Below, piece after piece: positions 1 through 64,000 of a stretch of 64,000 nucleotides of DNA. The position numbers were made by a program, and so were the translations under genes. How positions within the stretch are numbered: the stretch's first letter is position 1; each line of letters begins with the position of its first letter. This DNA is from Bacteroidaceae bacterium. GTDB lineage: Bacteria; Bacteroidota; Bacteroidia; Bacteroidales; Bacteroidaceae. Where the stretch lies: the NCBI GenBank assembly GCA_017458585.1, contig JAFTAJ010000045.1, positions 1 to 64,000 of the forward strand. The letters run 5' to 3'. Below the pieces are notes generated by a model, which worked only from the letters and a program-made list of their open reading frames with translations, made no database searches and was not told where the DNA came from.

Positions 1-3000
1 CGCCTATGAGGTTCTGGCGCGAGCCTGCATGGGTGTAGCTGGCCTCCATGGTGATTACAGGATAGAAGAGTATCTGGAAGGCGGGTGCCTCGCCACCGCT
101 GGTGTGGGTGGCTATGGTGGAGGCGAGATGGCCGCCGGCGCTGAAGCCTATCACGCCGATGAGGCCGGTACCCACATTGTACTCCTCGCTATGACTGCGC
201 AGATAGGACATGGCGGCGCGTGCCTGGCTGAGCGGCTGGTCGGGCTTCGACGGCGGCACGGTGTAGTTGAGCACGCCCACGGTGTAGCCAAGGTCGTTGA
301 ACATGGGTGCCCAGTCGCTGCCTTCGTTGGGGCCTGCGATGAAGCCGTAGCCTCCACCCGGGAGGACGAGGATGGCGCGGCCGTTGGCCTTGTCATCGTC
401 GGACTTGAATATCTTGACGGCGCCTCCGGTGGGCAGCTTGATATTGTTGACGGTGGGCTGTCCCACCTCGCACACAGTGAAGATGCTGCCGACGTCGTCG
501 ATGCCGTGCCAGAAGCCGAGGTAGCCGCCCTCACCACCATATTCATTTATGTAGGGATAGGTCTTGTCGTCGGTGGCGAGCAGGAAGCCCTTGGGGCTCT
601 CTATTATCTCCCATCTGAACACGCCTGCACGCAGGTAGGCCTTGCTGCCCACGCGGGTGAGCGACATGGCGGGGTTGGCGCGGCAGAAGACGACGATGCC
701 GTCGTAGGGGTTGCCCTGGAACGCCCACTGATAGGCGTTGCTCTCGAGGTCGTCGATGGTGGCGTTGGGGTTGCACTTATAGGCGTTCTTGGTAGTGACA
801 TAGTCGCAGCCCTCGCGCAGGGCGAGGTTATACCAATGGGCATTGTCTCTGTCGGGCGACAGCTCGAAGGGCAGATTCCACGTGGCTACGATGTTGACGA
901 TATTGTCGCCCTCTTTCTGCAGGGTGACGGGCTCTGGGATGGTGTAGGTGGTGTAGGCCTTGACGTTGAGGGTGGGCGGCAGGTCGGTGACCTCGTCGCC
1001 AGCCACGCCACCAAAGGTGAGGGAGTCAAGGGGATTGCCCTCGGAGTCAACGACACGATAGAGCACCTCCACCTGGTTGCCGAAATAGTTGTCGAGTATG
1101 GCCAGTGCCTCGGTGGGATCGAAGTCGCCGGACTCGACGATGGCCGTATGGTTGCCATCATCAGCGGTGGCATAGCTATTGAGGCATACGCCTGTCTGGG
1201 TGCTGGCGGCGGTGTTGGCTATGTATTCGCCGCTGGTGAGACAGTAGGGATAGCCAGCCTTGATGCCCACATAGTTGACCTTGACGGGCTCTATCACCTT
1301 GTTAGAGAGCACAATGTTGCTCCAGTCCTCCTGATAAGCCTGCGGGTCGCGGAACATAAAGGACTTATCGGCCACGCTGTAGGGATAGATGAGTCCGTTG
1401 TAGGTGATGAAGGCGAACTCGCCCTCGGTGTCGCCGAGGCTGGTGAGCACCGTGTTGGTGACCTTGCCGTCCTTGGTGCCGTACTTGCCGCGCGGGGTGG
1501 ACACCTTGTACTTCTTATCGTTGGAGGGGGTGAACACGTCCCAGGCGGGCAGCGGGTTCTTTATCTCCACTCCGTCGGCCTCGATGAGATTGAGGAGTGT
1601 CCTGGCCCATATCTCTGCCAGTCGCTTGCAGCCGTTGACATTGGGATGGAGGTAGAACTTGCCGTCATTGCCATTCTCGGTGGTGAAGAGCACGCGGTTG
1701 TCCTCGAAGTACTCCCACACGCCACGCTCTCCGGCATATACCTGGTCGTACTCACTGACGATGGTGTCGAGCAGGGGGTAGTAGCTGTGCAGACGGTCGA
1801 GGCCCTCCTGCTGGTAGCGGGCGCCGTTGTAGGTGCTGGGGCTGTACCAGATGGGATAGTTGAGGACTATCTTACAGGTAGGTATGGCTTCGATGAGTGC
1901 ATCGATGATTTTACGGATATTGGCTGCATAGGTGGCGGGAGAAACGGGGGCTCCCTCGGTGCCAGAGCATGCGCTGTCGTTGGTGCCGAGCATGATGGAG
2001 AAGTAGGTGAGGCCGCCGTTCTGCTTGAAGAATGTCCTGGCGCTGTTGGCCACCATGGTGAAGTCGCTGCGTCCGGGCAGGAAGCCGAAGGTGGTGATGC
2101 CGGAGTGGCCTCCGTTATATACATTAGTGTTGACGCCTGTGGCCTCGGCTACCAGCGAGCGGCACACGATGGGTGGTGCCTGTGCGGCGGGAGAGGGTGT
2201 GGTGGCGCCGTAGGTGATACTGTTGCCGATGAAGAGGAGGTTGATATTCTTCTTCGGGTCGATGGGCTCGTCGCCTGTCTCAACGGCACTATACACCTGG
2301 AAGCGGCCGAGCGATACGTAGTAATTGCCGTTGGCGTCCTTGCGGCTGTTCACTCCGTAGTTCATGGTCTTCTTGACCACGAAGCGGACGTAGCTGTACT
2401 TGGCGCCGAGGTCGATATGAGGCGACTCGTAGCGGTCGGGCGAGAAGCTGGTGAAAGAGGACGACATCTCCTCAAGATGGGTCACCTCGGTCCACTCGCC
2501 GTTGGGCTCGTTGCTGGCCTGGACAATGACTTCGGTCGGGGTGTCGCAAGTGCCGGCCCACATGGAGCCTATCATAGTGAAGATGATGTGCTGTTGCGGC
2601 TCGGAGAACTGAACCTGCAGATAGGCATCGGTGCCTGCGGGCGGAACGGGAGGAGTACCCCACGAGGTGTGCCATATAATCTCGCCGGTGCCGTAGCCCT
2701 CGCTCTCGGGGCGAAGCAGGTTACTAGGCGGGAAGCCGTCCTGTGAGTTGTTGGAGGTAATCTGTGAGTCCTCGGTCAGCAGGGCTGCGTCTTTCTTCCA
2801 TGTGGGAACGACGGGCTCCTCATCGCCCAGGTAGGCTTCATAGACCTGGAAGCGGCCGAGGGACACGTAGTAATTGCCGTTGCCGTCCTGACGGTAGGTG
2901 GCACCGTCGTTCATGGTCTTCTTAACCAAGAAGCGCACATAGCTGTACTCGGCGCCAAGGTCAATGTGGGGCGACGTGTATTTGTCGGGACGGAAGGAGG

Positions 3001-3421
3001 TGTAATCGTTCTCCATATTCTTGAGGTGGGTTATCTCGGTCCACTCGCCGCTGAGGTCGTTAGTGGCAAGGATTACCATCTCCGTAGGAGTATCGTAGGT
3101 CTGCTGCCACATGGAGCCAATCATGGTGAAGATGATGTGCTGCTTGGGGGCGGTGAAGGTAACCTGCAAGTAGGTCTCAGTGCCGGCAGGTGCTGCCGGT
3201 GTCCACGCGCTGTGCCAGATAATCTGGTTGGTGCCGTAGCCCTCGCTCTCGGGGCGAAGCAGGTTACTAGGCGGAAAGCCGTCCTGCGAGTTGTTTGACG
3301 TGATCTGCGTGCCCTCAGTCAGCAGGGCGTCGCCAATTTTCCACACTTGCTCTGCCTGTGCCTGCAGCGACAGGAACAGCACGGAGAGCAGGGAACAGAG
3401 GAATGGAAAGAAACGTTTCAT
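1..3421 (-). CDS. Secreted multidomain esterase: two discoidin-like domains, SGNH hydrolase and alpha/beta hydrolase (3' end missing)
   Basis: The gene starts at 3421 (MKRFFPFL, then a signal peptide ending near AQA) and stays open for 1140 codons to the window edge, so the C-terminus is missing. Two tandem copies of a ~150-residue discoidin (F5/8 C)-like domain occupy about residues 25-345; each begins with a near-identical block (SQDGFPPSNLLRPESEGYGT). An SGNH/GDSL hydrolase follows, with FIGNSITYG near 395, GGHSG, LGTNDS and a closing YLHPN. After a ~400-residue linker with no domain I recognise comes an alpha/beta hydrolase of the acetyl-xylan esterase type, with VLPGGGYG near 1015 and nucleophile motif GFSAGGH near 1092. 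Known members of both folds deacylate plant or host polysaccharides; that role here is inferred. The start lies 44 bp beyond the stop of the DUF5606 gene, so the two may be co-transcribed. Confidence 0.85.
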   Translation of the reverse strand, partial: MKRFFPFLCSLLSVLFLSLQAQAEQVWKIGDALLTEGTQITSNNSQDGFPPSNLLRPESEGYGTNQIIWHSAWTPAAPAGTETYLQVTFTAPKQHIIFTMIGSMWQQTYDTPTEMVILATNDLSGEWTEITHLKNMENDYTSFRPDKYTSPHIDLGAEYSYVRFLVKKTMNDGATYRQDGNGNYYVSLGRFQVYEAYLGDEEPVVPTWKKDAALLTEDSQITSNNSQDGFPPSNLLRPESEGYGTGEIIWHTSWGTPPVPPAGTDAYLQVQFSEPQQHIIFTMIGSMWAGTCDTPTEVIVQASNEPNGEWTEVTHLEEMSSSFTSFSPDRYESPHIDLGAKYSYVRFVVKKTMNYGVNSRKDANGNYYVSLGRFQVYSAVETGDEPIDPKKNINLLFIGNSITYGATTPSPAAQAPPIVCRSLVAEATGVNTNVYNGGHSGITTFGFLPGRSDFTMVANSARTFFKQNGGLTYFSIMLGTNDSACSGTEGAPVSPATYAANIRKIIDALIEAIPTCKIVLNYPIWYSPSTYNGARYQQEGLDRLHSYYPLLDTIVSEYDQVYAGERGVWEYFEDNRVLFTTENGNDGKFYLHPNVNGCKRLAEIWARTLLNLIEADGVEIKNPLPAWDVFTPSNDKKYKVSTPRGKYGTKDGKVTNTVLTSLGDTEGEFAFITYNGLIYPYSVADKSFMFRDPQAYQEDWSNIVLSNKVIEPVKVNYVGIKAGYPYCLTSGEYIANTAASTQTGVCLNSYATADDGNHTAIVESGDFDPTEALAILDNYFGNQVEVLYRVVDSEGNPLDSLTFGGVAGDEVTDLPPTLNVKAYTTYTIPEPVTLQKEGDNIVNIVATWNLPFELSPDRDNAHWYNLALREGCDYVTTKNAYKCNPNATIDDLESNAYQWAFQGNPYDGIVVFCRANPAMSLTRVGSKAYLRAGVFRWEIIESPKGFLLATDDKTYPYINEYGGEGGYLGFWHGIDDVGSIFTVCEVGQPTVNNIKLPTGGAVKIFKSDDDKANGRAILVLPGGGYGFIAGPNEGSDWAPMFNDLGYTVGVLNYTVPPSKPDQPLSQARAAMSYLRSHSEEYNVGTGLIGVIGFSAGGHLASTIATHTSGGEAPAFQILFYPVITMEASYTHAGSRQNLIG

Positions 3422-3465
3422 CGCTATAAGGGGTTAATGTTATAAAACTTTTGAGCTGGTGGGTA

Positions 3466-3891
3466 CTAGACTTTCTCTTCTTCTTCAGCGTCTTCCGGAT
3501 CTATGAAGTCTGTCTGCCCATTCTTCACCAAGATATTGTACCACGAGATGAGCTTGCGCATATCGTTGGGATAGACGCGGTCGCGGTCAAAGTTGGGCAG
3601 CACCTGGGCCACATAGTCGGCGAGCTGCTCCTTGGTGGCGTTCTTAACATCCAGAGCCACTGGCTTGCCGCCCTCGTGAGCCTTCATAGACTCGAAAACC
3701 TGCATGAGTTTCACGTCTTCGTCGTCGGTATAGATGGACACGTCGTTGAGGGAAGTGATACGATCGCGTGCGCTGACATTGAAGCGACGCTTCTGCTCGT
3801 CGAGGGTTTCTACGATAAGGGTGCTGGTGCCACGGGCTATCATTAGGTAGAGCCCGGGCTTGCCACTGATGGCGAGTATGTTCTGTTTCAT
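3466..3891 (-). CDS. DUF5606 family protein
   Basis: A 141-residue acidic cytoplasmic protein with no signal peptide or membrane segment. The opening ILAISGKPGLYLMIARG, the middle RDRITSLNDVSIYT and a C-terminal acidic tail (EDAEEEE) match what I remember of the Bacteroidetes family DUF5606. The pattern of a small beta-rich N-terminal part, a charged helical middle and a poly-acidic end is typical of that family, and the length is normal. Its biochemical function is unknown. It is divergent from the antiporter gene and shares a ~95-bp spacer with it. A TAACTTCG box in the spacer could be its -7 element, but this is weak. Confidence 0.8.
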   Translation of the reverse strand: MKQNILAISGKPGLYLMIARGTSTLIVETLDEQKRRFNVSARDRITSLNDVSIYTDDEDVKLMQVFESMKAHEGGKPVALDVKNATKEQLADYVAQVLPNFDRDRVYPNDMRKLISWYNILVKNGQTDFIDPEDAEEEEKV

Positions 3892-3940
3892 TGCTTTATT
3901 GTTTGTGTTTATGGTTTCTCGCTGCGAAGTTAGTAAAAAG

Positions 3941-3962
3941 TTAGGAGTTAGGAGTTAGGAGT
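3941..3962. repeat. Tandem TTAGGAG heptamer, three units
   Basis: Three head-to-tail TTAGGAG units lie between the divergent DUF5606 and antiporter genes, directly where the -33 region of the antiporter promoter should be. Related heptamers recur in frame inside ygiQ, ileS and the DUF3472 gene. Confidence 0.8.
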
Positions 3963-3969
3963 TTTTTAG

Positions 3970-3977
3970 TAATTTTG
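3970..3977 (+). promoter_or_regulatory. Putative -7 promoter box of the antiporter operon
   Basis: TAATTTTG fits the Bacteroidetes -7 consensus TAnnTTTG. It lies only 8 nt before the ATG at 3986, so the transcript would be nearly leaderless. No TTTG -33 box is visible at the usual ~20-nt distance; that place is taken by the TTAGGAG repeats. Confidence 0.5.
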
Positions 3978-3985
3978 CAGTCAAG

Positions 3986-6232
3986 ATGAATGAACTCCCA
4001 ATAATTATTAAGGATTTGGCACTGATACTGGTGATTGCCGGTGTGGCTACGCTATTGATGAAGCGGCTGCGCCAACCCTTGATATTGGGTTATATAGTGG
4101 CGGGCTTCCTATGCGGCCCGCACCTCGACATTTTCCCTTCGGTGGCAGATGCCGACAGAGTGAGCGTATGGGCCGACATCGGTGTGATATTCCTGATGTT
4201 CACACTGGGCCTGGAGTTCAGTTTTCGCAAGCTGGTGAAGATGGGGCCGTCGCCCGTAGTGGCGGCATGCACCATCATCTTCTGCATGATAGGCCTAGGC
4301 TCCGTGGCGGGCCACTGCTTCGGGTGGAGCAAGATGAACAGCCTCTTCCTGGGCGGTATGCTGGCGATGTCATCTACTACAGTAATTTTCAAAGCCCTCG
4401 ACGATATGGGGCTACGACAGCAGAAATTCGCCTCAGCAGTGCTGGGCGCTCTGGTGGTGGAGGACATACTGGGCATCCTGTTAATGGTAATCCTCTCGAC
4501 AATGGCAGTCAGCAATCAGCTGGAAGGCACCGAGCTGGTGCACAGCCTGTTGCGTCTGGCACTGGTGCTGGTGGTATGGTTTATTGTGGGCATCTTTCTC
4601 ATCCCCACATTGCTCAGGAAGGCCCGTCCGCTGATGACCAGAGAGACTCTGCTGATTGTAGCGGTAGGCCTGTGCTTCCTGATGGTGGTGCTGGCAGTGA
4701 TGAATGGCTACAGTGCAGCATTCGGTGCATTTATGATGGGCAGCATACTGGCAGAGACAGTGGAGGCAGACAAGATAAACGAGGTGGTGGGGCCAGTGAA
4801 GGACCTGTTTGGTGCTATCTTCTTCGTGTCAGTAGGCATGCTAGTTGACCCCGCGGTGATAGTGCAGTACTGGCTGCCCATATTGGTGCTAGTGATGGTA
4901 ATCATAGTGGGGCAGACAGTGTTTGGTTCCATGGGCTTCCTGCTTAGCGGACAGCCACTCAGAGTAGCCATGCAATGCGGCTTCTCCATGGCGCAGATAG
5001 GTGAATTTGCCTTCATCATTGCCTCGCTCGGCGTGAGCCTTGGGGTGACGGAGGGTTTTTTGTACCCCGTAGTAGTTACGGTGAGTGTAATCACTACATT
5101 TATTACACCTTATATGATAAGGCTCGCACCACGTGCATACAAGAGCGTGGAAAGGCATCTGCCAGTGAGACTGCAGCAGGCCATGGACACCACTCACGAC
5201 ATCACGTCGGCAGAGAGCGAGAGCACATGGCGCCGACTGATAGGAGTGCTACTGAAGCAAACACTCATTTATGGACTGCTGTGTGTGGCGATACTGACCG
5301 TGTGCCTGTCGTCACTACTACCCGCGATGATAAACATACTGGGCAACGTGTGGGGCAAGGTGGCCACCGGGATTATTACCTTCTTGGCTATGTCAATATT
5401 CCTACGCGCATTGGTGATGCACAAAAATCATAGCGACGACTTCCGCGCCCTATGGGCGGAAAACTTCTACAACCGTTTTCCTCTCGTCTTCACAATCCTA
5501 GTACGCTACGTGATAGCCACAGCGCTAGTATTCTATCTTATCAACTACCTGTCGGGACTACCCGCGCTGACAGAATGGGCGCTGGCCTTCGTGCTAGTGG
5601 GAGTCATACTCTTCTCACGCAGCATCATGGTAAGTAGCAAAGGTCTGGAAGACCTTTTCCTCAAAAACCTCAAAAGCCGAGAGCTACACGCACAGCGGTC
5701 AGGCAAGGCTGCACCGATGTACGCCCGTCAGCTGCTGAGCCGCGATGTGCATCTCACCATTGTGCAACTGCCTATGAATAGCAAACTGGCGGGACGGTCG
5801 CTGCTTGACCTGGACTTAGCCAACAAAGCAGGAGTAATGGTAGCCTCGATAGTAAGAGGCGGCCGACGTATTCACATACCTGGAGCAATGACACAGCTCT
5901 TCCCTGGCGACAGACTACAAATAATTGGCAGCGATGAGGACATAAAGGCGTTCTCACAACTCATACAGGCAGAGGTATTCCCTGAGAAAGCATACGCTGA
6001 CGAACACGACTTGGTGCTACGCAGCATAGTGGTCAGCCCTGAATCCTTCCTCTGCGGCAAGATGGTACGCCACTGCCGACTGCGCGAAGACCACGACTGT
6101 ATGTTGGTGGGCTTTGAGAATGACAACGGCCAGATAGGCCTACCCGAAGCTGACCGCGTGATAGAGCAAGGCGACACGCTGTGGATAGTGGGCGAGAAGG
6201 TGGCGATAAGGGCGTTGAATATTGAGCATTGA
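3986..6232 (+). CDS. Monovalent cation:proton antiporter-2 (CPA2/KefB-like) with RCK_C domains
   Basis: A 748-residue inner-membrane protein. Residues ~5-385 form the usual CPA2 membrane domain: many hydrophobic helices, an early RLRQPLILGYIVAGFLCGPH segment and conserved AQIGEFAFI. A second block of about four membrane helices follows (~425-555), then two RCK_C/TrkA_C-like domains (~595-665 and ~670-748), recognisable from the repeated LAGRSLLDLDL / LCGKMVRHCRL and GDRLQIIG / GDTLWIVG motifs. Family members exchange K+ or Na+ for H+ under cytoplasmic ligand control; which ion is used here cannot be read from the sequence. No full Rossmann NAD-binding domain is visible. The C-terminal end (ALNIEH) is encoded by an ATTGA-type repeat tract. 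It is 32 nt from the next gene's preferred start and probably shares its transcript. Confidence 0.9.
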   Translation: MNELPIIIKDLALILVIAGVATLLMKRLRQPLILGYIVAGFLCGPHLDIFPSVADADRVSVWADIGVIFLMFTLGLEFSFRKLVKMGPSPVVAACTIIFCMIGLGSVAGHCFGWSKMNSLFLGGMLAMSSTTVIFKALDDMGLRQQKFASAVLGALVVEDILGILLMVILSTMAVSNQLEGTELVHSLLRLALVLVVWFIVGIFLIPTLLRKARPLMTRETLLIVAVGLCFLMVVLAVMNGYSAAFGAFMMGSILAETVEADKINEVVGPVKDLFGAIFFVSVGMLVDPAVIVQYWLPILVLVMVIIVGQTVFGSMGFLLSGQPLRVAMQCGFSMAQIGEFAFIIASLGVSLGVTEGFLYPVVVTVSVITTFITPYMIRLAPRAYKSVERHLPVRLQQAMDTTHDITSAESESTWRRLIGVLLKQTLIYGLLCVAILTVCLSSLLPAMINILGNVWGKVATGIITFLAMSIFLRALVMHKNHSDDFRALWAENFYNRFPLVFTILVRYVIATALVFYLINYLSGLPALTEWALAFVLVGVILFSRSIMVSSKGLEDLFLKNLKSRELHAQRSGKAAPMYARQLLSRDVHLTIVQLPMNSKLAGRSLLDLDLANKAGVMVASIVRGGRRIHIPGAMTQLFPGDRLQIIGSDEDIKAFSQLIQAEVFPEKAYADEHDLVLRSIVVSPESFLCGKMVRHCRLREDHDCMLVGFENDNGQIGLPEADRVIEQGDTLWIVGEKVAIRALNIEH

Positions 6233-6261
6233 ACATGGAGCATTGAAAATTGAACATTAAA
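6214..6261. repeat. ATTGAACA-type octamer tract across a gene junction
   Basis: Five or six imperfect units of ATTGANNA span the last codons of the antiporter gene and the start of the DUF4922 gene. The same unit type appears at 31492-31607, 34640-34676, 51944-51975 and 60996-61013. Confidence 0.7.
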
Positions 6262-6264
6262 AAT

Positions 6265-8682
6265 ATGAGCGCTTATTTCTTTCTATTCAACGGGCGACGC
6301 GGCGATACCCTGAAGACGCTGGAGAGCCTAAAAGCACAACGGGGACTGGACCACATAGTGGTGCTGCAACCGCGAGGGCTGGCCGACAGCGAGCGTATCG
6401 ACGACCTGACAGACAGCAAGGTGAGCATCGACGAAGTGGAGGACAGTTTCTTCACTGGCGCGGTTATAAGCAAGATATACAGCTATAAGGCTGACTGCTT
6501 CTTCCTCTACACCAAGACGACACCGCTGAAGATGGGCTACCGCGCCGCGGAGCGTATGCTGCAAGTTTGCTGTACGATGGACCAAATGGTGTATGCCGAC
6601 CACTACGAGGTGAAAGACGGGCAGACACTACCCCACCCGCTCATCGACTACCAGCAAGGTAGTGTGCGCAATGATTTTGATTTCGGTAGCGTGATGCTCA
6701 TCAACTCGTGGCAACTGGATGTGAGCGGCTACAAGCATGCCGCCCTCTACCGCATGCTGCTCGACATAAGGAATAAGACACATCTACGCGAGATGCTATA
6801 CACCGAGCAGGAGAGCGACCTGCGCAAGAGCGGCGACAAGCAGTTTGACTACGTGAATCCCGCACAGCGCGAGGTGCAGATAGAGATGGAAAAGGCGTTC
6901 ACCGAATGGCTCAGACAGGAGAGCCTGCTGCTGAGCGACGAAATGATAAGGGATGCGGATTTAGGAGAAAGGAGTAATGGTCAATGTATTGAGGCCAGCG
7001 TTATCATCCCCGTGAGGAATAGGGAGAAAACGATTGGCGACGCCATACGCTCAGTGCTGAGCCAGAAGGCTGACTTCGAATTTAACGTCATTGTTGTAGA
7101 TAACCACTCCACCGACGGCACCTCCGAGGCCATAGAAGCCATTGCCAGCGAGGACAGCCGCGTGGTGCATATAGTGCCGGAGCAGGACGACCTGGGCATC
7201 GGCGGTTGCTGGGACTTGGCCATACGCAGCGAGCAGTGTGGCAAGTTTGCCGTGCAGCTGGACAGCGATGACCTCTACAGCGGCCCCGACACGCTGCAAC
7301 GGATAGTAGATAAGTTCTACGAGACAAAGGCAGGCATGGTGATAGGCTCCTACAGTCTGGTGGACTTTAATCTGCAGCCGTTGCCGCCCGGACTGATAGA
7401 CCACCGTGAGTGGACTGACGAAAACGGCATGAACAACGCACTGCGCATCAACGGCCTCGGCGCACCAAGAGCATTCTACACTCCAATAATCAGAGAGATA
7501 GGCTTTCCCAACACCAGCTATGGCGAGGACTACGCCGTGGGACTGGCCATCTCGCGCAAATATAAGATTGGCCGCATATACGACTGCCTATACCTCTGCC
7601 GCCGCTGGGACGGCAATTCCGACGCAGCGCTTTCGATAGAGAAGGTGAACCGCAACAACGCCTACAAGGACAGCCTGCGCAGCATGGAGATGGACAAGCG
7701 CAAAGACCTCATATTCTGCGGAGGCGCCATCAACCCGAGCACAGGACTCGACGAGTGGCTACAGCTGCAGTGGGACAAATGGCCCGAGGTGAAGCAGCGC
7801 TTCACGGAGCTCGACACTAAGGTAGAGAAGCGCACACTGGACATGGCAGGGGAGACGACACTCACCGTACAGTTTAACCCCGCCCGCATTCGCTCAACAG
7901 CCGCAAAGGTGGATAAGGATAGCATAGCCAAGCGGCAGTGCTTCCTATGCATAGACAGCCAGCCGAAGGAGCAGATACATGTGAACTACAACAGCAGGTA
8001 TCAGCTATGTATCAACCCCTACCCAATTCTGCACCGCCACTGCACAATACCACTCATAGCCCATAAGCCGCAGCTGATGAAGGGACACTTCGACGACCTG
8101 CGTCAGTTGATACATTGGATGCCTAACCAAGCTGTGTTCTACAACGGTCCGCAGTGTGGAGCCTCGGCGCCTGACCACTTCCATTTTCAGGCAGGCAACA
8201 AGGACGAGATGCCACTGCTGCGCGACTTCGACAAATATGAGGAGACAGCCGAGAGACTGGCCGCCGGCATAAAGCTAATCAAAGACTACGTCTGCCCCGT
8301 GCTATGCTGCGAAGGCATTGAAGACCTGGAGATGATGGTAAATACGCTACCCGTGGCAGAGGGTGAGGCCGAGCCTCGCTTCAACATCCTTGCGTGGTAT
8401 GACGACAGCCTAGGAGTCTATAAAGAGACCTACCTCCTCATACCGCGCCGTAAGCTGCGCCCCGAATGCTACTTCGCTGAAGGCGAGCAGAACTTATGCA
8501 TCAGTCCCGGGGCCGTGGATATGGCCGGACTGATTATCACGCCGAGAGAGGAGGACTACCGCCGACTGACTGGTGAACAGGCTGCCGCCATTCTCAGGGA
8601 GGTGACTCTGGGAGAAGAGGAAATAAACAATGTATGTGAAAAAGTTAAAGCCCATGGATCGTGTTCAATGCTCTGTTATTAG
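6265..8682 (+). CDS. Glycosyltransferase family 2 fused to a DUF4922 (HIT/GalT-like phosphorylase) domain
   Basis: An ~805-residue cytoplasmic protein. An N-terminal ~230-residue segment, which I do not recognise beyond some glycosyltransferase-like character, is followed by a GT-A family 2 domain (ASVIIPVRNREKTIGDAIRS around residue 245, metal-binding DSDD around 333). From ~490 to the end is DUF4922. It carries NGPQCGASAPDHFHFQAGN around 630-648, whose HxHxQ signature is that of the GalT / Ap4A phosphorylase / GDP-L-galactose phosphorylase branch of the HIT superfamily. The enzyme may therefore both transfer a sugar and cleave or form a nucleotide-sugar or dinucleotide bond; the substrate is not evident. 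I prefer the ATG at 6265 over 6250, because the five extra codons come from the repeat tract. The end overlaps spoIID by 53 nt. Confidence 0.85.
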   Translation: MSAYFFLFNGRRGDTLKTLESLKAQRGLDHIVVLQPRGLADSERIDDLTDSKVSIDEVEDSFFTGAVISKIYSYKADCFFLYTKTTPLKMGYRAAERMLQVCCTMDQMVYADHYEVKDGQTLPHPLIDYQQGSVRNDFDFGSVMLINSWQLDVSGYKHAALYRMLLDIRNKTHLREMLYTEQESDLRKSGDKQFDYVNPAQREVQIEMEKAFTEWLRQESLLLSDEMIRDADLGERSNGQCIEASVIIPVRNREKTIGDAIRSVLSQKADFEFNVIVVDNHSTDGTSEAIEAIASEDSRVVHIVPEQDDLGIGGCWDLAIRSEQCGKFAVQLDSDDLYSGPDTLQRIVDKFYETKAGMVIGSYSLVDFNLQPLPPGLIDHREWTDENGMNNALRINGLGAPRAFYTPIIREIGFPNTSYGEDYAVGLAISRKYKIGRIYDCLYLCRRWDGNSDAALSIEKVNRNNAYKDSLRSMEMDKRKDLIFCGGAINPSTGLDEWLQLQWDKWPEVKQRFTELDTKVEKRTLDMAGETTLTVQFNPARIRSTAAKVDKDSIAKRQCFLCIDSQPKEQIHVNYNSRYQLCINPYPILHRHCTIPLIAHKPQLMKGHFDDLRQLIHWMPNQAVFYNGPQCGASAPDHFHFQAGNKDEMPLLRDFDKYEETAERLAAGIKLIKDYVCPVLCCEGIEDLEMMVNTLPVAEGEAEPRFNILAWYDDSLGVYKETYLLIPRRKLRPECYFAEGEQNLCISPGAVDMAGLIITPREEDYRRLTGEQAAAILREVTLGEEEINNVCEKVKAHGSCSMLCY

Positions 8683-9892
8683 AGTAGGTGTGATGACCGC
8701 ACCTGCCATCATGGTCACTCTCCACGGCAAATGGAGAGGGAACGATGGCTGCACCATAAGCGACAGGCAGATAGTGGTGAACGAGCCCGCAGAGTTTGCG
8801 CCGCTAGGGCCTGACAGCTCCTTCACCCTGCACGGCGTAACCATTGGCAAGAGCTATCACTGGGAACGCAAAGAAGACCAGACGTTTATCGGCAAACTGA
8901 CAATCATAAGAGAAGGCGAACAGCTCACCGCCATCAATATACTACCCATAGAGGACTACCTCGTATCTGTCATAAGCAGTGAGATGTCGGCCACCGCCTC
9001 GCTGGAGTTCCTGAAGGCCGCAGCAGTCATCAGCCGTTCGTGGGTAATGGAGAAAGTTAGAAGAAGACCTTCCCCCACCCTCCCTACAAGGAAGGAGCTT
9101 AAATCTTCCCCCTATAGGGGGATAAGAGAGGGGCTTCTCGTTTCTTGGCAAGACCACGAAGACCACACCCTCTACGATGTGTGCGCTGATGACCACTGCC
9201 AACGCTATCAAGGCATCACCAAGGCCAGCAATCCCAATGTGAGACGCGCCGTGGAAGAGACATGCGACGAGGTGCTGACCTACAACGGCGAGATATGTGA
9301 CTGCCGCTTCTCCAAGTGTTGCGGCGGCAGGATGGAGGAGTTTGCCACATGCTGGCAGGACAAGGACATGCCCTATCTGCAAGCCCTTGAAGACCGCGAC
9401 CCCAAGGATGGCACCATCCTCTGCGACACGCACGACAAGGCCATCCTCTCCCAGGTGCTCAACGACTACGACCAAGAAACCGTAGATTTCTACCGCTGGA
9501 CGGTAACATATACGCAGGACGAACTTAGCAATCTGCTGCGCCGCAAACTGGGGCGTGACTTCGGCCGGATACTGGAGCTACGGCCCATCAAGCGCGGCAA
9601 GAGCGGGCGCATATACCAACTGTTGATACGCGGCACCAAGGACAGCCTGACCATAGGCAAAGAGCTCACCATACGCTCCGCCCTCAGCGAGAGCCACCTC
9701 TACAGCTCGGCCTTTGAAGTGGAACAGGAGGGCGACACCTTCACCCTCCACGGCAAGGGCTGGGGCCACGGCGTGGGGCTCTGCCAGATAGGCGCCGCGG
9801 TGATGGGCAGCAAAGGCTATAACTACCGCGAGATACTTGCACACTATTATCCGGAAACAAAAATAGAAAAATATAATGAAGAAAACAACTAA
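8630..9892 (+). CDS. SpoIID/LytB domain protein
   Basis: A 420-residue protein with the SpoIID/LytB fold: IEDYLVSVISSEMSATASLEFLKAAAVISRSW around residues 105-136 and the C-terminal HGKGWGHGVGLCQIGA around 375-390. SpoIID is a lytic transglycosylase acting on peptidoglycan glycan strands, and LytB is an amidase enhancer. No clear signal peptide is present at the chosen start (AGAGGAAATAAACA precedes ATG 8630), which is odd for a wall enzyme but is how I remember the Bacteroidetes relatives. Residues ~147-169 are encoded by an inserted palindromic element. The stop overlaps the permease start by 17 nt, so the two genes are translationally coupled. The neighbouring AmpG-like permease supports a link to peptidoglycan turnover. 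Confidence 0.87.
   Translation: MYVKKLKPMDRVQCSVIRVGVMTAPAIMVTLHGKWRGNDGCTISDRQIVVNEPAEFAPLGPDSSFTLHGVTIGKSYHWERKEDQTFIGKLTIIREGEQLTAINILPIEDYLVSVISSEMSATASLEFLKAAAVISRSWVMEKVRRRPSPTLPTRKELKSSPYRGIREGLLVSWQDHEDHTLYDVCADDHCQRYQGITKASNPNVRRAVEETCDEVLTYNGEICDCRFSKCCGGRMEEFATCWQDKDMPYLQALEDRDPKDGTILCDTHDKAILSQVLNDYDQETVDFYRWTVTYTQDELSNLLRRKLGRDFGRILELRPIKRGKSGRIYQLLIRGTKDSLTIGKELTIRSALSESHLYSSAFEVEQEGDTFTLHGKGWGHGVGLCQIGAAVMGSKGYNYREILAHYYPETKIEKYNEENN
9068..9137 (+). repeat. Coding palindromic element inside the spoIID-like gene
   Basis: Two G/C-rich palindromes lie in tandem. The second, TTCCCCCTATAGGGGGATAA, is read in frame as SSPYRGIREGL. The same peptide with one change starts the next gene. 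The element adds no stop and sits in a linker just before the conserved HTLYDVCADDHCQRYQG block. Confidence 0.8.
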
Positions 9893-11222
9893 CCAATCCT
9901 CCCCCTATAGGGGGATAAGAGGGGGTCTATCCAATCCTTGGGCTTGGGTGCCGTCGCTATACTTCGCTGAAGGCATACCCTACCTCATGGTAATGGCCAT
10001 CGCCGCAATAATGTATAAGAAGCTTGGCCTTGGCAATGATGAGATTGCCCTCTACACCAGCTGGCTCTACCTACCGTGGGTCATCAAGCCGCTGTGGAGC
10101 CCCATTGTGGACATGTTTAAGACCAAGCGCTGGTGGATAGTGGTAATGGAGTTTGTGATAGGCGTCACCATAGCAGGCGTGGCCCTAACCATCAGGGCAC
10201 CGCAGTTTGTGCAATATACGATGGCCTTCTTCTGGCTCATGGCCTTCAGTAGCGCCACCCACGACATAGCTGCCGATGGCTTCTATATGATTGGGCTCGA
10301 CACCAACAAGCAGTCGCTCTTTGTGGGCATACGCAGCACCTTCTACCGCATATCCATGATAGCCGGGCAAGGCCTCACGCTTATCCTCGCCGGCACGCTG
10401 GAGAAAAATCTCGGTGACGAGCCTCTGGCATGGACCTACACCATGGCGGCCGTAGCAGTAGTGTTCATACTGCTCTTCCTATACCATGCCATAGTTTTAC
10501 CACGCGTAGAGAAGAAAGACACCGTGGATAAGAAAGAGAGACGTGCCGTTGCCAGCCAATTCATTACTGTATTCAAAGAGTTTTTCACTAAGCCGGGGGT
10601 TTGGATAGCCATAGTGTTTATGCTGCTATACCGCTTCCCCGAGGCACTGCTCACCAAGATAGCGCCCCTCTTCCTGATAGACTCAACCGACGTTGGCGGT
10701 CTCGCACTAAGCACCGACGCGGTAGGCATAGCCCAAGGCACCGTAGGAGTGGTGGGCCTCACCATCGGCGGCATACTCGGCGGCATCGCTGCCTCGAAGG
10801 GTGGCCTCAAGAAATGGCTCTGGCCAATGGTGTGGGCCATCACCCTGCCCGACATAATATATGTGTTTCTGAGCATTATGTTGCCCAGCAACATCTTCGT
10901 CATTTCGACCGCCATTTTCGTGGAGCAGTTCGGCTACGGTTTCGGCTTCACGGCGTACATGCTCTTCATGCTCTACTTCTGCCAGACAAGCGCCCCCGAC
11001 GCCGCCCAAAACAACAACCAGACATCCCACTACGCCATCTGCACGGGCTTCATGGCATTGAGCATGATGCTGCCTGGCATGGTGGCAGGCTACCTGCAGC
11101 AGTGGCTCGGCTACACAGCCTTCTTCATCCTCGTGATGGTATGCTGCCTGCTTACCGTCATCGTGGCACGCATAGTAAAGATAGACCCACAATTCGGAGT
11201 TAAAAAGAAAAACAATACATAA
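9876..11222 (+). CDS. AmpG-like MFS permease (PAT family)
   Basis: A 448-residue, 12-helix transporter of the major facilitator superfamily. The opening WAWVPSLYFAEGIPYLMV, followed by YTSWLYLPWVIKPLWSPIVD and SSATHDIAADGFY, matches the PAT/AmpG subfamily, whose best known member imports anhydro-muropeptides for peptidoglycan recycling. A peptidoglycan or peptide cargo fits the adjacent SpoIID protein but is an inference. Codons 6-19 are an inserted palindromic element (SSPYRGIRGGL), so the native protein probably began directly with the WAWVPS segment. The gene overlaps spoIID by 17 nt and is followed 18 nt later by the C11 protease gene. Confidence 0.85.
   Translation: MKKTTNQSSPYRGIRGGLSNPWAWVPSLYFAEGIPYLMVMAIAAIMYKKLGLGNDEIALYTSWLYLPWVIKPLWSPIVDMFKTKRWWIVVMEFVIGVTIAGVALTIRAPQFVQYTMAFFWLMAFSSATHDIAADGFYMIGLDTNKQSLFVGIRSTFYRISMIAGQGLTLILAGTLEKNLGDEPLAWTYTMAAVAVVFILLFLYHAIVLPRVEKKDTVDKKERRAVASQFITVFKEFFTKPGVWIAIVFMLLYRFPEALLTKIAPLFLIDSTDVGGLALSTDAVGIAQGTVGVVGLTIGGILGGIAASKGGLKKWLWPMVWAITLPDIIYVFLSIMLPSNIFVISTAIFVEQFGYGFGFTAYMLFMLYFCQTSAPDAAQNNNQTSHYAICTGFMALSMMLPGMVAGYLQQWLGYTAFFILVMVCCLLTVIVARIVKIDPQFGVKKKNNT
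9895..9928 (+). repeat. Coding palindromic element at the N-terminus of the AmpG-like gene
   Basis: CCCCCTATAGGGGG with its flanks encodes SSPYRGIRGGL at codons 8-18. It is the same element, in the same reading frame, as the copy 760 nt upstream in the preceding gene. Confidence 0.8.
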
Positions 11223-11240
11223 AAAACAAACAAAACAATT

Positions 11241-12590
11241 ATGAAAACAATTTGGAAATTCACATCGACGCTGCTCTTCTTTGCATGCAGCATGATGATG
11301 TTCGCATCCTGCTCCGGCAGCAGCGATAGCGACAGCCCCGACGAACCCGAGCAAAAAGAGACCTATCGCCGCTCGGTAATCATCTACATCGCCGCACAGA
11401 ACTCACTCGGCTATATCGAGTCTGGCTACACCAGCGCCAGCAGGCTCGACTCGCTGGAGATAATGGAAGGCATGAAGAACTACAACAGCACACGCGACAA
11501 TGTATTCCTCTTCATCGACGACGACCAACGCCCGCGTCTCAGCCGTATCTACCGCTATGGTGGCGGTGGGCAGCTGCGTACAATGGTAAGCCTTGAAAAG
11601 AGATGGTCACTTGATGTCTGCTCCACCGACCCTGCCACACTACATGAGGTGCTCAGCTACGTGGCTACCAACTATCCATCCGAGAGCTACGGCCTCATCC
11701 TGTGGAGTCACGGCAACGGATGGGTAGCCAGCACCAATGTCCAGAACACTCTTCCAGCCACCAAGTCGTTTGGCATTGACGTAGGTGGCGGCGGCGACAT
11801 GGAGAATGACACCGATGCCAGAGGCCGAATGGGCGTGCAGATGGACATCTCCGACATGGCCACAGCCATATCCCGCAGCGGCATACACTTGGACTACATA
11901 TTCTTCGATGCCTGCGAGATGCAGAACATAGAGACAGCCTACGAGCTGAAAGATGTTGCCTCCTACGTCATAGGCAGCGCCACCTCCACCTCAGCCTATG
12001 GAGCATATTACACCGACCTCATCCCACACGGGCTCTTCGCCTACCCCATGAACGATGCAAATGCCATCCATCTGGCAAGCCAGTATTACTTTGATGCCAC
12101 GCAGAATGTAAGCCTCAAAGACTACTACGGAGATCTTGGCAATGTTAACTCTGTTATCAAGACCAGCGAACTCGAACACTTCGCCGCAGTAACCGGGCAA
12201 TACATTAACAAGGCCATCACCAATCGCACTACCATGGACATGACCGACGTGCAGCACTATAGTGACAACGTGTACTACTACTCACCCGCCCACTACGACA
12301 TGGGTTGCGCACTGGGCCGCATCCTCAGCGCAGAGGACTACCAGGCATGGCGTGCAGAAGCCGACAAGTGCATCCTCTCCCACAATGCCACCGAGAAATT
12401 CATTCAATATCATCTTAACGGCCAGACTTATTACGGCATTCTCGATGATCCCGACCACATGGTCGGAGTGAGCATGTTCATTCCCGACGAGAGGTATGAC
12501 GCTGAAAAATACAAGAAATACCCATTCAACAAACAATTCCAGTCCACCGCGTGGTATAAGGCCGCCAACTGGGCAGCCACAGGGTGGTAG
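11241..12590 (+). CDS. Clostripain-family (C11) cysteine protease lipoprotein
   Basis: A 449-residue surface or periplasmic lipoprotein: signal peptide, lipobox FASC with Cys about residue 28, then an Asp/Ser/Glu-rich linker. The C11 catalytic pair is present: His157 in LILWSHGNGW and Cys225 in DYIFFDACEM. Family members cleave after Arg or Lys and often self-process. It is the last gene of the plus-strand run and ends at a strong bidirectional hairpin. It faces a SusC/D operon that resembles a peptide importer, so it may produce the peptides that are imported; this is inferred from context only. Confidence 0.92.
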   Translation: MKTIWKFTSTLLFFACSMMMFASCSGSSDSDSPDEPEQKETYRRSVIIYIAAQNSLGYIESGYTSASRLDSLEIMEGMKNYNSTRDNVFLFIDDDQRPRLSRIYRYGGGGQLRTMVSLEKRWSLDVCSTDPATLHEVLSYVATNYPSESYGLILWSHGNGWVASTNVQNTLPATKSFGIDVGGGGDMENDTDARGRMGVQMDISDMATAISRSGIHLDYIFFDACEMQNIETAYELKDVASYVIGSATSTSAYGAYYTDLIPHGLFAYPMNDANAIHLASQYYFDATQNVSLKDYYGDLGNVNSVIKTSELEHFAAVTGQYINKAITNRTTMDMTDVQHYSDNVYYYSPAHYDMGCALGRILSAEDYQAWRAEADKCILSHNATEKFIQYHLNGQTYYGILDDPDHMVGVSMFIPDERYDAEKYKKYPFNKQFQSTAWYKAANWAATGW

Positions 12591-12623
12591 CAAGAGAAGT
12601 AAGGAGTAAAGGAGAAATAAGAA

Positions 12624-12656
12624 ATCAGCGCCGTGCAAAAAATGCACGGCGCTGAT
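12624..12656. terminator. Bidirectional hairpin terminator between convergent genes
   Basis: A perfect 14-bp inverted repeat (ATCAGCGCCGTGCA / TGCACGGCGCTGAT) with an A5 loop lies between the C11 protease stop and the stop of the facing lipoprotein gene. It lacks a strong U-run on either side. Confidence 0.75.
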
Positions 12657-12692
12657 AATATGACTGGTACTTAACGTACTGTGTGCGACAAA

Positions 12693-13259
12693 TTAGTCGT
12701 TCTCGGCAAGACCGCTGTAGCGTACGCCGCTGATCTTGTAATACTCATAGCCGTCGTCCGGATACCAGGGGTCGCCATCAAACTGAACGAAGAATACGAT
12801 GCTGTCGCATACAGAACCATTCTTCTGGCGGCCCTCGCCCTTGAGTATCTTACCCTCTATTACGCTGAAGGCATAATCGCCACCCAGGTTCTCTGAATTT
12901 TCAGAAGAGAAGGTGAGATCCTTCTGGTTGATATTAACCTTACCCTTGAAAGAGTAGCAGGGATATGCGGCGTTGCCATAATAATTTGCCAAGTCGCAGT
13001 TGCCGAGGTCGTCGATAATCATCTCGTCCTTGCTGTTCGCGGAGGTGTTATAGGTGAGGAGAAGGAATCTTTCCTCATCATATCCGAAATAGTGCTCGCC
13101 ACCGGGAATAGGGTTGCCGTCTGCATCTACTGCGTCTATGTCAACGTACCACTGTCCTGCCATATCGACGGTAGCAGTGTTCTCAATATCCTCCTTTTCG
13201 CACGAACTGAATGTCAGGCCTGCCAGGAGAAGTGCTGCGAAATATGTTATTTTCTTCAT
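12693..13259 (-). CDS. Lipid_bd-type (PF12888-like) lipoprotein of a SusC/D locus
   Basis: A 188-residue lipoprotein: signal peptide and lipobox FSSC (Cys20). The body has TATVDMAGQWYVDIDAVD, LLTYNTSANSKDEM and DSIVFFVQFDDDP-like motifs (here VQFDGDPW) and ends ISGVRYSGLAEND. This matches the 'putative lipid-binding / hydrolase' lipoprotein family found at the end of SusC/D operons such as BT2261 of B. thetaiotaomicron (from memory). Its exact function is unknown; it is probably a surface accessory to the transporter. It lies 16 nt after the previous lipoprotein gene and is the last gene of the operon. Confidence 0.8.
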   Translation of the reverse strand: MKKITYFAALLLAGLTFSSCEKEDIENTATVDMAGQWYVDIDAVDADGNPIPGGEHYFGYDEERFLLLTYNTSANSKDEMIIDDLGNCDLANYYGNAAYPCYSFKGKVNINQKDLTFSSENSENLGGDYAFSVIEGKILKGEGRQKNGSVCDSIVFFVQFDGDPWYPDDGYEYYKISGVRYSGLAEND

Positions 13260-13275
13260 AACTATGTACTCGTTT

Positions 13276-13971
13276 TTACTTGGTTAGTTTTACATAGAAC
13301 GGATCGCCATCGAAGTCGAGGTTCATCTCTATCTCGCCCGTTTCGGGGTTGTAGGTGCCGTCGCCTTCAGCAATAGTGATGGGATATACTCCAAAATACC
13401 AGCTGCCGACGCTCTCGATGTTGATGGTGTTGTCGTCATTGAGTGACAGTACAGCATCAGCGAAGAAGTCATAGCCATAAGCGTCATAGCCAGGATAGCG
13501 TCCATAGCTATAGAAGCCGCCCAGCACGTCGTTGATGGTATAGGTGCCATCGCCGTTGTCGGTGATGCTGATGGGAGCATTGAAGTAATGGCGGCTGCCA
13601 TACTGGCTCTCTCCGTAATAGGTGCTGGCAAAGTTGTTGGGGTCAACAACTGCTACAGTACGCGAAGTGGAGGCGCTGAATCCATCAGGATTGGTAACTA
13701 CATAATTCAGAGTATAGAAACCAAGCTTGGCAGTATTTACAGAACCGCTGGCTACTACCTGGTCGGAAACATCTTCACCGCCCATTGTAGCTACACAACC
13801 GGGGTCGGCAAAAGTGCTACCTACCGGCACAGTCATATAGGCATCATCGTTGAGCGTAAGCTCTGCATAGTAGGTGATGCGGCTCTTGCCTGCCGAATCG
13901 TCATCGCCGCAGCTGGTCAGAGTGAACATTGCCACAGCGAAAAGCATTGTATATAAAAGTGTCTTTTTCAT
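13276..13971 (-). CDS. BT_2262-like surface lipoprotein (DUF5012-type)
   Basis: A 231-residue lipoprotein: signal peptide and lipobox LTSC (Cys21), followed by GDDDS. Residues ~35-110 form an immunoglobulin-like domain (VPVGSTFADPGCVATMGGEDVSD, then YTLNYVVTNPDG) like those in DUF5011/5012 proteins. The C-terminal half is Tyr/Gly-rich with DNGDGTYTINDVLGGFY and ends in a small beta domain (ETGEIEMNLDFDGDPFYV). This order fits the BT_2262 family that accompanies a peptide-type SusC/D pair. It probably sits on the outer surface as part of the import complex; its molecular role is not known. Confidence 0.78.
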   Translation of the reverse strand: MKKTLLYTMLFAVAMFTLTSCGDDDSAGKSRITYYAELTLNDDAYMTVPVGSTFADPGCVATMGGEDVSDQVVASGSVNTAKLGFYTLNYVVTNPDGFSASTSRTVAVVDPNNFASTYYGESQYGSRHYFNAPISITDNGDGTYTINDVLGGFYSYGRYPGYDAYGYDFFADAVLSLNDDNTINIESVGSWYFGVYPITIAEGDGTYNPETGEIEMNLDFDGDPFYVKLTK

Positions 13972-14017
13972 GATTATTTCAAATTTTAATTATCAAATTT
14001 GATCAATGCGTAGCATA

Positions 14018-15535
14018 TTACTTACCCCAGAAAACAGGAACGGTATAGCCCGGGAACTCGGGAGTAATGTTGTTGCGTGAAGAAGAGCTCTCAGCATAAG
14101 GCCAACGCTCCAGAAGCTTGTTGGGACCTACCTCGTTCTTTACATCGATGGGAGTGTAGAGAGTACCGGGCTGGCACTTCTCGGGCTTGTAGGAGGAGTC
14201 ATCACGCTGGTTGTACATATCCGAACCCTTAACAGAGCCGAATGCAGGATAGTCCAGACGACGAACCTCGCACCATGCCTCAATGGTATTCACGCCTGTG
14301 AGGGCAACCCACTTGCTGATACCGATGGACTTCTTCCAGTTGCTATTGTCGTAGGGGAACTGTGCGATAACATCCTCAGCTCCGTCAACACCTGCGGTAG
14401 CGCAAGATGCCTCAATAGCTGCCTCATAGTGATTCTTTGCCTCGCCATTGTTGCCAGTGCGTGCATAGTACTCGGCGATGAAGAATTCAGTCTCTGCTAC
14501 AGTAATCAGATATACGGGCATGTCGTAGCTGGCCACGGGACGGCACCAATTACCTGACTTAAGGCCGTCACCGGCAGTAGCGAAGTTGGTACCGGAGATA
14601 CCACCAGTGTATTCACCGCTGGCATTGGGCTCGAAGAATGCGGAGAGACGCGGGTCTTCATAGACAACTTCGCCGTCTTCGTCCTTCTGCAGCATGGTGT
14701 TGATGATTGCCACATTGGCAACCACATTGATCTGAGTGCTACCCCAGTTGGTGGCAAACTCCTCAGCATAGAAGGGGCTCATTGCACCAGACTCATCCTT
14801 CCAGCAGCCTGCATAAGCTATGTCCTCGGTGGGGAAGTTGTCCTCCTCAATCAAGGCCTTAACCTGAGCAGCAGCAGCACTGTTGACGTCATACTCACGC
14901 ATAAGTATCTTCAGCTTGAGAGCGTTGGCAAACTTAATCCACTCGCTGGCAGTCTTGCCGGGGAAGAGGAAGTTAGTAGCCACTTGGTCGCCAGCACCTG
15001 CCTTGTCAAGAGCATCGTCGAGCTCTGCAAGGATGCCTGCATATACATCAGCGCCATCGTCATACTTGGGCGAAGTGGCACCGGTGAAAGCCTCAGAGTA
15101 AGGAACCTCACCGTAGCAGTCCACGAGGAGCTGATAGATGAATGCACGCAGGGTGGTGGTAGCAAGATATGTGCCCCACTCTTCGCTTTTCTCTGCGAGA
15201 GTGCGAGTGGTGGTCAGGTTCTTCAGAGCACGTACATTGAGCTGAGTGTAAGCACCGCTGGAGCGGGTTGCAGACATCTCAAACTGTGAGTAATCCAGAT
15301 AGTTGGAAGTACCGAAGGTCTGTGCGTATTGCTGTGCGAAGTAACCGCCGGTGATACGCATGAAATCACCATAGGTGCCAGCAAGGTTCATCTCTGCACC
15401 GGGCAACATGATGTCGGTAGTCATGTTGCTCTCAGCGGGAGAGTTGGGATCTTCATTGATGTCCAGATAGCTGTCGCAAGAAGCGAAGGTCAGCAATCCC
15501 AATACAACTGTAGATATAATTGCTATTTTTTTCAT
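14018..15535 (-). CDS. SusD/RagB-family nutrient-binding outer-membrane lipoprotein
   Basis: A 505-residue lipoprotein: lipobox FASC (Cys20), then DSYLDINEDPNSP, the classic SusD_2/RagB opening. Tetratricopeptide-like helices follow (LRAFIYQLLVDCYGEVPYSEAF), and the C-terminus ends FPGYTVPVFWGK. SusD-like proteins are the lid of the SusC channel and bind the substrate at the cell surface. The closest remembered arrangement (SusC, SusD and two further lipoproteins in this order) is BT2264-BT2261, which binds peptides. The gene lies 19 nt downstream of susC and is co-transcribed with it. Confidence 0.93.
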   Translation of the reverse strand: MKKIAIISTVVLGLLTFASCDSYLDINEDPNSPAESNMTTDIMLPGAEMNLAGTYGDFMRITGGYFAQQYAQTFGTSNYLDYSQFEMSATRSSGAYTQLNVRALKNLTTTRTLAEKSEEWGTYLATTTLRAFIYQLLVDCYGEVPYSEAFTGATSPKYDDGADVYAGILAELDDALDKAGAGDQVATNFLFPGKTASEWIKFANALKLKILMREYDVNSAAAAQVKALIEEDNFPTEDIAYAGCWKDESGAMSPFYAEEFATNWGSTQINVVANVAIINTMLQKDEDGEVVYEDPRLSAFFEPNASGEYTGGISGTNFATAGDGLKSGNWCRPVASYDMPVYLITVAETEFFIAEYYARTGNNGEAKNHYEAAIEASCATAGVDGAEDVIAQFPYDNSNWKKSIGISKWVALTGVNTIEAWCEVRRLDYPAFGSVKGSDMYNQRDDSSYKPEKCQPGTLYTPIDVKNEVGPNKLLERWPYAESSSSRNNITPEFPGYTVPVFWGK

Positions 15536-15554
15536 AATATATTCCTCCTTTTTT

Positions 15555-18500
15555 TTAGAATTTCAGAGCCACATTGAAACCGATGGTGCGGCATGCAGGA
15601 TTGGAATAGAGTTCGCCGAACATACCGTCGAGGTCATTGCCATAGGACGAGGTCTCAGGATCGATGTAACGGTTGCCCTTGTGAGTCCAGGTAATGAGGT
15701 TGTTGGCAAACAGCGAGAGGGTGATGTCGCTCAGATAGAGCTTCTTCACGATAGTCTTCGGCAGAGTATAGGAGAGAGTGATATTGCGCAACTTCACGAA
15801 TGAACGCTTGAGCAGATAGAACTCGCCGCCTAAGCCGGCACCAGACTTATTGAAGTAGTCCTGAATACCCTGGTTGTTGAGGTAGATGGGAGAAACGTTC
15901 TCGGTACCGTCAGCATATACAGAGTTGGGGATGACAAACGGATTACGCTCGTTGTAGAGAGTGATGTCGCCGTTACCAGTGAACTGCATGAGGTTCTTGG
16001 TACGAGAGAACATGTAGCCACCCTGGCGTACGTCAAGAGCTGCACTGAGGGTGAAGCCGTAAGCAGAGAGAGAGGTGGTAAGACCGCCAGTCCATACAGG
16101 ATTGACATTCTTGCCGGTATCCTTAACCTCAGTGGTGAGCAGCGGCTGACCATTGGCACCCACGATCATCTGACCATCGTCGGTGTACTGGGGCAGATAT
16201 GTGTAGAGCTCGCCCATGGGCTTGCCAACCTCAGCGTACATATATACTGCATCGTTACCTGCTGAGAAGCTGTTGATAGTGACCTTGCCACCCTCAAGGC
16301 TTGCAGGCATAGAAACAACCTTGTTGTTGTTCTTTGCAAAGTTGAAGCCCAACTCCCAACGCAGTCTTCTGGTCTGCACGGGCACGGTGTTAACCAAGAG
16401 CTCGATACCCTTGTTGGTTACCTTACCGAAGTTGGTTACCATTGAGCTGAAACCGGTAGAAGGATCAACGGGCAGAGTGAATATCTGGTCCTTGGTTGCA
16501 CGGTTGTAGTAAGAGAAGTCCAAAGTGATGCGATTCTTGAGGAATGCAAGGTTAAGACCCATCTCAAACTCGGTGGTCATCTCAGGCTTCAGACTGTTGG
16601 AACCTGCAGTGGCAGATGCCTGGAAAGCGTTCTTGCCATTGAAGGGGAATGTGGTCAGGTCGCCTGCATAGTAACCATTGGAGAATGCCTGGACATAACG
16701 CGGATAAACCATGTATGCACCTGCATCGTTACCAGTCTTACCGTAGGCCAGACGAGCCTTACCGAAGGTGAGGATGTCGTTCTCAGGAATGACCTTGGTG
16801 AAAATCCAGCTCAGGGTTGCGCCCGGGTAGAAGTAGTTGTTCTTCTTGAGCGGCAGAGTGGATGACCAGTCGTTGCGTGCTGTAATGTCGAGGAACAGCA
16901 TGTCATCCCATCCGAGGGTAAGGTCACCGAAGAGACCTACGCTGCGACGCTTGGCCTGGCTCTCAGACATGGAAGTCTTGGTAGCACCGTTGCTCAGCTG
17001 CCAGAAACCGGTATGGAATGTAAGTTCTTCTACCAGGTTGCTGCTGCTGGTGGAGTAACGCTCGCTGATGTTGACACCTGCCATGAGGTTAACATCGAGG
17101 CGGCCGCCGAGATACTTGTCCTTCCAGTTAGCGAGGAAGTCCTGGTTGATCTCATACCTGCGTGCATAGGAGGTAGATACAGAACCTGACTCGTTCATAT
17201 TGGAGGGAGCGTAGCCGTAGTCATTATTGATGAGGGCGTCGTCGAGAGCAATCTCGGGATTACCAATCTTATGATCGTAGTCGCCGTAGTCGAAACCGAA
17301 GCGATAGGTCAAGGTCAGCTGCTTGAGTGGCTGGATATCAGCCTGCACCTTACCAAACACCTGCTTGGCGTCGTTGTGGTTGTAGTGGTTAGCAATAGCC
17401 CAATAGGGGTTGGTGATACCGTAGGGGGTAAACCAAGCCTCGGGAGTATTGAATGCGGAGCTGAGGTCCTGGCGGTCAACAAGGCTGATGTCGCGGGCAA
17501 ACTCCAAGAGACCATCAATCATGGTGGCACCCTGGAATGAACCTACGGTGTTGGTCTTGCTCTTGGAAACGTTAACGCTGGAGGTCAGCTTCAACCAGTC
17601 GGTAGCCTGATAGCTGCCGCGATAAGCGAGAGTGCTACGCTTGTAGGTGTCCTTGTCGCCCGGGATGATACCGTTGTCTGAACTCTTTGAGAAGCTCAGG
17701 TAGTAAGTCATCTTGTTGTCGTCGGAAACACCATTGAGAGAGATGCTGTGAGAATTCAGGAAACCAGTCTTGAAGAAGTCACGAATGTTGCTCTTCAGAG
17801 CGCTGTACTCGTGGATGAGCTGCTGGTTGTTCCAGATAGGACCATAGACCTGGGTAGAGCCGTCGAACTCAGGTCCCCAAGAACCGTTCTCAATGAAGGT
17901 CTGAGTACCGTTCCAGCCCTGACCGAAGCGGTTCTGGAGCTTAGGCAGAGTGCTTACAGTACGCCACTGGAAGCTACCGTCGTAGGCAATCTCAAAGTTC
18001 TTGCCACTGCCCTTCTTACCACTCTTGGTGGTAATCATGATAACACCATTGGCAGCGCGGCTACCATACAGAGCGGTAGCGGCAGCACCCTTGAGGATGG
18101 TCATCTTGTCGATGTCGTTGGGGTTGATGCTGGAGATACCACCAACAGCATTCTGGTGCTCCTGAGCAGAAACGGTAGTCTGTGCGAGAGGCACACCGTC
18201 CACTACATAGAGGGGCTGGTTGTTACCGTTGATGGAGCTCACACCACGGATGATTACCGAGTTAGCCGAACCAGGGTCGCTGGAGGTGGTGTTCACCTGA
18301 ACACCGGCCACCTGACCTGCCAAGGAGCTCGTCACATCAGTGAGCGCACCGAGAGTCAGCTGCTCATTGTCAATCGTCTGAGTGGAGTAACCCAGGGTCT
18401 TCTCTTCACGCTGAACACCCATGGCGGTAACCACAACCTCGTTGAGGTTCACCTGTGCCTGGCGGAGATAAATCTCCATCTGCGCCTTGACAGGTATCTG

Positions 18501-18737
18501 CTGGGTCTCATAACCCATAGCGCTGACAAAGAGGTGAGTCCTGCCCTTAGGCACGTTTAATGAAAACTTTCCGTCTGCCTTTGTCTCGGCAACTACGTTG
18601 GTACCCGTAACTACCACGATGACATTAGCAAGGGGCACGCTGTCAACCGACATCACTGTACCGTTGACTTTCATCTGTGCCCACGCTCCTTGCCCTATTG
18701 CGAGCAGGAGCGCCAAAAGAATTAGGATCTTTTTCAT
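15555..18737 (-). CDS. SusC/RagA-family TonB-linked outer-membrane transporter
   Basis: A 1060-residue outer-membrane protein. I start it at 18737 (MKKILILLALLLAIGQGAWAQ), since the eight codons before this ATG would precede the signal peptide. A carboxypeptidase-D regulatory-like domain (~22-105, KVNGTVMSVDSVPLANVIVV) is followed by the plug (~110-225, NEVVVTAMGVQREEKTLGYS, GVSSINGNNQPLYVVDGVPL) and a 22-strand-type barrel ending NPACRTIGFNVALKF. It imports what the SusD lid captures, using TonB/ExbBD energy. The substrate is unproven; the accessory lipoproteins point to peptides. A promoter is visible about 280 nt upstream, giving a long leader. Confidence 0.93.
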   Translation of the reverse strand: MKKILILLALLLAIGQGAWAQMKVNGTVMSVDSVPLANVIVVVTGTNVVAETKADGKFSLNVPKGRTHLFVSAMGYETQQIPVKAQMEIYLRQAQVNLNEVVVTAMGVQREEKTLGYSTQTIDNEQLTLGALTDVTSSLAGQVAGVQVNTTSSDPGSANSVIIRGVSSINGNNQPLYVVDGVPLAQTTVSAQEHQNAVGGISSINPNDIDKMTILKGAAATALYGSRAANGVIMITTKSGKKGSGKNFEIAYDGSFQWRTVSTLPKLQNRFGQGWNGTQTFIENGSWGPEFDGSTQVYGPIWNNQQLIHEYSALKSNIRDFFKTGFLNSHSISLNGVSDDNKMTYYLSFSKSSDNGIIPGDKDTYKRSTLAYRGSYQATDWLKLTSSVNVSKSKTNTVGSFQGATMIDGLLEFARDISLVDRQDLSSAFNTPEAWFTPYGITNPYWAIANHYNHNDAKQVFGKVQADIQPLKQLTLTYRFGFDYGDYDHKIGNPEIALDDALINNDYGYAPSNMNESGSVSTSYARRYEINQDFLANWKDKYLGGRLDVNLMAGVNISERYSTSSSNLVEELTFHTGFWQLSNGATKTSMSESQAKRRSVGLFGDLTLGWDDMLFLDITARNDWSSTLPLKKNNYFYPGATLSWIFTKVIPENDILTFGKARLAYGKTGNDAGAYMVYPRYVQAFSNGYYAGDLTTFPFNGKNAFQASATAGSNSLKPEMTTEFEMGLNLAFLKNRITLDFSYYNRATKDQIFTLPVDPSTGFSSMVTNFGKVTNKGIELLVNTVPVQTRRLRWELGFNFAKNNNKVVSMPASLEGGKVTINSFSAGNDAVYMYAEVGKPMGELYTYLPQYTDDGQMIVGANGQPLLTTEVKDTGKNVNPVWTGGLTTSLSAYGFTLSAALDVRQGGYMFSRTKNLMQFTGNGDITLYNERNPFVIPNSVYADGTENVSPIYLNNQGIQDYFNKSGAGLGGEFYLLKRSFVKLRNITLSYTLPKTIVKKLYLSDITLSLFANNLITWTHKGNRYIDPETSSYGNDLDGMFGELYSNPACRTIGFNVALKF

Positions 18738-18803
18738 GTTCACACAATTTAAGTTAAACAAAAAATTAATTATTACTATCTCTTTTTAATCTTCAATTTT
18801 TCT

Positions 18804-18847
18804 GCCCCTAAGTTAGGGGAAGTCCCCATAAGGGGGATGGGGTGTGT
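18804..18847. repeat. Non-coding copy of the G/C palindromic element in the susC leader
   Basis: Two palindromes in tandem, CCCCTAAGTTAGGGG and CCCCATAAGGGGG with a GATGGGG tail, are flanked by ATTGA-like repeats. The composition matches the coding elements in spoIID and ygiQ. It lies in the predicted susC 5' leader and would fold in the mRNA. Confidence 0.7.
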
Positions 18848-19015
18848 CAATCCTCAATTAACACAAAACCTCTCCCCGTTGGAGCACAGGGAAACGTTAC
18901 CTGACAAGCATTCACGCATGGGCGCGTACCTTTATATTATATTTATTAGCTTCTATGGGTATAGAAAGGTTGTTGTTTCTGTCGTCAATCATCAATACAA
19001 ATACTAATGATTGGG

Positions 19016-19047
19016 CAAAATTATAACTTTTTTTTACAATAGCAATA
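19016..19047 (-). promoter_or_regulatory. Promoter of the SusC/D operon
   Basis: On the minus strand, TATTG (19043-19047) and TAATTTTG (19016-19023) are separated by 19 nt, matching the Bacteroidetes sigma-ABfr consensus. Transcription would begin near 19010, leaving a leader of about 270 nt before the susC ATG. No sigma/anti-sigma pair or other dedicated regulator adjoins the operon. Confidence 0.7.
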
Positions 19048-19201
19048 CATTTTTTGCCAGAAAACGCAAAAAAACTTAATTTTCGCCTCACTTTTATGAC
19101 AAATGTTAAACAATTACCCCCAAAATGTCATTTGTCAATGGTAAAAAAGGGCAAAAAAGCATTACTTGTGAAATCCTGTGTCAACAAACACCTGAAAAAC
19201 C

Positions 19202-19319
19202 CCAATGAGATGATGAGTGCTACGCACCTACTCATTATGCTTACTCAAAAGAATGAAAGCCAGCTTTCCCTCTTTTTCCTAATCATCATGAAGCGACTCC
19301 GTCGCCATCATCTCATTGG
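19202..19319. ncRNA. Structured intergenic element 1: 14-bp stem enclosing three hairpins
   Basis: A perfect inverted repeat CCAATGAGATGATG / CATCATCTCATTGG (19202-19215 and 19306-19319) encloses three hairpins: ATGAGTGC-TAC-GCAC..ACTCAT, GAAAGC-CA-GCTTTC and GCGAC-TCC-GTCGC. It is not part of any convincing gene. It could be a small RNA, a terminator-like structure beyond recA, or a miniature inverted-repeat element; the sequence does not decide. No TAnnTTTG promoter was noted next to it. Confidence 0.45.
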
Positions 19320-19349
19320 CAAAAACAGAAAAAACTTTCTTCCCTCTTG

Positions 19350-19406
19350 ATCTCTAATATCGAAGACCGCAGGCTGTTTTTAGGCTTGAAAAGCCGATTG
19401 TTTTTG
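19350..19406. other. Linker of the 18762-19584 spacer, with one small hairpin
   Basis: The 823-bp spacer between susC and the end of recA holds the susC leader and promoter (18738-19047), an A/T-rich stretch (19050-19200), two folded elements (19202-19319, 19407-19541) and this linker with a short GGCTT-GAAA-AGCC hairpin. No gene is supported; the one ORF of about 98 codons in it (19054-19350) has no recognisable features. Confidence 0.5.
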
Positions 19407-19541
19407 CCCATGACAGTATGTAATGCCTTCGAAGAAGGCCAAGATGTGAGTCAGGAATTTTTATCTATAAGCTTGGGCTTATAAGGAAAATTCTTGACTT
19501 GCATCTGGTAAGGGCTGAAAGCACTTACATACTGGCATGGG
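19407..19541. ncRNA. Structured intergenic element 2: 17-bp stem with a multi-hairpin interior
   Basis: The ends CCCATGACAGTATGTAA (19407-19423) and TTACATACTGGCATGGG (19525-19541) pair with one mismatch. Inside are GCCTTC-GAA-GAAGGC (19425-19439) and a long arm, 19443-19461 with 19487-19505 (19 pairs counting three G-U), capped by TATAAGC-TTGG-GCTTATA. A further GTAAG..CTTAC arm (19508-19528) competes with the outer stem. The three G-U pairs that hold one long arm together suggest selection on an RNA rather than on duplex DNA; they are G-U only when the plus strand is transcribed, because on the minus-strand RNA they become A-C mismatches. It lies 44 bp beyond the recA stop. I cannot match it to a known RNA family. 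Confidence 0.5.
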
Positions 19542-19584
19542 GGTTTTGAAGGTTTTTGTTATATTCTTTTGTTCTATTGCTTGC

Positions 19585-20595
19585 TTAACGGAGACGCTCA
19601 GCCAGTTTCTGCTCTATCTCCGCCATCATCTCGGGATTATCCCTAAGCACAGCCTTCAGCTTGTCGCGGCCCTGCGCTATGCGCTGGCCATCATAGCTGA
19701 ACCAACTGCCCGACTTCTGGATAATCTCGTGCGCCACGCCCAGGTCAGCCAGTTCGCCGGTCTTGGAGATGCCCTCGCCGAAGGTAATCTCAAACTCAGC
19801 CTTGTGGAACGGGGGTGCCACTTTGTTCTTAACCACCTTCACGCGTGTCAGGCTGCCCACCACATCTTCGCCACTCTTAACGCCGGAGACACGGCGAATG
19901 TCGAGGCGCACGCTGGAATAGAACTTCAGCGCGTTGCCGCCTGTGGTGGTCTCGGGATTGCCAAACATCACGCCAATCTTCTCACGCAGTTGATTGATGA
20001 AGATGCAGCATGTCTTGGTCTTGCTGATGGTAGAGGTCAGCTTGCGCAGCGCCTGACTCATCAAGCGTGCCTGCAGACCCACCTTGTTATCGCCCATGTC
20101 GCCCTCTATCTCTGCTTTGGGCGTAAGGGCAGCCACAGAGTCTATCACTATGATGTCCACAGCCGCCGAGCTGATCAGCTGGTCGGCTATCTGGAGCGCC
20201 TGCTCGCCATTGTCGGGCTGCGACACAAGCAGGTCGGAGATATTCACGCCAAGAGCTTCGGCATAGTACGGGTCAAAGGCATGCTCTGCATCAATCATTG
20301 CGGCTATGCCTCCCATCTTCTGCGCCTCAGCCATAGCATGGAGGGCAAGGGTTGTCTTACCCGACGATTCGGGACCGAAAATCTCGATTATACGACCGCG
20401 GGGGTAGCCGCCCACGCCGAGAGCCATATTCAGGCCAATACTGCCAGTGGGAATCACGTCCACCTTCACCGCCGGCTGGTCGCCCAGCTTCATGATAGAG
20501 CCTTTGCCGAAGTCTTTCTCTATCTTGGCCATAGCCGTCTGCAAGGCTTTGAGTTTGTCGTCTCCGCTGTTGGAGACAGGATTTGTTGTTGCCAT
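19585..20595 (-). CDS. recA: Recombinase RecA
   Basis: A 336-residue RecA with all core signatures: Walker [10 protein letters not shown] (~66-74), Walker [11 protein letters not shown], loop L2 region [22 protein letters not shown] and the basic C-terminal domain. The usual acidic tail is short (QKLAERLR ends the protein), so it is slightly shorter than the ~350-residue norm. It drives homologous strand exchange and stimulates LexA-type self-cleavage. A repeat array separates it from pepT upstream, and a structured element lies 44 bp after its stop. No LexA box was recognised in the upstream spacer. Confidence 0.98.
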
Positions 20596-20612
20596 ATCTA
20601 TATGTTATTAGG

Positions 20613-20794
20613 AGTTATCGCTTTGCTCAGAAGTTATCGCAGCTACGCTGCTCGGGAGTTATCGGAGCCTGCGGCTCCTCGAAGTTATCGCGCTTCGCGC
20701 TCGACGTTAATCCTAGGTGTTGTCTTTAACTTCGAGCTTGCGCAGCAAGCGTTAACTTCTAGCCCGCATGCGGGCGTTAACTTCTTTAACTTCT
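20613..20794. repeat. Inverted 10-mer / mini-hairpin array A (pepT-recA junction)
   Basis: The left half has four AGTTATCG units (20613, 20632, 20657, 20683). The right half has four TTAACTTC units (20725, 20752, 20777, 20786), which are nearly the reverse complement. Between units lie small hairpins: GCAGC-TAC-GCTGC (20639-20651), GGAGCC-TGC-GGCTCC (20664-20678), GCGC-TTC-GCGC (20690-20700), GCTTGC-GCA-GCAAGC (20736-20750) and GCCCGC-AT-GCGGGC (20762-20775). The centre reads CCTAGGTGTTGTC. Arrays B (54753-54944) and C (22379-22459) share the core and right arm. Confidence 0.85.
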
Positions 20795-20801
20795 TATTAT
20801 T

Positions 20802-22031
20802 CTACTCATTGTACTTCGCGGTGATGGCGCATATCTGCACGATAGTGTCCATGGCCTTATGCATCGAGGGGATGGGCAGATACTCCAGCGGACCGTGGAA
20901 ATTCATTCCTCCGGCGAAGATGTTGGGGCAGGGCAGCCCCTTGAACGAGAGCTGCGCACCATCGGTGCCGCCACGGATAGGCTGTATCTTCACAGGCACG
21001 CCGGCACGCTCCATAGCCTTGATGGCTATGTCGATGACGTGCATCATGGGCTCCACCTTCTCGCGCATATTATAATATTGGTCTTTCACCTCGGCCTTGA
21101 CCACGGTGCTGCCATACTTCTCGTTTAGTGTGTTGCACACCTCGACAATCTGCTCCTTGCGCTGTTCAAAGCGTTTGCGGTCATGGTCGCGGATGATATA
21201 GCTCAGTTCGGCACGCTCCACATTGCCGCTCATGCCGGTAAGGTGGAAGAATCCCTCGTAGCCCTCTGTCTGCTCGGGTGTCTCGGCCTCTGGCATCATC
21301 GCCACCAGCTCGGCAGCTATGCGCCCCGCGTTGAGCATCTTGCCCTTGGCATAGCCCGGGTGCACACTCATGCCGGTGACAGCTATCTTGGCAGAGGCGG
21401 CGTTGAAGTTCTCGAACTCCAGCTCGCCCACCTCGCTGCCGTCCATGGTGTAAGCCCACTCGCAGCCGAACTTCTCTACATCAAACTTATGGGCACCCAT
21501 GCCTATCTCCTCGTCGGGATTGAAGGCCACATGTATGTTGCCGTGCTCTATCTCGGGATGCTCCATCAGCCAGACCATCGCCTGCACTATCTCTGCGATG
21601 CCTGCCTTGTCGTCGGCACCGAGCAGAGTGTGGCCGTCTGTCACGATGATATCCTCGCCCTTATGGCTGAGCAGCTCAGGGAATGTCTGGGGCGAGATGC
21701 GTATGTCGGCCTCAGCGTCGAGCACTATGTCGCCGCCATCGTAGCACTCCACGATGCGCGGGTTGATGTCGGCGCCTGAGCAGTCGGGGCTCGTGTCCAT
21801 GTGGGCGATGAAGCCAATCTCCGGTGCTTTCTTATTGGTGTTGGCGGGCAGCACAGCATAGAGATAGCCGTGCTCGTCGAGTTCCACATCGTCGAGCCCT
21901 ATGTCCTCCAGTTCCCCTTTCAGGTAGCGGGCAAACGCCCATTGCTTCTCTGTGGACGGAGTCGTCTGGCTGTCCTCCGCCGACTGGGTGTCAAACTTCG
22001 TGTAATTAAGAAATCGTTCTACAATATTCAT
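20802..22031 (-). CDS. pepT: Peptidase T (tripeptide aminopeptidase)
   Basis: A 409-residue cytosolic M20B metallopeptidase. Zinc-binding and catalytic blocks are all visible: [42 protein letters not shown] and the C-terminal [20 protein letters not shown] with MHKAMDT near the end. It removes the N-terminal residue from tripeptides, a fitting last step for peptides brought in by the nearby SusC/D system, although the gene is housekeeping in many Bacteroidetes. It is separated from recA by a hairpin array beginning 7 bp after its stop. Confidence 0.97.
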
Positions 22032-22241
22032 CAGTATCTATTTTTGAAGCCGTTTTTTATTTACGATTTTACGATTTATTTACAATTTAATTATTTAGCT
22101 ATTTGGTTGTTCTGTCACCCCTTCGGGGTTATTTTGGTCTAACGTCTATTGCAGGGGTTTGTTTCCTGCGGAAACTGCACCACCTGCCTGTTATCTGTCG
22201 TGCCTACGGCACTTAACTCTAAATGTTTTTTTATGTTTTTG
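22032..22241. other. Non-coding spacer upstream of pepT with two short hairpins
   Basis: A/T-rich DNA directly upstream of pepT is followed by two mini-hairpins of the type seen in the arrays: GTTTCC-TGC-GGAAAC (22161-22175) and GTGCC-TAC-GGCAC (22200-22212). No gene is supported anywhere in 22032-22462. Confidence 0.5.
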
Positions 22242-22368
22242 CTTTTCAAGAGCTTTTAATCCGTCAGGATGTGACGGGGCTTCGACAGGAGGATGACGGA
22301 AGTTCACTTACGGACAAACTCGTGGCGATAGCCTCGGCTTCAGCACAAAGTGCTAAGCTCTTGAAAAG
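22242..22368. ncRNA. Structured intergenic element 3: 14-bp stem enclosing several hairpins
   Basis: CTTTTCAAGAGCTT (22242-22255) pairs perfectly with AAGCTCTTGAAAAG (22355-22368). Inside are CCGTC-N7-GACGG (22261-22277), GGC-GATA-GCC (22324-22333) and AGCAC-AAA-GTGCT (22342-22354). Size and plan resemble the two elements near recA, but the sequences differ. It could be an RNA or a small mobile inverted-repeat element. Confidence 0.4.
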
Positions 22369-22378
22369 AGTTTTTCTT

Positions 22379-22459
22379 GTTATCGTTTTCGTTATCGTTA
22401 TCGTCCTAGGTATTGTCTTTAACTTCTAGCTTGCACAGCAAGCGTTAACTTCTTTAACT
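22379..22459. repeat. Inverted 10-mer / mini-hairpin array C (short copy)
   Basis: Three GTTATCG units (22379, 22391, 22397) precede the shared core CCTAGGTATTGTC, the hairpin GCTTGC-ACA-GCAAGC (22429-22443) and two TTAACTTC units. It ends next to the stop codon of the 68-residue gene, the same position relative to a stop as arrays A and B. Confidence 0.75.
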
Positions 22460-22462
22460 TCT

Positions 22463-22669
22463 TTATTTCTTTATCTTTCCACTAATTTTCTTCAGCAGCT
22501 CGGGCTTCAGCTCCAGGGCTTGCTGCAGGTCCTCCCACGCCCCTGGCTTGTCGTTAAGGCGGTAGCGTATCTGCCCGCGCTGCATGAGCAGCTCCGCATT
22601 GTCCGGCTCCTTCTGCAGCTGTAGCGTCAGGTCGGTTAGTTGACGAAAGAGATCCTGCCTAGTCATCAA
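22463..22669 (-). CDS. Small single-TPR-like protein
   Basis: A 68-residue soluble protein with one tetratricopeptide-like helical pair (PDNAELLMQRGQIRYRLNDK, then GAWEDLQQALELKPE) and a basic tail (KKISGKIKK). It overlaps the upstream 72-codon gene by 11 nt, so it is translated with the zeta-kinase operon. One TPR motif is too little for a typical scaffold; it may bind a partner from the same operon. No function can be assigned. Confidence 0.65.
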   Translation of the reverse strand: MMTRQDLFRQLTDLTLQLQKEPDNAELLMQRGQIRYRLNDKPGAWEDLQQALELKPELLKKISGKIKK

Positions 22670-22877
22670 AGTGAGTTTTCCACCACGGTGTGTCGCGCAA
22701 CTCCTCCATCAGCGCGCGGGCGTCCTGTTCGCGGTACCCGCCGTCAGGCTCGCCAATCACCAGCGAGTATCCAAAGACCGAAGCTCTGGCCATCATCTTG
22801 CGGTTAGCCACCGCCATGCCGTGCTGCACCTTACGGGCGTAGGGAGTGAGCGGCGAGTTGTAATCGTTATGCATCAT
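22659..22877 (-). CDS. Small conserved partner of the zeta-like kinase (candidate antitoxin)
   Basis: A 72-residue protein beginning MMHNDYNSPLTPYARKVQ, with a Met-rich GMAVANRKMMARAS stretch and an acidic C-terminal part (EQDARALMEELRD). I recall small proteins with the same SLTPYAxxVQxGM opening encoded directly after zeta-type kinases in other bacteria. It overlaps the kinase gene by 11 nt and the TPR gene by 11 nt. A role as antitoxin or kinase regulator is plausible from the tight coupling, but the sequence alone does not prove it. Confidence 0.7.
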   Translation of the reverse strand: MMHNDYNSPLTPYARKVQHGMAVANRKMMARASVFGYSLVIGEPDGGYREQDARALMEELRDTPWWKTHFDD

Positions 22878-23436
22878 GGCTCAGAATTTTATTATATCGG
22901 TCGAGGTCAAACACGGTCGTCTCGCCGTTGCGTGTCTCGGCCACCACCACGGAGGTGGTGTTGTTGTCAATCAGAATCCAGCGGTCCACTATCTGGCTGT
23001 AAGTCTCGATGAGGTTGCGAATGCCCGCATCGTAGCGGCGCCTTATCACGTCCTCGGGGATGTGATGGCCACCCTCGGCCACGCGCTTGGCCACTCTCCT
23101 CACGGCCACGTCGGCGGAGGAGAGCCACAGGAAGAACAGCTCCACCGTGTAACCCGCCTTGTGGGCACGCTTGATGAGGTTTACATACGAATGGGTGGAG
23201 AGAGTTGTCTCCACGGCGAAGGTGACGCCTTTTCTCAGGAACTCGGTCATTCGCGAGATCATCAGCTTGCCGGCCTCTACGGGTACCCTCTCGGGGTGGA
23301 AGGGCGACAGGCCGCGTGCTATCTCGTCGGCGTTGACATACTCTTCGCACTGCATAAACTCGGGCAGGATGGTGAAGCTGGCAGTAGTCTTGCCAGCGCC
23401 GTTGCATCCTGCGATTATATACATCTTCTTAGCCAT
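22867..23436 (-). CDS. Zeta-toxin-like P-loop kinase
   Basis: A 189-residue AAA_33/zeta-type kinase. The Walker A motif GCNGAGKTT is at residues 9-17. The Asp-containing NADEIARGLSPFHPE and the FAVETTLSTHSYVNLI segments are the zeta substrate-binding elements, and RRYDAGIRNL is the conserved C-terminal arginine-rich helix. Classical zeta toxins phosphorylate UDP-N-acetylglucosamine and block wall synthesis, but many stand-alone chromosomal relatives have unknown targets. It is the first of three overlapping genes. A TACCTTTG -7 box lies about 20 nt before the start. Confidence 0.88.
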   Translation of the reverse strand: MAKKMYIIAGCNGAGKTTASFTILPEFMQCEEYVNADEIARGLSPFHPERVPVEAGKLMISRMTEFLRKGVTFAVETTLSTHSYVNLIKRAHKAGYTVELFFLWLSSADVAVRRVAKRVAEGGHHIPEDVIRRRYDAGIRNLIETYSQIVDRWILIDNNTTSVVVAETRNGETTVFDLDRYNKILSHDA

Positions 23437-23456
23437 AGGCCATCACTTTTATAGGG

Positions 23457-23464
23457 CAAAGGTA
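23457..23464 (-). promoter_or_regulatory. Putative -7 box of the zeta-kinase operon
   Basis: TACCTTTG on the minus strand fits TAnnTTTG and lies 21 nt before the kinase ATG. The matching -33 box is not clear. Confidence 0.5.
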
Positions 23465-23551
23465 ATGATTATTTCTTTCACCGCCATATTTTAGGTAGAA
23501 AAAAAAGAATTCAGAAAAAAATCTCATTATTCTTCTTCTTCTTTTTCTTTA

Positions 23552-23577
23552 AGGAATTTATTGTCCAATAAATTCCT
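23552..23577. repeat. 12-bp perfect inverted repeat in an A/T-rich spacer
   Basis: AGGAATTTATTG-TC-CAATAAATTCCT lies within pyrimidine-rich DNA in the 634-bp spacer 23437-24070. The spacer also holds tandem TACTCAA units (23642-23665) and the LTKS-encoding repeat, but no firm gene. It may be a terminator or a cruciform element. Confidence 0.5.
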
Positions 23578-23868
23578 CCTTTCTTTTATTTTCTTTTGGT
23601 TACTTTTCTTTGTTTTTCTTTGGTCGTTTAGTCGTTTAGTTAATACTCAATACTCAATACTCAATACCGCATTAGCGGCGACAAAAGTACGGATTTTTCC
23701 GTGAGGGTACAATTTCGAAAAAAATACCCTGACGACAAACTTTTGATTTTCAGCGTGATAATCGTTTTGCGCCCCAAAATCGAGGTTACAAACACGGTAC
23801 AAACACGCTACAAATTCACATACGGAAGCCGCACCACATACTTGCTGTAGAGAGACTGTCAGCCACCC

Positions 23869-24063
23869 TTGCAAAGCCTTTCGCTCACCCCAAGAAACGC
23901 CCCTAACAAAGTTAAGGGCGACCTTACAAAATCTAACAGCGTGCTTACAAAATCTTATCGTGAGCTTACAAAATCTAACAGCGACCTAACAGCGACAAAA
24001 AGCGACTTCTATCTCCTCCTACCCCTTTTTTCTCATATTAACTACTTGTTAACTACCCGTTAA
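23869..24063 (+). CDS. Possible small repeat-peptide ORF (LTKS heptads)
   Basis: A 64-codon ORF whose middle is a seven-residue repeat, LTKSNSV-LTKSYRE-LTKSNSD, from three imperfect ~21-nt DNA repeats (CTTACAAAATCTAACAGCG type). It ends in a short hydrophobic stretch. It lies antisense to and just outside the 3' end of the receptor gene at 24071. I recall similar LTKSNS repeats in hypothetical Prevotella proteins, but cannot tell whether this is a gene or repeat DNA that happens to be open. No promoter was identified. Confidence 0.25.
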   Translation: MQSLSLTPRNAPNKVKGDLTKSNSVLTKSYRELTKSNSDLTATKSDFYLLLPLFSHINYLLTTR

Positions 24064-24070
24064 CTACTTG
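24038..24070. repeat. Tandem TTAACTACTTG 11-mer, three units
   Basis: Three imperfect TTAACTACTTG / TTAACTACCCG units abut the stop codon of the receptor gene at 24071. Confidence 0.6.
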
Positions 24071-27000
24071 TCATTCCTTCTTCTTCGGCTTCTTGTTGAG
24101 TCGGTAGAGGACGTGTGCCATGACGTAGCTGTGGAGGGTGTTGCGGTAGGACTCGGTGCGGCCCTGGGAGTTGAGGTACTGGGAGAGACTGCTGAGCTGG
24201 CCGAGGATGTCGAAGCCGTCGATGGCGAAGGTGAGGCCTGCCTTGAGGAAGGTCTTGCTCAGGCGTGCGTTCCACACGAGGTCGTTAGTATTGGCGGCAC
24301 TGCTGGCATCTCCGCGGCGCGAGTACATGGTAAGGTCGGTAGAGAGCTGCATCTTCCAGGGCATCGGGAGCGTTGCATTGAGACCGTAGTCGAAATTGTA
24401 GAGGCTTACATTGTTGAAGTCCTCACGCCTGGAGGTGCTGCGGCCATAGCCGATGTGGCCTCTTGCCCCTATCCTGAAGAATCTGTTTACCCTATAGTTG
24501 AGGTGGAGGTGGTCGTTAATCCAGTTGGTCATTACGCTGCTCCTCTCAGGTGCCGAGCCGGTGTCTGTGCCCACGAGGTCAACGCCGTGAATCATGTTCC
24601 AGTTTAGATTATTGCCGAGTGAAAGGCGTTTCTGCTTGTCAAGAGGCCGGGAATATCCGAAGTTTAGCTGGAAGTTATAGTTGCCACTTACGTTCGACGG
24701 CCTGAAGGTGCGTATGCCGGTGGAGCGGTCGTAGATGTAGCTCATTGCTACGGAGTTTGTAGTAATGTTATAGGAGGTGTTGAGGGAGTAGTTCAATTCT
24801 TTCTCCGTGTTTTTGTGGGTGTAGTTGAGGCTGGCGTTATGGGAGGCCATATTCTTTAGGTCGGCATTGTAATAGAAGATATTCATCGGGTCTGCATCAT
24901 TGCAATAGTCAAGAGAATACATCATTGGAGGAGCCGAATGTGAAATGCGGTAGTTTAATGACAATTCATCACTGAGATTATTGGCCAGCAGTCTCGCCGT
25001 GAAAGATGGATTGAAGAAGCACGTGTTTCTTTTTGTAATGCCGTCATAAGTGCCGCGTGCATAATCAAGCTTCTCGTGATTGAAAGCCAGTGGCATTGAC
25101 AGAGTCATCTCATAATGGTTATGCTTCTCCTTACGTTGTCCTGTCCAATAGTCATAGCCATAAAGCAGTGTTACATTCGGTGTCTGATGCACATTAGAGG
25201 AACGTCTGTAAGAGCTGTTGTTCGTATCTATGCACATGAGGTATTCTTCCTCAGAGGGGAGCAGGCCTATCTGGTGCTCATTAAGGTCATCCCATCCTGC
25301 CAGGCGTTCAAGCATATATGTCCTGTTGTCATTATGGGAACTGTTATACCCTATACTGTATCGGTAGTCAATACTGAATCCCGGCATTATCTGCTGACCC
25401 AACCCCACGCTTGTGTTGGCGCCGAAATGATGGTCGGGGTAGCTATGAGAGTATCTGTTGCGTATGTCTGATGCCTTTGTCGTATTGCTTGGATAGTCAA
25501 CGCTCGTCTGGCGCCAGTTGTCGTTAGACTGCGTTGAGTAATTCACGTTGCCGCCAAATGTGAGAGAGAGGTTCTTGGATGTATTAAGTGCAGAGAAGAA
25601 TCTGTAAGGCATACTCATGTTAAGTTGATATCCGTCTCGCTTGTCTCTGTTAAGATTTCTGTTGATGATAGTGGAGAGCAGTGCGGGATTATCGCTCTGA
25701 TACACACTGTCAATTATCTCTGTTACGGACTCTATGGAAGGCTCTTTGTCGAATGTGGCAGATATGTTTTCGGAATGAGAATCATACTTCTTATAAGACA
25801 GATTCGGTTGGAGCTCCATTGTCTTACTATATTTTTTATTTATCAGCGAGAATTTGTTTTGCACGTCAAGCTTGAGATTACGATCTCGCCCCGCGTACAC
25901 ATTGCGGGAGAAGATGTTTCCGTCAGGCAGGTAGGTTTCAGATGCTGTTCTGGAACGATTCTCAAGGTCTGTATGGGTAAACTCGATGTTTCCAGTATAT
26001 TTTATTCTTTTGTCCTTGCTGTTAAACAGGAGGTCTGCGCCAGCCTTTTGTGCCCTTCTTGATCCCGAAGACATCGCTTCGGGACTCCAGAAATCGTTCT
26101 CTCCAGGTTTGCGCTCATCACTAAGATTATTAATTTTCCCAAAGGTGGTGATGCGTGACAGCGGAGAGAATCGCACAGCAAAAAGCCTTGCCATATATAA
26201 GTTATGGTTTCCTTTGCCGACCTCTACATTGCCAATCCAGCCTATTTGATATTGCTTCTTAAGAATCACATCCATCACGAACTCCTTGTCGCCCATATCA
26301 CGCCCCATCATCTGCGTTAAAAGTCCTGTCTTTTCGTAGGTCTTGACATTCTTGACCATATATGCAGGAAGATTTTCCAGCATTATATTATTTTTCCCCT
26401 TAAAGAAATCCTCACCGTTGAGCATAAGGCTTTCCACCTTGCGTCCGTTGACATAGATTTCTCCATTGTCATAAAGTTTCACGCCTGGCAGCTGGTCTAT
26501 CAGCGCATCAAGCATCGAGCCCTCGGCTGTCTCAAACGCATCGGCATCATAAACGAGCGTGTCACCTTTGTGGTAAAACTTCACCTTCGTGGCCTTGATA
26601 GTAACTCCATTGAGTTCGTGAGTCTTCGGTGCTTTGTCCATCGGCACATCCGCGACAACGCGCATTTCGCCTTTTTTCAGGGGTTTCTTTGCCAGCTGCT
26701 CCCTCAACGGCCATGACAAGATGTTGTATCCTTCCTTCTCAAACAATAAGACATAGTTACTTCCTTCCTTGATGTCAACCTCGAAAGACCAAACGGGATG
26801 GAGGTATGTTATATTCTTATCAATAATACATGTAGCGACAATACTGTCGTTCTTCATCAGAGAAACTTTAACATCATACAGATACTCGTGCGTTAGCCGG
26901 TTATGGACATAGCCACGGATTTCGGCTGTGTTGTTTACAAGCCCCTTCTTCTTTGCCTTCTCTCCCTTGCGCTGCACGGAGATTTTGTTGCCGTTTACTT

Positions 27001-27247
27001 TCACCTTTACGGGCAGACCTTTGCATACCAGCTTGACGGCATCGGGGACGCTGAGGTTCTTTACGTAGGCATAGGTACGCAAATCAGCCAAGCCGTCTGC
27101 GAGGACGGCTATGGTGTACTCACTCTGTCCCTGCTCAATGGTGCGCAGAGCTTCAGTGAGCGGGGTGTTGTTGAATTTGCGGGTAATCTGCGCCATGCAG
27201 ACTACGTACGATATACAACAGACAGCGAGAATAGTCAGGCGTTTCAT
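24071..27247 (-). CDS. STN-domain TonB-type outer-membrane beta-barrel protein, copy 2
   Basis: A 1058-residue outer-membrane protein: signal peptide (to about residue 19), STN domain (~20-90, PLTEALRTIEQGQSEYTI), a carboxypeptidase-regulatory-like segment (~105-205), a plug (~210-320, GSMLDALIDQLPGVKLYDNGE, LNGEDFFKGKN) and a barrel of ~700 residues ending YVMAHVLYRLNKKPKKK. STN domains contact a periplasmic anti-sigma factor in FecA-type systems, which fits the anti-sigma gene upstream. It is a tandem paralogue of the gene at 27254, 6 nt away; the STN segment is almost identical in DNA while the barrels have diverged. The ligand is unknown. Confidence 0.87.
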   Translation of the reverse strand: MKRLTILAVCCISYVVCMAQITRKFNNTPLTEALRTIEQGQSEYTIAVLADGLADLRTYAYVKNLSVPDAVKLVCKGLPVKVKVNGNKISVQRKGEKAKKKGLVNNTAEIRGYVHNRLTHEYLYDVKVSLMKNDSIVATCIIDKNITYLHPVWSFEVDIKEGSNYVLLFEKEGYNILSWPLREQLAKKPLKKGEMRVVADVPMDKAPKTHELNGVTIKATKVKFYHKGDTLVYDADAFETAEGSMLDALIDQLPGVKLYDNGEIYVNGRKVESLMLNGEDFFKGKNNIMLENLPAYMVKNVKTYEKTGLLTQMMGRDMGDKEFVMDVILKKQYQIGWIGNVEVGKGNHNLYMARLFAVRFSPLSRITTFGKINNLSDERKPGENDFWSPEAMSSGSRRAQKAGADLLFNSKDKRIKYTGNIEFTHTDLENRSRTASETYLPDGNIFSRNVYAGRDRNLKLDVQNKFSLINKKYSKTMELQPNLSYKKYDSHSENISATFDKEPSIESVTEIIDSVYQSDNPALLSTIINRNLNRDKRDGYQLNMSMPYRFFSALNTSKNLSLTFGGNVNYSTQSNDNWRQTSVDYPSNTTKASDIRNRYSHSYPDHHFGANTSVGLGQQIMPGFSIDYRYSIGYNSSHNDNRTYMLERLAGWDDLNEHQIGLLPSEEEYLMCIDTNNSSYRRSSNVHQTPNVTLLYGYDYWTGQRKEKHNHYEMTLSMPLAFNHEKLDYARGTYDGITKRNTCFFNPSFTARLLANNLSDELSLNYRISHSAPPMMYSLDYCNDADPMNIFYYNADLKNMASHNASLNYTHKNTEKELNYSLNTSYNITTNSVAMSYIYDRSTGIRTFRPSNVSGNYNFQLNFGYSRPLDKQKRLSLGNNLNWNMIHGVDLVGTDTGSAPERSSVMTNWINDHLHLNYRVNRFFRIGARGHIGYGRSTSRREDFNNVSLYNFDYGLNATLPMPWKMQLSTDLTMYSRRGDASSAANTNDLVWNARLSKTFLKAGLTFAIDGFDILGQLSSLSQYLNSQGRTESYRNTLHSYVMAHVLYRLNKKPKKKE

Positions 27248-27253
27248 TGCGCG

Positions 27254-30200
27254 TTACTTCTTCGGCTTCTTGTTGAGTCGGTAGATGACGTGGGCCATGA
27301 TGTAGCGGGGCAGGGAGTTGCGGTAGGTCTCGGTGCGGCCCTGCGAATTGATGACCTGCGAGATATTGCTAAGCTGATTGAGGATGTCAAAGCCGTCAAG
27401 CATAAAGACAAGTCCGTGCTTGGGCAGGCTCTTTGTGATGCGGGCGTTCCATACGAGGTCGTTGGTGTTAGAACTGCCGGTGGCGTATCCGCGATGGCTG
27501 TACATGGTGAGGTCGGTGGATATTTCAAAGTTGCAGGGTAGCTTGACTGTGGTGGTCAGTCCATAGTTGAAGTCACAGAGGGTAAAGGTATCGAAGCCTT
27601 CACGCGAGGAGGTGACATGGCCTATGCCGATGTAGCCTTTGGCTCCGATGGTGTGCTTGCCAAGTTTGTAGTTGAGTCTGAGTGTCTCTGTACCCCACCA
27701 CGTGTTGACGCTGCTGCGCATGGGGGTTATGGCTGCGTCCTCGCTGATATAGTCAACGCCGTGGTCGAGCTTGGCATGGGTAATGGTGTTGAGGGTAAGG
27801 CGTTTGCGCTTGTCAAGTGGGCGGCTGTAGTTGATATCGGCAGCGAGCAGGTAGTTGCCATCTACGTTTTGCGGCCTGTAGCGGCGTATGCCCGTGGTAC
27901 GGTCGTAGGTGTAGGCGTAGGCTATGGCATTGACAGTGGTGTTGTATGTCAGGCGGGTGGAGAAGTTCGTCTCTTCCTCGGGGTCATTGGCTTGATACAA
28001 GAGGTACATATAGTGCTTGCTGATATTTCTGAGCCTGCTATTGCCTGTATATATGTTTAGCGGGTCGGTAGTGTTCTCTACCTCTATGAGGTTAGTCATA
28101 TTGGGAGTTGTCTGTGTAAGTTTATAGTTATATTCGATGCTATGGTCAGTAACCTCATTCTTCCAGTTATATTGCAGTTTAAATGTCGGATCAAGTAGAA
28201 TAGCATTTCTCCTTGATATGCCGGAATAGACAGCTCCGCGCGTATAATCCAAACGATAGTGATGTCGCGTGACAGGAATCTGTAGAAAGACATTCCATGA
28301 ATGCATTCCGTTATCAGTCTGTTTGTAAGTGTCGTATTGATAATTGACGTATGCAGACTGATAATTATCATATTCTTTGAGATGGTAACTGTTTTGCTGG
28401 TCAACGACATGAAGCATCAGTTCTGTCTCGGAGGGCAGCTCTCCTAAAACGTGCTCTGTATCATCAGCCCATTCAGAGAGAGCTTCAAGGTTATAGCGAG
28501 AGTATTCGTGCTTACGAATTCTCTGTCCGACTTCACCAGCCACCTGAAGACTCATGTTTTGATTGAGTTTAAAATAGAGGAAGGGATTCAGACTATAAGA
28601 TAACTTGCGGTTCGGATGGTCGTGCGTATAAGTGTTTTGGTATACTGTGGAGTTTTGTTGATGATTGGGATATGCCAGGTTATAGCGGGAGAAGGTCAAG
28701 TCTTTCTGAGCTGTGTGTTCTATGTCGCCTTGCAGGCCATAAATCATTACTCCATTATATTTAGTCAAGTCAATAAAGAGCGACGACGTGTTTTTCCAGC
28801 CTTTATACTTTGTTTCACGTATATAGCGGTTAAGCATTATTCTGCGCAGGTTGTCGCCCTGCATGATGTAGATGCTGTCGAGCAGGGCGCGACTGTCTGC
28901 ATAGCTGAAGGGGTCGCTGCCAAAGGTGGCACTGAGGTTGCTGCCAAAGCGATTGTAGCGCGAGTAGTCGAAAGATGGTATCAGCTGCACACCGCTGATG
29001 CCGTCACTCTGGTTGAATTCCAGACGGTGGGAGGTAGAGAAAGCGAGGTTGTCACGACGGCTCTTAGTGCGGTTACGCATGAAGGTGTTACCCTCGGAGA
29101 GATAGTTTTCCACCGTGGACTCTGAGTAGTTGTCAGCATCGGTGTATTTCAGCTCAGCGTTGCCGCTGAACTTCTTCATTGTGCGCTTGGGCTTTATGAG
29201 ATAGTCAACGCCTACGGCCTTCTGTGCAAGCAGACCGGTCGGCATTGTCTCAGGTGTCCAGTTGGAATTCTCGCCGGGTTTGCGCGTATCGTTGAGATTG
29301 TTCAGGTTGGCATAGACGCCCACTCGCGAGGCATCTGTAAAGCGCAGGGCAAACAATCGCGCAAGGTAGCGGTCCTCGCTGCCATAGCCAGCCTCCACAT
29401 TGCCAATCCAGCCGATGGAATACTGCTTCTTGAGGTTCACGTCCAGAACATAGTCGCCGTCCTTGCGGCCCATTGCCTGCTGCATGGCATCCAGACGATC
29501 ATAGACCTTAATGTTCTTTACCATATATGCCGGCAGGTTCTCCAGCATTATCTTGTTCTTCCCTTTGAAGAAATCCTCTCCGTTGAGCAGAAGCGCATCA
29601 ACACGACGGCCGTTTATGGTTATCTCACCGTCATCACTTAGTTCAGCGCCCGGCATCGACTTGATGAGGTTGTCAAGCATCGAGCCCTCCGCCAGATTGA
29701 AAGCATCGGCATTATACACGATAGTATCGCCTTTATGATAGAATTTTATCTGCGTAGCCTTTACGGTTACAGCTCCGAGCACTTGGTCTTTCTTGCGTTG
29801 CATGTTGGCATTGAACGCAAACCTCATTTGCTCCATCTTCTTGAATGGCTTCACATGGTATTCCTGCACAGTGGGTTCATACCCGTCTTTCTGGAAAACA
29901 AAGTGTAGCATTCCTCCTTGGGCTGGAATAGTTGCTATCCAGTAACCGTATTCCGAGTTGTCTGTAGGACGATAATTGCGGTAAGTCTTTGATTCGGCAA
30001 CAAGCGTAGTGTCTGAATAAATAGACACCTCTACATCATATAGAATCTCTTGCGTAATGTTATCCTTTACAAGACCGTAAATCATCTTGCCATTCTGGAC
30101 ATCCCTGCCTTGCGCCATGTTTCCCTTGCGCTGCACGGAGATTTTGCTTCCGTTCACTTTAACCTTTACGGGCAGACCTTTGCATACCAGCTTGACGGCA

Positions 30201-30403
30201 TCGGGGACGCTGAGGTTCTTTACGTTGGCATAGGTACGCAAATCAGCCAAGCCGTCTGCGAGGACGGCTATGGTGTACTCACTCTGTCCCTGCTCAATGG
30301 TGCGAAGAGCCTCAGTGAGCGGGGTGTTGTTGAATTTGCGGGTAATCTGCGCCTGAAGTGCCTGCACAGCCATCAGCAGCAGCACAATAAAAAGTTTCTT
30401 CAT
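27254..30403 (-). CDS. STN-domain TonB-type outer-membrane beta-barrel protein, copy 1
   Basis: A 1049-residue outer-membrane protein with the same order as its downstream paralogue: signal peptide (VQALQAQ end), STN (~19-90), regulatory-like domain (~100-200), plug (~215-320, GSMLDNLIKSMPGAELSDDGE) and barrel to VIYRLNKKPKK. The start overlaps the anti-sigma stop by 4 nt (ATGA), so translation is coupled. The sigma / anti-sigma / STN-receptor order suggests ligand-responsive signalling of the FecIRA type, although the receptor has no obvious TonB box visible by eye and may act mainly as a sensor or porin. What it binds is not evident. Confidence 0.87.
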   Translation of the reverse strand: MKKLFIVLLLMAVQALQAQITRKFNNTPLTEALRTIEQGQSEYTIAVLADGLADLRTYANVKNLSVPDAVKLVCKGLPVKVKVNGSKISVQRKGNMAQGRDVQNGKMIYGLVKDNITQEILYDVEVSIYSDTTLVAESKTYRNYRPTDNSEYGYWIATIPAQGGMLHFVFQKDGYEPTVQEYHVKPFKKMEQMRFAFNANMQRKKDQVLGAVTVKATQIKFYHKGDTIVYNADAFNLAEGSMLDNLIKSMPGAELSDDGEITINGRRVDALLLNGEDFFKGKNKIMLENLPAYMVKNIKVYDRLDAMQQAMGRKDGDYVLDVNLKKQYSIGWIGNVEAGYGSEDRYLARLFALRFTDASRVGVYANLNNLNDTRKPGENSNWTPETMPTGLLAQKAVGVDYLIKPKRTMKKFSGNAELKYTDADNYSESTVENYLSEGNTFMRNRTKSRRDNLAFSTSHRLEFNQSDGISGVQLIPSFDYSRYNRFGSNLSATFGSDPFSYADSRALLDSIYIMQGDNLRRIMLNRYIRETKYKGWKNTSSLFIDLTKYNGVMIYGLQGDIEHTAQKDLTFSRYNLAYPNHQQNSTVYQNTYTHDHPNRKLSYSLNPFLYFKLNQNMSLQVAGEVGQRIRKHEYSRYNLEALSEWADDTEHVLGELPSETELMLHVVDQQNSYHLKEYDNYQSAYVNYQYDTYKQTDNGMHSWNVFLQIPVTRHHYRLDYTRGAVYSGISRRNAILLDPTFKLQYNWKNEVTDHSIEYNYKLTQTTPNMTNLIEVENTTDPLNIYTGNSRLRNISKHYMYLLYQANDPEEETNFSTRLTYNTTVNAIAYAYTYDRTTGIRRYRPQNVDGNYLLAADINYSRPLDKRKRLTLNTITHAKLDHGVDYISEDAAITPMRSSVNTWWGTETLRLNYKLGKHTIGAKGYIGIGHVTSSREGFDTFTLCDFNYGLTTTVKLPCNFEISTDLTMYSHRGYATGSSNTNDLVWNARITKSLPKHGLVFMLDGFDILNQLSNISQVINSQGRTETYRNSLPRYIMAHVIYRLNKKPKK

Positions 30404-31023
30404 AGCGCATCCTCCTCTTCAATAGCTTCGACAAAGATGGTGTCGCTCTGAAGGGTAAGCTGTAATCCGTCGAACATGTTCATCCCTGCTATGAAGTCGG
30501 CAAGCGGTTTGTCTGGCTCCCATGTCAGCAGGAAAGTCATGTCCCGGGTCTCGTCACTGCGGAAGAAGACTGCCTTGTCGTAGTGGGCAGAGACAACAGT
30601 GAGGATGCTGTCAAGGCGCACACCGTCGAAGCGGACGGAATCCGCAGGCAGATCGTTGGCCGTTGACCATTGGTTGTCGGCTATAGAACTTTGGACTTTG
30701 TGGCTTTGTGGCTTCAATATCAGGACAGTGGCGAGAGCTATGCCCGAAAGCAGTACAATGCCTGCAAACACGGCGGCGATGCGAAGCCAAACATATTTAC
30801 TATTTGACAATTTACTATTTACTGTTTTATCATACGTCCCCGCCCTATCGGGCACTGGTGAATGCTTGGGGCGCAATAGCTCGGTGGTGGCGAGCATCTG
30901 GTCATAGTATTCGCTGCACTCGGCACAATGGCTGAGGTGCTCGTCGCACTGTGCCTTGACTTGCGGATCTACTTCTTTGTCGAAGAGGTCGCAGACTATG
31001 TTCTTAAATTCCTTGCAGTCCAT
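30400..31023 (-). CDS. Anti-sigma factor: zinc-finger-type N-terminus and DUF4974-like C-terminus
   Basis: A 207-residue single-pass membrane protein. Residues 1-45 carry CDEHLSHCAECSEYY, the HxxxCxxC anti-sigma zinc-binding motif. One membrane helix spans ~80-102 (IAAVFAGIVLLSGIALATVLIL). The periplasmic part (~130-200) resembles DUF4974/STN-like FecR C-termini (LDSILTVVSAHYDKAVFF, LADFIAGMNMFDGLQLTL). It would hold the ECF sigma factor at the membrane until the receptor's STN domain signals. The spacers at ~65-76 (KTVNSKLSNSKYVW) and ~104-117 are encoded by 7-8-mer repeat tracts. It lies 13 nt after the sigma gene. Confidence 0.85.
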   Translation of the reverse strand: MDCKEFKNIVCDLFDKEVDPQVKAQCDEHLSHCAECSEYYDQMLATTELLRPKHSPVPDRAGTYDKTVNSKLSNSKYVWLRIAAVFAGIVLLSGIALATVLILKPQSHKVQSSIADNQWSTANDLPADSVRFDGVRLDSILTVVSAHYDKAVFFRSDETRDMTFLLTWEPDKPLADFIAGMNMFDGLQLTLQSDTIFVEAIEEEDAL

Positions 31024-31036
31024 AATGATTGTCTTT

Positions 31037-31618
31037 TTATTGGTTTTTAATCATCCCTATTCTTATTTTCTCTATTCCGTATTGAAAGCGCGACTTGGCT
31101 GTTGAAAGCGGTATGTCGAGGATTTCTGCTATCTCCGGAAAGCTCTTGTCACCATAATACCGCAGGCGTATTACCTCTGCCTGCTCCTCGGGTATCATTG
31201 CCAGCAGACGGCTGATGCGGCGATACTCTTGCTCAAAGTCTTCGGCCTCTACAGCAATGGGCTCTGGCTGCGTGTCGATGGGGACTGTCGGTCTGCGGGC
31301 TGCCTCGCGCAATCGACTGACGCAGATATTTGCCAACGTGCGGTAGAGGTAGGCTGACAGGTTCTTGATTTCTGCAGCGTCTTCGCTTTGCTTCTGGTAC
31401 AGCTTGACAAACACGTCCTGCACAGCGTCTTCTGCATCGTCAATATTGCCCAGTCGGTAGCATGCGTACTGCAGCATTGCATGATGGACTATTGAAAATT
31501 GACACTTCGTTCTCGAACTTGCTTGCAAGATTTGCACCGGCTTCGCCGACAGCAAATGCAAGTTCTCGCGACTGCTGCGCAGTTGAGATTTGAGATTTGA
31601 AAATTGAAATTTATCCAT
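31037..31618 (-). CDS. ECF-type RNA polymerase sigma-70 factor with an in-frame inserted repeat
   Basis: A 193-residue sigma factor. Region 2 (YACYRLGNIDDAEDAVQDVFVKLYQ) and region 4 (IPEEQAEVIRLRYYGDKSFPEIAEILDIP, then STAKSRFQYGIEKI) are intact. I start it at ATG 31618 (MDKFQF); the longer frame to 31669 begins with GTG and has no homologous look. Codons ~5-43, just before region 2.1, are a repeat block between two TTGAAAATTGA copies 105 nt apart, so the insertion keeps the frame and displaces the normal N-terminus. It probably controls the downstream anti-sigma and receptor genes, and perhaps its own. Confidence 0.85.
   Translation of the reverse strand: MDKFQFSNLKSQLRSSRENLHLLSAKPVQILQASSRTKCQFSIVHHAMLQYACYRLGNIDDAEDAVQDVFVKLYQKQSEDAAEIKNLSAYLYRTLANICVSRLREAARRPTVPIDTQPEPIAVEAEDFEQEYRRISRLLAMIPEEQAEVIRLRYYGDKSFPEIAEILDIPLSTAKSRFQYGIEKIRIGMIKNQ
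31492..31607. repeat. Hairpin block inserted in the ECF sigma gene
   Basis: Eleven-bp direct repeats (TTGAAAATTGA at 31492-31502 and 31597-31607) flank nested hairpins: GAACTTGC..GCAAGTTC (31515/31558), ATTTGC..GCAAAT, CTTGC-TT-GCAAG, CGGC-TTC-GCCG (31538-31548) and ACTGC-TGC-GCAGT (31571-31583). The 105-nt spacing equals 35 codons. Confidence 0.85.
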
Positions 31619-31699
31619 TACCGCTCGCGATGCCCTCCGGATATTCTTGTCTTTTCTTATATGACGCACAAAAATGGAAAAAGACTTAAATAGGGGGGC

Positions 31700-33727
31700 T
31701 TATTTTTTGAAGAAGTAGCTGCGCTGGCGCTGCTTGCCAGCGGGGTTGTGCTCGCTGAAGACGGGTTTGAGGGTGTAGGGATGGAGGCCTGAGTACCAGG
31801 TGGCGGTGCTGACGGTCATGGGCGTGGGGGTGAAGTCCTGCACCTGCTCGAGGTGGAGGCCGAGGGCTTGTGTCTTGCGGGCAAGGGCTGCCATGTCGCG
31901 CTCCGTACAGCCGGGATGGGAGGAGATGAAATAGGGCACTATCTGGTAGGGCAGGCGGTGGCGGTGGCAGACGGAGTGGAAGAGCTCGCTGAACTGACGG
32001 TAAAGTTCAAAGGAGGGCTTGCGCATGAGTTGCAGCACGTGGTCCTCGGTGTGCTCAGGGGCTACCTTCAGGCGGCCGGAGACATGGCGCGTGATGAGCT
32101 GTTCGAGATAAGCAGACCCCCTCCCGTCCCCCTTGTAGGGGGAGGACACGGGACACACCCCCTCCCCCGGTAACACACCCCCTCCCCGCAAGCGGGACTC
32201 CCCCTTGTTAAGGGGGAGAGCCTTTTTTTCGCAACTCTCGACTCTCGACTCTTCACCCATGGCGTGCAGGATGAGGTCGTAGCGCACACCGCTGCCGATG
32301 TAGGTGTGCTTGACGCCGGGCACGGCATCGACGGCACGGTAGAGGTCAACGAGGGGGCCGTGGTCGGTGTTGAGATTACGGCACACGGCGGGGTGGATGC
32401 ACGAGGGACGACGGCAGCGCTGGCAGAGGGTCTTGTCGCGCCCGCCCATCATATACATATTGGCGGAGGGACCGCCGAGGTCGGTGATAGTGCCGCGGAA
32501 GTCGGGCATACGGGTGATCTGTCTGACCTCGCGCAGGATGCTCTCCTTGGAGCGGCTCATGATGAACTTGCCCTGGTGGGCGGAGATGGTGCAGAAGGCG
32601 CAGCCTCCGAAGCAGCCGCGGTGGATGGTGACGGAGTGGCGTATCATCTCGTAGGCAGGGATGCGCTTGCCCTGGTACTTGGGATGGGGCAGGCGCGTGT
32701 AGGGCAGGTCGTAGGTGCGGTCGGTCTCCTTGGTGGTCATCGGGGGGAAGGGAGGCTCGACGATGATGTAGGCAGACCCAACAGACCCACCCCCAGCCTC
32801 CTGTATGATGCGGCGGGGCTGGAGGCTGTTGCTCTCCTCCTCGATGATGCGGAAGTTCTCGGCGTAGCAGCGGCGGTCGGCGAGGCAGGAGGCGTGGGAG
32901 TGCAAAAGAACAGACCCCCTCCCGTCCCCCTTGTAGGGGGAGGACACGGGACACACCCCCTCCCTCTGCGGGGACTCCCCCTTGCTAAGGGGGAGAATCC
33001 TTGAACCCTTGAACTCTTGAACTTCTTGAACCCTTGAACTCCTAACTCCTAACTCCTCATTCCTAATTTCTAACTCCTCACTCCTAACTCCTAACTCCTC
33101 ACTCCTAACTATCCTGACCGTCTGGGGGATGGGGTACTTGTGGAGGAGCTGTCGGAGGTCGGCGGAGGAGGCGAAGGCGTCGTCGCGGCCATGGAGGAGC
33201 TTGTCGTCGATGAGGCGCACAAGGGCCTCGGTGGGCTGCTCACCAAGTCCGTAGGTGATGAGGTCGGCGCCGGAGTCGATGAGTATGGATGGGCGCAGTC
33301 GCTGCTGCCAGTAGTCGTAGTGGGTGAGGCGCCGCATGGATGCCTCAATGCCCCCGAGTACTACGGGGGCATCGGGCCAGAGTTGCTTGAGTATGCGGGT
33401 ATAGACGATGGTGGGGTACTCAGGCCGTTTGTCGTGGCGTCCGTCGGGGCTGTAGGCGTCCTCGGAGCGGAGGCGGCGGGCGGCGGTGTACTTATTGACC
33501 ATGGAGTCCATGGCGCCGGGGGAGATACCGAAGAAATAGCGCGGGCGTCCCAACTTGCGGAAGTCGCGGTAGTCGCCGTGCCAGTCGGGCTGCGGCACTA
33601 TGGCCACGCGCAAGCCAAGGCTCTCCAGCAGGCGCCCTATGACGGCCACGCCAAAGGCGGGGTGGTCGACATAGGCATCGCCGCTAAAGAGGATGACGTC
33701 GAGCTGCTGCCAGCCGCGCTGCTCCAC
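31700..33727 (-). CDS. YgiQ-family radical SAM protein with several in-frame repeat insertions
   Basis: A 675-codon cytosolic protein of the YgiQ (UPF0313) family: B12-binding-like N-terminus (LDVILFSGDAYVDHPAFG), radical-SAM cluster motif CFGGCAFC (~371-378), Cys-rich CQRCRRPSC and a conserved C-terminus (HPYTLKPVFS). The substrate of this family is not known. Three parts look inserted: ~203-241 (RSEELGVRSEELEIRN), ~242-272 (LPLSKGES..SSPYKGDGRGS) and ~500-538 (LPLNKGES..SSPYKGDGRGS). The start at 33727 is GTG. The conserved peptide DFLPTTKKE continues upstream of it in frame to a stop inside a GGTTTAG repeat, so the native start seems lost or displaced. Confidence 0.85.
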   Translation of the reverse strand: MEQRGWQQLDVILFSGDAYVDHPAFGVAVIGRLLESLGLRVAIVPQPDWHGDYRDFRKLGRPRYFFGISPGAMDSMVNKYTAARRLRSEDAYSPDGRHDKRPEYPTIVYTRILKQLWPDAPVVLGGIEASMRRLTHYDYWQQRLRPSILIDSGADLITYGLGEQPTEALVRLIDDKLLHGRDDAFASSADLRQLLHKYPIPQTVRIVRSEELGVRSEELEIRNEELGVRSSRVQEVQEFKGSRILPLSKGESPQREGVCPVSSPYKGDGRGSVLLHSHASCLADRRCYAENFRIIEEESNSLQPRRIIQEAGGGSVGSAYIIVEPPFPPMTTKETDRTYDLPYTRLPHPKYQGKRIPAYEMIRHSVTIHRGCFGGCAFCTISAHQGKFIMSRSKESILREVRQITRMPDFRGTITDLGGPSANMYMMGGRDKTLCQRCRRPSCIHPAVCRNLNTDHGPLVDLYRAVDAVPGVKHTYIGSGVRYDLILHAMGEESRVESCEKKALPLNKGESRLRGGGVLPGEGVCPVSSPYKGDGRGSAYLEQLITRHVSGRLKVAPEHTEDHVLQLMRKPSFELYRQFSELFHSVCHRHRLPYQIVPYFISSHPGCTERDMAALARKTQALGLHLEQVQDFTPTPMTVSTATWYSGLHPYTLKPVFSEHNPAGKQRQRSYFFKK
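32112..32223 (-). repeat. Coding palindromic element, ygiQ copy 1
   Basis: Two palindromes, CTCCCCCTTAACAAGGGGGA and TCCCCCTACAAGGGGGA, plus a duplicated GGGGGTGT linker encode LPLNKGES and SSPYKGDGRGS in the ygiQ frame. Heptamer GAGAGTC units adjoin it at 32228-32251. Confidence 0.85.
32911..33000 (-). repeat. Coding palindromic element, ygiQ copy 2
   Basis: A second copy of the same element, nearly identical in DNA over its GTCCTCCCCCTACAAGGGGG portion, is read in the same frame (LPLSKGES..SSPYKGDGRGS). It is about 20 nt shorter in the linker than copy 1. Confidence 0.85.
33003..33111 (-). repeat. In-frame heptamer tract in ygiQ
   Basis: About fifteen units of the AGTTAGGAG/TTCAAGA types run head to tail and are translated as repeated SEELGVR / NEELGVR, then VQEVQEFKGS. 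The same peptide type occurs in ileS (SEELGMRNEELGIRN). Confidence 0.85.
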
Positions 33728-33760
33728 TTCTTTCTTGGTGGTGGGAAGAAAGTCTATAAA

Positions 33761-33797
33761 GGTTTAGGGTTTAGGGTTAAGGGTTAAAGGTTAAAGA
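33761..33797. repeat. Telomere-like GGTTTAG/GGTTAAG heptamers over the ygiQ start
   Basis: Five imperfect units of GGTTTAG to GGTTAAA lie between the conserved N-terminal codons of ygiQ and the upstream gene, and introduce the in-frame stop that cuts off the native ygiQ start. Confidence 0.75.
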
Positions 33798-33809
33798 TAT
33801 TTTTGTCAT

Positions 33810-36800
33810 CTATTTCAACAGTCGGGCGATCTGGGTGCGGAAGGCGCGGCTCTTGGTTCCCTCGCCACCGATGATGGCGGTGTAGATGGCCACCACGTCG
33901 GCAGTGTTGACGTTGCCGTCAGCGTTGACATCGCATGCCTCGCGTTTGAAGCCGCTGGTGGCGCCCTTCTCTATGAAGGTATAGACGGCCACCACGTCGG
34001 CGGTGTTGGTCTTGCCGTCGCCGTTGACATCAGCGGGGTTGCTCAGCGGCTGGCGCAGTCCTGCGAGCACGAGGGTGTGGGCTGTCTCCACGCCCTCCAC
34101 GGCTCCGCGGTAGGTCTGCGGGTCGATGACACCTGTCTGGGCTCCGATGCCCACACCGTCATTGGCGACTACGTATTCGTGGCCTGTGGAGTAGGCTGTC
34201 TGTGCGGGGAAGCCGGTGCCGTGGAGGCATCCGGCGATGCCGTTGCCGCTAATGGGCGTGTCGGTGACCTCGGTGGGGAACGGTATGATGAGGTCGTAGG
34301 CCTCATGCTCGCCCTCGGGGTCGCCTATCCAGATGATGCAGGGCTCGCCTGCTGCGAAGTCGGTCTTGTCGTAGAGCTCGATGGTGGTCTCGTCGGTCTC
34401 GGCATCGTAGGTCATGCTCTTGACGGCGTAGGTGTGGACATCTTCGTTGAGCTCTGCCACACTGCTATGGCTGAAGGGCACGCACATGATGTCGGTGTAG
34501 TTGTAGAGCACACTGGGATAGACTATCATGTCGGCCTTGTCCTCCACGGTGGAGAAGGTCCACGACGAGGCGCTGTTGTAGCCGCCGCCATCGTAAGTGA
34601 CGATGGTGTTGCCGTCGCCCTTGGCGTGGAGGGGTAAACCATTGAACATTGAGGATTGACCATTGACCATTGAGGCATCAGCGGGGATGAGTTCAAACTG
34701 TCCGCCACCGAGGAATCCGAGCTGATAGGGCACGGGAGTGTAGCTGACCTTGACGGTGGCCTCGGGGCCGTTGGAGGCGCCCATGTAGAAGCCGTTGCCG
34801 AGGCACTGAACGTAGTAAGTTCGAGAGTTCGAAAGTTCCAAAGTTCCAGAGTTTTCTTCTACGGGGATGAAGCGCCACATGGCGTAGGGGTTGAAGAGAT
34901 AGGCGAGGCTGCCCTCTTCGTTGAGGCCCCACTTGAGGGCGTTGCCGTTGTCGGTGCCGGAGGCGTAGATGACATTGTCAACGCAGGTGGCATCATCCTC
35001 TCCCGGTGCTCCGTCGCGGAATGCGTCGGTGGACATGATGTAATACCATGTGTAGGGCTCTATGCTCTTGATGGTCTGGAGGAACACTTCGTTGGCCTGC
35101 GTCATGAGCAGGGTGGCTGCATCGACATCGGCCTTTACGAGGGGCTCTGCAATGGCGGTGCCCTTCACCTGGTCGTGTACTGCCTGCAGCACATCGATAG
35201 CCTCCTGGGTGGTCTGTCCGAGCTCGTCGCCCACCTCGGTGTTAGCGAGCAGCTGCTCGGCATAGAGGATGGCCTGATTGAGGGCGAGGGTGTCGATATA
35301 GAGGTCCTTTACAGCCTGTATGTCGGCACGCAGACGGTCGATGTCCTCTTGTGTCGTGTTGCCCTCGGCGAGGATGCCCTCGCTGGTCTGGGTGGTGGCC
35401 ATCATCTGGTCAACGACAGCCCGCATGCCGTCGAGGTAGTAGTACTGCGAGTGCTCGGTGTCGAGCGACATGCCATAGACCTGCAGCTCTCCGAGGCAGA
35501 AGAATGGATGCTCGAAGCCGCCGGAGCGGTTCTCGTGTGTCTTGAGTACGGTGAAGCGCAGGTAGCGGTACTGCTTGCCGAGGTCGATGATGGGTGTGTA
35601 CTGGCTGCGCAGGGTGCTACTCCATGCGAGGTTGATAGTGGTGATGGAGTCGAGCACAGCGGTGCCTGCAGCGGTGCCGGTGGTGTCGTTGGTGGCATAG
35701 ATGGCTACCACCTCAGGAGCATCGGCGCTACCGTAGGTGCCGGAGCGCAGGGCGAGCAGAGCCTGGAAGCCGCTCACGCTGTTCTCGAGCAGGTCAACCT
35801 GCAGATAGTTGTAGGCATGGGGGTCTTCGTGATAGGAGGAGTGGAAATATTTGTCGCCGCTGAGGTCGCCGTCCACCAGGGCAGCGTATGTTCCCTCGCC
35901 AGAATCCTTGGCATTGGAGATGATCTGTCCCTGGGTGGGGTCTTCGTCATTGGCCTTGGTGACGAGGTTGGCGGTCTTGATATAGGTGACGGTCTTGTCG
36001 CGCAACTCGTAAGCCTCGTCTATCAGGGCGGCTATCTCATTGTTGAGGGCGAGCTGTGCCTTGATGGCGGCGAGCTCGTCGAGCTTGCTCTCGTCAACAT
36101 AGCGCAGATACCAGGTGGAGATGCCGTTGAGGTCGTTGTCGTTGTAAGTGACGATATTGCCCTTCTTGCCGGAGCCTGAGGAGTGGCTGGCGGGGTGGTA
36201 GGCGATGTCGCAGAAGGAGTTGGTGATGAGCCACTGCAGCGAGCCGATAGGTGTGATGATCTGCTCCACGGTAGGTTCGGCGCTGAGCAGCACCTGCTGG
36301 CTGGCCTGTGCGGTGGCCGACGAACGGATGTAGCGCTCGGTAGCGTAGCTCTGGATGGTGAAGTTGCCGCTGGGCATCGGGGTGATGCGGAACAGCTGCG
36401 TGGGGTCGTTCTCATCGAAGGTGCCCCATGTGAGCTTGCCGTCGGTGACGCTCATAGCCTTCTCCACGCTCTGCTTGACGAGGAACTCGGGGTATGCGCT
36501 CACGATGTAGTAGTAGCCGTCGGTGATAGGATTGAACGAGGCGTCGAGGTCTTCACGCAGCTCCTTCAGCTCCTCGAGAGCCTGGGCGTACTCTTCCTCA
36601 GAGTGGTCGGCCTCGAGCATCATCATGGCATTGATGAGGGCTGTCTCGAAGGTCTGCACCTTGTCGGCGGGATAGGTGCCGGGTGTGGTGCCGGCCTCGT
36701 AGAATACGCCGCTCTCGCTGATGAGCTCGATATATACCTTCAGCTCGGTGTAGGAGGTGGGGTGCTCGAAGTCGCTCTGACTCATCACCACCGCTCCGCA

Positions 36801-37433
36801 CCAGGTGGAGGGATAGTTAGCCTTGACGGCGTCGGGCACCACCACGGTGACTCCGGAGGGCAGCGGGCTGTTGTCCACCCTGGGAGGCTCGGAGGCGTTG
36901 AGGAAGATGGTCTGCAGCGCGTTGGCTCCCTTGAACACATCGGTGCGCAGACGGGTCAGCGTGGAGGGCAGCGTTATCTCGTAGAGCTCGCTGCAGTTCT
37001 TGAACATCGAGTTGCCGATGTCGCTGATGCCCTCGGGTATGGCGATGGTCTGTAGCTTGGCACAGCCGGCGAACGACCACTCGCCGAGAGCGGTGCTCTG
37101 CTCAGGCATCTCAAGGGTGTGCATGTTTTCGCAGCGCTCAAAGGTGGCTGCGCCGAGGAACTCGACGCTCTTGCCCTCAAACTTGACGGACTCGAGGTCG
37201 TGGTTGTCCTGGAAGCAGTGGTCGGCCACTGCCACCACATCGTAGAAGGCACCGTCCACCTCGATATACTCGGGGATGACGAGGTTGCCTGAATAGGTGC
37301 CGCGCACCACGGTGGCACCGCTCTCACTGAGTGAGTACTCGATGCCCTCAACGATTACGTTGTCTGCATTGACCGTTAAGGTCAGAGAACAGATAACAGA
37401 TAATAGTGAATAGAAAAGAAATGACTTTTTCAT
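33810..37433 (-). CDS. Secreted BspA-type leucine-rich, discoidin and dockerin-like protein
   Basis: A 1207-residue exported protein. Signal peptide (~1-23); BspA/LRR_5 repeats (~45-200, DHCFQDNHDLESVKFEG, ERCENMHTLEMPEQS, KNCSELYEITLPS); a Tyr-rich lectin-like segment (DGYYYIVSAYPEFLVKQ, ~300-450); a discoidin-like domain (~500-645); a helical linker; and two dockerin-like calcium repeats near the end (DVNGDGKTNTADVVAVY and DVNADGNVNTADVVAIY). BspA repeats mediate adhesion and dockerins bind cohesins, so this may be a surface or complex-bound glycan-binding protein. Two loops (SMVNGQSSMFNG and GTLELSNSR) are encoded by 7-8-mer repeat tracts. It lies 19 nt after the upstream large gene. Confidence 0.8.
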   Translation of the reverse strand: MKKSFLFYSLLSVICSLTLTVNADNVIVEGIEYSLSESGATVVRGTYSGNLVIPEYIEVDGAFYDVVAVADHCFQDNHDLESVKFEGKSVEFLGAATFERCENMHTLEMPEQSTALGEWSFAGCAKLQTIAIPEGISDIGNSMFKNCSELYEITLPSTLTRLRTDVFKGANALQTIFLNASEPPRVDNSPLPSGVTVVVPDAVKANYPSTWCGAVVMSQSDFEHPTSYTELKVYIELISESGVFYEAGTTPGTYPADKVQTFETALINAMMMLEADHSEEEYAQALEELKELREDLDASFNPITDGYYYIVSAYPEFLVKQSVEKAMSVTDGKLTWGTFDENDPTQLFRITPMPSGNFTIQSYATERYIRSSATAQASQQVLLSAEPTVEQIITPIGSLQWLITNSFCDIAYHPASHSSGSGKKGNIVTYNDNDLNGISTWYLRYVDESKLDELAAIKAQLALNNEIAALIDEAYELRDKTVTYIKTANLVTKANDEDPTQGQIISNAKDSGEGTYAALVDGDLSGDKYFHSSYHEDPHAYNYLQVDLLENSVSGFQALLALRSGTYGSADAPEVVAIYATNDTTGTAAGTAVLDSITTINLAWSSTLRSQYTPIIDLGKQYRYLRFTVLKTHENRSGGFEHPFFCLGELQVYGMSLDTEHSQYYYLDGMRAVVDQMMATTQTSEGILAEGNTTQEDIDRLRADIQAVKDLYIDTLALNQAILYAEQLLANTEVGDELGQTTQEAIDVLQAVHDQVKGTAIAEPLVKADVDAATLLMTQANEVFLQTIKSIEPYTWYYIMSTDAFRDGAPGEDDATCVDNVIYASGTDNGNALKWGLNEEGSLAYLFNPYAMWRFIPVEENSGTLELSNSRTYYVQCLGNGFYMGASNGPEATVKVSYTPVPYQLGFLGGGQFELIPADASMVNGQSSMFNGLPLHAKGDGNTIVTYDGGGYNSASSWTFSTVEDKADMIVYPSVLYNYTDIMCVPFSHSSVAELNEDVHTYAVKSMTYDAETDETTIELYDKTDFAAGEPCIIWIGDPEGEHEAYDLIIPFPTEVTDTPISGNGIAGCLHGTGFPAQTAYSTGHEYVVANDGVGIGAQTGVIDPQTYRGAVEGVETAHTLVLAGLRQPLSNPADVNGDGKTNTADVVAVYTFIEKGATSGFKREACDVNADGNVNTADVVAIYTAIIGGEGTKSRAFRTQIARLLK

Positions 37434-37452
37434 TTTTATTGTGTTTTAAAGT

Positions 37453-40400
37453 TTATTTCACTAGGATTTTGCGATGGTTCTGGATGTAGATGTTGCCCTT
37501 GACGGTGTTGGTCACCTTGCGACCGTGGAGATCGTAAGTCGATTGACCATCATTTCTAATTTCTAATTCCTCATTTCTAATTTCTTTGACGGCGGTGATG
37601 TCGTCCTCGCTGATGGTGTAGGTAGCAAGGTCGGGCATGCTCTCGGCGAGAGGGAGATAGACACTGTTGGCATTGACCACCGCGATGGTGGGCTTCTTCA
37701 TCACGGGCTTACCGTTGGAATTGGTGAGGGTCATAAAGGTGCCCTTCTGCAATGATGTATTGCGGAAGAAGACGCCCTTGAGGAGATTGCCCTCAATGTC
37801 CTGACCGCCTTGTCCACATACGCCCACTGTAACTTTCTGGTATTTCTCACCGATGAGGATGGCACCGGTGCGGGCTGGTATGGTGTCGCCAAACTGGGTG
37901 AGCTGGAGAGTGCCGTCGCTATCTACGCCACGCACTCCAAAGGCCTTGACATCGGAGGGCAGCACTACGGCGTAGTCGAAAAAGACGGAGCTGGCGCCCA
38001 CGGAGTTGAGGGATATGTTGGCCGTCTCGGCCGGCTCCACATACCATGTGCTACCCACAGCATCGGGGGCTGCACTCTTGATAGGCGAGTTGGTGCCGTT
38101 GACTACTGCCGAGGCAAACTCTGCGGCTCCGATATAGTGGGTGCCCCATGTGGGCTCGCTAAGTACGAAGGTGCCGCTGTTGGGGTAGTTGGAGGTAGAG
38201 GTGATGGTCTCGCCGGTGCGGTTGCCCATTGGCTTGAGGCTGACGCCCTGCGACGAGAGAGTGTAGCCGTCGTGACGCTTGGCGAAACGCCATATCTGCT
38301 CGGGGCCGGTGGACGCTGCCTTGGCATATATGCGCAGGTCGGCATCGGCTGCGATGTTGGGTGTGCCGCTCAGGCTCTCGGCAGTGGAGGTGAAGCGATA
38401 GACGGTGTTGTCGGGGTCAAACGCCACTACATCAACATTCTCCACGGCGTCGATAAACTCCTGAGGTGCAGCATCTGCATTGTCGTAGGCAGCCTGCAGG
38501 TTAACGCGGACATCCTCGGAGGTGAAGCCGCCGACCACTCCCACCGGTGTCTGCAGCATCTGCTGTATGCCGGCGGTGTAGAGGGCGAGCTTGTCGCGCA
38601 TCTCAGTGCACTGGTGCAGCGAGTCGGCAACGCTGACGGGCTGTAGCATGCGGAAGTTGTCGTAGAGCGAGAAGAAGGTGCGGTTGCCTGTCTTCTCCTC
38701 AAGGCAGAGATTGCCGTCTTCATTGAGTCCTATTATCTTGTTGGTGTTTTCCACGATGAAGTAGAATGTCTTGCCCCACGGACGGGGGATGACGGGCTGC
38801 GGCGTGTCGCTCAGGCCTGTGTCAGAGTCGGTGTTGAGGAACTTGCGCGCGCCTATATTATAAAGGTAGTAGGAAGAATAGGGCTCGTTGTGCACTATCT
38901 GCCAGTTGTTGTAGGGGTTGTCGAGAATGGCCTTGGGCGTGGCCTGGACTTTGCCCGCCTCAGCGCAGAGGGTGCCATAGCCATTGGCGTTTTCCATGCA
39001 GTAGGCATGCTCCTGCGCGATATTGAGACGGCTGGTGACGAGATAGGTGCGGAGGAAGGAGGGCTTGCGGCTCACATCCTGCAAGGCGGTGGCCAGTGCC
39101 TGGGCATCGGTGCATGAGCCGTCAGCATAGACGGCTGCCAGCTCCTGCAGGTCATCGAGGGGATAGTTGTTGATGGTGCCTGCATTGTCGATGAGGTCCT
39201 TGGCGAGTGCCTTCAGCTTGTCGAGGTCATACTCTCCACGCATAGTAATCTTGTTGATACTCAGCGACCGGCTGCTGGTGTATTTGTGGTGGAAACGCAT
39301 GCGGAGATACTTGGTCTTGATGGGGTGCGGCAGTGTGACCTCTATGCGGTCGAGGCAGCGCACCTCCAGGCTGTCATAGACGAGTGTCCAGTTTTGCCCG
39401 TCATCGCTGGTGAAGAAATCCACGAAGTGGGCACGAGAGTTGTATTGGTTTTTCCAGTACAGCTCAAAGCCCGAGAATGTCTGCTCCTCATCGGCCTGCA
39501 GGGCGAGGAAGGCAGGATAGGTGTTGGTGTACCACTCGGTATCCTTGTTGCCGTCGAGCACATTGGGGGCGGTGGCATACGAGCTGGTCTGGTCGTCAAT
39601 CACTCGCCACGCGGTGACATGCTCGGCAGCGGCATTGATGCGCTCATTGAGGTTGTAGTAGTCGTCGTAGGCCAGTGTCTCATTGACGCGGCGGTTGAGG
39701 ATGTCGAGCTGTATGGTATCGACGAAGCTCATGTCCTTGGCCAGCGGCACCACTTCGGCACTGTCGTGCCAGTGGACATAGCCGCCCATGTCCATGCGGA
39801 AGCAGTTGTCGTAGAGCGAGGTGGCTCCGCGCCCTATGTCGGTGTGGTAGCGGCGGTCCTTGTCGCCATTGTCGTCGTAGCCATGGGAGAGCAGGTTGCA
39901 GTTGTACCACTTGCCGCTGGCGGCGGAGCGCATGGCGGGGTGGCGGTGATAGACGGTGTGCATCTTGTTGCCTGCGTAGGAGGTGAACGGCTCTATGAAG
40001 TCGTACCATCCGCTGAAGTTGCGGCAGATGCCTGCTGCACGGATGCTGGCCAGATAGCGCCACTCAGGCATGGTGTCCACCTTGTACCACGCAGAGGTGA
40101 CGGTGTAGCCATAGTTGAAGGTGGAGTCCTGGCCGTTGCGCCCCTTCACGGTGACGGGGGTGGTCATGGGCCTGGAGTTGACGAGCCACTGTATCCAGTG
40201 GTCGTCGCGCCACCACTTGGGGTCGTCCTTGAACATGACGGAGGCGCTGGAGCCCTCGCCACCGGCGTGGGTGTGGACAGCGTCGAGGTGGCCGTCGAGC
40301 ACCTTGGACTGCAGATATTCGGCCAGATTGGGGTCTTCATCCATATTGGCGGCATCCCACACGGAGAAGAGGGTGCTGCGCACGAAATCGTTGTCGCCCA

Positions 40401-41133
40401 CGGCATAGTTGGTCTGCATACCCATGTAGCCCGTGGGAGTGCCCACCATCATATAATAGGTGCCGGGGAAGTTGCGGTCGCTGTTGACGCGACCCTCGAC
40501 ATATATCCAGTCGTATGCCTCGCCCTCCGGAGCATCGGGATGGGTGCTGTGCCACGGGCTCATGAAGGCCGATGTGCCGCCGAAGTTGCGGGGGATGAGC
40601 ACGGGCAGCTCGCTCTCACGGTAGTAGTTGAAATAGTTGATGGCCGACAGCGCGTTCCAGTCGTCGCTGCGCAGCTCTATGCGATAGAAATCGTCGGAGG
40701 GGAAGTTGATATCGGGAAAGAGCACACTGGTGCGCTCCTGCGAAGCAATCTCGGTGTTGCCGAACTCGCCGTTGTAGAGCACAGACCCCGAGTGGGGGTG
40801 CACCACCCTCACCTGCACCTTGGCGAACTTGGCATACTTGTTTTTCCACACCACGTCGGCCTTGACATGGCCAGAGGGGATGCGGTAGTGGTAGGCCAGT
40901 ATCATGCCCTGCGAGGGCATGGTTGTCATCGGACTCTCGTTGGTGCGGGCATCAGACCACTTGGTGTCGGTCTCGCGATAGACATTGGGGTCGATGGTCA
41001 CTCCGGCCACGGGCACCTCGCGATAGCAATAGTAGCCCCACATCTTGTCGGGCTCCGAGGCGTTTTTGTATGTTTGAGCAAAGGCCAGAGAACAGATAAT
41101 AGAGAATAGAGAAAAAATGAGTGTTTTTTTCAT
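37453..41133 (-). CDS. Secreted DUF3472/discoidin protein with a type IX-like C-terminal sorting tail
   Basis: A 1226-residue exported protein. I start it at 41133 (MKKTLIFSLFSIICSLAFAQ), because the 60 codons before it precede a clean signal peptide and its promoter. Residues ~20-430 match the DUF5077/DUF3472 pattern (VEGRVNSDRNFPGTYYMMVG, LFSVWDA, GGEGSSASVMF). A discoidin-like domain spans ~540-650, and lectin-like segments follow. The last residues (YDLHGRKVTNTVKGNIYIQN, then HRKILVK) resemble Prevotella/Porphyromonas type IX secretion signals. The enzymatic role of DUF3472 is unknown; glycan binding or cleavage is a guess from the partners. A repeat-coded EIRNEELEIRND sits just before the tail. 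Confidence 0.8.
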   Translation of the reverse strand: MKKTLIFSLFSIICSLAFAQTYKNASEPDKMWGYYCYREVPVAGVTIDPNVYRETDTKWSDARTNESPMTTMPSQGMILAYHYRIPSGHVKADVVWKNKYAKFAKVQVRVVHPHSGSVLYNGEFGNTEIASQERTSVLFPDINFPSDDFYRIELRSDDWNALSAINYFNYYRESELPVLIPRNFGGTSAFMSPWHSTHPDAPEGEAYDWIYVEGRVNSDRNFPGTYYMMVGTPTGYMGMQTNYAVGDNDFVRSTLFSVWDAANMDEDPNLAEYLQSKVLDGHLDAVHTHAGGEGSSASVMFKDDPKWWRDDHWIQWLVNSRPMTTPVTVKGRNGQDSTFNYGYTVTSAWYKVDTMPEWRYLASIRAAGICRNFSGWYDFIEPFTSYAGNKMHTVYHRHPAMRSAASGKWYNCNLLSHGYDDNGDKDRRYHTDIGRGATSLYDNCFRMDMGGYVHWHDSAEVVPLAKDMSFVDTIQLDILNRRVNETLAYDDYYNLNERINAAAEHVTAWRVIDDQTSSYATAPNVLDGNKDTEWYTNTYPAFLALQADEEQTFSGFELYWKNQYNSRAHFVDFFTSDDGQNWTLVYDSLEVRCLDRIEVTLPHPIKTKYLRMRFHHKYTSSRSLSINKITMRGEYDLDKLKALAKDLIDNAGTINNYPLDDLQELAAVYADGSCTDAQALATALQDVSRKPSFLRTYLVTSRLNIAQEHAYCMENANGYGTLCAEAGKVQATPKAILDNPYNNWQIVHNEPYSSYYLYNIGARKFLNTDSDTGLSDTPQPVIPRPWGKTFYFIVENTNKIIGLNEDGNLCLEEKTGNRTFFSLYDNFRMLQPVSVADSLHQCTEMRDKLALYTAGIQQMLQTPVGVVGGFTSEDVRVNLQAAYDNADAAPQEFIDAVENVDVVAFDPDNTVYRFTSTAESLSGTPNIAADADLRIYAKAASTGPEQIWRFAKRHDGYTLSSQGVSLKPMGNRTGETITSTSNYPNSGTFVLSEPTWGTHYIGAAEFASAVVNGTNSPIKSAAPDAVGSTWYVEPAETANISLNSVGASSVFFDYAVVLPSDVKAFGVRGVDSDGTLQLTQFGDTIPARTGAILIGEKYQKVTVGVCGQGGQDIEGNLLKGVFFRNTSLQKGTFMTLTNSNGKPVMKKPTIAVVNANSVYLPLAESMPDLATYTISEDDITAVKEIRNEELEIRNDGQSTYDLHGRKVTNTVKGNIYIQNHRKILVK

Positions 41134-41159
41134 GACTTGAAAAGTTCGAAAGTTGAGAG

Positions 41160-41191
41160 CAAAAATAGCATTTTTTACTCTCAATGACAAA
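41160..41191 (-). promoter_or_regulatory. Promoter of the DUF3472 / leucine-rich protein operon
   Basis: TTTG (41188-41191) and TATTTTTG (41160-41167) are separated by 20 nt on the minus strand, an exact Bacteroidetes consensus arrangement. A partial duplicate (AATAGCATTTT) lies about 43 nt upstream. It supports the 41133 start and separates this pair from sulP. Confidence 0.75.
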
Positions 41192-41276
41192 AAAAGAGCC
41201 AAAAAAATAGCATTTTGTCGGCCGTCCGCACCATTTTCGCGACACATTGCCCAAAACAGGCTCCTCGGAAGATAAT

Positions 41277-42971
41277 CTATTCTTTTAATGTCCCACGGAG
41301 ATAGGAAGTGCACTCCTCAAAGGTAGAGAACGTTAGGTGCTCGGGCACCAATGCAGGAATCACGTTCATGGTCTGCAGCATATATAGCGGCTGCGGCTGA
41401 ATCATGGTCATCAGCACCTTGGCGCCGTTGGCTTGGATGTCCTTGATGGCCGTCTCCATGGCATAGAGACCCGACTGGTCCATAAACGACACCCTCTTCA
41501 TACGGATGATGACAATCTTGGCGTCAGACGGCACATTGCCCATCACCTGCTGGAAGCCCGTAATGGTGCCGAAGAAGATGGGGCCGTTGAGGCGCTGGAT
41601 ATATATCTTGTGAGCCACGGTGTCGGGCACCAGGTCTTCATGGTCCCACGGACTCTCCGCGTCGAGGTTAGTCATCTCCTGACTGCTGTAGCCGCCCTCC
41701 ACGAGGTCGCTGGCACGCTTCATAAACAGCACACAGGCAATCACCATGCCAATGCCGACGGCCGTCAGCAGGTCCACGAACACGGTGAGCAGGAACACGG
41801 ATATCAGCACAAAAGAGTCAGCCCTCGGAATACGGAGCAGGTCTTTGAAACCCTTGAAGTCAATGATGCCGATGCCCACACTGATAAGGATGCCGGCCAG
41901 CACTGACAGCGGCACATATTTCACCAGTCCGCCCAAGCCCAAGAGCACCGCCAGTAGCATCACGGAGTGAACCATGCCACTCAACTGGCTGCGTCCACCG
42001 CTCTTGACGTTGACCACTGTTCGCATAGTGGCACCGGCTCCGGCAATGCCACCAAACACACCGGCCAACATATTGCCTATGCCCTGCCCCACCAACTCAC
42101 GGTTGCTGTCGTGGCGTGTCTTGGTGATATTGTCAGCCACCACAGAGGTGAGCAAGGTATCAATCGAGCCAAGTCCCGCCAAAGTAAGTCCTGGCACGAT
42201 GGAGGCCTCCAGCAACTTCCCCCAGTCCAACCCCTGCAAGTCAAGTCCTGCCAACACGGGTTTGGGCAATCCCGACGGGATATCGCCAATCGTAAGATAC
42301 TCGGGAAAGCCTATCAGCAGCGACACTACCGTCACTGCCACCAGAGCAGCAAGCGTTGATGGCACCTTCTTGGTCAGCAGCGGGAAAAGATAGATGACTG
42401 CTATGGTGCCCAGTCCGAGGGCAAGCGCCATCAGCGATATGCCACCAGAGATGCGCTCCGGCAACTGAGTAACCATGTCGAGCACCAGCACGGGCGACTT
42501 GAGACCCACCAAGGGATAGAGCTGCTGCAAGATGATAATCACACCTATACCGCTCATGAATCCCGACAGCACGGGATAGGGAATGTAGCGCACATACTTG
42601 CCTATCTTGATTACACCAAAGAGAATCTGAAACAGGCCGCAGAACAATCCGGCCAGCGACATACTTATCAATACAGCCGACATACTCTGCTGCGACGCCC
42701 AGATGCCGCTAATCAGACTGGCGGTGATGACCGTCATGGGACCTGTGGGGCCACTGATTTGGCTCGGAGTGCCACCAAACATCGATGCAAAGAAGCCCAG
42801 CATGGTGGCGCCTACCAGTCCGGCCAAAGCACCCACGGAGGCTGCCGACGGGTCATCCACGCCGCCGAAGGCCTGTATGCCAAACGCCAATGCCAAAGGC
42901 AACGCCACGACTCCCGCCGTGATGCCGCCAAACAGGTCGCCCTTGATGTTGCTCGTGTCAATGAATCTCAT
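41277..42971 (-). CDS. SulP-family inorganic anion transporter with STAS domain
   Basis: A 564-residue inner-membrane protein. The N-terminal SulP core has about 12 helices (DLFGGITAGVVALPLALAFG, SGPTGPMTVITASLISG, VKSGGRSQLSGMVHS). The C-terminal STAS domain (~435-555) carries the VIIRMKRVSFMDQSGLYAME segment. SulP proteins move sulfate, bicarbonate, chloride or dicarboxylates; the substrate is not evident. It lies 53 nt after carB, possibly on the same transcript, and bicarbonate supply for carbamoyl phosphate would be a tempting but unproven link. Confidence 0.93.
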   Translation of the reverse strand: MRFIDTSNIKGDLFGGITAGVVALPLALAFGIQAFGGVDDPSAASVGALAGLVGATMLGFFASMFGGTPSQISGPTGPMTVITASLISGIWASQQSMSAVLISMSLAGLFCGLFQILFGVIKIGKYVRYIPYPVLSGFMSGIGVIIILQQLYPLVGLKSPVLVLDMVTQLPERISGGISLMALALGLGTIAVIYLFPLLTKKVPSTLAALVAVTVVSLLIGFPEYLTIGDIPSGLPKPVLAGLDLQGLDWGKLLEASIVPGLTLAGLGSIDTLLTSVVADNITKTRHDSNRELVGQGIGNMLAGVFGGIAGAGATMRTVVNVKSGGRSQLSGMVHSVMLLAVLLGLGGLVKYVPLSVLAGILISVGIGIIDFKGFKDLLRIPRADSFVLISVFLLTVFVDLLTAVGIGMVIACVLFMKRASDLVEGGYSSQEMTNLDAESPWDHEDLVPDTVAHKIYIQRLNGPIFFGTITGFQQVMGNVPSDAKIVIIRMKRVSFMDQSGLYAMETAIKDIQANGAKVLMTMIQPQPLYMLQTMNVIPALVPEHLTFSTFEECTSYLRGTLKE

Positions 42972-43024
42972 AGAATGTCAAGTGTCGAGAGTTCAAGAGT
43001 TCAAGAGTTTAAGAGCTTGAAAGT

Positions 43025-46000
43025 TTACTCGTACTCACTCCAGCTCTTGATGGGAAGTGCATCAACGGGCACGGTGCAGAACGCTCCTATGAAGGCCGAC
43101 GCCAAACGTGCGTTGGTGATAAGGGGCACATTGTGGTCGATGGCTGCACGGCGGATGCGGTAGCCGTTGGTGAGCTCACGGGTGGTGTGGTTCTTGGGAA
43201 TGTTCACCACAAGGTCGAAACGGTGCTGACCGATGAGGGTGAGCACATTGTTGGGACTCTGTGCATCCTCGTCAGGCCACAGGGTGGCTGTGGCTTCTAT
43301 GCCATTGTCCTTCAAGAATCGGGCGGTGCCTGCCGAAGCGTAGATGGTGTATCCGCTCTTGTAGAGCAGACGGGCAGCATTGAGCAATTGCACCTTGGAC
43401 TTGGCCTCGCCGGAGGATATCATCACGGCCTTATCCTTGGCCGGTATCTTATAGCCTGTGGCGAGCATGGAGAGAAGGAGAGCCTCGCTGTAGTCATCGG
43501 CCAGACAGCCCACCTCGCCGGTGGAGCTCATATCGACACCGAGGATGGGGTCGGCTCTGTCGAGGCGGGCAAAGCTGAACTGGCTTGCCTTGACGCCGAT
43601 ACGGTCGATGTCAAACGCGCTCTTGTCGGGACGCTCATAGGGGGCGTCGAGCATTATGCGCGTGGCGGTGTCGATGAGGTTGCGCTTCAGCACCTTGCTC
43701 ACAAACGGGAACGAACGGCTGGCACGCAGGTTGCACTCGATGACTTTAACGCTGCCTTCCTTGGCGAGGTACTGTATGTTGAAGGGACCGGTGATATTGA
43801 GTTCACGTGCGATGGCGCGGCTCATTTTCTTTATCTGACGGGCTGTGGAGAAATATATCTGCTGAGCAGGGAATACCATGGTGGCATCGCCGGAGTGGAC
43901 ACCGGCATACTCGATATGTTCGCTGATGGCGTACTCCACTATATCACCGTGGTCGGCGACGGCGTCAAACTCTATCTCCTTGGTCTCCTGCATAAACTGG
44001 CTGACTACAACGGGGTAGTCCTGGCTGACCTCGGCGGCCAGCTCAAGGCAGCGGGAGAGCTGCTCGTCGGTGTGGCACACATTCATGGCTGCACCGCTAA
44101 GCACATAGCTGGGACGCACGAGCACGGGATAGCCTACCTCGTCAACGAACTGGCGTATGCCATCGACGCTGGTGAGAGCGCTCCAACGGGGCTGGTCGAT
44201 GCCCAGCTGGTCGAGCATGGCTGAGAATTTGTTGCGGTTCTCGGCGCGATCAATGCTGACGGGAGAGGTACCAAGCACAGGCACTCCCTGACGGTGGAGC
44301 TTCATGGCGAGGTTGTTGGGTATCTGCCCTCCCACGCTGACGATCACACCGCGTGGCTGCTCCAGCTCTATCACATCGAGCACTCGCTCAAAGGTCAGCT
44401 CGTCGAAATAGAGGCGGTCGCACATATCATAGTCGGTGCTGACGGTCTCAGGGTTATAGTTAATCATGATGCTCTTGTAGCCAAGGCTGCGAGCTGTCTG
44501 CACAGCATTGACGGAGCACCAGTCGAACTCCACGCTGCTACCGATGCGGTAGGCGCCGCTGCCGAGCACGACCACAGAACGTTCGTTATGGTAGTAGCTG
44601 ACATCGTGTCCGTGTGTGGCATAGGTGACATAGAGGTAGTTAGTGAGGTCGGGGTGCTCGCTGGCCACAGTTGGGATGCGCTTGACGGCAGGATTGACAC
44701 TGAGCTCCTTGCGGCGGGCACGCACGGCAAGGTTGTCGCGCTCTCCAGCCTGGTCGCCAATCACGAGGCGGGCTATCTGGAAGTCGCTAAAGCCCAGCAC
44801 CTTGGCCTGCTGCATGGTAGCAGCGTCGATGGCATCAAGACTGGGAAGTGCCTGGAGCTTGCGCTTCCACTCCACTATGTTGGCCATGCGCTCAAGGAAC
44901 CAGGGGTCTATCTTGGTGAGGTCGCTGATGCGCTCCACGGTGTAACCCTCCTCCAGAGCCTGAGCTATGGCAAAGATGCGGAGGTCGGTGGGATTCTGCA
45001 ACTCGTCGTCAAGATTGTCGAAATGGGTGTGGCGGTTGCAGACGAAGCCGTGCATGCCCTGCCCTATCATGCGGAGGCCTTTCTGGATAACCTCCTCAAA
45101 GCTGCGACCGATACTCATCACCTCGCCCACTGACTTCATACTCGAGCCTATCTTGCGGCTCACGCCCTGAAACTTGGTGAGGTCCCAGCGCGGTATCTTG
45201 CAGATGAGGTAGTCGAGCGACGGAGCGACGTATGCAGAGTTGGCGGTGCCCATCTCGCCTATCTGGTCAAGGGTGTAGCCCAGCGCTATCTTGGCAGCCA
45301 CAAAGGCAAGGGGATAGCCGGTGGCCTTGGAGGCAAGGGCACTGGAGCGCGAGAGGCGGGCATTGATCTCGATGATGCGGTAGTCATTGGTCTCGGCATT
45401 GTAGGCATACTGTATGTTGCACTCGCCCACGATGTTGAGGTGGCGCACACACTTCACTGCAAGGTCTTGCAGATACTTCACCTGCTCATCGTTGAGCGAG
45501 CAGATGGGAGCCACTACGATGCTCTCGCCGGTGTGGATGCCGAGGGGGTCGAAGTTCTCCATCGAGGCCACGGTGAAGCAGTGGTCGTTGGCATCACGGA
45601 TGACCTCAAACTCTATCTCTTTCCAACCCTTGAGGCACTCCTCCACCAGCACCTGCGGGGCAAAGGTAAAGGCGCTCTCAGCCACCTCGCGGAAAGTCTG
45701 CTCGTCGGGACATACGCCGCTGCCCAGTCCGCCCAGAGCGTAGGCCGAGCGGATCATGATGGGGTAGCCGATGCGGCGGGCAGCAGCCAGCGCCTCGTCC
45801 ATCGTCTCGCAAGCCTGGCTGACTGGCACCTTGAGGTCGGCCTCGTTCAAGCGACGCACAAAGCGGTCGCGGTCCTCGGTGTCCATGATGGCCTCCACGC
45901 CGGTGCCCAGCACCTCTACACCATACTCTTTGAGTACACCACTCTGCCACAGCTCGGTGCCGCAGTTGAGGGCTGTCTGTCCACCAAAGGCAAGCAGGAT

Positions 46001-46249
46001 ACCGTCGGGGCGCTCCTTCTTGATAACCTCGGTGACGAAGTGGGTGGTGACGGGCAAGAAATAGACCTGATCAGCGATGCCTTCGCTAGTCTGGATGGTT
46101 GCCACGTTGGGATTGATGAGCACTGAACTGATGCCCTCCTCGCGGAGAGCCTTGAGAGCCTGCGAGCCGGAGTAGTCGAACTCGCCTGCCTGACCGATTT
46201 TGAGTGCGCCGCTGCCGAGCACGAGCACTTTCTTAAGATTGGATTTCAT
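43025..46249 (-). CDS. carB: Carbamoyl-phosphate synthase large subunit
   Basis: A 1074-residue enzyme with two homologous ATP-grasp halves (first half GQAGEFDYSGSQALKAL; second half GSGAYRIGSSVEFDWCSVNA) and a C-terminal MGS-like regulatory domain (KDNGIEATATLWPDEDA). It makes carbamoyl phosphate from bicarbonate, ATP and glutamine-derived ammonia for pyrimidine and arginine synthesis. The small subunit gene carA is not in this window. It follows the DUF4296 gene after a 43-nt spacer filled by AGTTCGA repeats. Confidence 0.97.
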   Translation of the reverse strand: MKSNLKKVLVLGSGALKIGQAGEFDYSGSQALKALREEGISSVLINPNVATIQTSEGIADQVYFLPVTTHFVTEVIKKERPDGILLAFGGQTALNCGTELWQSGVLKEYGVEVLGTGVEAIMDTEDRDRFVRRLNEADLKVPVSQACETMDEALAAARRIGYPIMIRSAYALGGLGSGVCPDEQTFREVAESAFTFAPQVLVEECLKGWKEIEFEVIRDANDHCFTVASMENFDPLGIHTGESIVVAPICSLNDEQVKYLQDLAVKCVRHLNIVGECNIQYAYNAETNDYRIIEINARLSRSSALASKATGYPLAFVAAKIALGYTLDQIGEMGTANSAYVAPSLDYLICKIPRWDLTKFQGVSRKIGSSMKSVGEVMSIGRSFEEVIQKGLRMIGQGMHGFVCNRHTHFDNLDDELQNPTDLRIFAIAQALEEGYTVERISDLTKIDPWFLERMANIVEWKRKLQALPSLDAIDAATMQQAKVLGFSDFQIARLVIGDQAGERDNLAVRARRKELSVNPAVKRIPTVASEHPDLTNYLYVTYATHGHDVSYYHNERSVVVLGSGAYRIGSSVEFDWCSVNAVQTARSLGYKSIMINYNPETVSTDYDMCDRLYFDELTFERVLDVIELEQPRGVIVSVGGQIPNNLAMKLHRQGVPVLGTSPVSIDRAENRNKFSAMLDQLGIDQPRWSALTSVDGIRQFVDEVGYPVLVRPSYVLSGAAMNVCHTDEQLSRCLELAAEVSQDYPVVVSQFMQETKEIEFDAVADHGDIVEYAISEHIEYAGVHSGDATMVFPAQQIYFSTARQIKKMSRAIARELNITGPFNIQYLAKEGSVKVIECNLRASRSFPFVSKVLKRNLIDTATRIMLDAPYERPDKSAFDIDRIGVKASQFSFARLDRADPILGVDMSSTGEVGCLADDYSEALLLSMLATGYKIPAKDKAVMISSGEAKSKVQLLNAARLLYKSGYTIYASAGTARFLKDNGIEATATLWPDEDAQSPNNVLTLIGQHRFDLVVNIPKNHTTRELTNGYRIRRAAIDHNVPLITNARLASAFIGAFCTVPVDALPIKSWSEYE

Positions 46250-46296
46250 ATTATTAAAAGTTCAAAAGTTCGAGAGTTCAAAAGTTCGAGAGTTAT
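46250..46296. repeat. AGTTCGA/AGTTCAA heptamer tract
   Basis: Four units of AAAGTTCRARAGTTC type fill the carB / DUF4296 junction. Similar tracts occur at 34815-34858, 42976-43022, 48282-48319 and 60957-61000. Confidence 0.75.
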
Positions 46297-47192
46297 TTTC
46301 TTTCTATCTTCTCCATCTTGCGGGGCATGGGACGGGAATGCATAGATTCAGTTGACAAGTTGACAGTTTGACTATTTGACGAGTTGAGCGTGTCAACCGA
46401 TGCGTGGAGTGTGTCGGCAGTGTCGGGGACTTCCTCCTTGGGAGGAGGCGGCGCCTTGTGTATCCTTACCAGCGAGGGACTGAAGATAAACAGCAGTCGT
46501 GGATTGATGTTCCACTCGCTTACCATATATATATATCCATATACGCGCTTGATGGGGCGCCGCGCTGCATCGATATTGAGCGAGAAGTCGCCGCTGCCAT
46601 ATACATGGCGCTCATAATGGCTCACACTGTCGCCGTCATACTGCACCGCCAGCGATGCCACAGCATGACGGGTGCCTTCTTTCTGCACAAACTGGGCGCG
46701 GAAGTTGAGCATCACCTCGTCGCCGGGCTTAAACACCGTGTCGCCCTTTATCTCAAAAGTAAAGCGATTGCTGAATCCGTTGCCGCTGAGCAGGTAGTAC
46801 TGGCGTCCGTTCCATACATTGGCGGTGTCGCCGGTGGAGCTTAGCGCTGAATAGCGGTTGACGTCGTTCACTGCGCCGCCCGCATCGCCCAGCTCGGCAT
46901 GCAGACGCTCACCAATGTTGGTGTATATCTTCTGCAGTAGCTCCATGTGCTGGCAGTACCACACAAGCGAGCTGTCAAACTCGGCCTCAGTGACACCATT
47001 GTCTCTCAGGCATGTCAGGATATAGGCTCGCCCTCTGATGGCGGAGCTGTCACCGCCGGCTGCCATTCCCTGCAACAGATGATACTGGTAGAGTATTCTC
47101 TCCATCTTGCCCTCGCTCAAAACGCCGCTCGGCTTGCCGGCCTTGCAGGCCGCCAGCAACAATAGGACAATTATGTAGAGCAGATGGCGCAT
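46293..47192 (-). CDS. DUF4296 lipoprotein
   Basis: A 299-residue lipoprotein (lipobox LAAC, Cys16). Residues ~25-110 are the DUF4296 domain (EGKMERILYQYHLLQGMAA, then FDSSLVWYCQHMELLQKIYTNI). The rest is beta-rich, with YRFTFEI-like FSNRFTFEIKGD and a region that reads like a lectin or gliding-associated fold. The position between lspA and carB recurs in Bacteroidetes as I recall it. The C-terminal ~35 residues are Ser/Thr-rich and partly encoded by GTCAACT-type repeats (TLNSSNSQTVNLSTES). Its function is unknown. Confidence 0.85.
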   Translation of the reverse strand: MRHLLYIIVLLLLAACKAGKPSGVLSEGKMERILYQYHLLQGMAAGGDSSAIRGRAYILTCLRDNGVTEAEFDSSLVWYCQHMELLQKIYTNIGERLHAELGDAGGAVNDVNRYSALSSTGDTANVWNGRQYYLLSGNGFSNRFTFEIKGDTVFKPGDEVMLNFRAQFVQKEGTRHAVASLAVQYDGDSVSHYERHVYGSGDFSLNIDAARRPIKRVYGYIYMVSEWNINPRLLFIFSPSLVRIHKAPPPPKEEVPDTADTLHASVDTLNSSNSQTVNLSTESMHSRPMPRKMEKIERK

Positions 47193-47208
47193 GAAGAAAG
47201 TTCGAGAG

Positions 47209-47847
47209 TTAATCGGGGTCTGGGGTCTTGCGAGATATCAGGCGGTTGAGTGTCTTGTAGTAACATATCACCAGCAGCGCACCACCCGTGGTAATCGCCG
47301 CGTCGGCAAAATTGAATATCGGACTGAAGAACACGAAATGGTCACCTCCCACTAAGGGCATCCATTGAGGCCAGTTGGTGTCGATGATTGGGAAGTAGAA
47401 CATATCTACCACTTTGCCCTCCATCAGGCTGCCGTAGCCCTGGCCGAAAGGAACGAGAGTGGCTGGCGTAAGACCATTGCTGTCGCTGAACACGAGGCCG
47501 TAGAACACATTGTCAATTATGTTGCCAGCTGCCCCTGCCAGCACCATGGACACCAGTACCACAAACGCCCAGCTTATCTTTGGCCTCGCAGCCAAGCGCC
47601 AGAGCAGCCACCCCAGCAGCCCCACTGCCACCAATCGGAAGATGCATAGCAACCATGTACCCACGAAGTCCATGCCGAAGGCCATCCCCTTGTTCTCGAT
47701 AAAGGCAATGTACGCCCAGTCGGCCATACGGATACTCTCGCCAGGACACAGGTGTGTCTTCACCCATATCTTGAGCACCTGGTCCACGCCGAGTATAAGC
47801 ACTATCACGGCGAGGGCAAGCAGCCTTCTCTTGGTTTCAGGTTTCAA
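47209..47847 (-). CDS. lspA: Lipoprotein signal peptidase (signal peptidase II)
   Basis: A 212-residue inner-membrane aspartyl protease with four helices and the conserved blocks DQVLKIWV, AGAAGNIIDNVFYGLV and FNFADAAITTG; the catalytic aspartates lie in the last two. It cleaves prolipoproteins before the lipidated cysteine, so it serves the many lipoproteins of this window. It is longer than the ~165-residue E. coli form because of an insert (~115-155, EGKVVDMFYFPIIDT), which is usual in Bacteroidetes. The only in-frame start near the conserved sequence is TTG at 47847, inside a GGTTTCA repeat with a stop two codons upstream. Confidence 0.93.
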   Translation of the reverse strand: MKPETKRRLLALAVIVLILGVDQVLKIWVKTHLCPGESIRMADWAYIAFIENKGMAFGMDFVGTWLLCIFRLVAVGLLGWLLWRLAARPKISWAFVVLVSMVLAGAAGNIIDNVFYGLVFSDSNGLTPATLVPFGQGYGSLMEGKVVDMFYFPIIDTNWPQWMPLVGGDHFVFFSPIFNFADAAITTGGALLVICYYKTLNRLISRKTPDPD

Positions 47848-47880
47848 GTTTCAGGTTTCAGGTTTCAGGTTGCTGGTTTC
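47833..47880. repeat. GGTTTCA heptamer tract over the lspA start
   Basis: Six units of GGTTTCA/AGTTTCA run from the stop of the dksA-like gene into the first codons of lspA (KPETK) and leave only a TTG start. Confidence 0.85.
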
Positions 47881-48265
47881 AATCCTGCCGGTTTTTCATC
47901 TGCTTGGCCTCAATGCTGAGTGTGGCGTGAGGCACTGCACGCAGCCTCTCCTTGGGGATGAGCTTGCCCGTCACCCTGCAGATGCCGTATGTCTTGTTCT
48001 CAATACGGATAAGGGCATTCTGCAGGTTGTCGATAAACTTTTTCTGCCGTGCAGCGAGGGTGTTGAGTTCCTCTTTGCTCTGGGTGGCATAGCCCTCCTC
48101 CATCACCTTATAGGTGGGCGAGGTGTCGTCCACGGTGTTAGCATCTCTGTGGGTTAGCGCAGCCAGTATCTGGTCATAGTCTGCACGGGCTACTTCCAAC
48201 TTCTGAAGTATGAGCTCCTTAAACTCCATGAGCTCTTCGTCTGTGTAGCGTTTCTTTTCTGCCAT
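47879..48265 (-). CDS. TraR/DksA-family protein lacking the zinc cysteines
   Basis: A 128-residue DksA-like protein: an N-terminal coiled coil (~10-90) and a C-terminal globule with YGICRVTGKLIPKERLRAVP. Canonical DksA has four zinc cysteines here; this one keeps a single Cys (CRVTG) and reads THATLS-like HATLSIEAK where CxxC should be. As I remember, this degenerate form is normal in Bacteroidetes. It probably binds the secondary channel of RNA polymerase and modulates promoters, perhaps with ppGpp. It lies in the ileS-lspA operon. Confidence 0.9.
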   Translation of the reverse strand: MAEKKRYTDEELMEFKELILQKLEVARADYDQILAALTHRDANTVDDTSPTYKVMEEGYATQSKEELNTLAARQKKFIDNLQNALIRIENKTYGICRVTGKLIPKERLRAVPHATLSIEAKQMKNRQD

Positions 48266-48321
48266 ATTTTTTAGAGTTATTAAAGTTCGAAAGTTTGAAA
48301 GTTCGAGAGTTTGAAAGTTTT

Positions 48322-51300
48322 TTAGTTTTTCTTGGTTATTCGAGCATTGAGGGTGAAGTCCTCAAAGTCGAGGGTGTCGGCTTGAAGGCCGGCTTCGAAG
48401 GAAAGGCTGTCGCACAGCACCTGGCTGAGGATGAAGTCGCGGTGTGCCTCCACAGCCTCGCGCACCTCTGCATTGTCCTCAAGGGTGATGATGATATGGT
48501 CGGTTATCTCGAAGCCCTGCTCCTTGCGATAGGTCTGGATGCGCTTCACCACCTCGCGGGCCATACCCTCGCGGCGCAGCTCATCGGTAATGGTGAGGTC
48601 GAGTGCCACGGTCAGCGTGCCTTCGTTGGTGACGCTCCATCCGGGGATGTCCTGATTGAATATCTCAACATCATCGCGCTCCACTCTCACGGGCTGTCCT
48701 TCCACCTCGAGTGTGAGGTAGCCGTCGGTCTCCAGGCCTATTATCTCCTCTTGCGACAGGGCGCCGATCATCTTGCTCACGGGCCCCATCAGCTTGCCGA
48801 GCTTCTTACCCATCACGCGGAAGTTGCACTTCACGGTCTTCACCAGGTGGATGCCTTCCACATAGCGTATCTCTTTCACGTTGAGCTCGCTGGTGATAAT
48901 ATCCGCCATCTCCTCTATAGTCTGCCGCTCTGCCTCGCTGCTCACGGGCAGCATGATGCACTGCAACGGCTGGCGTACGATTATCTTCTCCTTCTTCCTC
49001 AGCGACAGACCCATCGACACTATCTTCTGTGCCCGCTGCATCTGTGCCTCAAGAGCTTCGTCGATGAGGGCATCGTTAGCCACGGGGAAGTCCTGCAGAT
49101 GGATGCTGCAGTCGTCGCCGCGGAGGTCGCGGTATAGCTGGTCGGTATAGAAGGGTGCCAATGGTGCCATGAGGCGTGCCACCGTCTCGAGGCACTCATA
49201 GAGCGACCGGTACGCGCTGAGCTTGTCCTGGTCAAGGCCGCTGCGCCAGAAGCGCTTACGGTTCAGGCGCACATACCAGTTGGAGAGGTCGTCGATGACG
49301 AAGGTCTCCACCAGTCGGCCTGCCGTGGTAAGGTCGTAGTCCTCGTAGCAGGCTGTCACTTTCTTAACCAGTGTATGAAGGGCCGAGATTATCCAACGGT
49401 CAATCCCTACTCCTTCATTCCTAATTCCTAATTCCTCATTCCTCATTCCTAACTCCTCACTCCCTACTCCATCCACATTGGCATACATGGCAAAGAAGCT
49501 GTAGGTCTGATACAGCTTGCTGAAGAGCGAGCGAGCCACCTCCTGCACTCCTTTCTCGTCGAAGCGCAGGTTGTCCCACGGCTGGGAGTTGGTTATCATA
49601 TACCAGCGCAAGGGGTCGCTGCCATACTTGGCGATGGCGTCGAAGGGATCTACGGCGTTGCCCAGACGCTTTGACATCTTGTTGCCGTTTTTGTCCAGCA
49701 CCAGTCCGTTGCTGATAACTGCCTTGTATGCCACGCTGTCAAAGACCATTGTGGCGATGGCGTGCAGGGTGAAGAACCAGCCGCGTGTCTGGTCCACGCC
49801 CTCGGCAATGAAGTCGCAGGGATAGCAACGGCCACTGTCAAAGGCCTCCTTGTTTTCAAATGGATAGTGTATCTGGGCGTAGGGCATGGCGCCGCTGTCA
49901 AACCACACGTCGATAAGGTCCAGCTCCCTACGCATCGGCTTGCCCGTCGGGCTCACCAGCACTATGTCGTCCACGTAGGGGCGGTGAAGGTCTATCTTGT
50001 GGTAATTCTCGTCGCTATAGTCGCCTGGCACAAAGCCCTTGTCCCGTAGGGGATTGCTCTGCATCAAGCCGGCGCTCACGCTCTTGTCTATCTCGTCGTA
50101 GAGCTCCTGTATGCTACCAATACATATCTCCTCGCGCGTGTCTTTATTACGCCAGATGGGCAGCGGTGTGCCCCAGTAGCGCGAGCGGCTCAGGTTCCAG
50201 TCGTTCAGATTCTCTAACCACTTGCCAAAGCGCCCCGTGCCGGTGCTCTCGGGCTTCCACCGTATCGTCTTGTTCAACTCCATCATGCGCTCTCGGGCGG
50301 CGGTGGAGCGGATAAACCAACTGTCTAACGGGTAATACAATACCGGCTTGTCCGTGCGCCAACAGTGCGGGTAGTTATGTATGTGCTTCTCTATCTTGAA
50401 GGCACTGCCCGCCTGCTTCATCTCCATGCACAGCACAATGTTCAGGTCCTCTGTCTTGGCCAGAGCCTGAGCGTCGAGGTCGGCATACTTGGGGTCGTAG
50501 TCATTCTTCACAAAGTCACCCGCGTGGTGCCAGTAGCTGTCGTTCACGCATGTCTCCACGAACGCCTCGTCCATGTCGTCCTTCACGAAGTACTTACCGG
50601 TGAAATCGACCATAGGCCTTGTGTCACCAGCCTTGTCAATGATAAAAAGCGAGGGAATGCCCGCATCCTTGGCCACCTTGGCGTCGTCGGCACCAAAGGT
50701 GGGGGCAATATGCACGATGCCCGTACCGTCGTCCGTCGTCACGTAGTCACCGGGGATGACGCGGAAAGCCTCCTTGTCTCTCACCACCACCGTGCCGTCC
50801 TCTATCGAACACGGCTTCACCCACGGAAACAGCTGCTCGTAGTGCAAACCCACCAGGTCGGTGCCCTTGCCGCGCCACACTATCTCAAGCTCCGTCCCCT
50901 CCGCAGCCTTGAAATAGGCGCCTACGCGGCTCTCGGCCAAGATATACACAGCCTCCTCGCCGCTATACGGGTTCACTCCCTTCACGGCCACATAGTCTAT
51001 CTTCGGCCCCACACACAGCGCAGTGTTCGATGGCAGCGTCCACGGCGTCGTCGTCCACGCCAGAATATAAACAGGAAGAGAATTGAAGAATTGAACCCTA
51101 AACTGCGCCGTCACCGTAGTGTCCTTCACATCACGGTAGCAGCCCGGCTGGTTCAGCTCATGACTGCTGAGACCTGTGCCTGCCGCAGGGCTGTACGGCT
51201 GTATCGTGTAACCCTTATACAGCAGTCCCTTCTGATAAAGCTGCTTCAGCAACCACCATAGAGTCTCTATGTAGGAGTTCTCATACGTCACGTACGGATG

Positions 51301-51744
51301 GTCGAGGTCCACCCAGTAGCCCATCTCCTCGCTCAGCTTGCGCCACTCGGCCGTATATTTCATCACATCGGCACGGCACTGGTTGTTGTAGTCATCCACA
51401 CTAATCTTCTTGCCTATATCCTCCTTGCTGATGCCCAAAGTCTTCTCCACACTCAGCTCCACAGGCAGACCGTGGGTGTCCCACCCTGCCTTGCGAGGCA
51501 CATGAAATCCCTTCATGCTCTTGTAGCGACACACCGTGTCCTTGATGGTGCGGGCCAGCACATGGTGGATGCCCGGATGACCGTTGGCAGAGGGAGGACC
51601 CTCAAAAAATACAAAAGTGGGATTCTCCTTACTCTGCTCGAGACTCTTGGCAAACAGATCTTCCTTCATCCACTGGGACAGCACCTCCTTGTTTATCTCT
51701 GGCAGGTTCAGCCCCTGATATTCCTTGAATGTATTCTTGCTCAT
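48322..51744 (-). CDS. ileS: Isoleucyl-tRNA synthetase with an in-frame heptamer insertion
   Basis: A 1140-residue class I aminoacyl-tRNA synthetase: HIGH-type motif in NGHPGIHHVL (~52-61), CP1 editing domain, KMSKR (NKMSKRLGN, ~690) and the anticodon-binding helices (LVETFVIDDLSNWYVRLNR). The HPGIHH form and the length indicate the type-2 (eukaryote-like, often mupirocin-tolerant) class. Between the catalytic core and the anticodon-binding domain, residues ~758-782 (GSEELGMRNEELGIRNEGVG) are encoded by a TTAGGAA heptamer tract at 49399-49472. The operon continues with the dksA-like gene. Confidence 0.95.
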   Translation of the reverse strand: MSKNTFKEYQGLNLPEINKEVLSQWMKEDLFAKSLEQSKENPTFVFFEGPPSANGHPGIHHVLARTIKDTVCRYKSMKGFHVPRKAGWDTHGLPVELSVEKTLGISKEDIGKKISVDDYNNQCRADVMKYTAEWRKLSEEMGYWVDLDHPYVTYENSYIETLWWLLKQLYQKGLLYKGYTIQPYSPAAGTGLSSHELNQPGCYRDVKDTTVTAQFRVQFFNSLPVYILAWTTTPWTLPSNTALCVGPKIDYVAVKGVNPYSGEEAVYILAESRVGAYFKAAEGTELEIVWRGKGTDLVGLHYEQLFPWVKPCSIEDGTVVVRDKEAFRVIPGDYVTTDDGTGIVHIAPTFGADDAKVAKDAGIPSLFIIDKAGDTRPMVDFTGKYFVKDDMDEAFVETCVNDSYWHHAGDFVKNDYDPKYADLDAQALAKTEDLNIVLCMEMKQAGSAFKIEKHIHNYPHCWRTDKPVLYYPLDSWFIRSTAARERMMELNKTIRWKPESTGTGRFGKWLENLNDWNLSRSRYWGTPLPIWRNKDTREEICIGSIQELYDEIDKSVSAGLMQSNPLRDKGFVPGDYSDENYHKIDLHRPYVDDIVLVSPTGKPMRRELDLIDVWFDSGAMPYAQIHYPFENKEAFDSGRCYPCDFIAEGVDQTRGWFFTLHAIATMVFDSVAYKAVISNGLVLDKNGNKMSKRLGNAVDPFDAIAKYGSDPLRWYMITNSQPWDNLRFDEKGVQEVARSLFSKLYQTYSFFAMYANVDGVGSEELGMRNEELGIRNEGVGIDRWIISALHTLVKKVTACYEDYDLTTAGRLVETFVIDDLSNWYVRLNRKRFWRSGLDQDKLSAYRSLYECLETVARLMAPLAPFYTDQLYRDLRGDDCSIHLQDFPVANDALIDEALEAQMQRAQKIVSMGLSLRKKEKIIVRQPLQCIMLPVSSEAERQTIEEMADIITSELNVKEIRYVEGIHLVKTVKCNFRVMGKKLGKLMGPVSKMIGALSQEEIIGLETDGYLTLEVEGQPVRVERDDVEIFNQDIPGWSVTNEGTLTVALDLTITDELRREGMAREVVKRIQTYRKEQGFEITDHIIITLEDNAEVREAVEAHRDFILSQVLCDSLSFEAGLQADTLDFEDFTLNARITKKN
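49399..49472 (-). repeat. In-frame TTAGGAA/GTGAGGA heptamer tract in ileS
   Basis: About ten imperfect heptamers are translated as SEELGMRNEELGIRNE in the linker before the anticodon-binding domain. It is the same DNA unit and peptide type as in ygiQ. Confidence 0.85.
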
Positions 51745-51767
51745 AACTTGCTACAACTTTTGGTGCG

Positions 51768-51799
51768 CAAAGTTACAAATTTATACGCACATTCACAAA
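51768..51799 (-). promoter_or_regulatory. Promoter of the ileS operon
   Basis: TTTG (51796-51799) and TAACTTTG (51768-51775) with exactly 20 nt between form a full Bacteroidetes consensus promoter. Transcription would start near 51761, only ~17 nt before the ATG, so no T-box-like leader is possible. Confidence 0.75.
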
Positions 51800-51823
51800 A
51801 AACCAACAACAAAATGTTGGTTT
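51800..51823. promoter_or_regulatory. 9-bp inverted repeat next to the ileS -33 box
   Basis: AAACCAACA-N6-TGTTGGTTT directly adjoins the -33 element. It could be an operator or a transcription stop for DNA further upstream. The rest of the 335-bp ileS-ansA spacer holds a CTTCGC..GCGAAG hairpin (51842-51859), a duplicated GAGGGAATGTAATAAA (51910-51944) and ATTGA repeats; no gene. Confidence 0.45.
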
Positions 51824-51980
51824 GTTGAATTCAGTCAGCCTCTTCGCCCCTCCGCGAAGGGCGCTGGTCGTCAGTGATGGTGTCGCGCAAGCGCTTTCTT
51901 GCCGCCGCTGAGGGAATGTAATAAAGATGAGGGAATGTAATAAAATTGACCATTGAGAATTAAGAATTGAAAATTATTAG

Positions 51981-51988
51981 TACTTTTG
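51981..51988 (+). promoter_or_regulatory. Putative -7 box of ansA
   Basis: TACTTTTG matches TAnnTTTG, about 90 nt before the ansA ATG. The expected -33 position carries the ATTGA repeat tract rather than a clear TTTG. Confidence 0.5.
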
Positions 51989-52079
51989 CACCAAAATTTA
52001 GTAAATTAGGAAATTAGTCGTTTTAGAACTACAACTTCCCCAACGACCATTGACCACAAAACATTGAACAAACAACCAA

Positions 52080-53126
52080 ATGAACAAGCGCAAGATTCTT
52101 CTTATTTATACCGGTGGGACGATAGGCATGAACCGCAATCCCGCGACGGGGGCCCTAGAGCCTTTCGACTTCCACCACCTGCTGGAGCATGTGCCGGAAC
52201 TGCAGCAGCTGGATGCCATTGTTGACAACGGGCAACTGACTTCAGACGACGGCAGGTTACTACCCCCTATCGACTCAAGCGATATGACGCCGAGCCTGTG
52301 GTCTGCAGTAGCACGGTGTATTGCCACCCACTACGACAGTTACGACGGCTTCGTAGTGCTGCATGGCACAGACACAATGGCATACACAGCCTCTGCCCTA
52401 TCGTTCATGCTCGAAAACCTGACAAAACCCGTCATCTTCACCGGCTCACAGCTGCCCATCGACCAGCTGCGCACCGACGGCAAGGAAAATATCATCACGG
52501 CAGTGGAGATAGCCGCCGCCAAGGATGACGACGGCCACGCTATGGTGCCCGAGGTGGGTATATACTTCGGCGGACGACTGCTCAGAGGCAACCGCACCAC
52601 CAAGGAGAGCGCAGAAGCGTTTCGCGCCTTCGAGTCGTTTAACTACCCGTGTCTCGTGGATGCGGGTGTGGACATCACCTACCACCGCGAGCGTATCCTC
52701 AAGCCGGACTTCTCAAAGCCGATGGTGCCCCACTACGACCTCGACAACAATGTGATTATCTTCTCGCTCTTCCCTGGCATACGCGAGGACCTCATACAGC
52801 ATATCATCCATGCGCCGACTCTCAAGGCTATCGTGATGCGCACCTTCGGCAGCGGCAACGCGCCCCAGCAGCCGTGGCTGCTCAACGCACTGCGCGAAGG
52901 CACGGAGCAGGGCAAGGTGATTGTGAATATCAGCCAGTGTGTGCAGGGCGCAGTGGAGATGACGCGCTACGACTGCGGCTACTACCTGCAGCAGGCCGGA
53001 GTGATTAGCGGCCGCGACTCCACGGTGGAGAGTGCCGTAACCAAACTGATGTTTCTGCTGGCGCAATATCCCGACGACACCGACAAGGTGCGAGAGATGA
53101 TGGGCAAGAGTATTCGTGGCGAATAG
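52080..53126 (+). CDS. ansA: Type I L-asparaginase
   Basis: A 348-residue cytosolic enzyme. Both catalytic threonine motifs are present: YTGGTIGM (~10-17) and LHGTDTMAYTASALSFML (~95-112, with the T-D pair). The C-terminal part has the GNAPQQPWLL segment and the allosteric-type C-terminal domain of AnsA. No signal peptide is visible, so it acts on cytoplasmic asparagine to give aspartate and ammonia. It is a monocistronic plus-strand gene ending at a palindromic repeat and a strong hairpin shared with the nuo operon. Confidence 0.95.
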   Translation: MNKRKILLIYTGGTIGMNRNPATGALEPFDFHHLLEHVPELQQLDAIVDNGQLTSDDGRLLPPIDSSDMTPSLWSAVARCIATHYDSYDGFVVLHGTDTMAYTASALSFMLENLTKPVIFTGSQLPIDQLRTDGKENIITAVEIAAAKDDDGHAMVPEVGIYFGGRLLRGNRTTKESAEAFRAFESFNYPCLVDAGVDITYHRERILKPDFSKPMVPHYDLDNNVIIFSLFPGIREDLIQHIIHAPTLKAIVMRTFGSGNAPQQPWLLNALREGTEQGKVIVNISQCVQGAVEMTRYDCGYYLQQAGVISGRDSTVESAVTKLMFLLAQYPDDTDKVREMMGKSIRGE

Positions 53127-53129
53127 AGA

Positions 53130-53166
53130 CAGACCCCCTCTAGCTCCCCCTTGGAGGGGGAGGACA
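53130..53166. repeat. Non-coding copy of the G/C palindromic element after ansA
   Basis: AGACCCCCTCTAGCTCCCCC with TTGGAGGGGGAGGAC repeats the ygiQ element almost base for base (AGACCCCCTC..CCCCCTTG..AGGGGGAGGAC). Confidence 0.8.
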
Positions 53167-53188
53167 ATGTGTTGAGAGTTTAGAGAGA

Positions 53189-53224
53189 AATAGCTCCTCT
53201 CCGGATATACGGGGAGGAGCTATT
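53189..53224. terminator. Bidirectional terminator between ansA and nuoN
   Basis: AATAGCTCCTCTCCG-GATATA-CGGGGAGGAGCTATT forms a 15-bp stem with one T-G pair. It is A-rich before and T-rich after, so it should stop both converging transcripts. Confidence 0.8.
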
Positions 53225-53250
53225 TAGTGAATAGAGAACAGTGAATTCTC

Positions 53251-54711
53251 TTACAATCCGAAGGCGAACTGGTCGATGTAGGCGTAGAACCAGCTGATGA
53301 TGCCGATGAGGACTACGCCAGCGATGCACAGGGCGAGGCCCGTACGGGTGTAACCGTCGCTCTTGAAGGGGGCTATCGGGTTGTCGTTAGGCTTGATATA
53401 CATGGCCTTGACGATGAGGAGATAGTAGTAGAGTGAGATGACGGTGTTGACCAACGCGATGAGCACGAGGACTACGAACCCAGCCTTGAAAGCGGCCATG
53501 AACATGAAGAACTTGCTGAAGAAGCCTGCGAAGGGCGGGATGCCCGCGAGGCTGAACAGACAGAGCGTCATGAGGAAAGCCAGCTTAGGATTGGTGCGGT
53601 AGTAGCCATCGTAGTCGGAGATGAGAATCTTACCGCTACGCTGTTCTGTAATGCTGATGATGAGGAACACGCCGAGGTTGGCGGCCATATACACGAGCAG
53701 GTAGTAAACGATGGCGGTGAGGCCTTGCGGCGTGGCGCCCATGACACCGAGCACGAGATAACCGGCCTGGCTGATGGCGGAGAAGGCCATGAATCGTTTC
53801 AGATTGTTCTGACGCACAGCGAAGATGTTGGCCAGCGTGATACTGAACACGATGATCCAGAAGAACAGCACGTTGGCCTGCTCTATAACGGGCGCAAATA
53901 CCTTAGTTAATACCACGAAGAGCACAAAGGCTGCGGCTCCCTTGGAGATGACGCTGAGGTAGGAGGTCACGGCTGTGGGGGCTCCCTGATAGGCGTCGGC
54001 AGTCCAGAGGTGGAAGGGCACGAGGCTTATCTTGAAGCCGATACCACCGATGAAGAGCACGAGGGCGGCGAGAGTGACCATTGAGCCGTCAGCAAGCATC
54101 GGGGCTACTTTGTCGAAGTAGAGGGTGCCCGTGGTGCCGTAGATGAGGGAGATGCCGTAGAGCATGAGACCGGAGGAGAAGAGTGCTGTCAGGATATACT
54201 TGGCAGCGGCCTCGGCGCTTTCCTGCGACCGCTTGCTGTAGGCTATGAGAGCCGTCATGGGCACAGAGGCAAGCTCCAGACCGATGAAGAACATCAGGAA
54301 ATGGCCTGCGCTAATCATGAAGTACATACCCAGCAGGGTAAACAAGGTGAGGATGTAGTACTCGCCCTGCTTGTTGGCCATCTCAGGCTGCTTGAGCCAC
54401 TCGTGAGCCGTGAGGAACACGATGATGGTGCCCACATTGAGCACTGCCTTCACCACTAAGGCCATGGCGCTGCTGACGTACATGCCGCCGAAAGCCTCGC
54501 CATTGACAACTGAATATTGACAATTGGCTATTAACGGTGCAACGCACAGCAGAGTGTGGACGGTCAAGAGGATGACAGGCAGCGGAGTGTTGAGTATGCC
54601 GCGCCCTGACTTCCTGTCAGTACACATGAAGAGGTCTGCCACAAAGAGTATGAGTATCACTGCGAGCAGCGAGAGCTCCGGGGCCATATTTAGAAACTGT
54701 GAATAATCCAT
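53251..54711 (-). CDS. nuoN: Complex I-type membrane subunit NuoN
   Basis: A 486-residue, ~14-helix antiporter-like subunit: Proton_antipo_M core ([27 protein letters not shown], about residues 215-241) and a conserved lysine in FKISLVPFH. It pumps protons at the distal part of the membrane arm next to NuoM. The periplasmic loop at ~60-72 ([11 protein letters not shown]) is encoded by an ATTGACAA-type repeat and replaces the family's usual loop. The 238-bp gap to nuoM, filled by hairpin array B, breaks an otherwise tight operon, so its expression could be lower than that of its neighbours. Confidence 0.95.
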
Positions 54712-54752
54712 CTTCTTTATTTACGATTTTACAATTTACTATTATTATTTTA

Positions 54753-54944
54753 GAAGTTATCGCTTCGCTCAGAAGTTATCGAAGTTATCGGAGCCTGCGG
54801 CTCCTAGAAGTTATCGCGCTTCGCACTAGACGATAGTCGATTGATTTGATTGAGGCTGGAGTATTGTCTTTAACTTCGAGCTTGCATAGCAAGCGTTAAC
54901 TTCTAACCCGCTTGCGGGCGTTAACTTCTTTAACTTCTTATTTT
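54753..54944. repeat. Inverted 10-mer / mini-hairpin array B (nuoM-nuoN junction)
   Basis: Four GAAGTTATCG units (54753, 54772, 54781, 54807) face three TTAACTTC units (54870, 54897, 54921) and a fourth partial one. Hairpins include GGAGCC-TGC-GGCTCC (54790-54804, identical to array A), GCTTGC-ATA-GCAAGC (54880-54894) and CCCGC-TT-GCGGG (54907-54918). The centre differs from A but shares the TATTGTCTTTAACTTCGAGC core. Confidence 0.85.
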
Positions 54945-54949
54945 ACAAT

Positions 54950-56482
54950 TTACATGAACGGGTTGCACGATGACACTATTGGGCCTACCTGTTTGACAGA
55001 CTCTATTATCGGTGCCACGCTGTCGCTGATAAGGTTGCTTATCCACGAGGGGAAGCAGCCGATGCCTGCGATGCAAACGATGAGGCAGATTACTGCCAGG
55101 CGCTCCTCCCATGTGGCGTCGGTGAGATGGAGGTGATGCTCGTCGGTGCAAACGCCGTAGAGCATGCGTCCCACCATACGCAGGATATAGACCGCTGCCA
55201 CAACGATGGAACAGGTGGACATGATGGTGAGCACACGATGGAAAGTGTCGGCATTCTGGAACGAGCCGACGAAGATGCTCATCTCAGCCACGAAACCACT
55301 CAAGCCAGGCAAGCCGAGGTTGGCCAAACCGGCGAGGACGAAGCAGACACCGAGGAACGGCATTATCTGCATCAAGCCCTTCATGAGGGTGACGTCACGA
55401 GTGTGGGTACGACCGTAAATCATACCGATGAGGGCAAAGAAGAGAGCCGTCATCAAACCGTGGGAAAGCATCTGCAGCACAGCACCGGTGGTGGAGGTGG
55501 TGGTCAGCATCAGGATGCCGAACAACACAAGGCCGCAGTGGCTTACCGACGAGTAAGCGTTGATATACTTGAGGTCGGTCTGCACACAGGCGCTCATAGC
55601 TCCATAGACCACGGAGATACCCGTGAGGATAAGGAATATCCAGTTCAACTCATTGGCAGCCTCAGGCAGCAGGAAGATGGCGATGCGGAAGCAGCCATAG
55701 CCTCCCAGCTTCATCAGCACACCGGCGTGGAGCATCGACACAGCTGTGGGCGCCGAGGCGTGACCGTCGGGACTCCATGTGTGGAACGGGAACAAGGCAC
55801 CCAGCACACCGAAGCCCACGAAGGTGAGCGGGAACCAGATGCACTGGCGGCCAAACTCAATAGGGCTGGCACCGCCAGTATGGTTGGCGATGTCGAGGAT
55901 GTTCATCGTGTTGCCACCAGCATCGTAGAAGATGCCGAAGATGCCGAGCATAAGGAATGCCGAGCCACCCATAAGCATGAGGGTGAGTTTCATGGCGGAG
56001 TATTCCTTGTGGCCCGTGCCCCACACGCCGATAAGCAAGTACATCGGGATAAGGGCTATCTCGTAGAACATAAACATCATAAACATGTCGATGCTGATGA
56101 AGAAGCCAAACACACCCATCGAGAGGAGGGTGAACCACAGGAAGTAGTCCTTGAGGTTAGGCGAGAGCTTCCAGCTGACAAAGGTGCCGGTGAAGACGAT
56201 GACTGCGCTGAGCAGAAGCATCGACACTGAGATACCGTCAACACCTACGCGGTAGGAAATGTTGAGCGGCTCAAACCATGTGAAGGATGCCTGGTAAAGC
56301 ATCTCGGCGGTGTTGCCACCAGCACGCTGGGCAATGAAATCAACGGTCAGATAGACTGCCAATACAAGCAGCAGCGAACTACCAACGACCATCACGCCGC
56401 GAACGGCCTTCACTCCCTTGGCCAACCAAAGGCCCAAGAGCATAAGGAGCGGAATCAATACGAATAATGATAGGAAATTCAT
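54950..56482 (-). CDS. nuoM: Complex I-type membrane subunit NuoM
   Basis: A 510-residue antiporter-like subunit of the membrane arm with ~14 helices. The conserved LGALFPFHTWSPDGHASAPTAVSMLHAGVLMKLGGYG block, with its lysine, lies around 230-266, and the glutamate-bearing FMFYEIALIPMYLLIGVWG around 130-150. It follows nuoL by 13 nt. Together with NuoL and NuoN it forms the three proton channels. Confidence 0.96.
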   Translation of the reverse strand: MNFLSLFVLIPLLMLLGLWLAKGVKAVRGVMVVGSSLLLVLAVYLTVDFIAQRAGGNTAEMLYQASFTWFEPLNISYRVGVDGISVSMLLLSAVIVFTGTFVSWKLSPNLKDYFLWFTLLSMGVFGFFISIDMFMMFMFYEIALIPMYLLIGVWGTGHKEYSAMKLTLMLMGGSAFLMLGIFGIFYDAGGNTMNILDIANHTGGASPIEFGRQCIWFPLTFVGFGVLGALFPFHTWSPDGHASAPTAVSMLHAGVLMKLGGYGCFRIAIFLLPEAANELNWIFLILTGISVVYGAMSACVQTDLKYINAYSSVSHCGLVLFGILMLTTTSTTGAVLQMLSHGLMTALFFALIGMIYGRTHTRDVTLMKGLMQIMPFLGVCFVLAGLANLGLPGLSGFVAEMSIFVGSFQNADTFHRVLTIMSTCSIVVAAVYILRMVGRMLYGVCTDEHHLHLTDATWEERLAVICLIVCIAGIGCFPSWISNLISDSVAPIIESVKQVGPIVSSCNPFM

Positions 56483-56495
56483 GGTTGCTGATAGT

Positions 56496-58445
56496 TTAGA
56501 AGATTAATAACATAAGGATGAGCACAATCGTACCGATGAGGTAAACGAGAGCATATTGCTGTACACGACCACTCTGCAGGGTCTTGATGCCATTGGAGGT
56601 GGCATGAGTGCCCCAGGCGAGGAAGTTGAAGAAGCCGTCAACCACATGGCGGTCAAACCACGCGATGGGCTTGCTGACACACGCAAAGATAATGCGGTGG
56701 GTGACAAACTGCCAAACCTCGTCCATGTAGAAACGCTTGTGAGCCCAGCGGTGGAGCCGCGGGAAGGTAGCGTAGAGCTTGTCGGCAATAGGCTGACGCT
56801 CGCCCTTGAAGATCCAGGTAGCTACGCCGATGGCCACGATGGCCACGATGGTAGAGGTGAGAGCCACGCTGGTATCGAAATGGATGCGGTAGTCCTGACC
56901 GTCAGCGCTGATGAAGGAGCCAAAGCTGTAGCCCTCAAACATGCCGAAGCCGGCAAGGGTGGTATAGATACCAACGCCCACGGTGATAAGGCTCAGGATG
57001 ATGAGCGGCCAAGTCATGACCTTGGTCTCGTGGGGATGGTGGGCAGCATGGAGCTCCTTGTTCTCGGTGCCCCAGAAGATGCCGTAGTAGAGACGGAACA
57101 TGTAGAATGCCGTCATGGCAGCGATGCCCGTCATGATGTAGCCCACGGCAGGACTGTAGGCCATGCAGGCGGTGATAATCTCGTCCTTGCTGCTAAAGCC
57201 GGAGAAGAAGGGAATACCGCTGATGGCCAGACATGAGATAAGGAATGTTATGTGAGTGAGCGGCATATACTTGCGCAAGCCACCCATGGCATTCATCTCG
57301 TTGGAGTGGACGGCATGGATGATGCAGCCCGCCCCGAGGAAGAGGCATGCCTTGAACATAGCGTGAGTGAAGAGGTGGAACATAGAAGCCATGTAGCCTA
57401 CGCTGCCCACATGCTCGTGGCCTGTCTGCATCTCGGTACATACGCCGAGCGCCACCATCATAAACGCTATCTGCGAGATGGTGGAGAAGGCCAGCACACG
57501 CTTGATGTCGGTCTGGGCGCAAGCCACGGCGGCAGCATAGAAGGCCGTGAACACGCCCACCCATACAATGATGGGCATCCAGTCCTGAGCGTAGGTGACC
57601 CAGAGCGGGAACAGGCGAGCAACCTGGAACACACCGGCCACCACCATCGTGGCGGCGTGGATGAGTGCGCTGACAGGCGTAGGACCTTCCATTGCGTCGG
57701 GCAGCCAGATATGCAGCGGGAACATAGCACTCTTACCGGCACCACCGATAAACATCAGCGTCAAGGCCAGCGGCAAGATGAAGCCTGCCTGAGCGTAGTT
57801 GGCGATATGCTCGGGGGTGTCGAACACAAAGGCGAAGGAGCCTGTGTAGAAACCGTAGATAAGGATACCAATCAGGAAGAACAGGTCGGCGAAGCGGGTA
57901 ACGATGAACGCCTTCTTGCTCGCTGCGATGGCAGCCGGCGAAGTGTAGTAGAAGCCTATCAGCAGATAGGAGCTTACGCCCACCAGCTCCCAGAAGAGAT
58001 ACATCTGGAAGATATTGGTGGCTACCACGAGGCCAAGCATCGACATGGTGAAGAGGCTCAGGAAGGCGAAGTAGCGCTGGAAGCCCTTCTCACCCTTCAT
58101 GTAGCCGAAGGAGTAGATGTGCACCATGAAGCTCACGGTGGAGATGACAATAAGCATCATCACCGAGATGGGGTCAAGCATTATGCCCATGTCGAAGTGG
58201 AGACCCTGGTCGAAGAACGGGAGCCAGCAGAAATTCATCACCTCCAACGGGGCAAAGGCACCGTCGGCACCGCGTCCAATGACGAAGAAATACTCATAGG
58301 CTGCATAGTAGGACAAGGCCGTCACTCCTGCCAAGGCGAGAGTGCCTATCCAGCCTGCGGTCTTATGGCTGAACCACTTACCGGCGATGCCCAACACAAG
58401 GAAGCTGATAAGCGGCAGCAATATTATAAATAATGTATATGTCAT
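56496..58445 (-). CDS. nuoL: Complex I-type membrane subunit NuoL
   Basis: A 649-residue subunit: Proton_antipo_N and _M domains (FWELVGVSSYLLIGFYY, GKSAMFPLHIWLPDAMEGPTP, SALIHAATMVVAGVFQVAR) and a C-terminal extension that forms the long lateral helix (RLHRWAHKRFYMDEVWQFV onward). Normal length for the family. It lies 19 nt after nuoK. Confidence 0.96.
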   Translation of the reverse strand: MTYTLFIILLPLISFLVLGIAGKWFSHKTAGWIGTLALAGVTALSYYAAYEYFFVIGRGADGAFAPLEVMNFCWLPFFDQGLHFDMGIMLDPISVMMLIVISTVSFMVHIYSFGYMKGEKGFQRYFAFLSLFTMSMLGLVVATNIFQMYLFWELVGVSSYLLIGFYYTSPAAIAASKKAFIVTRFADLFFLIGILIYGFYTGSFAFVFDTPEHIANYAQAGFILPLALTLMFIGGAGKSAMFPLHIWLPDAMEGPTPVSALIHAATMVVAGVFQVARLFPLWVTYAQDWMPIIVWVGVFTAFYAAAVACAQTDIKRVLAFSTISQIAFMMVALGVCTEMQTGHEHVGSVGYMASMFHLFTHAMFKACLFLGAGCIIHAVHSNEMNAMGGLRKYMPLTHITFLISCLAISGIPFFSGFSSKDEIITACMAYSPAVGYIMTGIAAMTAFYMFRLYYGIFWGTENKELHAAHHPHETKVMTWPLIILSLITVGVGIYTTLAGFGMFEGYSFGSFISADGQDYRIHFDTSVALTSTIVAIVAIGVATWIFKGERQPIADKLYATFPRLHRWAHKRFYMDEVWQFVTHRIIFACVSKPIAWFDRHVVDGFFNFLAWGTHATSNGIKTLQSGRVQQYALVYLIGTIVLILMLLIF

Positions 58446-58464
58446 AGTCTGTACAGATTAGCGG

Positions 58465-58773
58465 TTACCATTTCAGGGTGTCGAGTTCGTCAACATAGTT
58501 GTTCTTCAGCATACGGTAGATGTTTATCATCACCGCAATGGCGATAGCCGTCTCGGCTGCCGAGATAGCTATTGAGAACAAGGTGAACACATAGCCCTCG
58601 ATGCCCGTCTGGCAGAGACGGTTGAAGGCTGCGAAGTTGATGTCAGCAGCATTGAGGATAAGCTCAATGGAGATGAGGATTGCCAGCGTGTTGCGACGGG
58701 TAAAGAAACCGTACATACCGGCACCCAGCATAAAGGCGGACAGTATCAGGAAATAATCTATTGTGATATTCAT
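58465..58773 (-). CDS. nuoK: Complex I-type membrane subunit NuoK
   Basis: A 102-residue, three-helix subunit. The two conserved glutamates of the family are visible in ISIELILNAADINFAAF and SAAETAIAIAVMINIYR. It links the E-channel to the antiporter modules. It follows nuoJ by 24 nt. Confidence 0.95.
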   Translation of the reverse strand: MNITIDYFLILSAFMLGAGMYGFFTRRNTLAILISIELILNAADINFAAFNRLCQTGIEGYVFTLFSIAISAAETAIAIAVMINIYRMLKNNYVDELDTLKW

Positions 58774-58797
58774 AGCTGTAATGGTTTCTTTAAGGGT

Positions 58798-59319
58798 TTA
58801 ACGTTTGCGGGCAATTATCAGACCGCCGATGATGCAGGCCAGCAGCAACACACTGACAGCCTCAAACGGCAACAGATTGCCGCCCTCACCGGCGCTAAGC
58901 AGCGAGGAGCCTATCTCTCCGATGGGAGCAGCGGCCTCGTTGGTCACTTCTGCGCTGAGACTCTTGCTCACAAACTGATGGGAAATGATTACAAACATCA
59001 GCAATCCGGCACCCACCAAGGCAGCCACCAGCGCGGCGCCCTTCTTGGCGAGCGAGAGACTGTGCTGCTTGGCATCACCAGTCTTGCCTGTGAGCATGAT
59101 AGCAAAGATGTAGAGCACCACTATGCCGCCGGCATATACCATTATCTGCACTGCACCGAGGAAGGTGTAGCCCATCAGGAAATAGAGGCCTGCCGTGCCA
59201 AAGAGCACAAAGAGCAGGTAGGTGGCGGCTCTGATTATGCGCTTGGTGGTCACCGACAGCACTGAGAACAGGGCTATCAGCACAGCCAGCACAATAAAAA
59301 CTATTGATTCTGAATTCAT
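58798..59319 (-). CDS. nuoJ: Complex I-type membrane subunit NuoJ
   Basis: A 173-residue five-helix subunit; the Gly/Tyr-rich FLGAVQIMVYAGGIVVLYIFAIML segment (~52-75) is diagnostic. It overlaps nuoI by 4 nt (ATGA). Confidence 0.94.
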   Translation of the reverse strand: MNSESIVFIVLAVLIALFSVLSVTTKRIIRAATYLLFVLFGTAGLYFLMGYTFLGAVQIMVYAGGIVVLYIFAIMLTGKTGDAKQHSLSLAKKGAALVAALVGAGLLMFVIISHQFVSKSLSAEVTNEAAAPIGEIGSSLLSAGEGGNLLPFEAVSVLLLACIIGGLIIARKR

Positions 59320-59852
59320 ACGGTAGTAGGTGTTTCAGGGTTAGACTCTTTCTTTTCAGCAGGAGCGGCCTCAGGCTTGGGGGCAACCTTCTTCTCGGCA
59401 ACCTTGCTGCCGGGCTTGTTGAGCTGCTGCACCAGCTTGGCGCGGTCAAAGACTGCATTCTCAAAATCTGTGCAGAACTCGATGGCTCCCTGCGGACAGG
59501 CAGTGATACAAAGCTCGCAGAACATGCAGCAGCCGAGGTCATACTCGTACTTCACAAGGCTGCGCTTCTTCTTGCCATCCTCGGTGTCGAGCATCTCGGT
59601 GGTCACCGTGATGCTGCCGTTGGGGCAAGCCATCTGGCAGAGGCCGCAACCAATGCACTTGTGCTCGTTATTCTCATTGTGGGGCATGACGAGGCGACCG
59701 CGGAAACGGTCAAACATCTTCAACTCCTTGCGGTTCTCAGGATACTGCTCGGTAATCTTGCGAGTGAAGAATTCCTTCATCGTCACTCCCAAGCCGACGA
59801 GCAGCGACTTGATGCCGCTGAAGAGGCCCGAAAAATAATTGTTATTTGACAT
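59316..59852 (-). CDS. nuoI: Complex I-type iron-sulfur subunit NuoI
   Basis: A 178-residue protein with two [4Fe-4S] ferredoxin motifs, CIGCGLCQMACPNG (~62-75) and CMFCELCITACPQG (~104-117), which pass electrons towards NuoB. The N-terminus has an amphipathic membrane anchor. The C-terminal ~35 residues are Lys/Pro/Ala/Glu-rich (KKVAPKPEAAPAEKKESNPE) and low complexity, which is longer than typical. Confidence 0.95.
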   Translation of the reverse strand: MSNNNYFSGLFSGIKSLLVGLGVTMKEFFTRKITEQYPENRKELKMFDRFRGRLVMPHNENNEHKCIGCGLCQMACPNGSITVTTEMLDTEDGKKKRSLVKYEYDLGCCMFCELCITACPQGAIEFCTDFENAVFDRAKLVQQLNKPGSKVAEKKVAPKPEAAPAEKKESNPETPTTV

Positions 59853-59862
59853 GGCAATGAAT

Positions 59863-60942
59863 TTACAGAGTTAAACCAAGCGATACGCATACAGCCATCA
59901 GCACCAGCAGCACAAGACTCATGGGCATCAGGTACTTCCACTCCAGAGCCAGCAGCTGGTCAATCCTCAAGCGCGGGAAGGTCCAGCGTATCCACATCAG
60001 CAGGAAGACAACGAAGAATGTCTTGCCTATCATCCATACGGCACCCGGGATGTAGTCCATCACATGGTTGAAGCCATCGAGGCCCAGCACATGGAACGGA
60101 GCCCAGCCGCCAAGGAATATGGTGCTGGCAATGCCTGCGCAGATAAAGAGGTTGAGATACTCGGCCAGATAGTAGAAGCCGAAGTGCATACCCGAATACT
60201 CCACATGGTATCCGGCGGTAAGCTCACTCTCTGCCTCGGGCATGTCAAACGGACCACGGTTACACTCGGCATTGCCGGCAATCAGGTAGATGATAAACGC
60301 CAGCACTGCAGGCACATGGCCGCGGAAGATGTTCCAACCCAAGTCAGCCTGCTGCTGGCAAATCTCCGAGAACGACATGGTACCGGTCAGCACAATCATG
60401 GTCAGCATAACGAGGCCTATTGACACCTCGTAGCTGATGATCTGTGCACCGCTACGCATGGCACCGATAAGGGCATACTTATTGTTAGAGCTCCATCCGG
60501 CCAGCAGAATGCCGACAACGCCGATGCTGCCTGCAGCAAGGAAGAAGAAGATACCGATGTTGAAATCCAGCACCTCGGCGCCCTTGTTCCAAGGCAGACA
60601 CGCAAACGTCAGCATCGAAGCCACGATAACAAGGAACGGAGCCATCTTGTGGAGCAGACGGTCCACATTCTTCATGTCGATAATCTCCTTGGTAAGCATC
60701 TTAAGCACGTCGGCCAGCACCTGGATGCTGCCCCACTTGCCCACACGGTTGGGACCGAGCCTACACTGGAAGAACGCACAAATCTTGCGCTCCATATAAA
60801 TCAGGATAATAGCAAACACAGCATACAGCGTGATGATGGCCAGCGCCACCAGCACACACTCTACCAGTGTGGCTGCCCAGCCCGGAAGGAAAGAAAGGAG
60901 CAGGGCGTCTATCCAATTTGTTACAACTGTGAAATCAAACAT
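59863..60942 (-). CDS. nuoH: Complex I-type membrane subunit NuoH
   Basis: A 359-residue, eight-helix subunit at the quinone-binding junction. It contains the family blocks [26 protein letters not shown]-type [23 protein letters not shown] and [20 protein letters not shown]. It is preceded by a 72-bp spacer of AGTTCGA and CATTCAA repeats after nuoCD. Confidence 0.96.
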
Positions 60943-61014
60943 AATCTATTTTAGTTTGGAAAATTCGAGAGTTAGGAAAGTTCGAAAGTTAACATTAAAC
61001 ATTCAACATTCACA

Positions 61015-62583
61015 TTACCTGTCAATATCAGGCACAATATAGTCCATCGTTCCGCCGATTGTCACTAGGTCGGCAATCTTGAAGCCCTTGCAGGCCGTGT
61101 CCATGGCTGCCACAAGCGGCAGACCGGTGGAGCGGTAGTGCAGACGGTAGGGACTCTTGTCGCCCTTGCTCTCCAAGAAGACGCCAAACTCGCCACGGCT
61201 GCTCTCCACAGCCTGATAGTAGGTGCCCTCCGGCACTTTGATGATAGGCTTGGTTTTCTCCTTGTAGCTGCCTTCGGGGATATTGTCGATGAGCTGCTCT
61301 ATGATGTTGAGGCTCTCCAATATCTCGTCCAGACGAATCATGTAGCGGTCGAAGCTGTCGCCGCTCTCACGCAGCACCTGGTTGAAGTCCACCTTGTCAT
61401 AGGCGGCGTAGGGGTGATTCTTCCTCACATCGTTGGCCCACCCTGCGGCACGGCCCGTACCGCCGGTACAACCGAAGCTGACAGCCTGCTCCTTGGTGAG
61501 CGGGCCGATACCCTTTGAGCGGTTTTGGAAAATCACGTTGCCTGTAAATAGGGCGTGGTACTCCTTTATATTCTTGCGCATATAAGGGATAAACTCCTTC
61601 ACCCTCTTCTGGAAGTTGGGGTGGATGTCGGCCATCAAGCCGCCGATAGTGTTGTAGTTGATGATAAGGCGTCCGCCACAGGTCTCCTCAAAGATGTCGA
61701 GAATCTTCTCCCTGTCGCGGAAGCCGTAGAGGAATGCCGTCGTGGCACCCATATCCTGGCAGAGGCAGCTGAAGAACAGTATGTGACTGTCGATACGCTG
61801 CAGCTCGTCGAGGATGGTGCGCACCACCTGCACCCTCTCGCTCACCTCTATCTCCATGGCCTTCTCAATGCACATACACAGCGCATGGCGGCTCTGCATG
61901 GCGGCCAGATAGTCGAGGCGGTCGGTCAGCGCCAGTGTCTGCGGGTAGGTATAGCTCTCGTTAAGCTTCTCCACACCGCGGTGGATGTAGCCCAGCACAG
62001 GGTCAATCTTGCGAATAATCTCGCCGTCGAGCGCCACACGGAAGTGAAGCACGCCGTGAGTGCTGGGGTGCTGCGGACCTATGTTTACCACATAGTCTTC
62101 GGGACCAAAGACCACGTTTTTCTTTGTCGTTACAGTGCCGTCGGCCTGCAGCTCATACTGCGTGGTGTCGTCAGCCAGCGGCTCGTTGTCCATACGCAGC
62201 GGGTTCTGCTCCTCGGGCTTGTCATCCTTGCGCATGGGATAGCCCACCCAGTCCTCTCTGAGGAAGATGCGGCGCATATCCGGATGGCCGGCAAAGATGA
62301 TGCCGTAGAAGTCGTAGGCCTCACGCTCATAGATATTGGCAATGTCCCAAAGGTCGCTCACGGTGGGCAGCACGGGCTGCTGGCGGTCGGTGGTCGCCGT
62401 CTTGAGCCATGCCTGCTCGTGAGTGGCGGTATTCTCCACGCAGTAAACCACGCCGAGACCGCCCTCCTCGCCCCAGTCCATACCGATGAGGTTGCTGAGG
62501 TAGTCAAAGCCCTTGGCCTTGAGCCCCTGCATCTCGGCGCGGAGCTGCGACGGCTCCAAAGTCTTGATATTATCTAAAGTCAT
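61015..62583 (-). CDS. nuoCD: Complex I-type fused subunit NuoCD
   Basis: A 522-residue fusion. Residues ~1-140 are the NuoC 30-kDa domain (DLWDIANIYEREAYDFYGI, then HPDMRRIFLREDWVGYPMRKD). About 165-522 is NuoD (NIGPQHPSTHGVLHFRVALDGE, LDYLAAMQSRHALCMCIEKA), with the quinone-binding His/Tyr region and the C-terminus GTMDYIVPDIDR. The C/D fusion is common in Bacteroidetes and enterics. It docks the electron input to the membrane arm. Confidence 0.96.
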   Translation of the reverse strand: MTLDNIKTLEPSQLRAEMQGLKAKGFDYLSNLIGMDWGEEGGLGVVYCVENTATHEQAWLKTATTDRQQPVLPTVSDLWDIANIYEREAYDFYGIIFAGHPDMRRIFLREDWVGYPMRKDDKPEEQNPLRMDNEPLADDTTQYELQADGTVTTKKNVVFGPEDYVVNIGPQHPSTHGVLHFRVALDGEIIRKIDPVLGYIHRGVEKLNESYTYPQTLALTDRLDYLAAMQSRHALCMCIEKAMEIEVSERVQVVRTILDELQRIDSHILFFSCLCQDMGATTAFLYGFRDREKILDIFEETCGGRLIINYNTIGGLMADIHPNFQKRVKEFIPYMRKNIKEYHALFTGNVIFQNRSKGIGPLTKEQAVSFGCTGGTGRAAGWANDVRKNHPYAAYDKVDFNQVLRESGDSFDRYMIRLDEILESLNIIEQLIDNIPEGSYKEKTKPIIKVPEGTYYQAVESSRGEFGVFLESKGDKSPYRLHYRSTGLPLVAAMDTACKGFKIADLVTIGGTMDYIVPDIDR

Positions 62584-62589
62584 GGTATT

Positions 62590-63177
62590 CTACTCTTTAG
62601 GTTCTTTTTGCTTCTTGTTGGTTGTACCGAAGAACTGCTCCACCTTCACCTTGCGCTGCAACTGCATCATGCCGTAGAGGAATGACTCAGGCCTCGGCGG
62701 GCACCCAGGCACATACACATCAACGGGAATAATCTTGTCCACGCCCTTCAGCACGTGATACGATTTGGTGAACGGGCCGCCACTGATGGCGCATCCGCCC
62801 ACAGCCACCACATACTTCGGGTCGGCCATCTGATCGTAGAGCCTCTTGAGCACCGGCGCCATCTTGGTGGTGATGGTGCCGCTCACCAGTATCACGTCAG
62901 CCTGGCGCGGACTGTTGCGCGTCACCTCAAAGCCGAAGCGAGCGATGTCGTAACGGGCGGCACACACAGCCATAAACTCGATGCCGCAGCAGCTTGTAGC
63001 AAACGTAAGAGGCCACAGCGAATTGCTGCGACCCCAGTCTATCAGGTTGTCCAGCTGCGTAACGATGACATTGGCACCGTTAGCATTCAGCTCCTGCACA
63101 AGCTTCTCATAAGTCTCGTTGTCCTTAAACTCTTCGTAGGGGAAGGACTTAATCTTTGCTCTCTTTTTTACTTCCAT
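62590..63177 (-). CDS. nuoB: Complex I-type iron-sulfur subunit NuoB
   Basis: A 195-residue protein carrying the N2 cluster: vicinal cysteines in [24 protein letters not shown] and [11 protein letters not shown] start it at 63177 (MEVKKRAK), which overlaps nuoA by 10 nt; the longer frame to 63288 would read nuoA sequence out of frame. Confidence 0.96.
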
Positions 63178-63518
63178 GCCAGTGCTCCTTTCCTCCAGGC
63201 GTAAGCGAGGCCCAGAACAAGAATAATGAGGAAGAACAATACTGCCAGCAGACCGCCCGTGCCAAGACTCTTGGCTATCGTGGCCCACGGAAAGAGAAAC
63301 ATCGTCTCAACATCAAACATCAAAAACAGGATAGCAAACAAATAGTAGCCCACATGAAACTGAGCCCACGAGGAGCCGCGCGTAGGGATACCGCATTCGT
63401 AAGCCTCCAGCTTCTGCTTGTTGAACGAGCGGGGAGCCAGCCAACTGGCCAAGACCACCACAAGCCCCACAAACAGGATGCCTGTCAGCAAGACGGTTAA
63501 AAATAAAGTAAAGTTCAT
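63168..63518 (-). CDS. nuoA: Complex I-type membrane subunit NuoA; first gene of the operon
   Basis: A 116-residue three-helix subunit with [22 protein letters not shown] and [12 protein letters not shown], both diagnostic. It heads the ten-gene nuo cluster. An A/T-rich upstream segment holds a TTTTGG and a TATATATGG box and a TTCGCGGCGCGAA palindrome (63538-63550), which may be promoter and operator. No nuoE, F or G occurs, so the electron donor is probably not NADH through a NuoF subunit. Confidence 0.95.
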
Positions 63519-63660
63519 AACTCAAGGTATTAGTTAATTCGCGCCGCGAAGTTAATAAAAATTTTCTTAATACCATATATATAATAAATAAATCTTGCCA
63601 AAATGACGCACAAAACACCTTTTTTCTCCTTACTCCTCTACTCCTTACTCCTTAAATTGC

Positions 63661-63668
63661 TATCTTTG
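63661..63668 (+). promoter_or_regulatory. Putative -7 box of the DUF2461 gene
   Basis: TATCTTTG matches TAnnTTTG, about 62 nt before the ATG. Heptamers of the ACTCCTT type fill the -33 region, and TTTCAAT-type repeats fill the leader (63693-63728). Confidence 0.5.
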
Positions 63669-63730
63669 CAGAGAAAAATCATCTCATATTTCACATTTCA
63701 ATCCTTCAACTTTTCAATTCTTCAATCCTC

Positions 63731-64000
63731 ATGAAGACAATCCTTTCCTTCCTCCGCGAACTCGCAGCCAACAACAACCGTCCCTGGTTTCAGGCCAACC
63801 GCAGCCGCTATGACGAGGTGCGAGCCAACTTCGAGAACATCGTCCGCAGCCTCCTGGTGCGCATCGCCCAATTCGACCCCACCGTAGCCCACCTCGACGT
63901 GAAAGACTGCACCTACCGCATCTACCGTGACACACGCTTCTCCCCCGACAAGTCGCCCTACAAGCGCCACCTTGGCACCTTCATCAGCGCGCGCGGCAAG
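63731..64000 (+). CDS. DUF2461 family protein (5' part only)
   Basis: The first 90 codons of a gene that runs off the right edge. The opening (ILSFLRELAANNNRPWFQAN), then VKDCTYRIYRDTRFSPDKSPYK and HLGTFISARGK, are the conserved blocks of DUF2461. The family is cytosolic, normally ~220 residues, and of unknown function. Confidence 0.9.
   Translation, partial: MKTILSFLRELAANNNRPWFQANRSRYDEVRANFENIVRSLLVRIAQFDPTVAHLDVKDCTYRIYRDTRFSPDKSPYKRHLGTFISARGK

Follow-up and report, generated by a model that had tools for sequence, protein, structure and literature searches.

What is the array of inverted short repeats that fills the gap between pepT and recA in this Prevotella-like Bacteroidales genome, and how did it come to lie there? 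The array (array A, positions 20610-20794, 185 nt) was found in the stretch of DNA that was analysed (the window, 64,000 nucleotides), and the preliminary description could assign it to no known class. Array A is, we consider probable, a MITE-like copy without a gene, derived from a mobile element whose arms elsewhere enclose a gene of the PF05635/TIGR02436 family.

Read directly, array A consists of four (A/G)AGTTATCG units (20610-20691) opposed by TTAACTTC units (20726-20793), with palindromic spacers (GCAGCTACGCTGC, GGAGCCTGCGGCTCC, GCGCTTCGCGC, GCTTGCGCAGCAAGC and GCCCGCATGCGGGC). A repeat finder returned four direct copies on the left, three on the right and inverted pairs between the arms. 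In the transcribed sense (the - strand) the order is (GAAGTTAA...)n, AAAGACAACACC, a short loop, the core and (hairpin-GATAACTTC)n; that is, two oppositely oriented arms built of short tandem repeats (GAAGTTA... versus ...TAACTTC), hairpin spacers and a short inner core (GAC.ATA...TAT.GTC) (Table 1). Of 40 distinct left spacers, 29 contain a perfect stem of at least 4 bp, where shuffling gives 6.6 on average and 13 at most; all 15 right spacers contain one, where shuffling gives 2.6 on average and 7 at most. The predicted fold of array A is more stable than those of shuffled sequences on both strands (z -3.9 and -4.1). On its right, array A ends 7 nt short of the pepT stop codon (20802-20804); on its left, about 15 nt separate it from the recA ATG (20593-20595). 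The facing arrays, the palindromic spacers and the placement just past a stop codon and before recA were all recognised in the preliminary description and are borne out here, as is, at the level of prediction, the branched fold.

Table 1 Positions of array A, its parts, its neighbouring genes and the further copies of its family in the window.
Feature	Position	Strand	Remark
Array A, downstream (3') arm	20610..20701	-	Four AGTTATCG units (GATAACTTC on the - strand) and hairpin spacers
Spacer hairpin GCAGCTACGCTGC	20639..20651		
Spacer hairpin GGAGCCTGCGGCTCC	20664..20678		
Spacer hairpin GCGCTTCGCGC	20690..20700		
Inner core and loop GACGTTAATCCTAGGTGTTGTC	20703..20724	-	Inner-end consensus GAC.ATA ... 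TAT.GTC
Array A, upstream (5') arm	20725..20794	-	TTAACTTC units (GAAGTTAA on the - strand); two hairpin spacers at 20736-20750 and 20762-20775
pepT, upstream co-directional gene	20802..22031	-	Stop 20802-20804; name after the preliminary description
recA, downstream co-directional gene	19585..20595	-	Recognised from the translated sequence
Array B, partial second copy	22380..22463	-	Core plus a TTAACTTC arm that holds one hairpin
Array C, third copy of the array-A family	54753..54940	-	

Array A is not an obvious intrinsic terminator, as no T-run was read after the hairpins in the transcribed direction. A CRISPR array has unique, unrelated spacers, whereas the spacers here are palindromes that recur between loci. 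Rfam gave no match at array A. The one match nearby, to Acido-Lenti-1 RNA at 22188-22213 of the window and 1.4 kb from array A, scored 22.6 bits, below the Rfam cut-off of 37, and is probably due to chance.

Array A belongs to a dispersed family. With up to 3 mismatches allowed, the core TTGTCTTTAACTTC is matched 12 times in the window against 2.9 expected, a number reached in none of 100 shuffles, and the genome holds 17 exact copies. The full-length consensus retrieved 64 pieces, grouped by eye into about 38 loci (copy numbers derive from pattern and BLAST searches). Among congeners, a 17-nt core pattern gave ten matches in G009, one in G013 and none in the other 16 genomes searched. Dispersed copies keep the order of units and spacers; either half may stand alone, and other sequence may separate the halves. 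The preliminary description had offered two ways to overturn its reading, a lack of additional copies and repeats left by slippage with no conserved order. The copy numbers dispose of the first. The second fails since the same spacer order recurs between dispersed copies, but local slippage does also occur, with tandem duplications of 46 nt and 43 nt in other copies of the family. Higher-order units of these two lengths are locally amplified in tandem, and the assembly contigs C28 and C14 end inside arrays (G000:C16:48754-48944, L005:1500-1639 and L287).

The pepT-recA gap is without an array in five related species (G013, G001, G012, G007 and G010), and array A is therefore an insertion. In a further genome, G016, the same gap (L106) carries an unrelated array of GGAATTA and ACTATAGGAACTATAG repeats. 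The site of array C is likewise without array C in G009, G010, G012, G013 and G016; in G013 and G007 it holds gene-less facing arrays of other words, the one in G007 having the same GACGATAG core and a hairpin. Such insertion polymorphism gives good support to the view that array A and its relatives are mobile. The edges of the insertions are AT-rich, and comparison with empty sites revealed no consistent target-site duplication. In G009, AAGCCATTAAGCC arrays lie inside or beside array-A-type elements (L037, L051), and the PF05635 gene L128 has arms of AAGCCATTAAGCC; together these point to nested insertion. While the anatomy and the possible fold in the preliminary description stand, the insertion, the roughly 38 loci and the gene-carrying kin described below were not visible from the one sequence it had.

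The place taken by the inner core in array A holds a PF05635 gene or other sequence in other copies. On contig C28 of the same genome, array-A-type arms directly enclose a PF05635 gene, whose leader is the core GAAGTTAAAGACAATACC. Its product matches TIGR02436 (E 1.8e-30), Avd (1.5e-5) and the structure PDB 2gsc (1e-16), and also PDB 2rld. PF05635/TIGR02436 is the family of 23S rRNA intervening-sequence (S23) proteins, four-helix bundles homologous to Avd. The nearest kin of the C28 protein in other rumen genomes (L148, L149 and L152; 74-80% identical) have arms of the same kind, with hairpins. The C28 copy is the sole gene-carrying copy with array-A arms found in its own genome, and none was found in the incomplete assembly of G009, which has many gene-less copies. 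Being short (about 185 nt), gene-less, dispersed and bounded by facing arms, array A has the general form of a MITE. The C28 copy shares these arms and is a candidate for the autonomous partner, a role of its protein in moving DNA being putative. To our knowledge PF05635 proteins have no assigned function, and we know of no nuclease or transposase activity among them.

By eye, the PF05635 genes of the genus lie between facing arrays of short words, and a general test of the arms agrees. At each of 78 named loci whose flanks were complete, the 160 nt upstream were compared with the reverse complement of the 160 nt downstream. The median score was 22. Dinucleotide shuffles gave 8, and 207 segments taken farther out at the same loci gave 7, with a maximum of 13; 71 of the 78 loci, and 36 of 39 independent sites, scored above every one of the 207 control segments. 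The signal weakens when loci are drawn from the whole phylum, where 11 of 28 exceed every control; PF05635 itself is present in 61 of a phylum-wide sample of 80 Bacteroidota genomes, frequently as multiple copies. Different elements have different repeat words, with the same word in both arms of one element; one word, GAAGTTAA, is common to many named loci. At one orthologous site (29 loci, flanking genes read as etfA and acyl-CoA dehydrogenase) the word varies by species with both arms changing together, an association reached in none of 10,000 permutations, relatedness being uncorrected. Paired positions of the inner core are A-T in 29 cases, C-G in 20 and discordant in 8. For pairs of loci at different sites, the more alike the proteins, the more alike the words (Mantel r 0.48, 0 of 999 permutations). 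The protein is under purifying selection (median dN/dS 0.09, 34 pairs). Among arm mismatches, G.U is not favoured over A.C (152 versus 228), which lends no support to pairing at the level of RNA. Gene-less elements of other words occur in G007 and G013.

Elements sit in the sense of transcription just after a stop codon. With the strand of neighbouring genes called by codon score, the upstream gene was co-directional at all 69 callable named gene-carrying loci (from 78 loci at 39 sites, not all independent), at 20 of 21 in the genus set and at 26 of 29 gene-less copies. Since the upstream gene is nearly always co-directional, the element lies in transcripts in a fixed sense. Some PF05635 elements stand within housekeeping operons and occupy the same site across several species (L118, L119, L121; L120; L162-L226). 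Judged from translated flanks, the operons are apparently those of groES-groEL and of etfA - acyl-CoA dehydrogenase, with sdh as a possible third. Sequence comparison shows the complete element to be an arm, an inner core, a PF05635/TIGR02436 gene, an inner core and an arm, its arms being able to pair into a long stem with the gene in the loop. Elements of this kind insert between genes, just past the upstream stop and nearly always in the sense of the upstream gene, and protein and word move as a pair from site to site.

An alternative is that the arrays are ordinary MITEs or REP-like repeats served by an unrelated transposase, the PF05635 gene of C28 being a chance passenger between two arms. 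This would fit the many gene-less and few gene-carrying copies of the genome, the other sequences that some copies hold between their arms and the presence of a Y1 transposase gene. However, nearly all named PF05635 loci are flanked by facing arrays, of many different words, and protein and word co-vary at different sites; the sole Y1 gene is flanked by another repeat family with no AGTTAWCG nearby, which removes a transposase of the Y1/RAYT kind as the driver, and no Y1 match was obtained in G009 despite its gene-less copies. We regard this explanation as unlikely. A reverse transcriptase acting in trans was also considered as a driver and set aside: RVT_1 was found in 5 of 19 genus genomes, including G000 (one match) and G001, and had no match in the element-bearing G007, G009, G013 and G016, whose assemblies are incomplete.

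Poorer still is the case for a mutational by-product, in which slippage expands words and quasi-palindrome template switching keeps the two sides complementary, with no mobile element involved. The words are short and fast-changing, local tandem duplications exist, the wobble-pair excess is absent, and template switching could also keep complementary arms alike. What mutation leaves unexplained are dispersed copies with the same spacer order, occupied and empty sites, the bias in orientation and the gene inside; we find it quite improbable as a full account, and slippage or template switching may well act on the arms in addition to mobility. Just as hard to credit is a regulatory role, with the elements as host-adapted structures of 3' UTRs or intercistronic gaps (hairpins for processing or stability) kept for gene control and not through selfish spread, for although they lie in sense past stop codons and mostly between co-directional genes, have strong predicted folds and persist at the etfA - acyl-CoA dehydrogenase site in many species, their presence is patchy between close relatives, one site carries different words and the neighbouring genes are many and unrelated.

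Some same-site elements are identical or nearly so between species whose flanking genes are 5-15% diverged. L129 and L139 share about 550 identical nt, reaching just 30-40 nt into each flanking gene, and L120 and L125 differ at three positions over about 630 nt. A gene-less pair at the same site in two species (L001 and L028) shares 285 identical nt, the flanks being otherwise 82-93% identical. In L118 and L119 the reading frame is 99.5% identical and the arms are not shared. These selected pairs look like homing or short-tract recombination and are not the rule: averaged over 462 same-site pairs, conservation is slightly lower in the reading frame than in the flanks. The genus assemblies are fragmented, and the identical tracts could include assembly or binning errors.

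We propose that the PF05635 protein would recognise its own word and would promote the spread of anything bounded by the arms, including gene-less copies such as array A. Short-tract recombination may then carry copies from one related species to another at the same site, in a manner akin to homing. With less confidence, we suggest that the stem might act in the transcript as that of a 23S rRNA intervening sequence does, bound by protein and cut by RNase III; insertion in operons would therefore be tolerated. The data suggest that the PF05635 family belongs to mobile elements between ordinary genes and not only inside ribosomal RNA genes, as earlier described. More tentatively, and with rather less than even confidence, the PF05635/TIGR02436 genes of Bacteroidota could form the core of a widespread class of mobile elements that need no transposase and home to sites between genes. 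Each protein would recognise the facing arrays of its own element and would mobilise gene-less copies in trans, and rRNA intervening sequences would be a special case. An orphan family would become a candidate class of mobile element, characterised by stem-forming, word-matched and sense-oriented insertions. Such elements offer an explanation for hairpin arrays where assemblies break, and through them the working of rRNA intervening sequences and Avd-like proteins can be tested directly.

Known systems resemble array A and its kin in part. The preliminary description knew of no repeat class with this plan, and we found none that fits in the open-access literature, nor a description there of PF05635 genes between facing arrays; subscription papers and preprints lay mostly outside the search and may hold one. 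The TAACTGA repeats of Beggiatoaceae (PMC4679880) have a different word, and S23 or intervening sequences are unmentioned there. PINSR of Prevotella intermedia is an intergenic, non-coding repeat of about 190 nt from a Prevotella group but, judged by its published description, reportedly has no terminal inverted repeats and is present in 177-184 copies (PMC4755523). BrickBuilt, a MITE of Porphyromonas gingivalis in the same bacterial order, is likewise intergenic, multi-copy and modular, with tandem short repeats predicted to form long stems; it differs in having one block of 23-nt repeats between leader and tail and small terminal inverted repeats, and in the parts of that account consulted here facing hairpin arrays and a PF05635 link are unreported (PMC4596501). 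REP/BIME sequences with their RAYT transposases share small palindromes, a frequent position downstream of genes and a miniature transposon model, yet they are GTAG/CGTC-tagged single palindromes (PMC3733652), unlike the long facing arrays here, and the only Y1 transposase gene of this genome has repeats of a different family beside it. That gene (IS200-like; L114:1240-2060, G000:C31 around 6773-7114) has hairpin repeats CCCCTTCGGGG, CCCCTACGGGG and TTGCAGGGGTTTGTTTCCTGCGG on its flanks, and the same hairpin family recurs close to array B, at 22110-22210 of the window. Gene and repeats resemble a RAYT and its REP sequences, here in Bacteroidota.

The protein points to two further systems. Avd of diversity-generating retroelements is a homologous four-helix-bundle protein (PMC10053308), but no reverse transcriptase was seen adjoining the elements, and four element-bearing relatives, in incomplete assemblies, have no RVT_1 match. 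The closest parallel is the rRNA intervening sequence with its S23p gene, for example in Coxiella burnetii, which lies in rRNA helices and is cut out by RNase III (PMC4990558). Both are small elements whose complementary ends can form a stem, with a gene of the same family in the loop; both are sporadic, and intervening sequences are regarded as selfish (PMC4990558). The present elements differ in lying between protein genes and not inside a 16S or 23S rRNA gene, array A between pepT and recA and gene-carrying copies between, for example, etfA and acyl-CoA dehydrogenase or groES and groEL. They differ also in that their arms are tandem arrays of an element-specific word and in having gene-less relatives. 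The complementary ends are present in array A and the PF05635/S23p frame in its gene-carrying relatives, array A itself being gene-less. Array A is best read as belonging, in a gene-less and MITE-like form, to an intergenic counterpart of rRNA intervening sequences.
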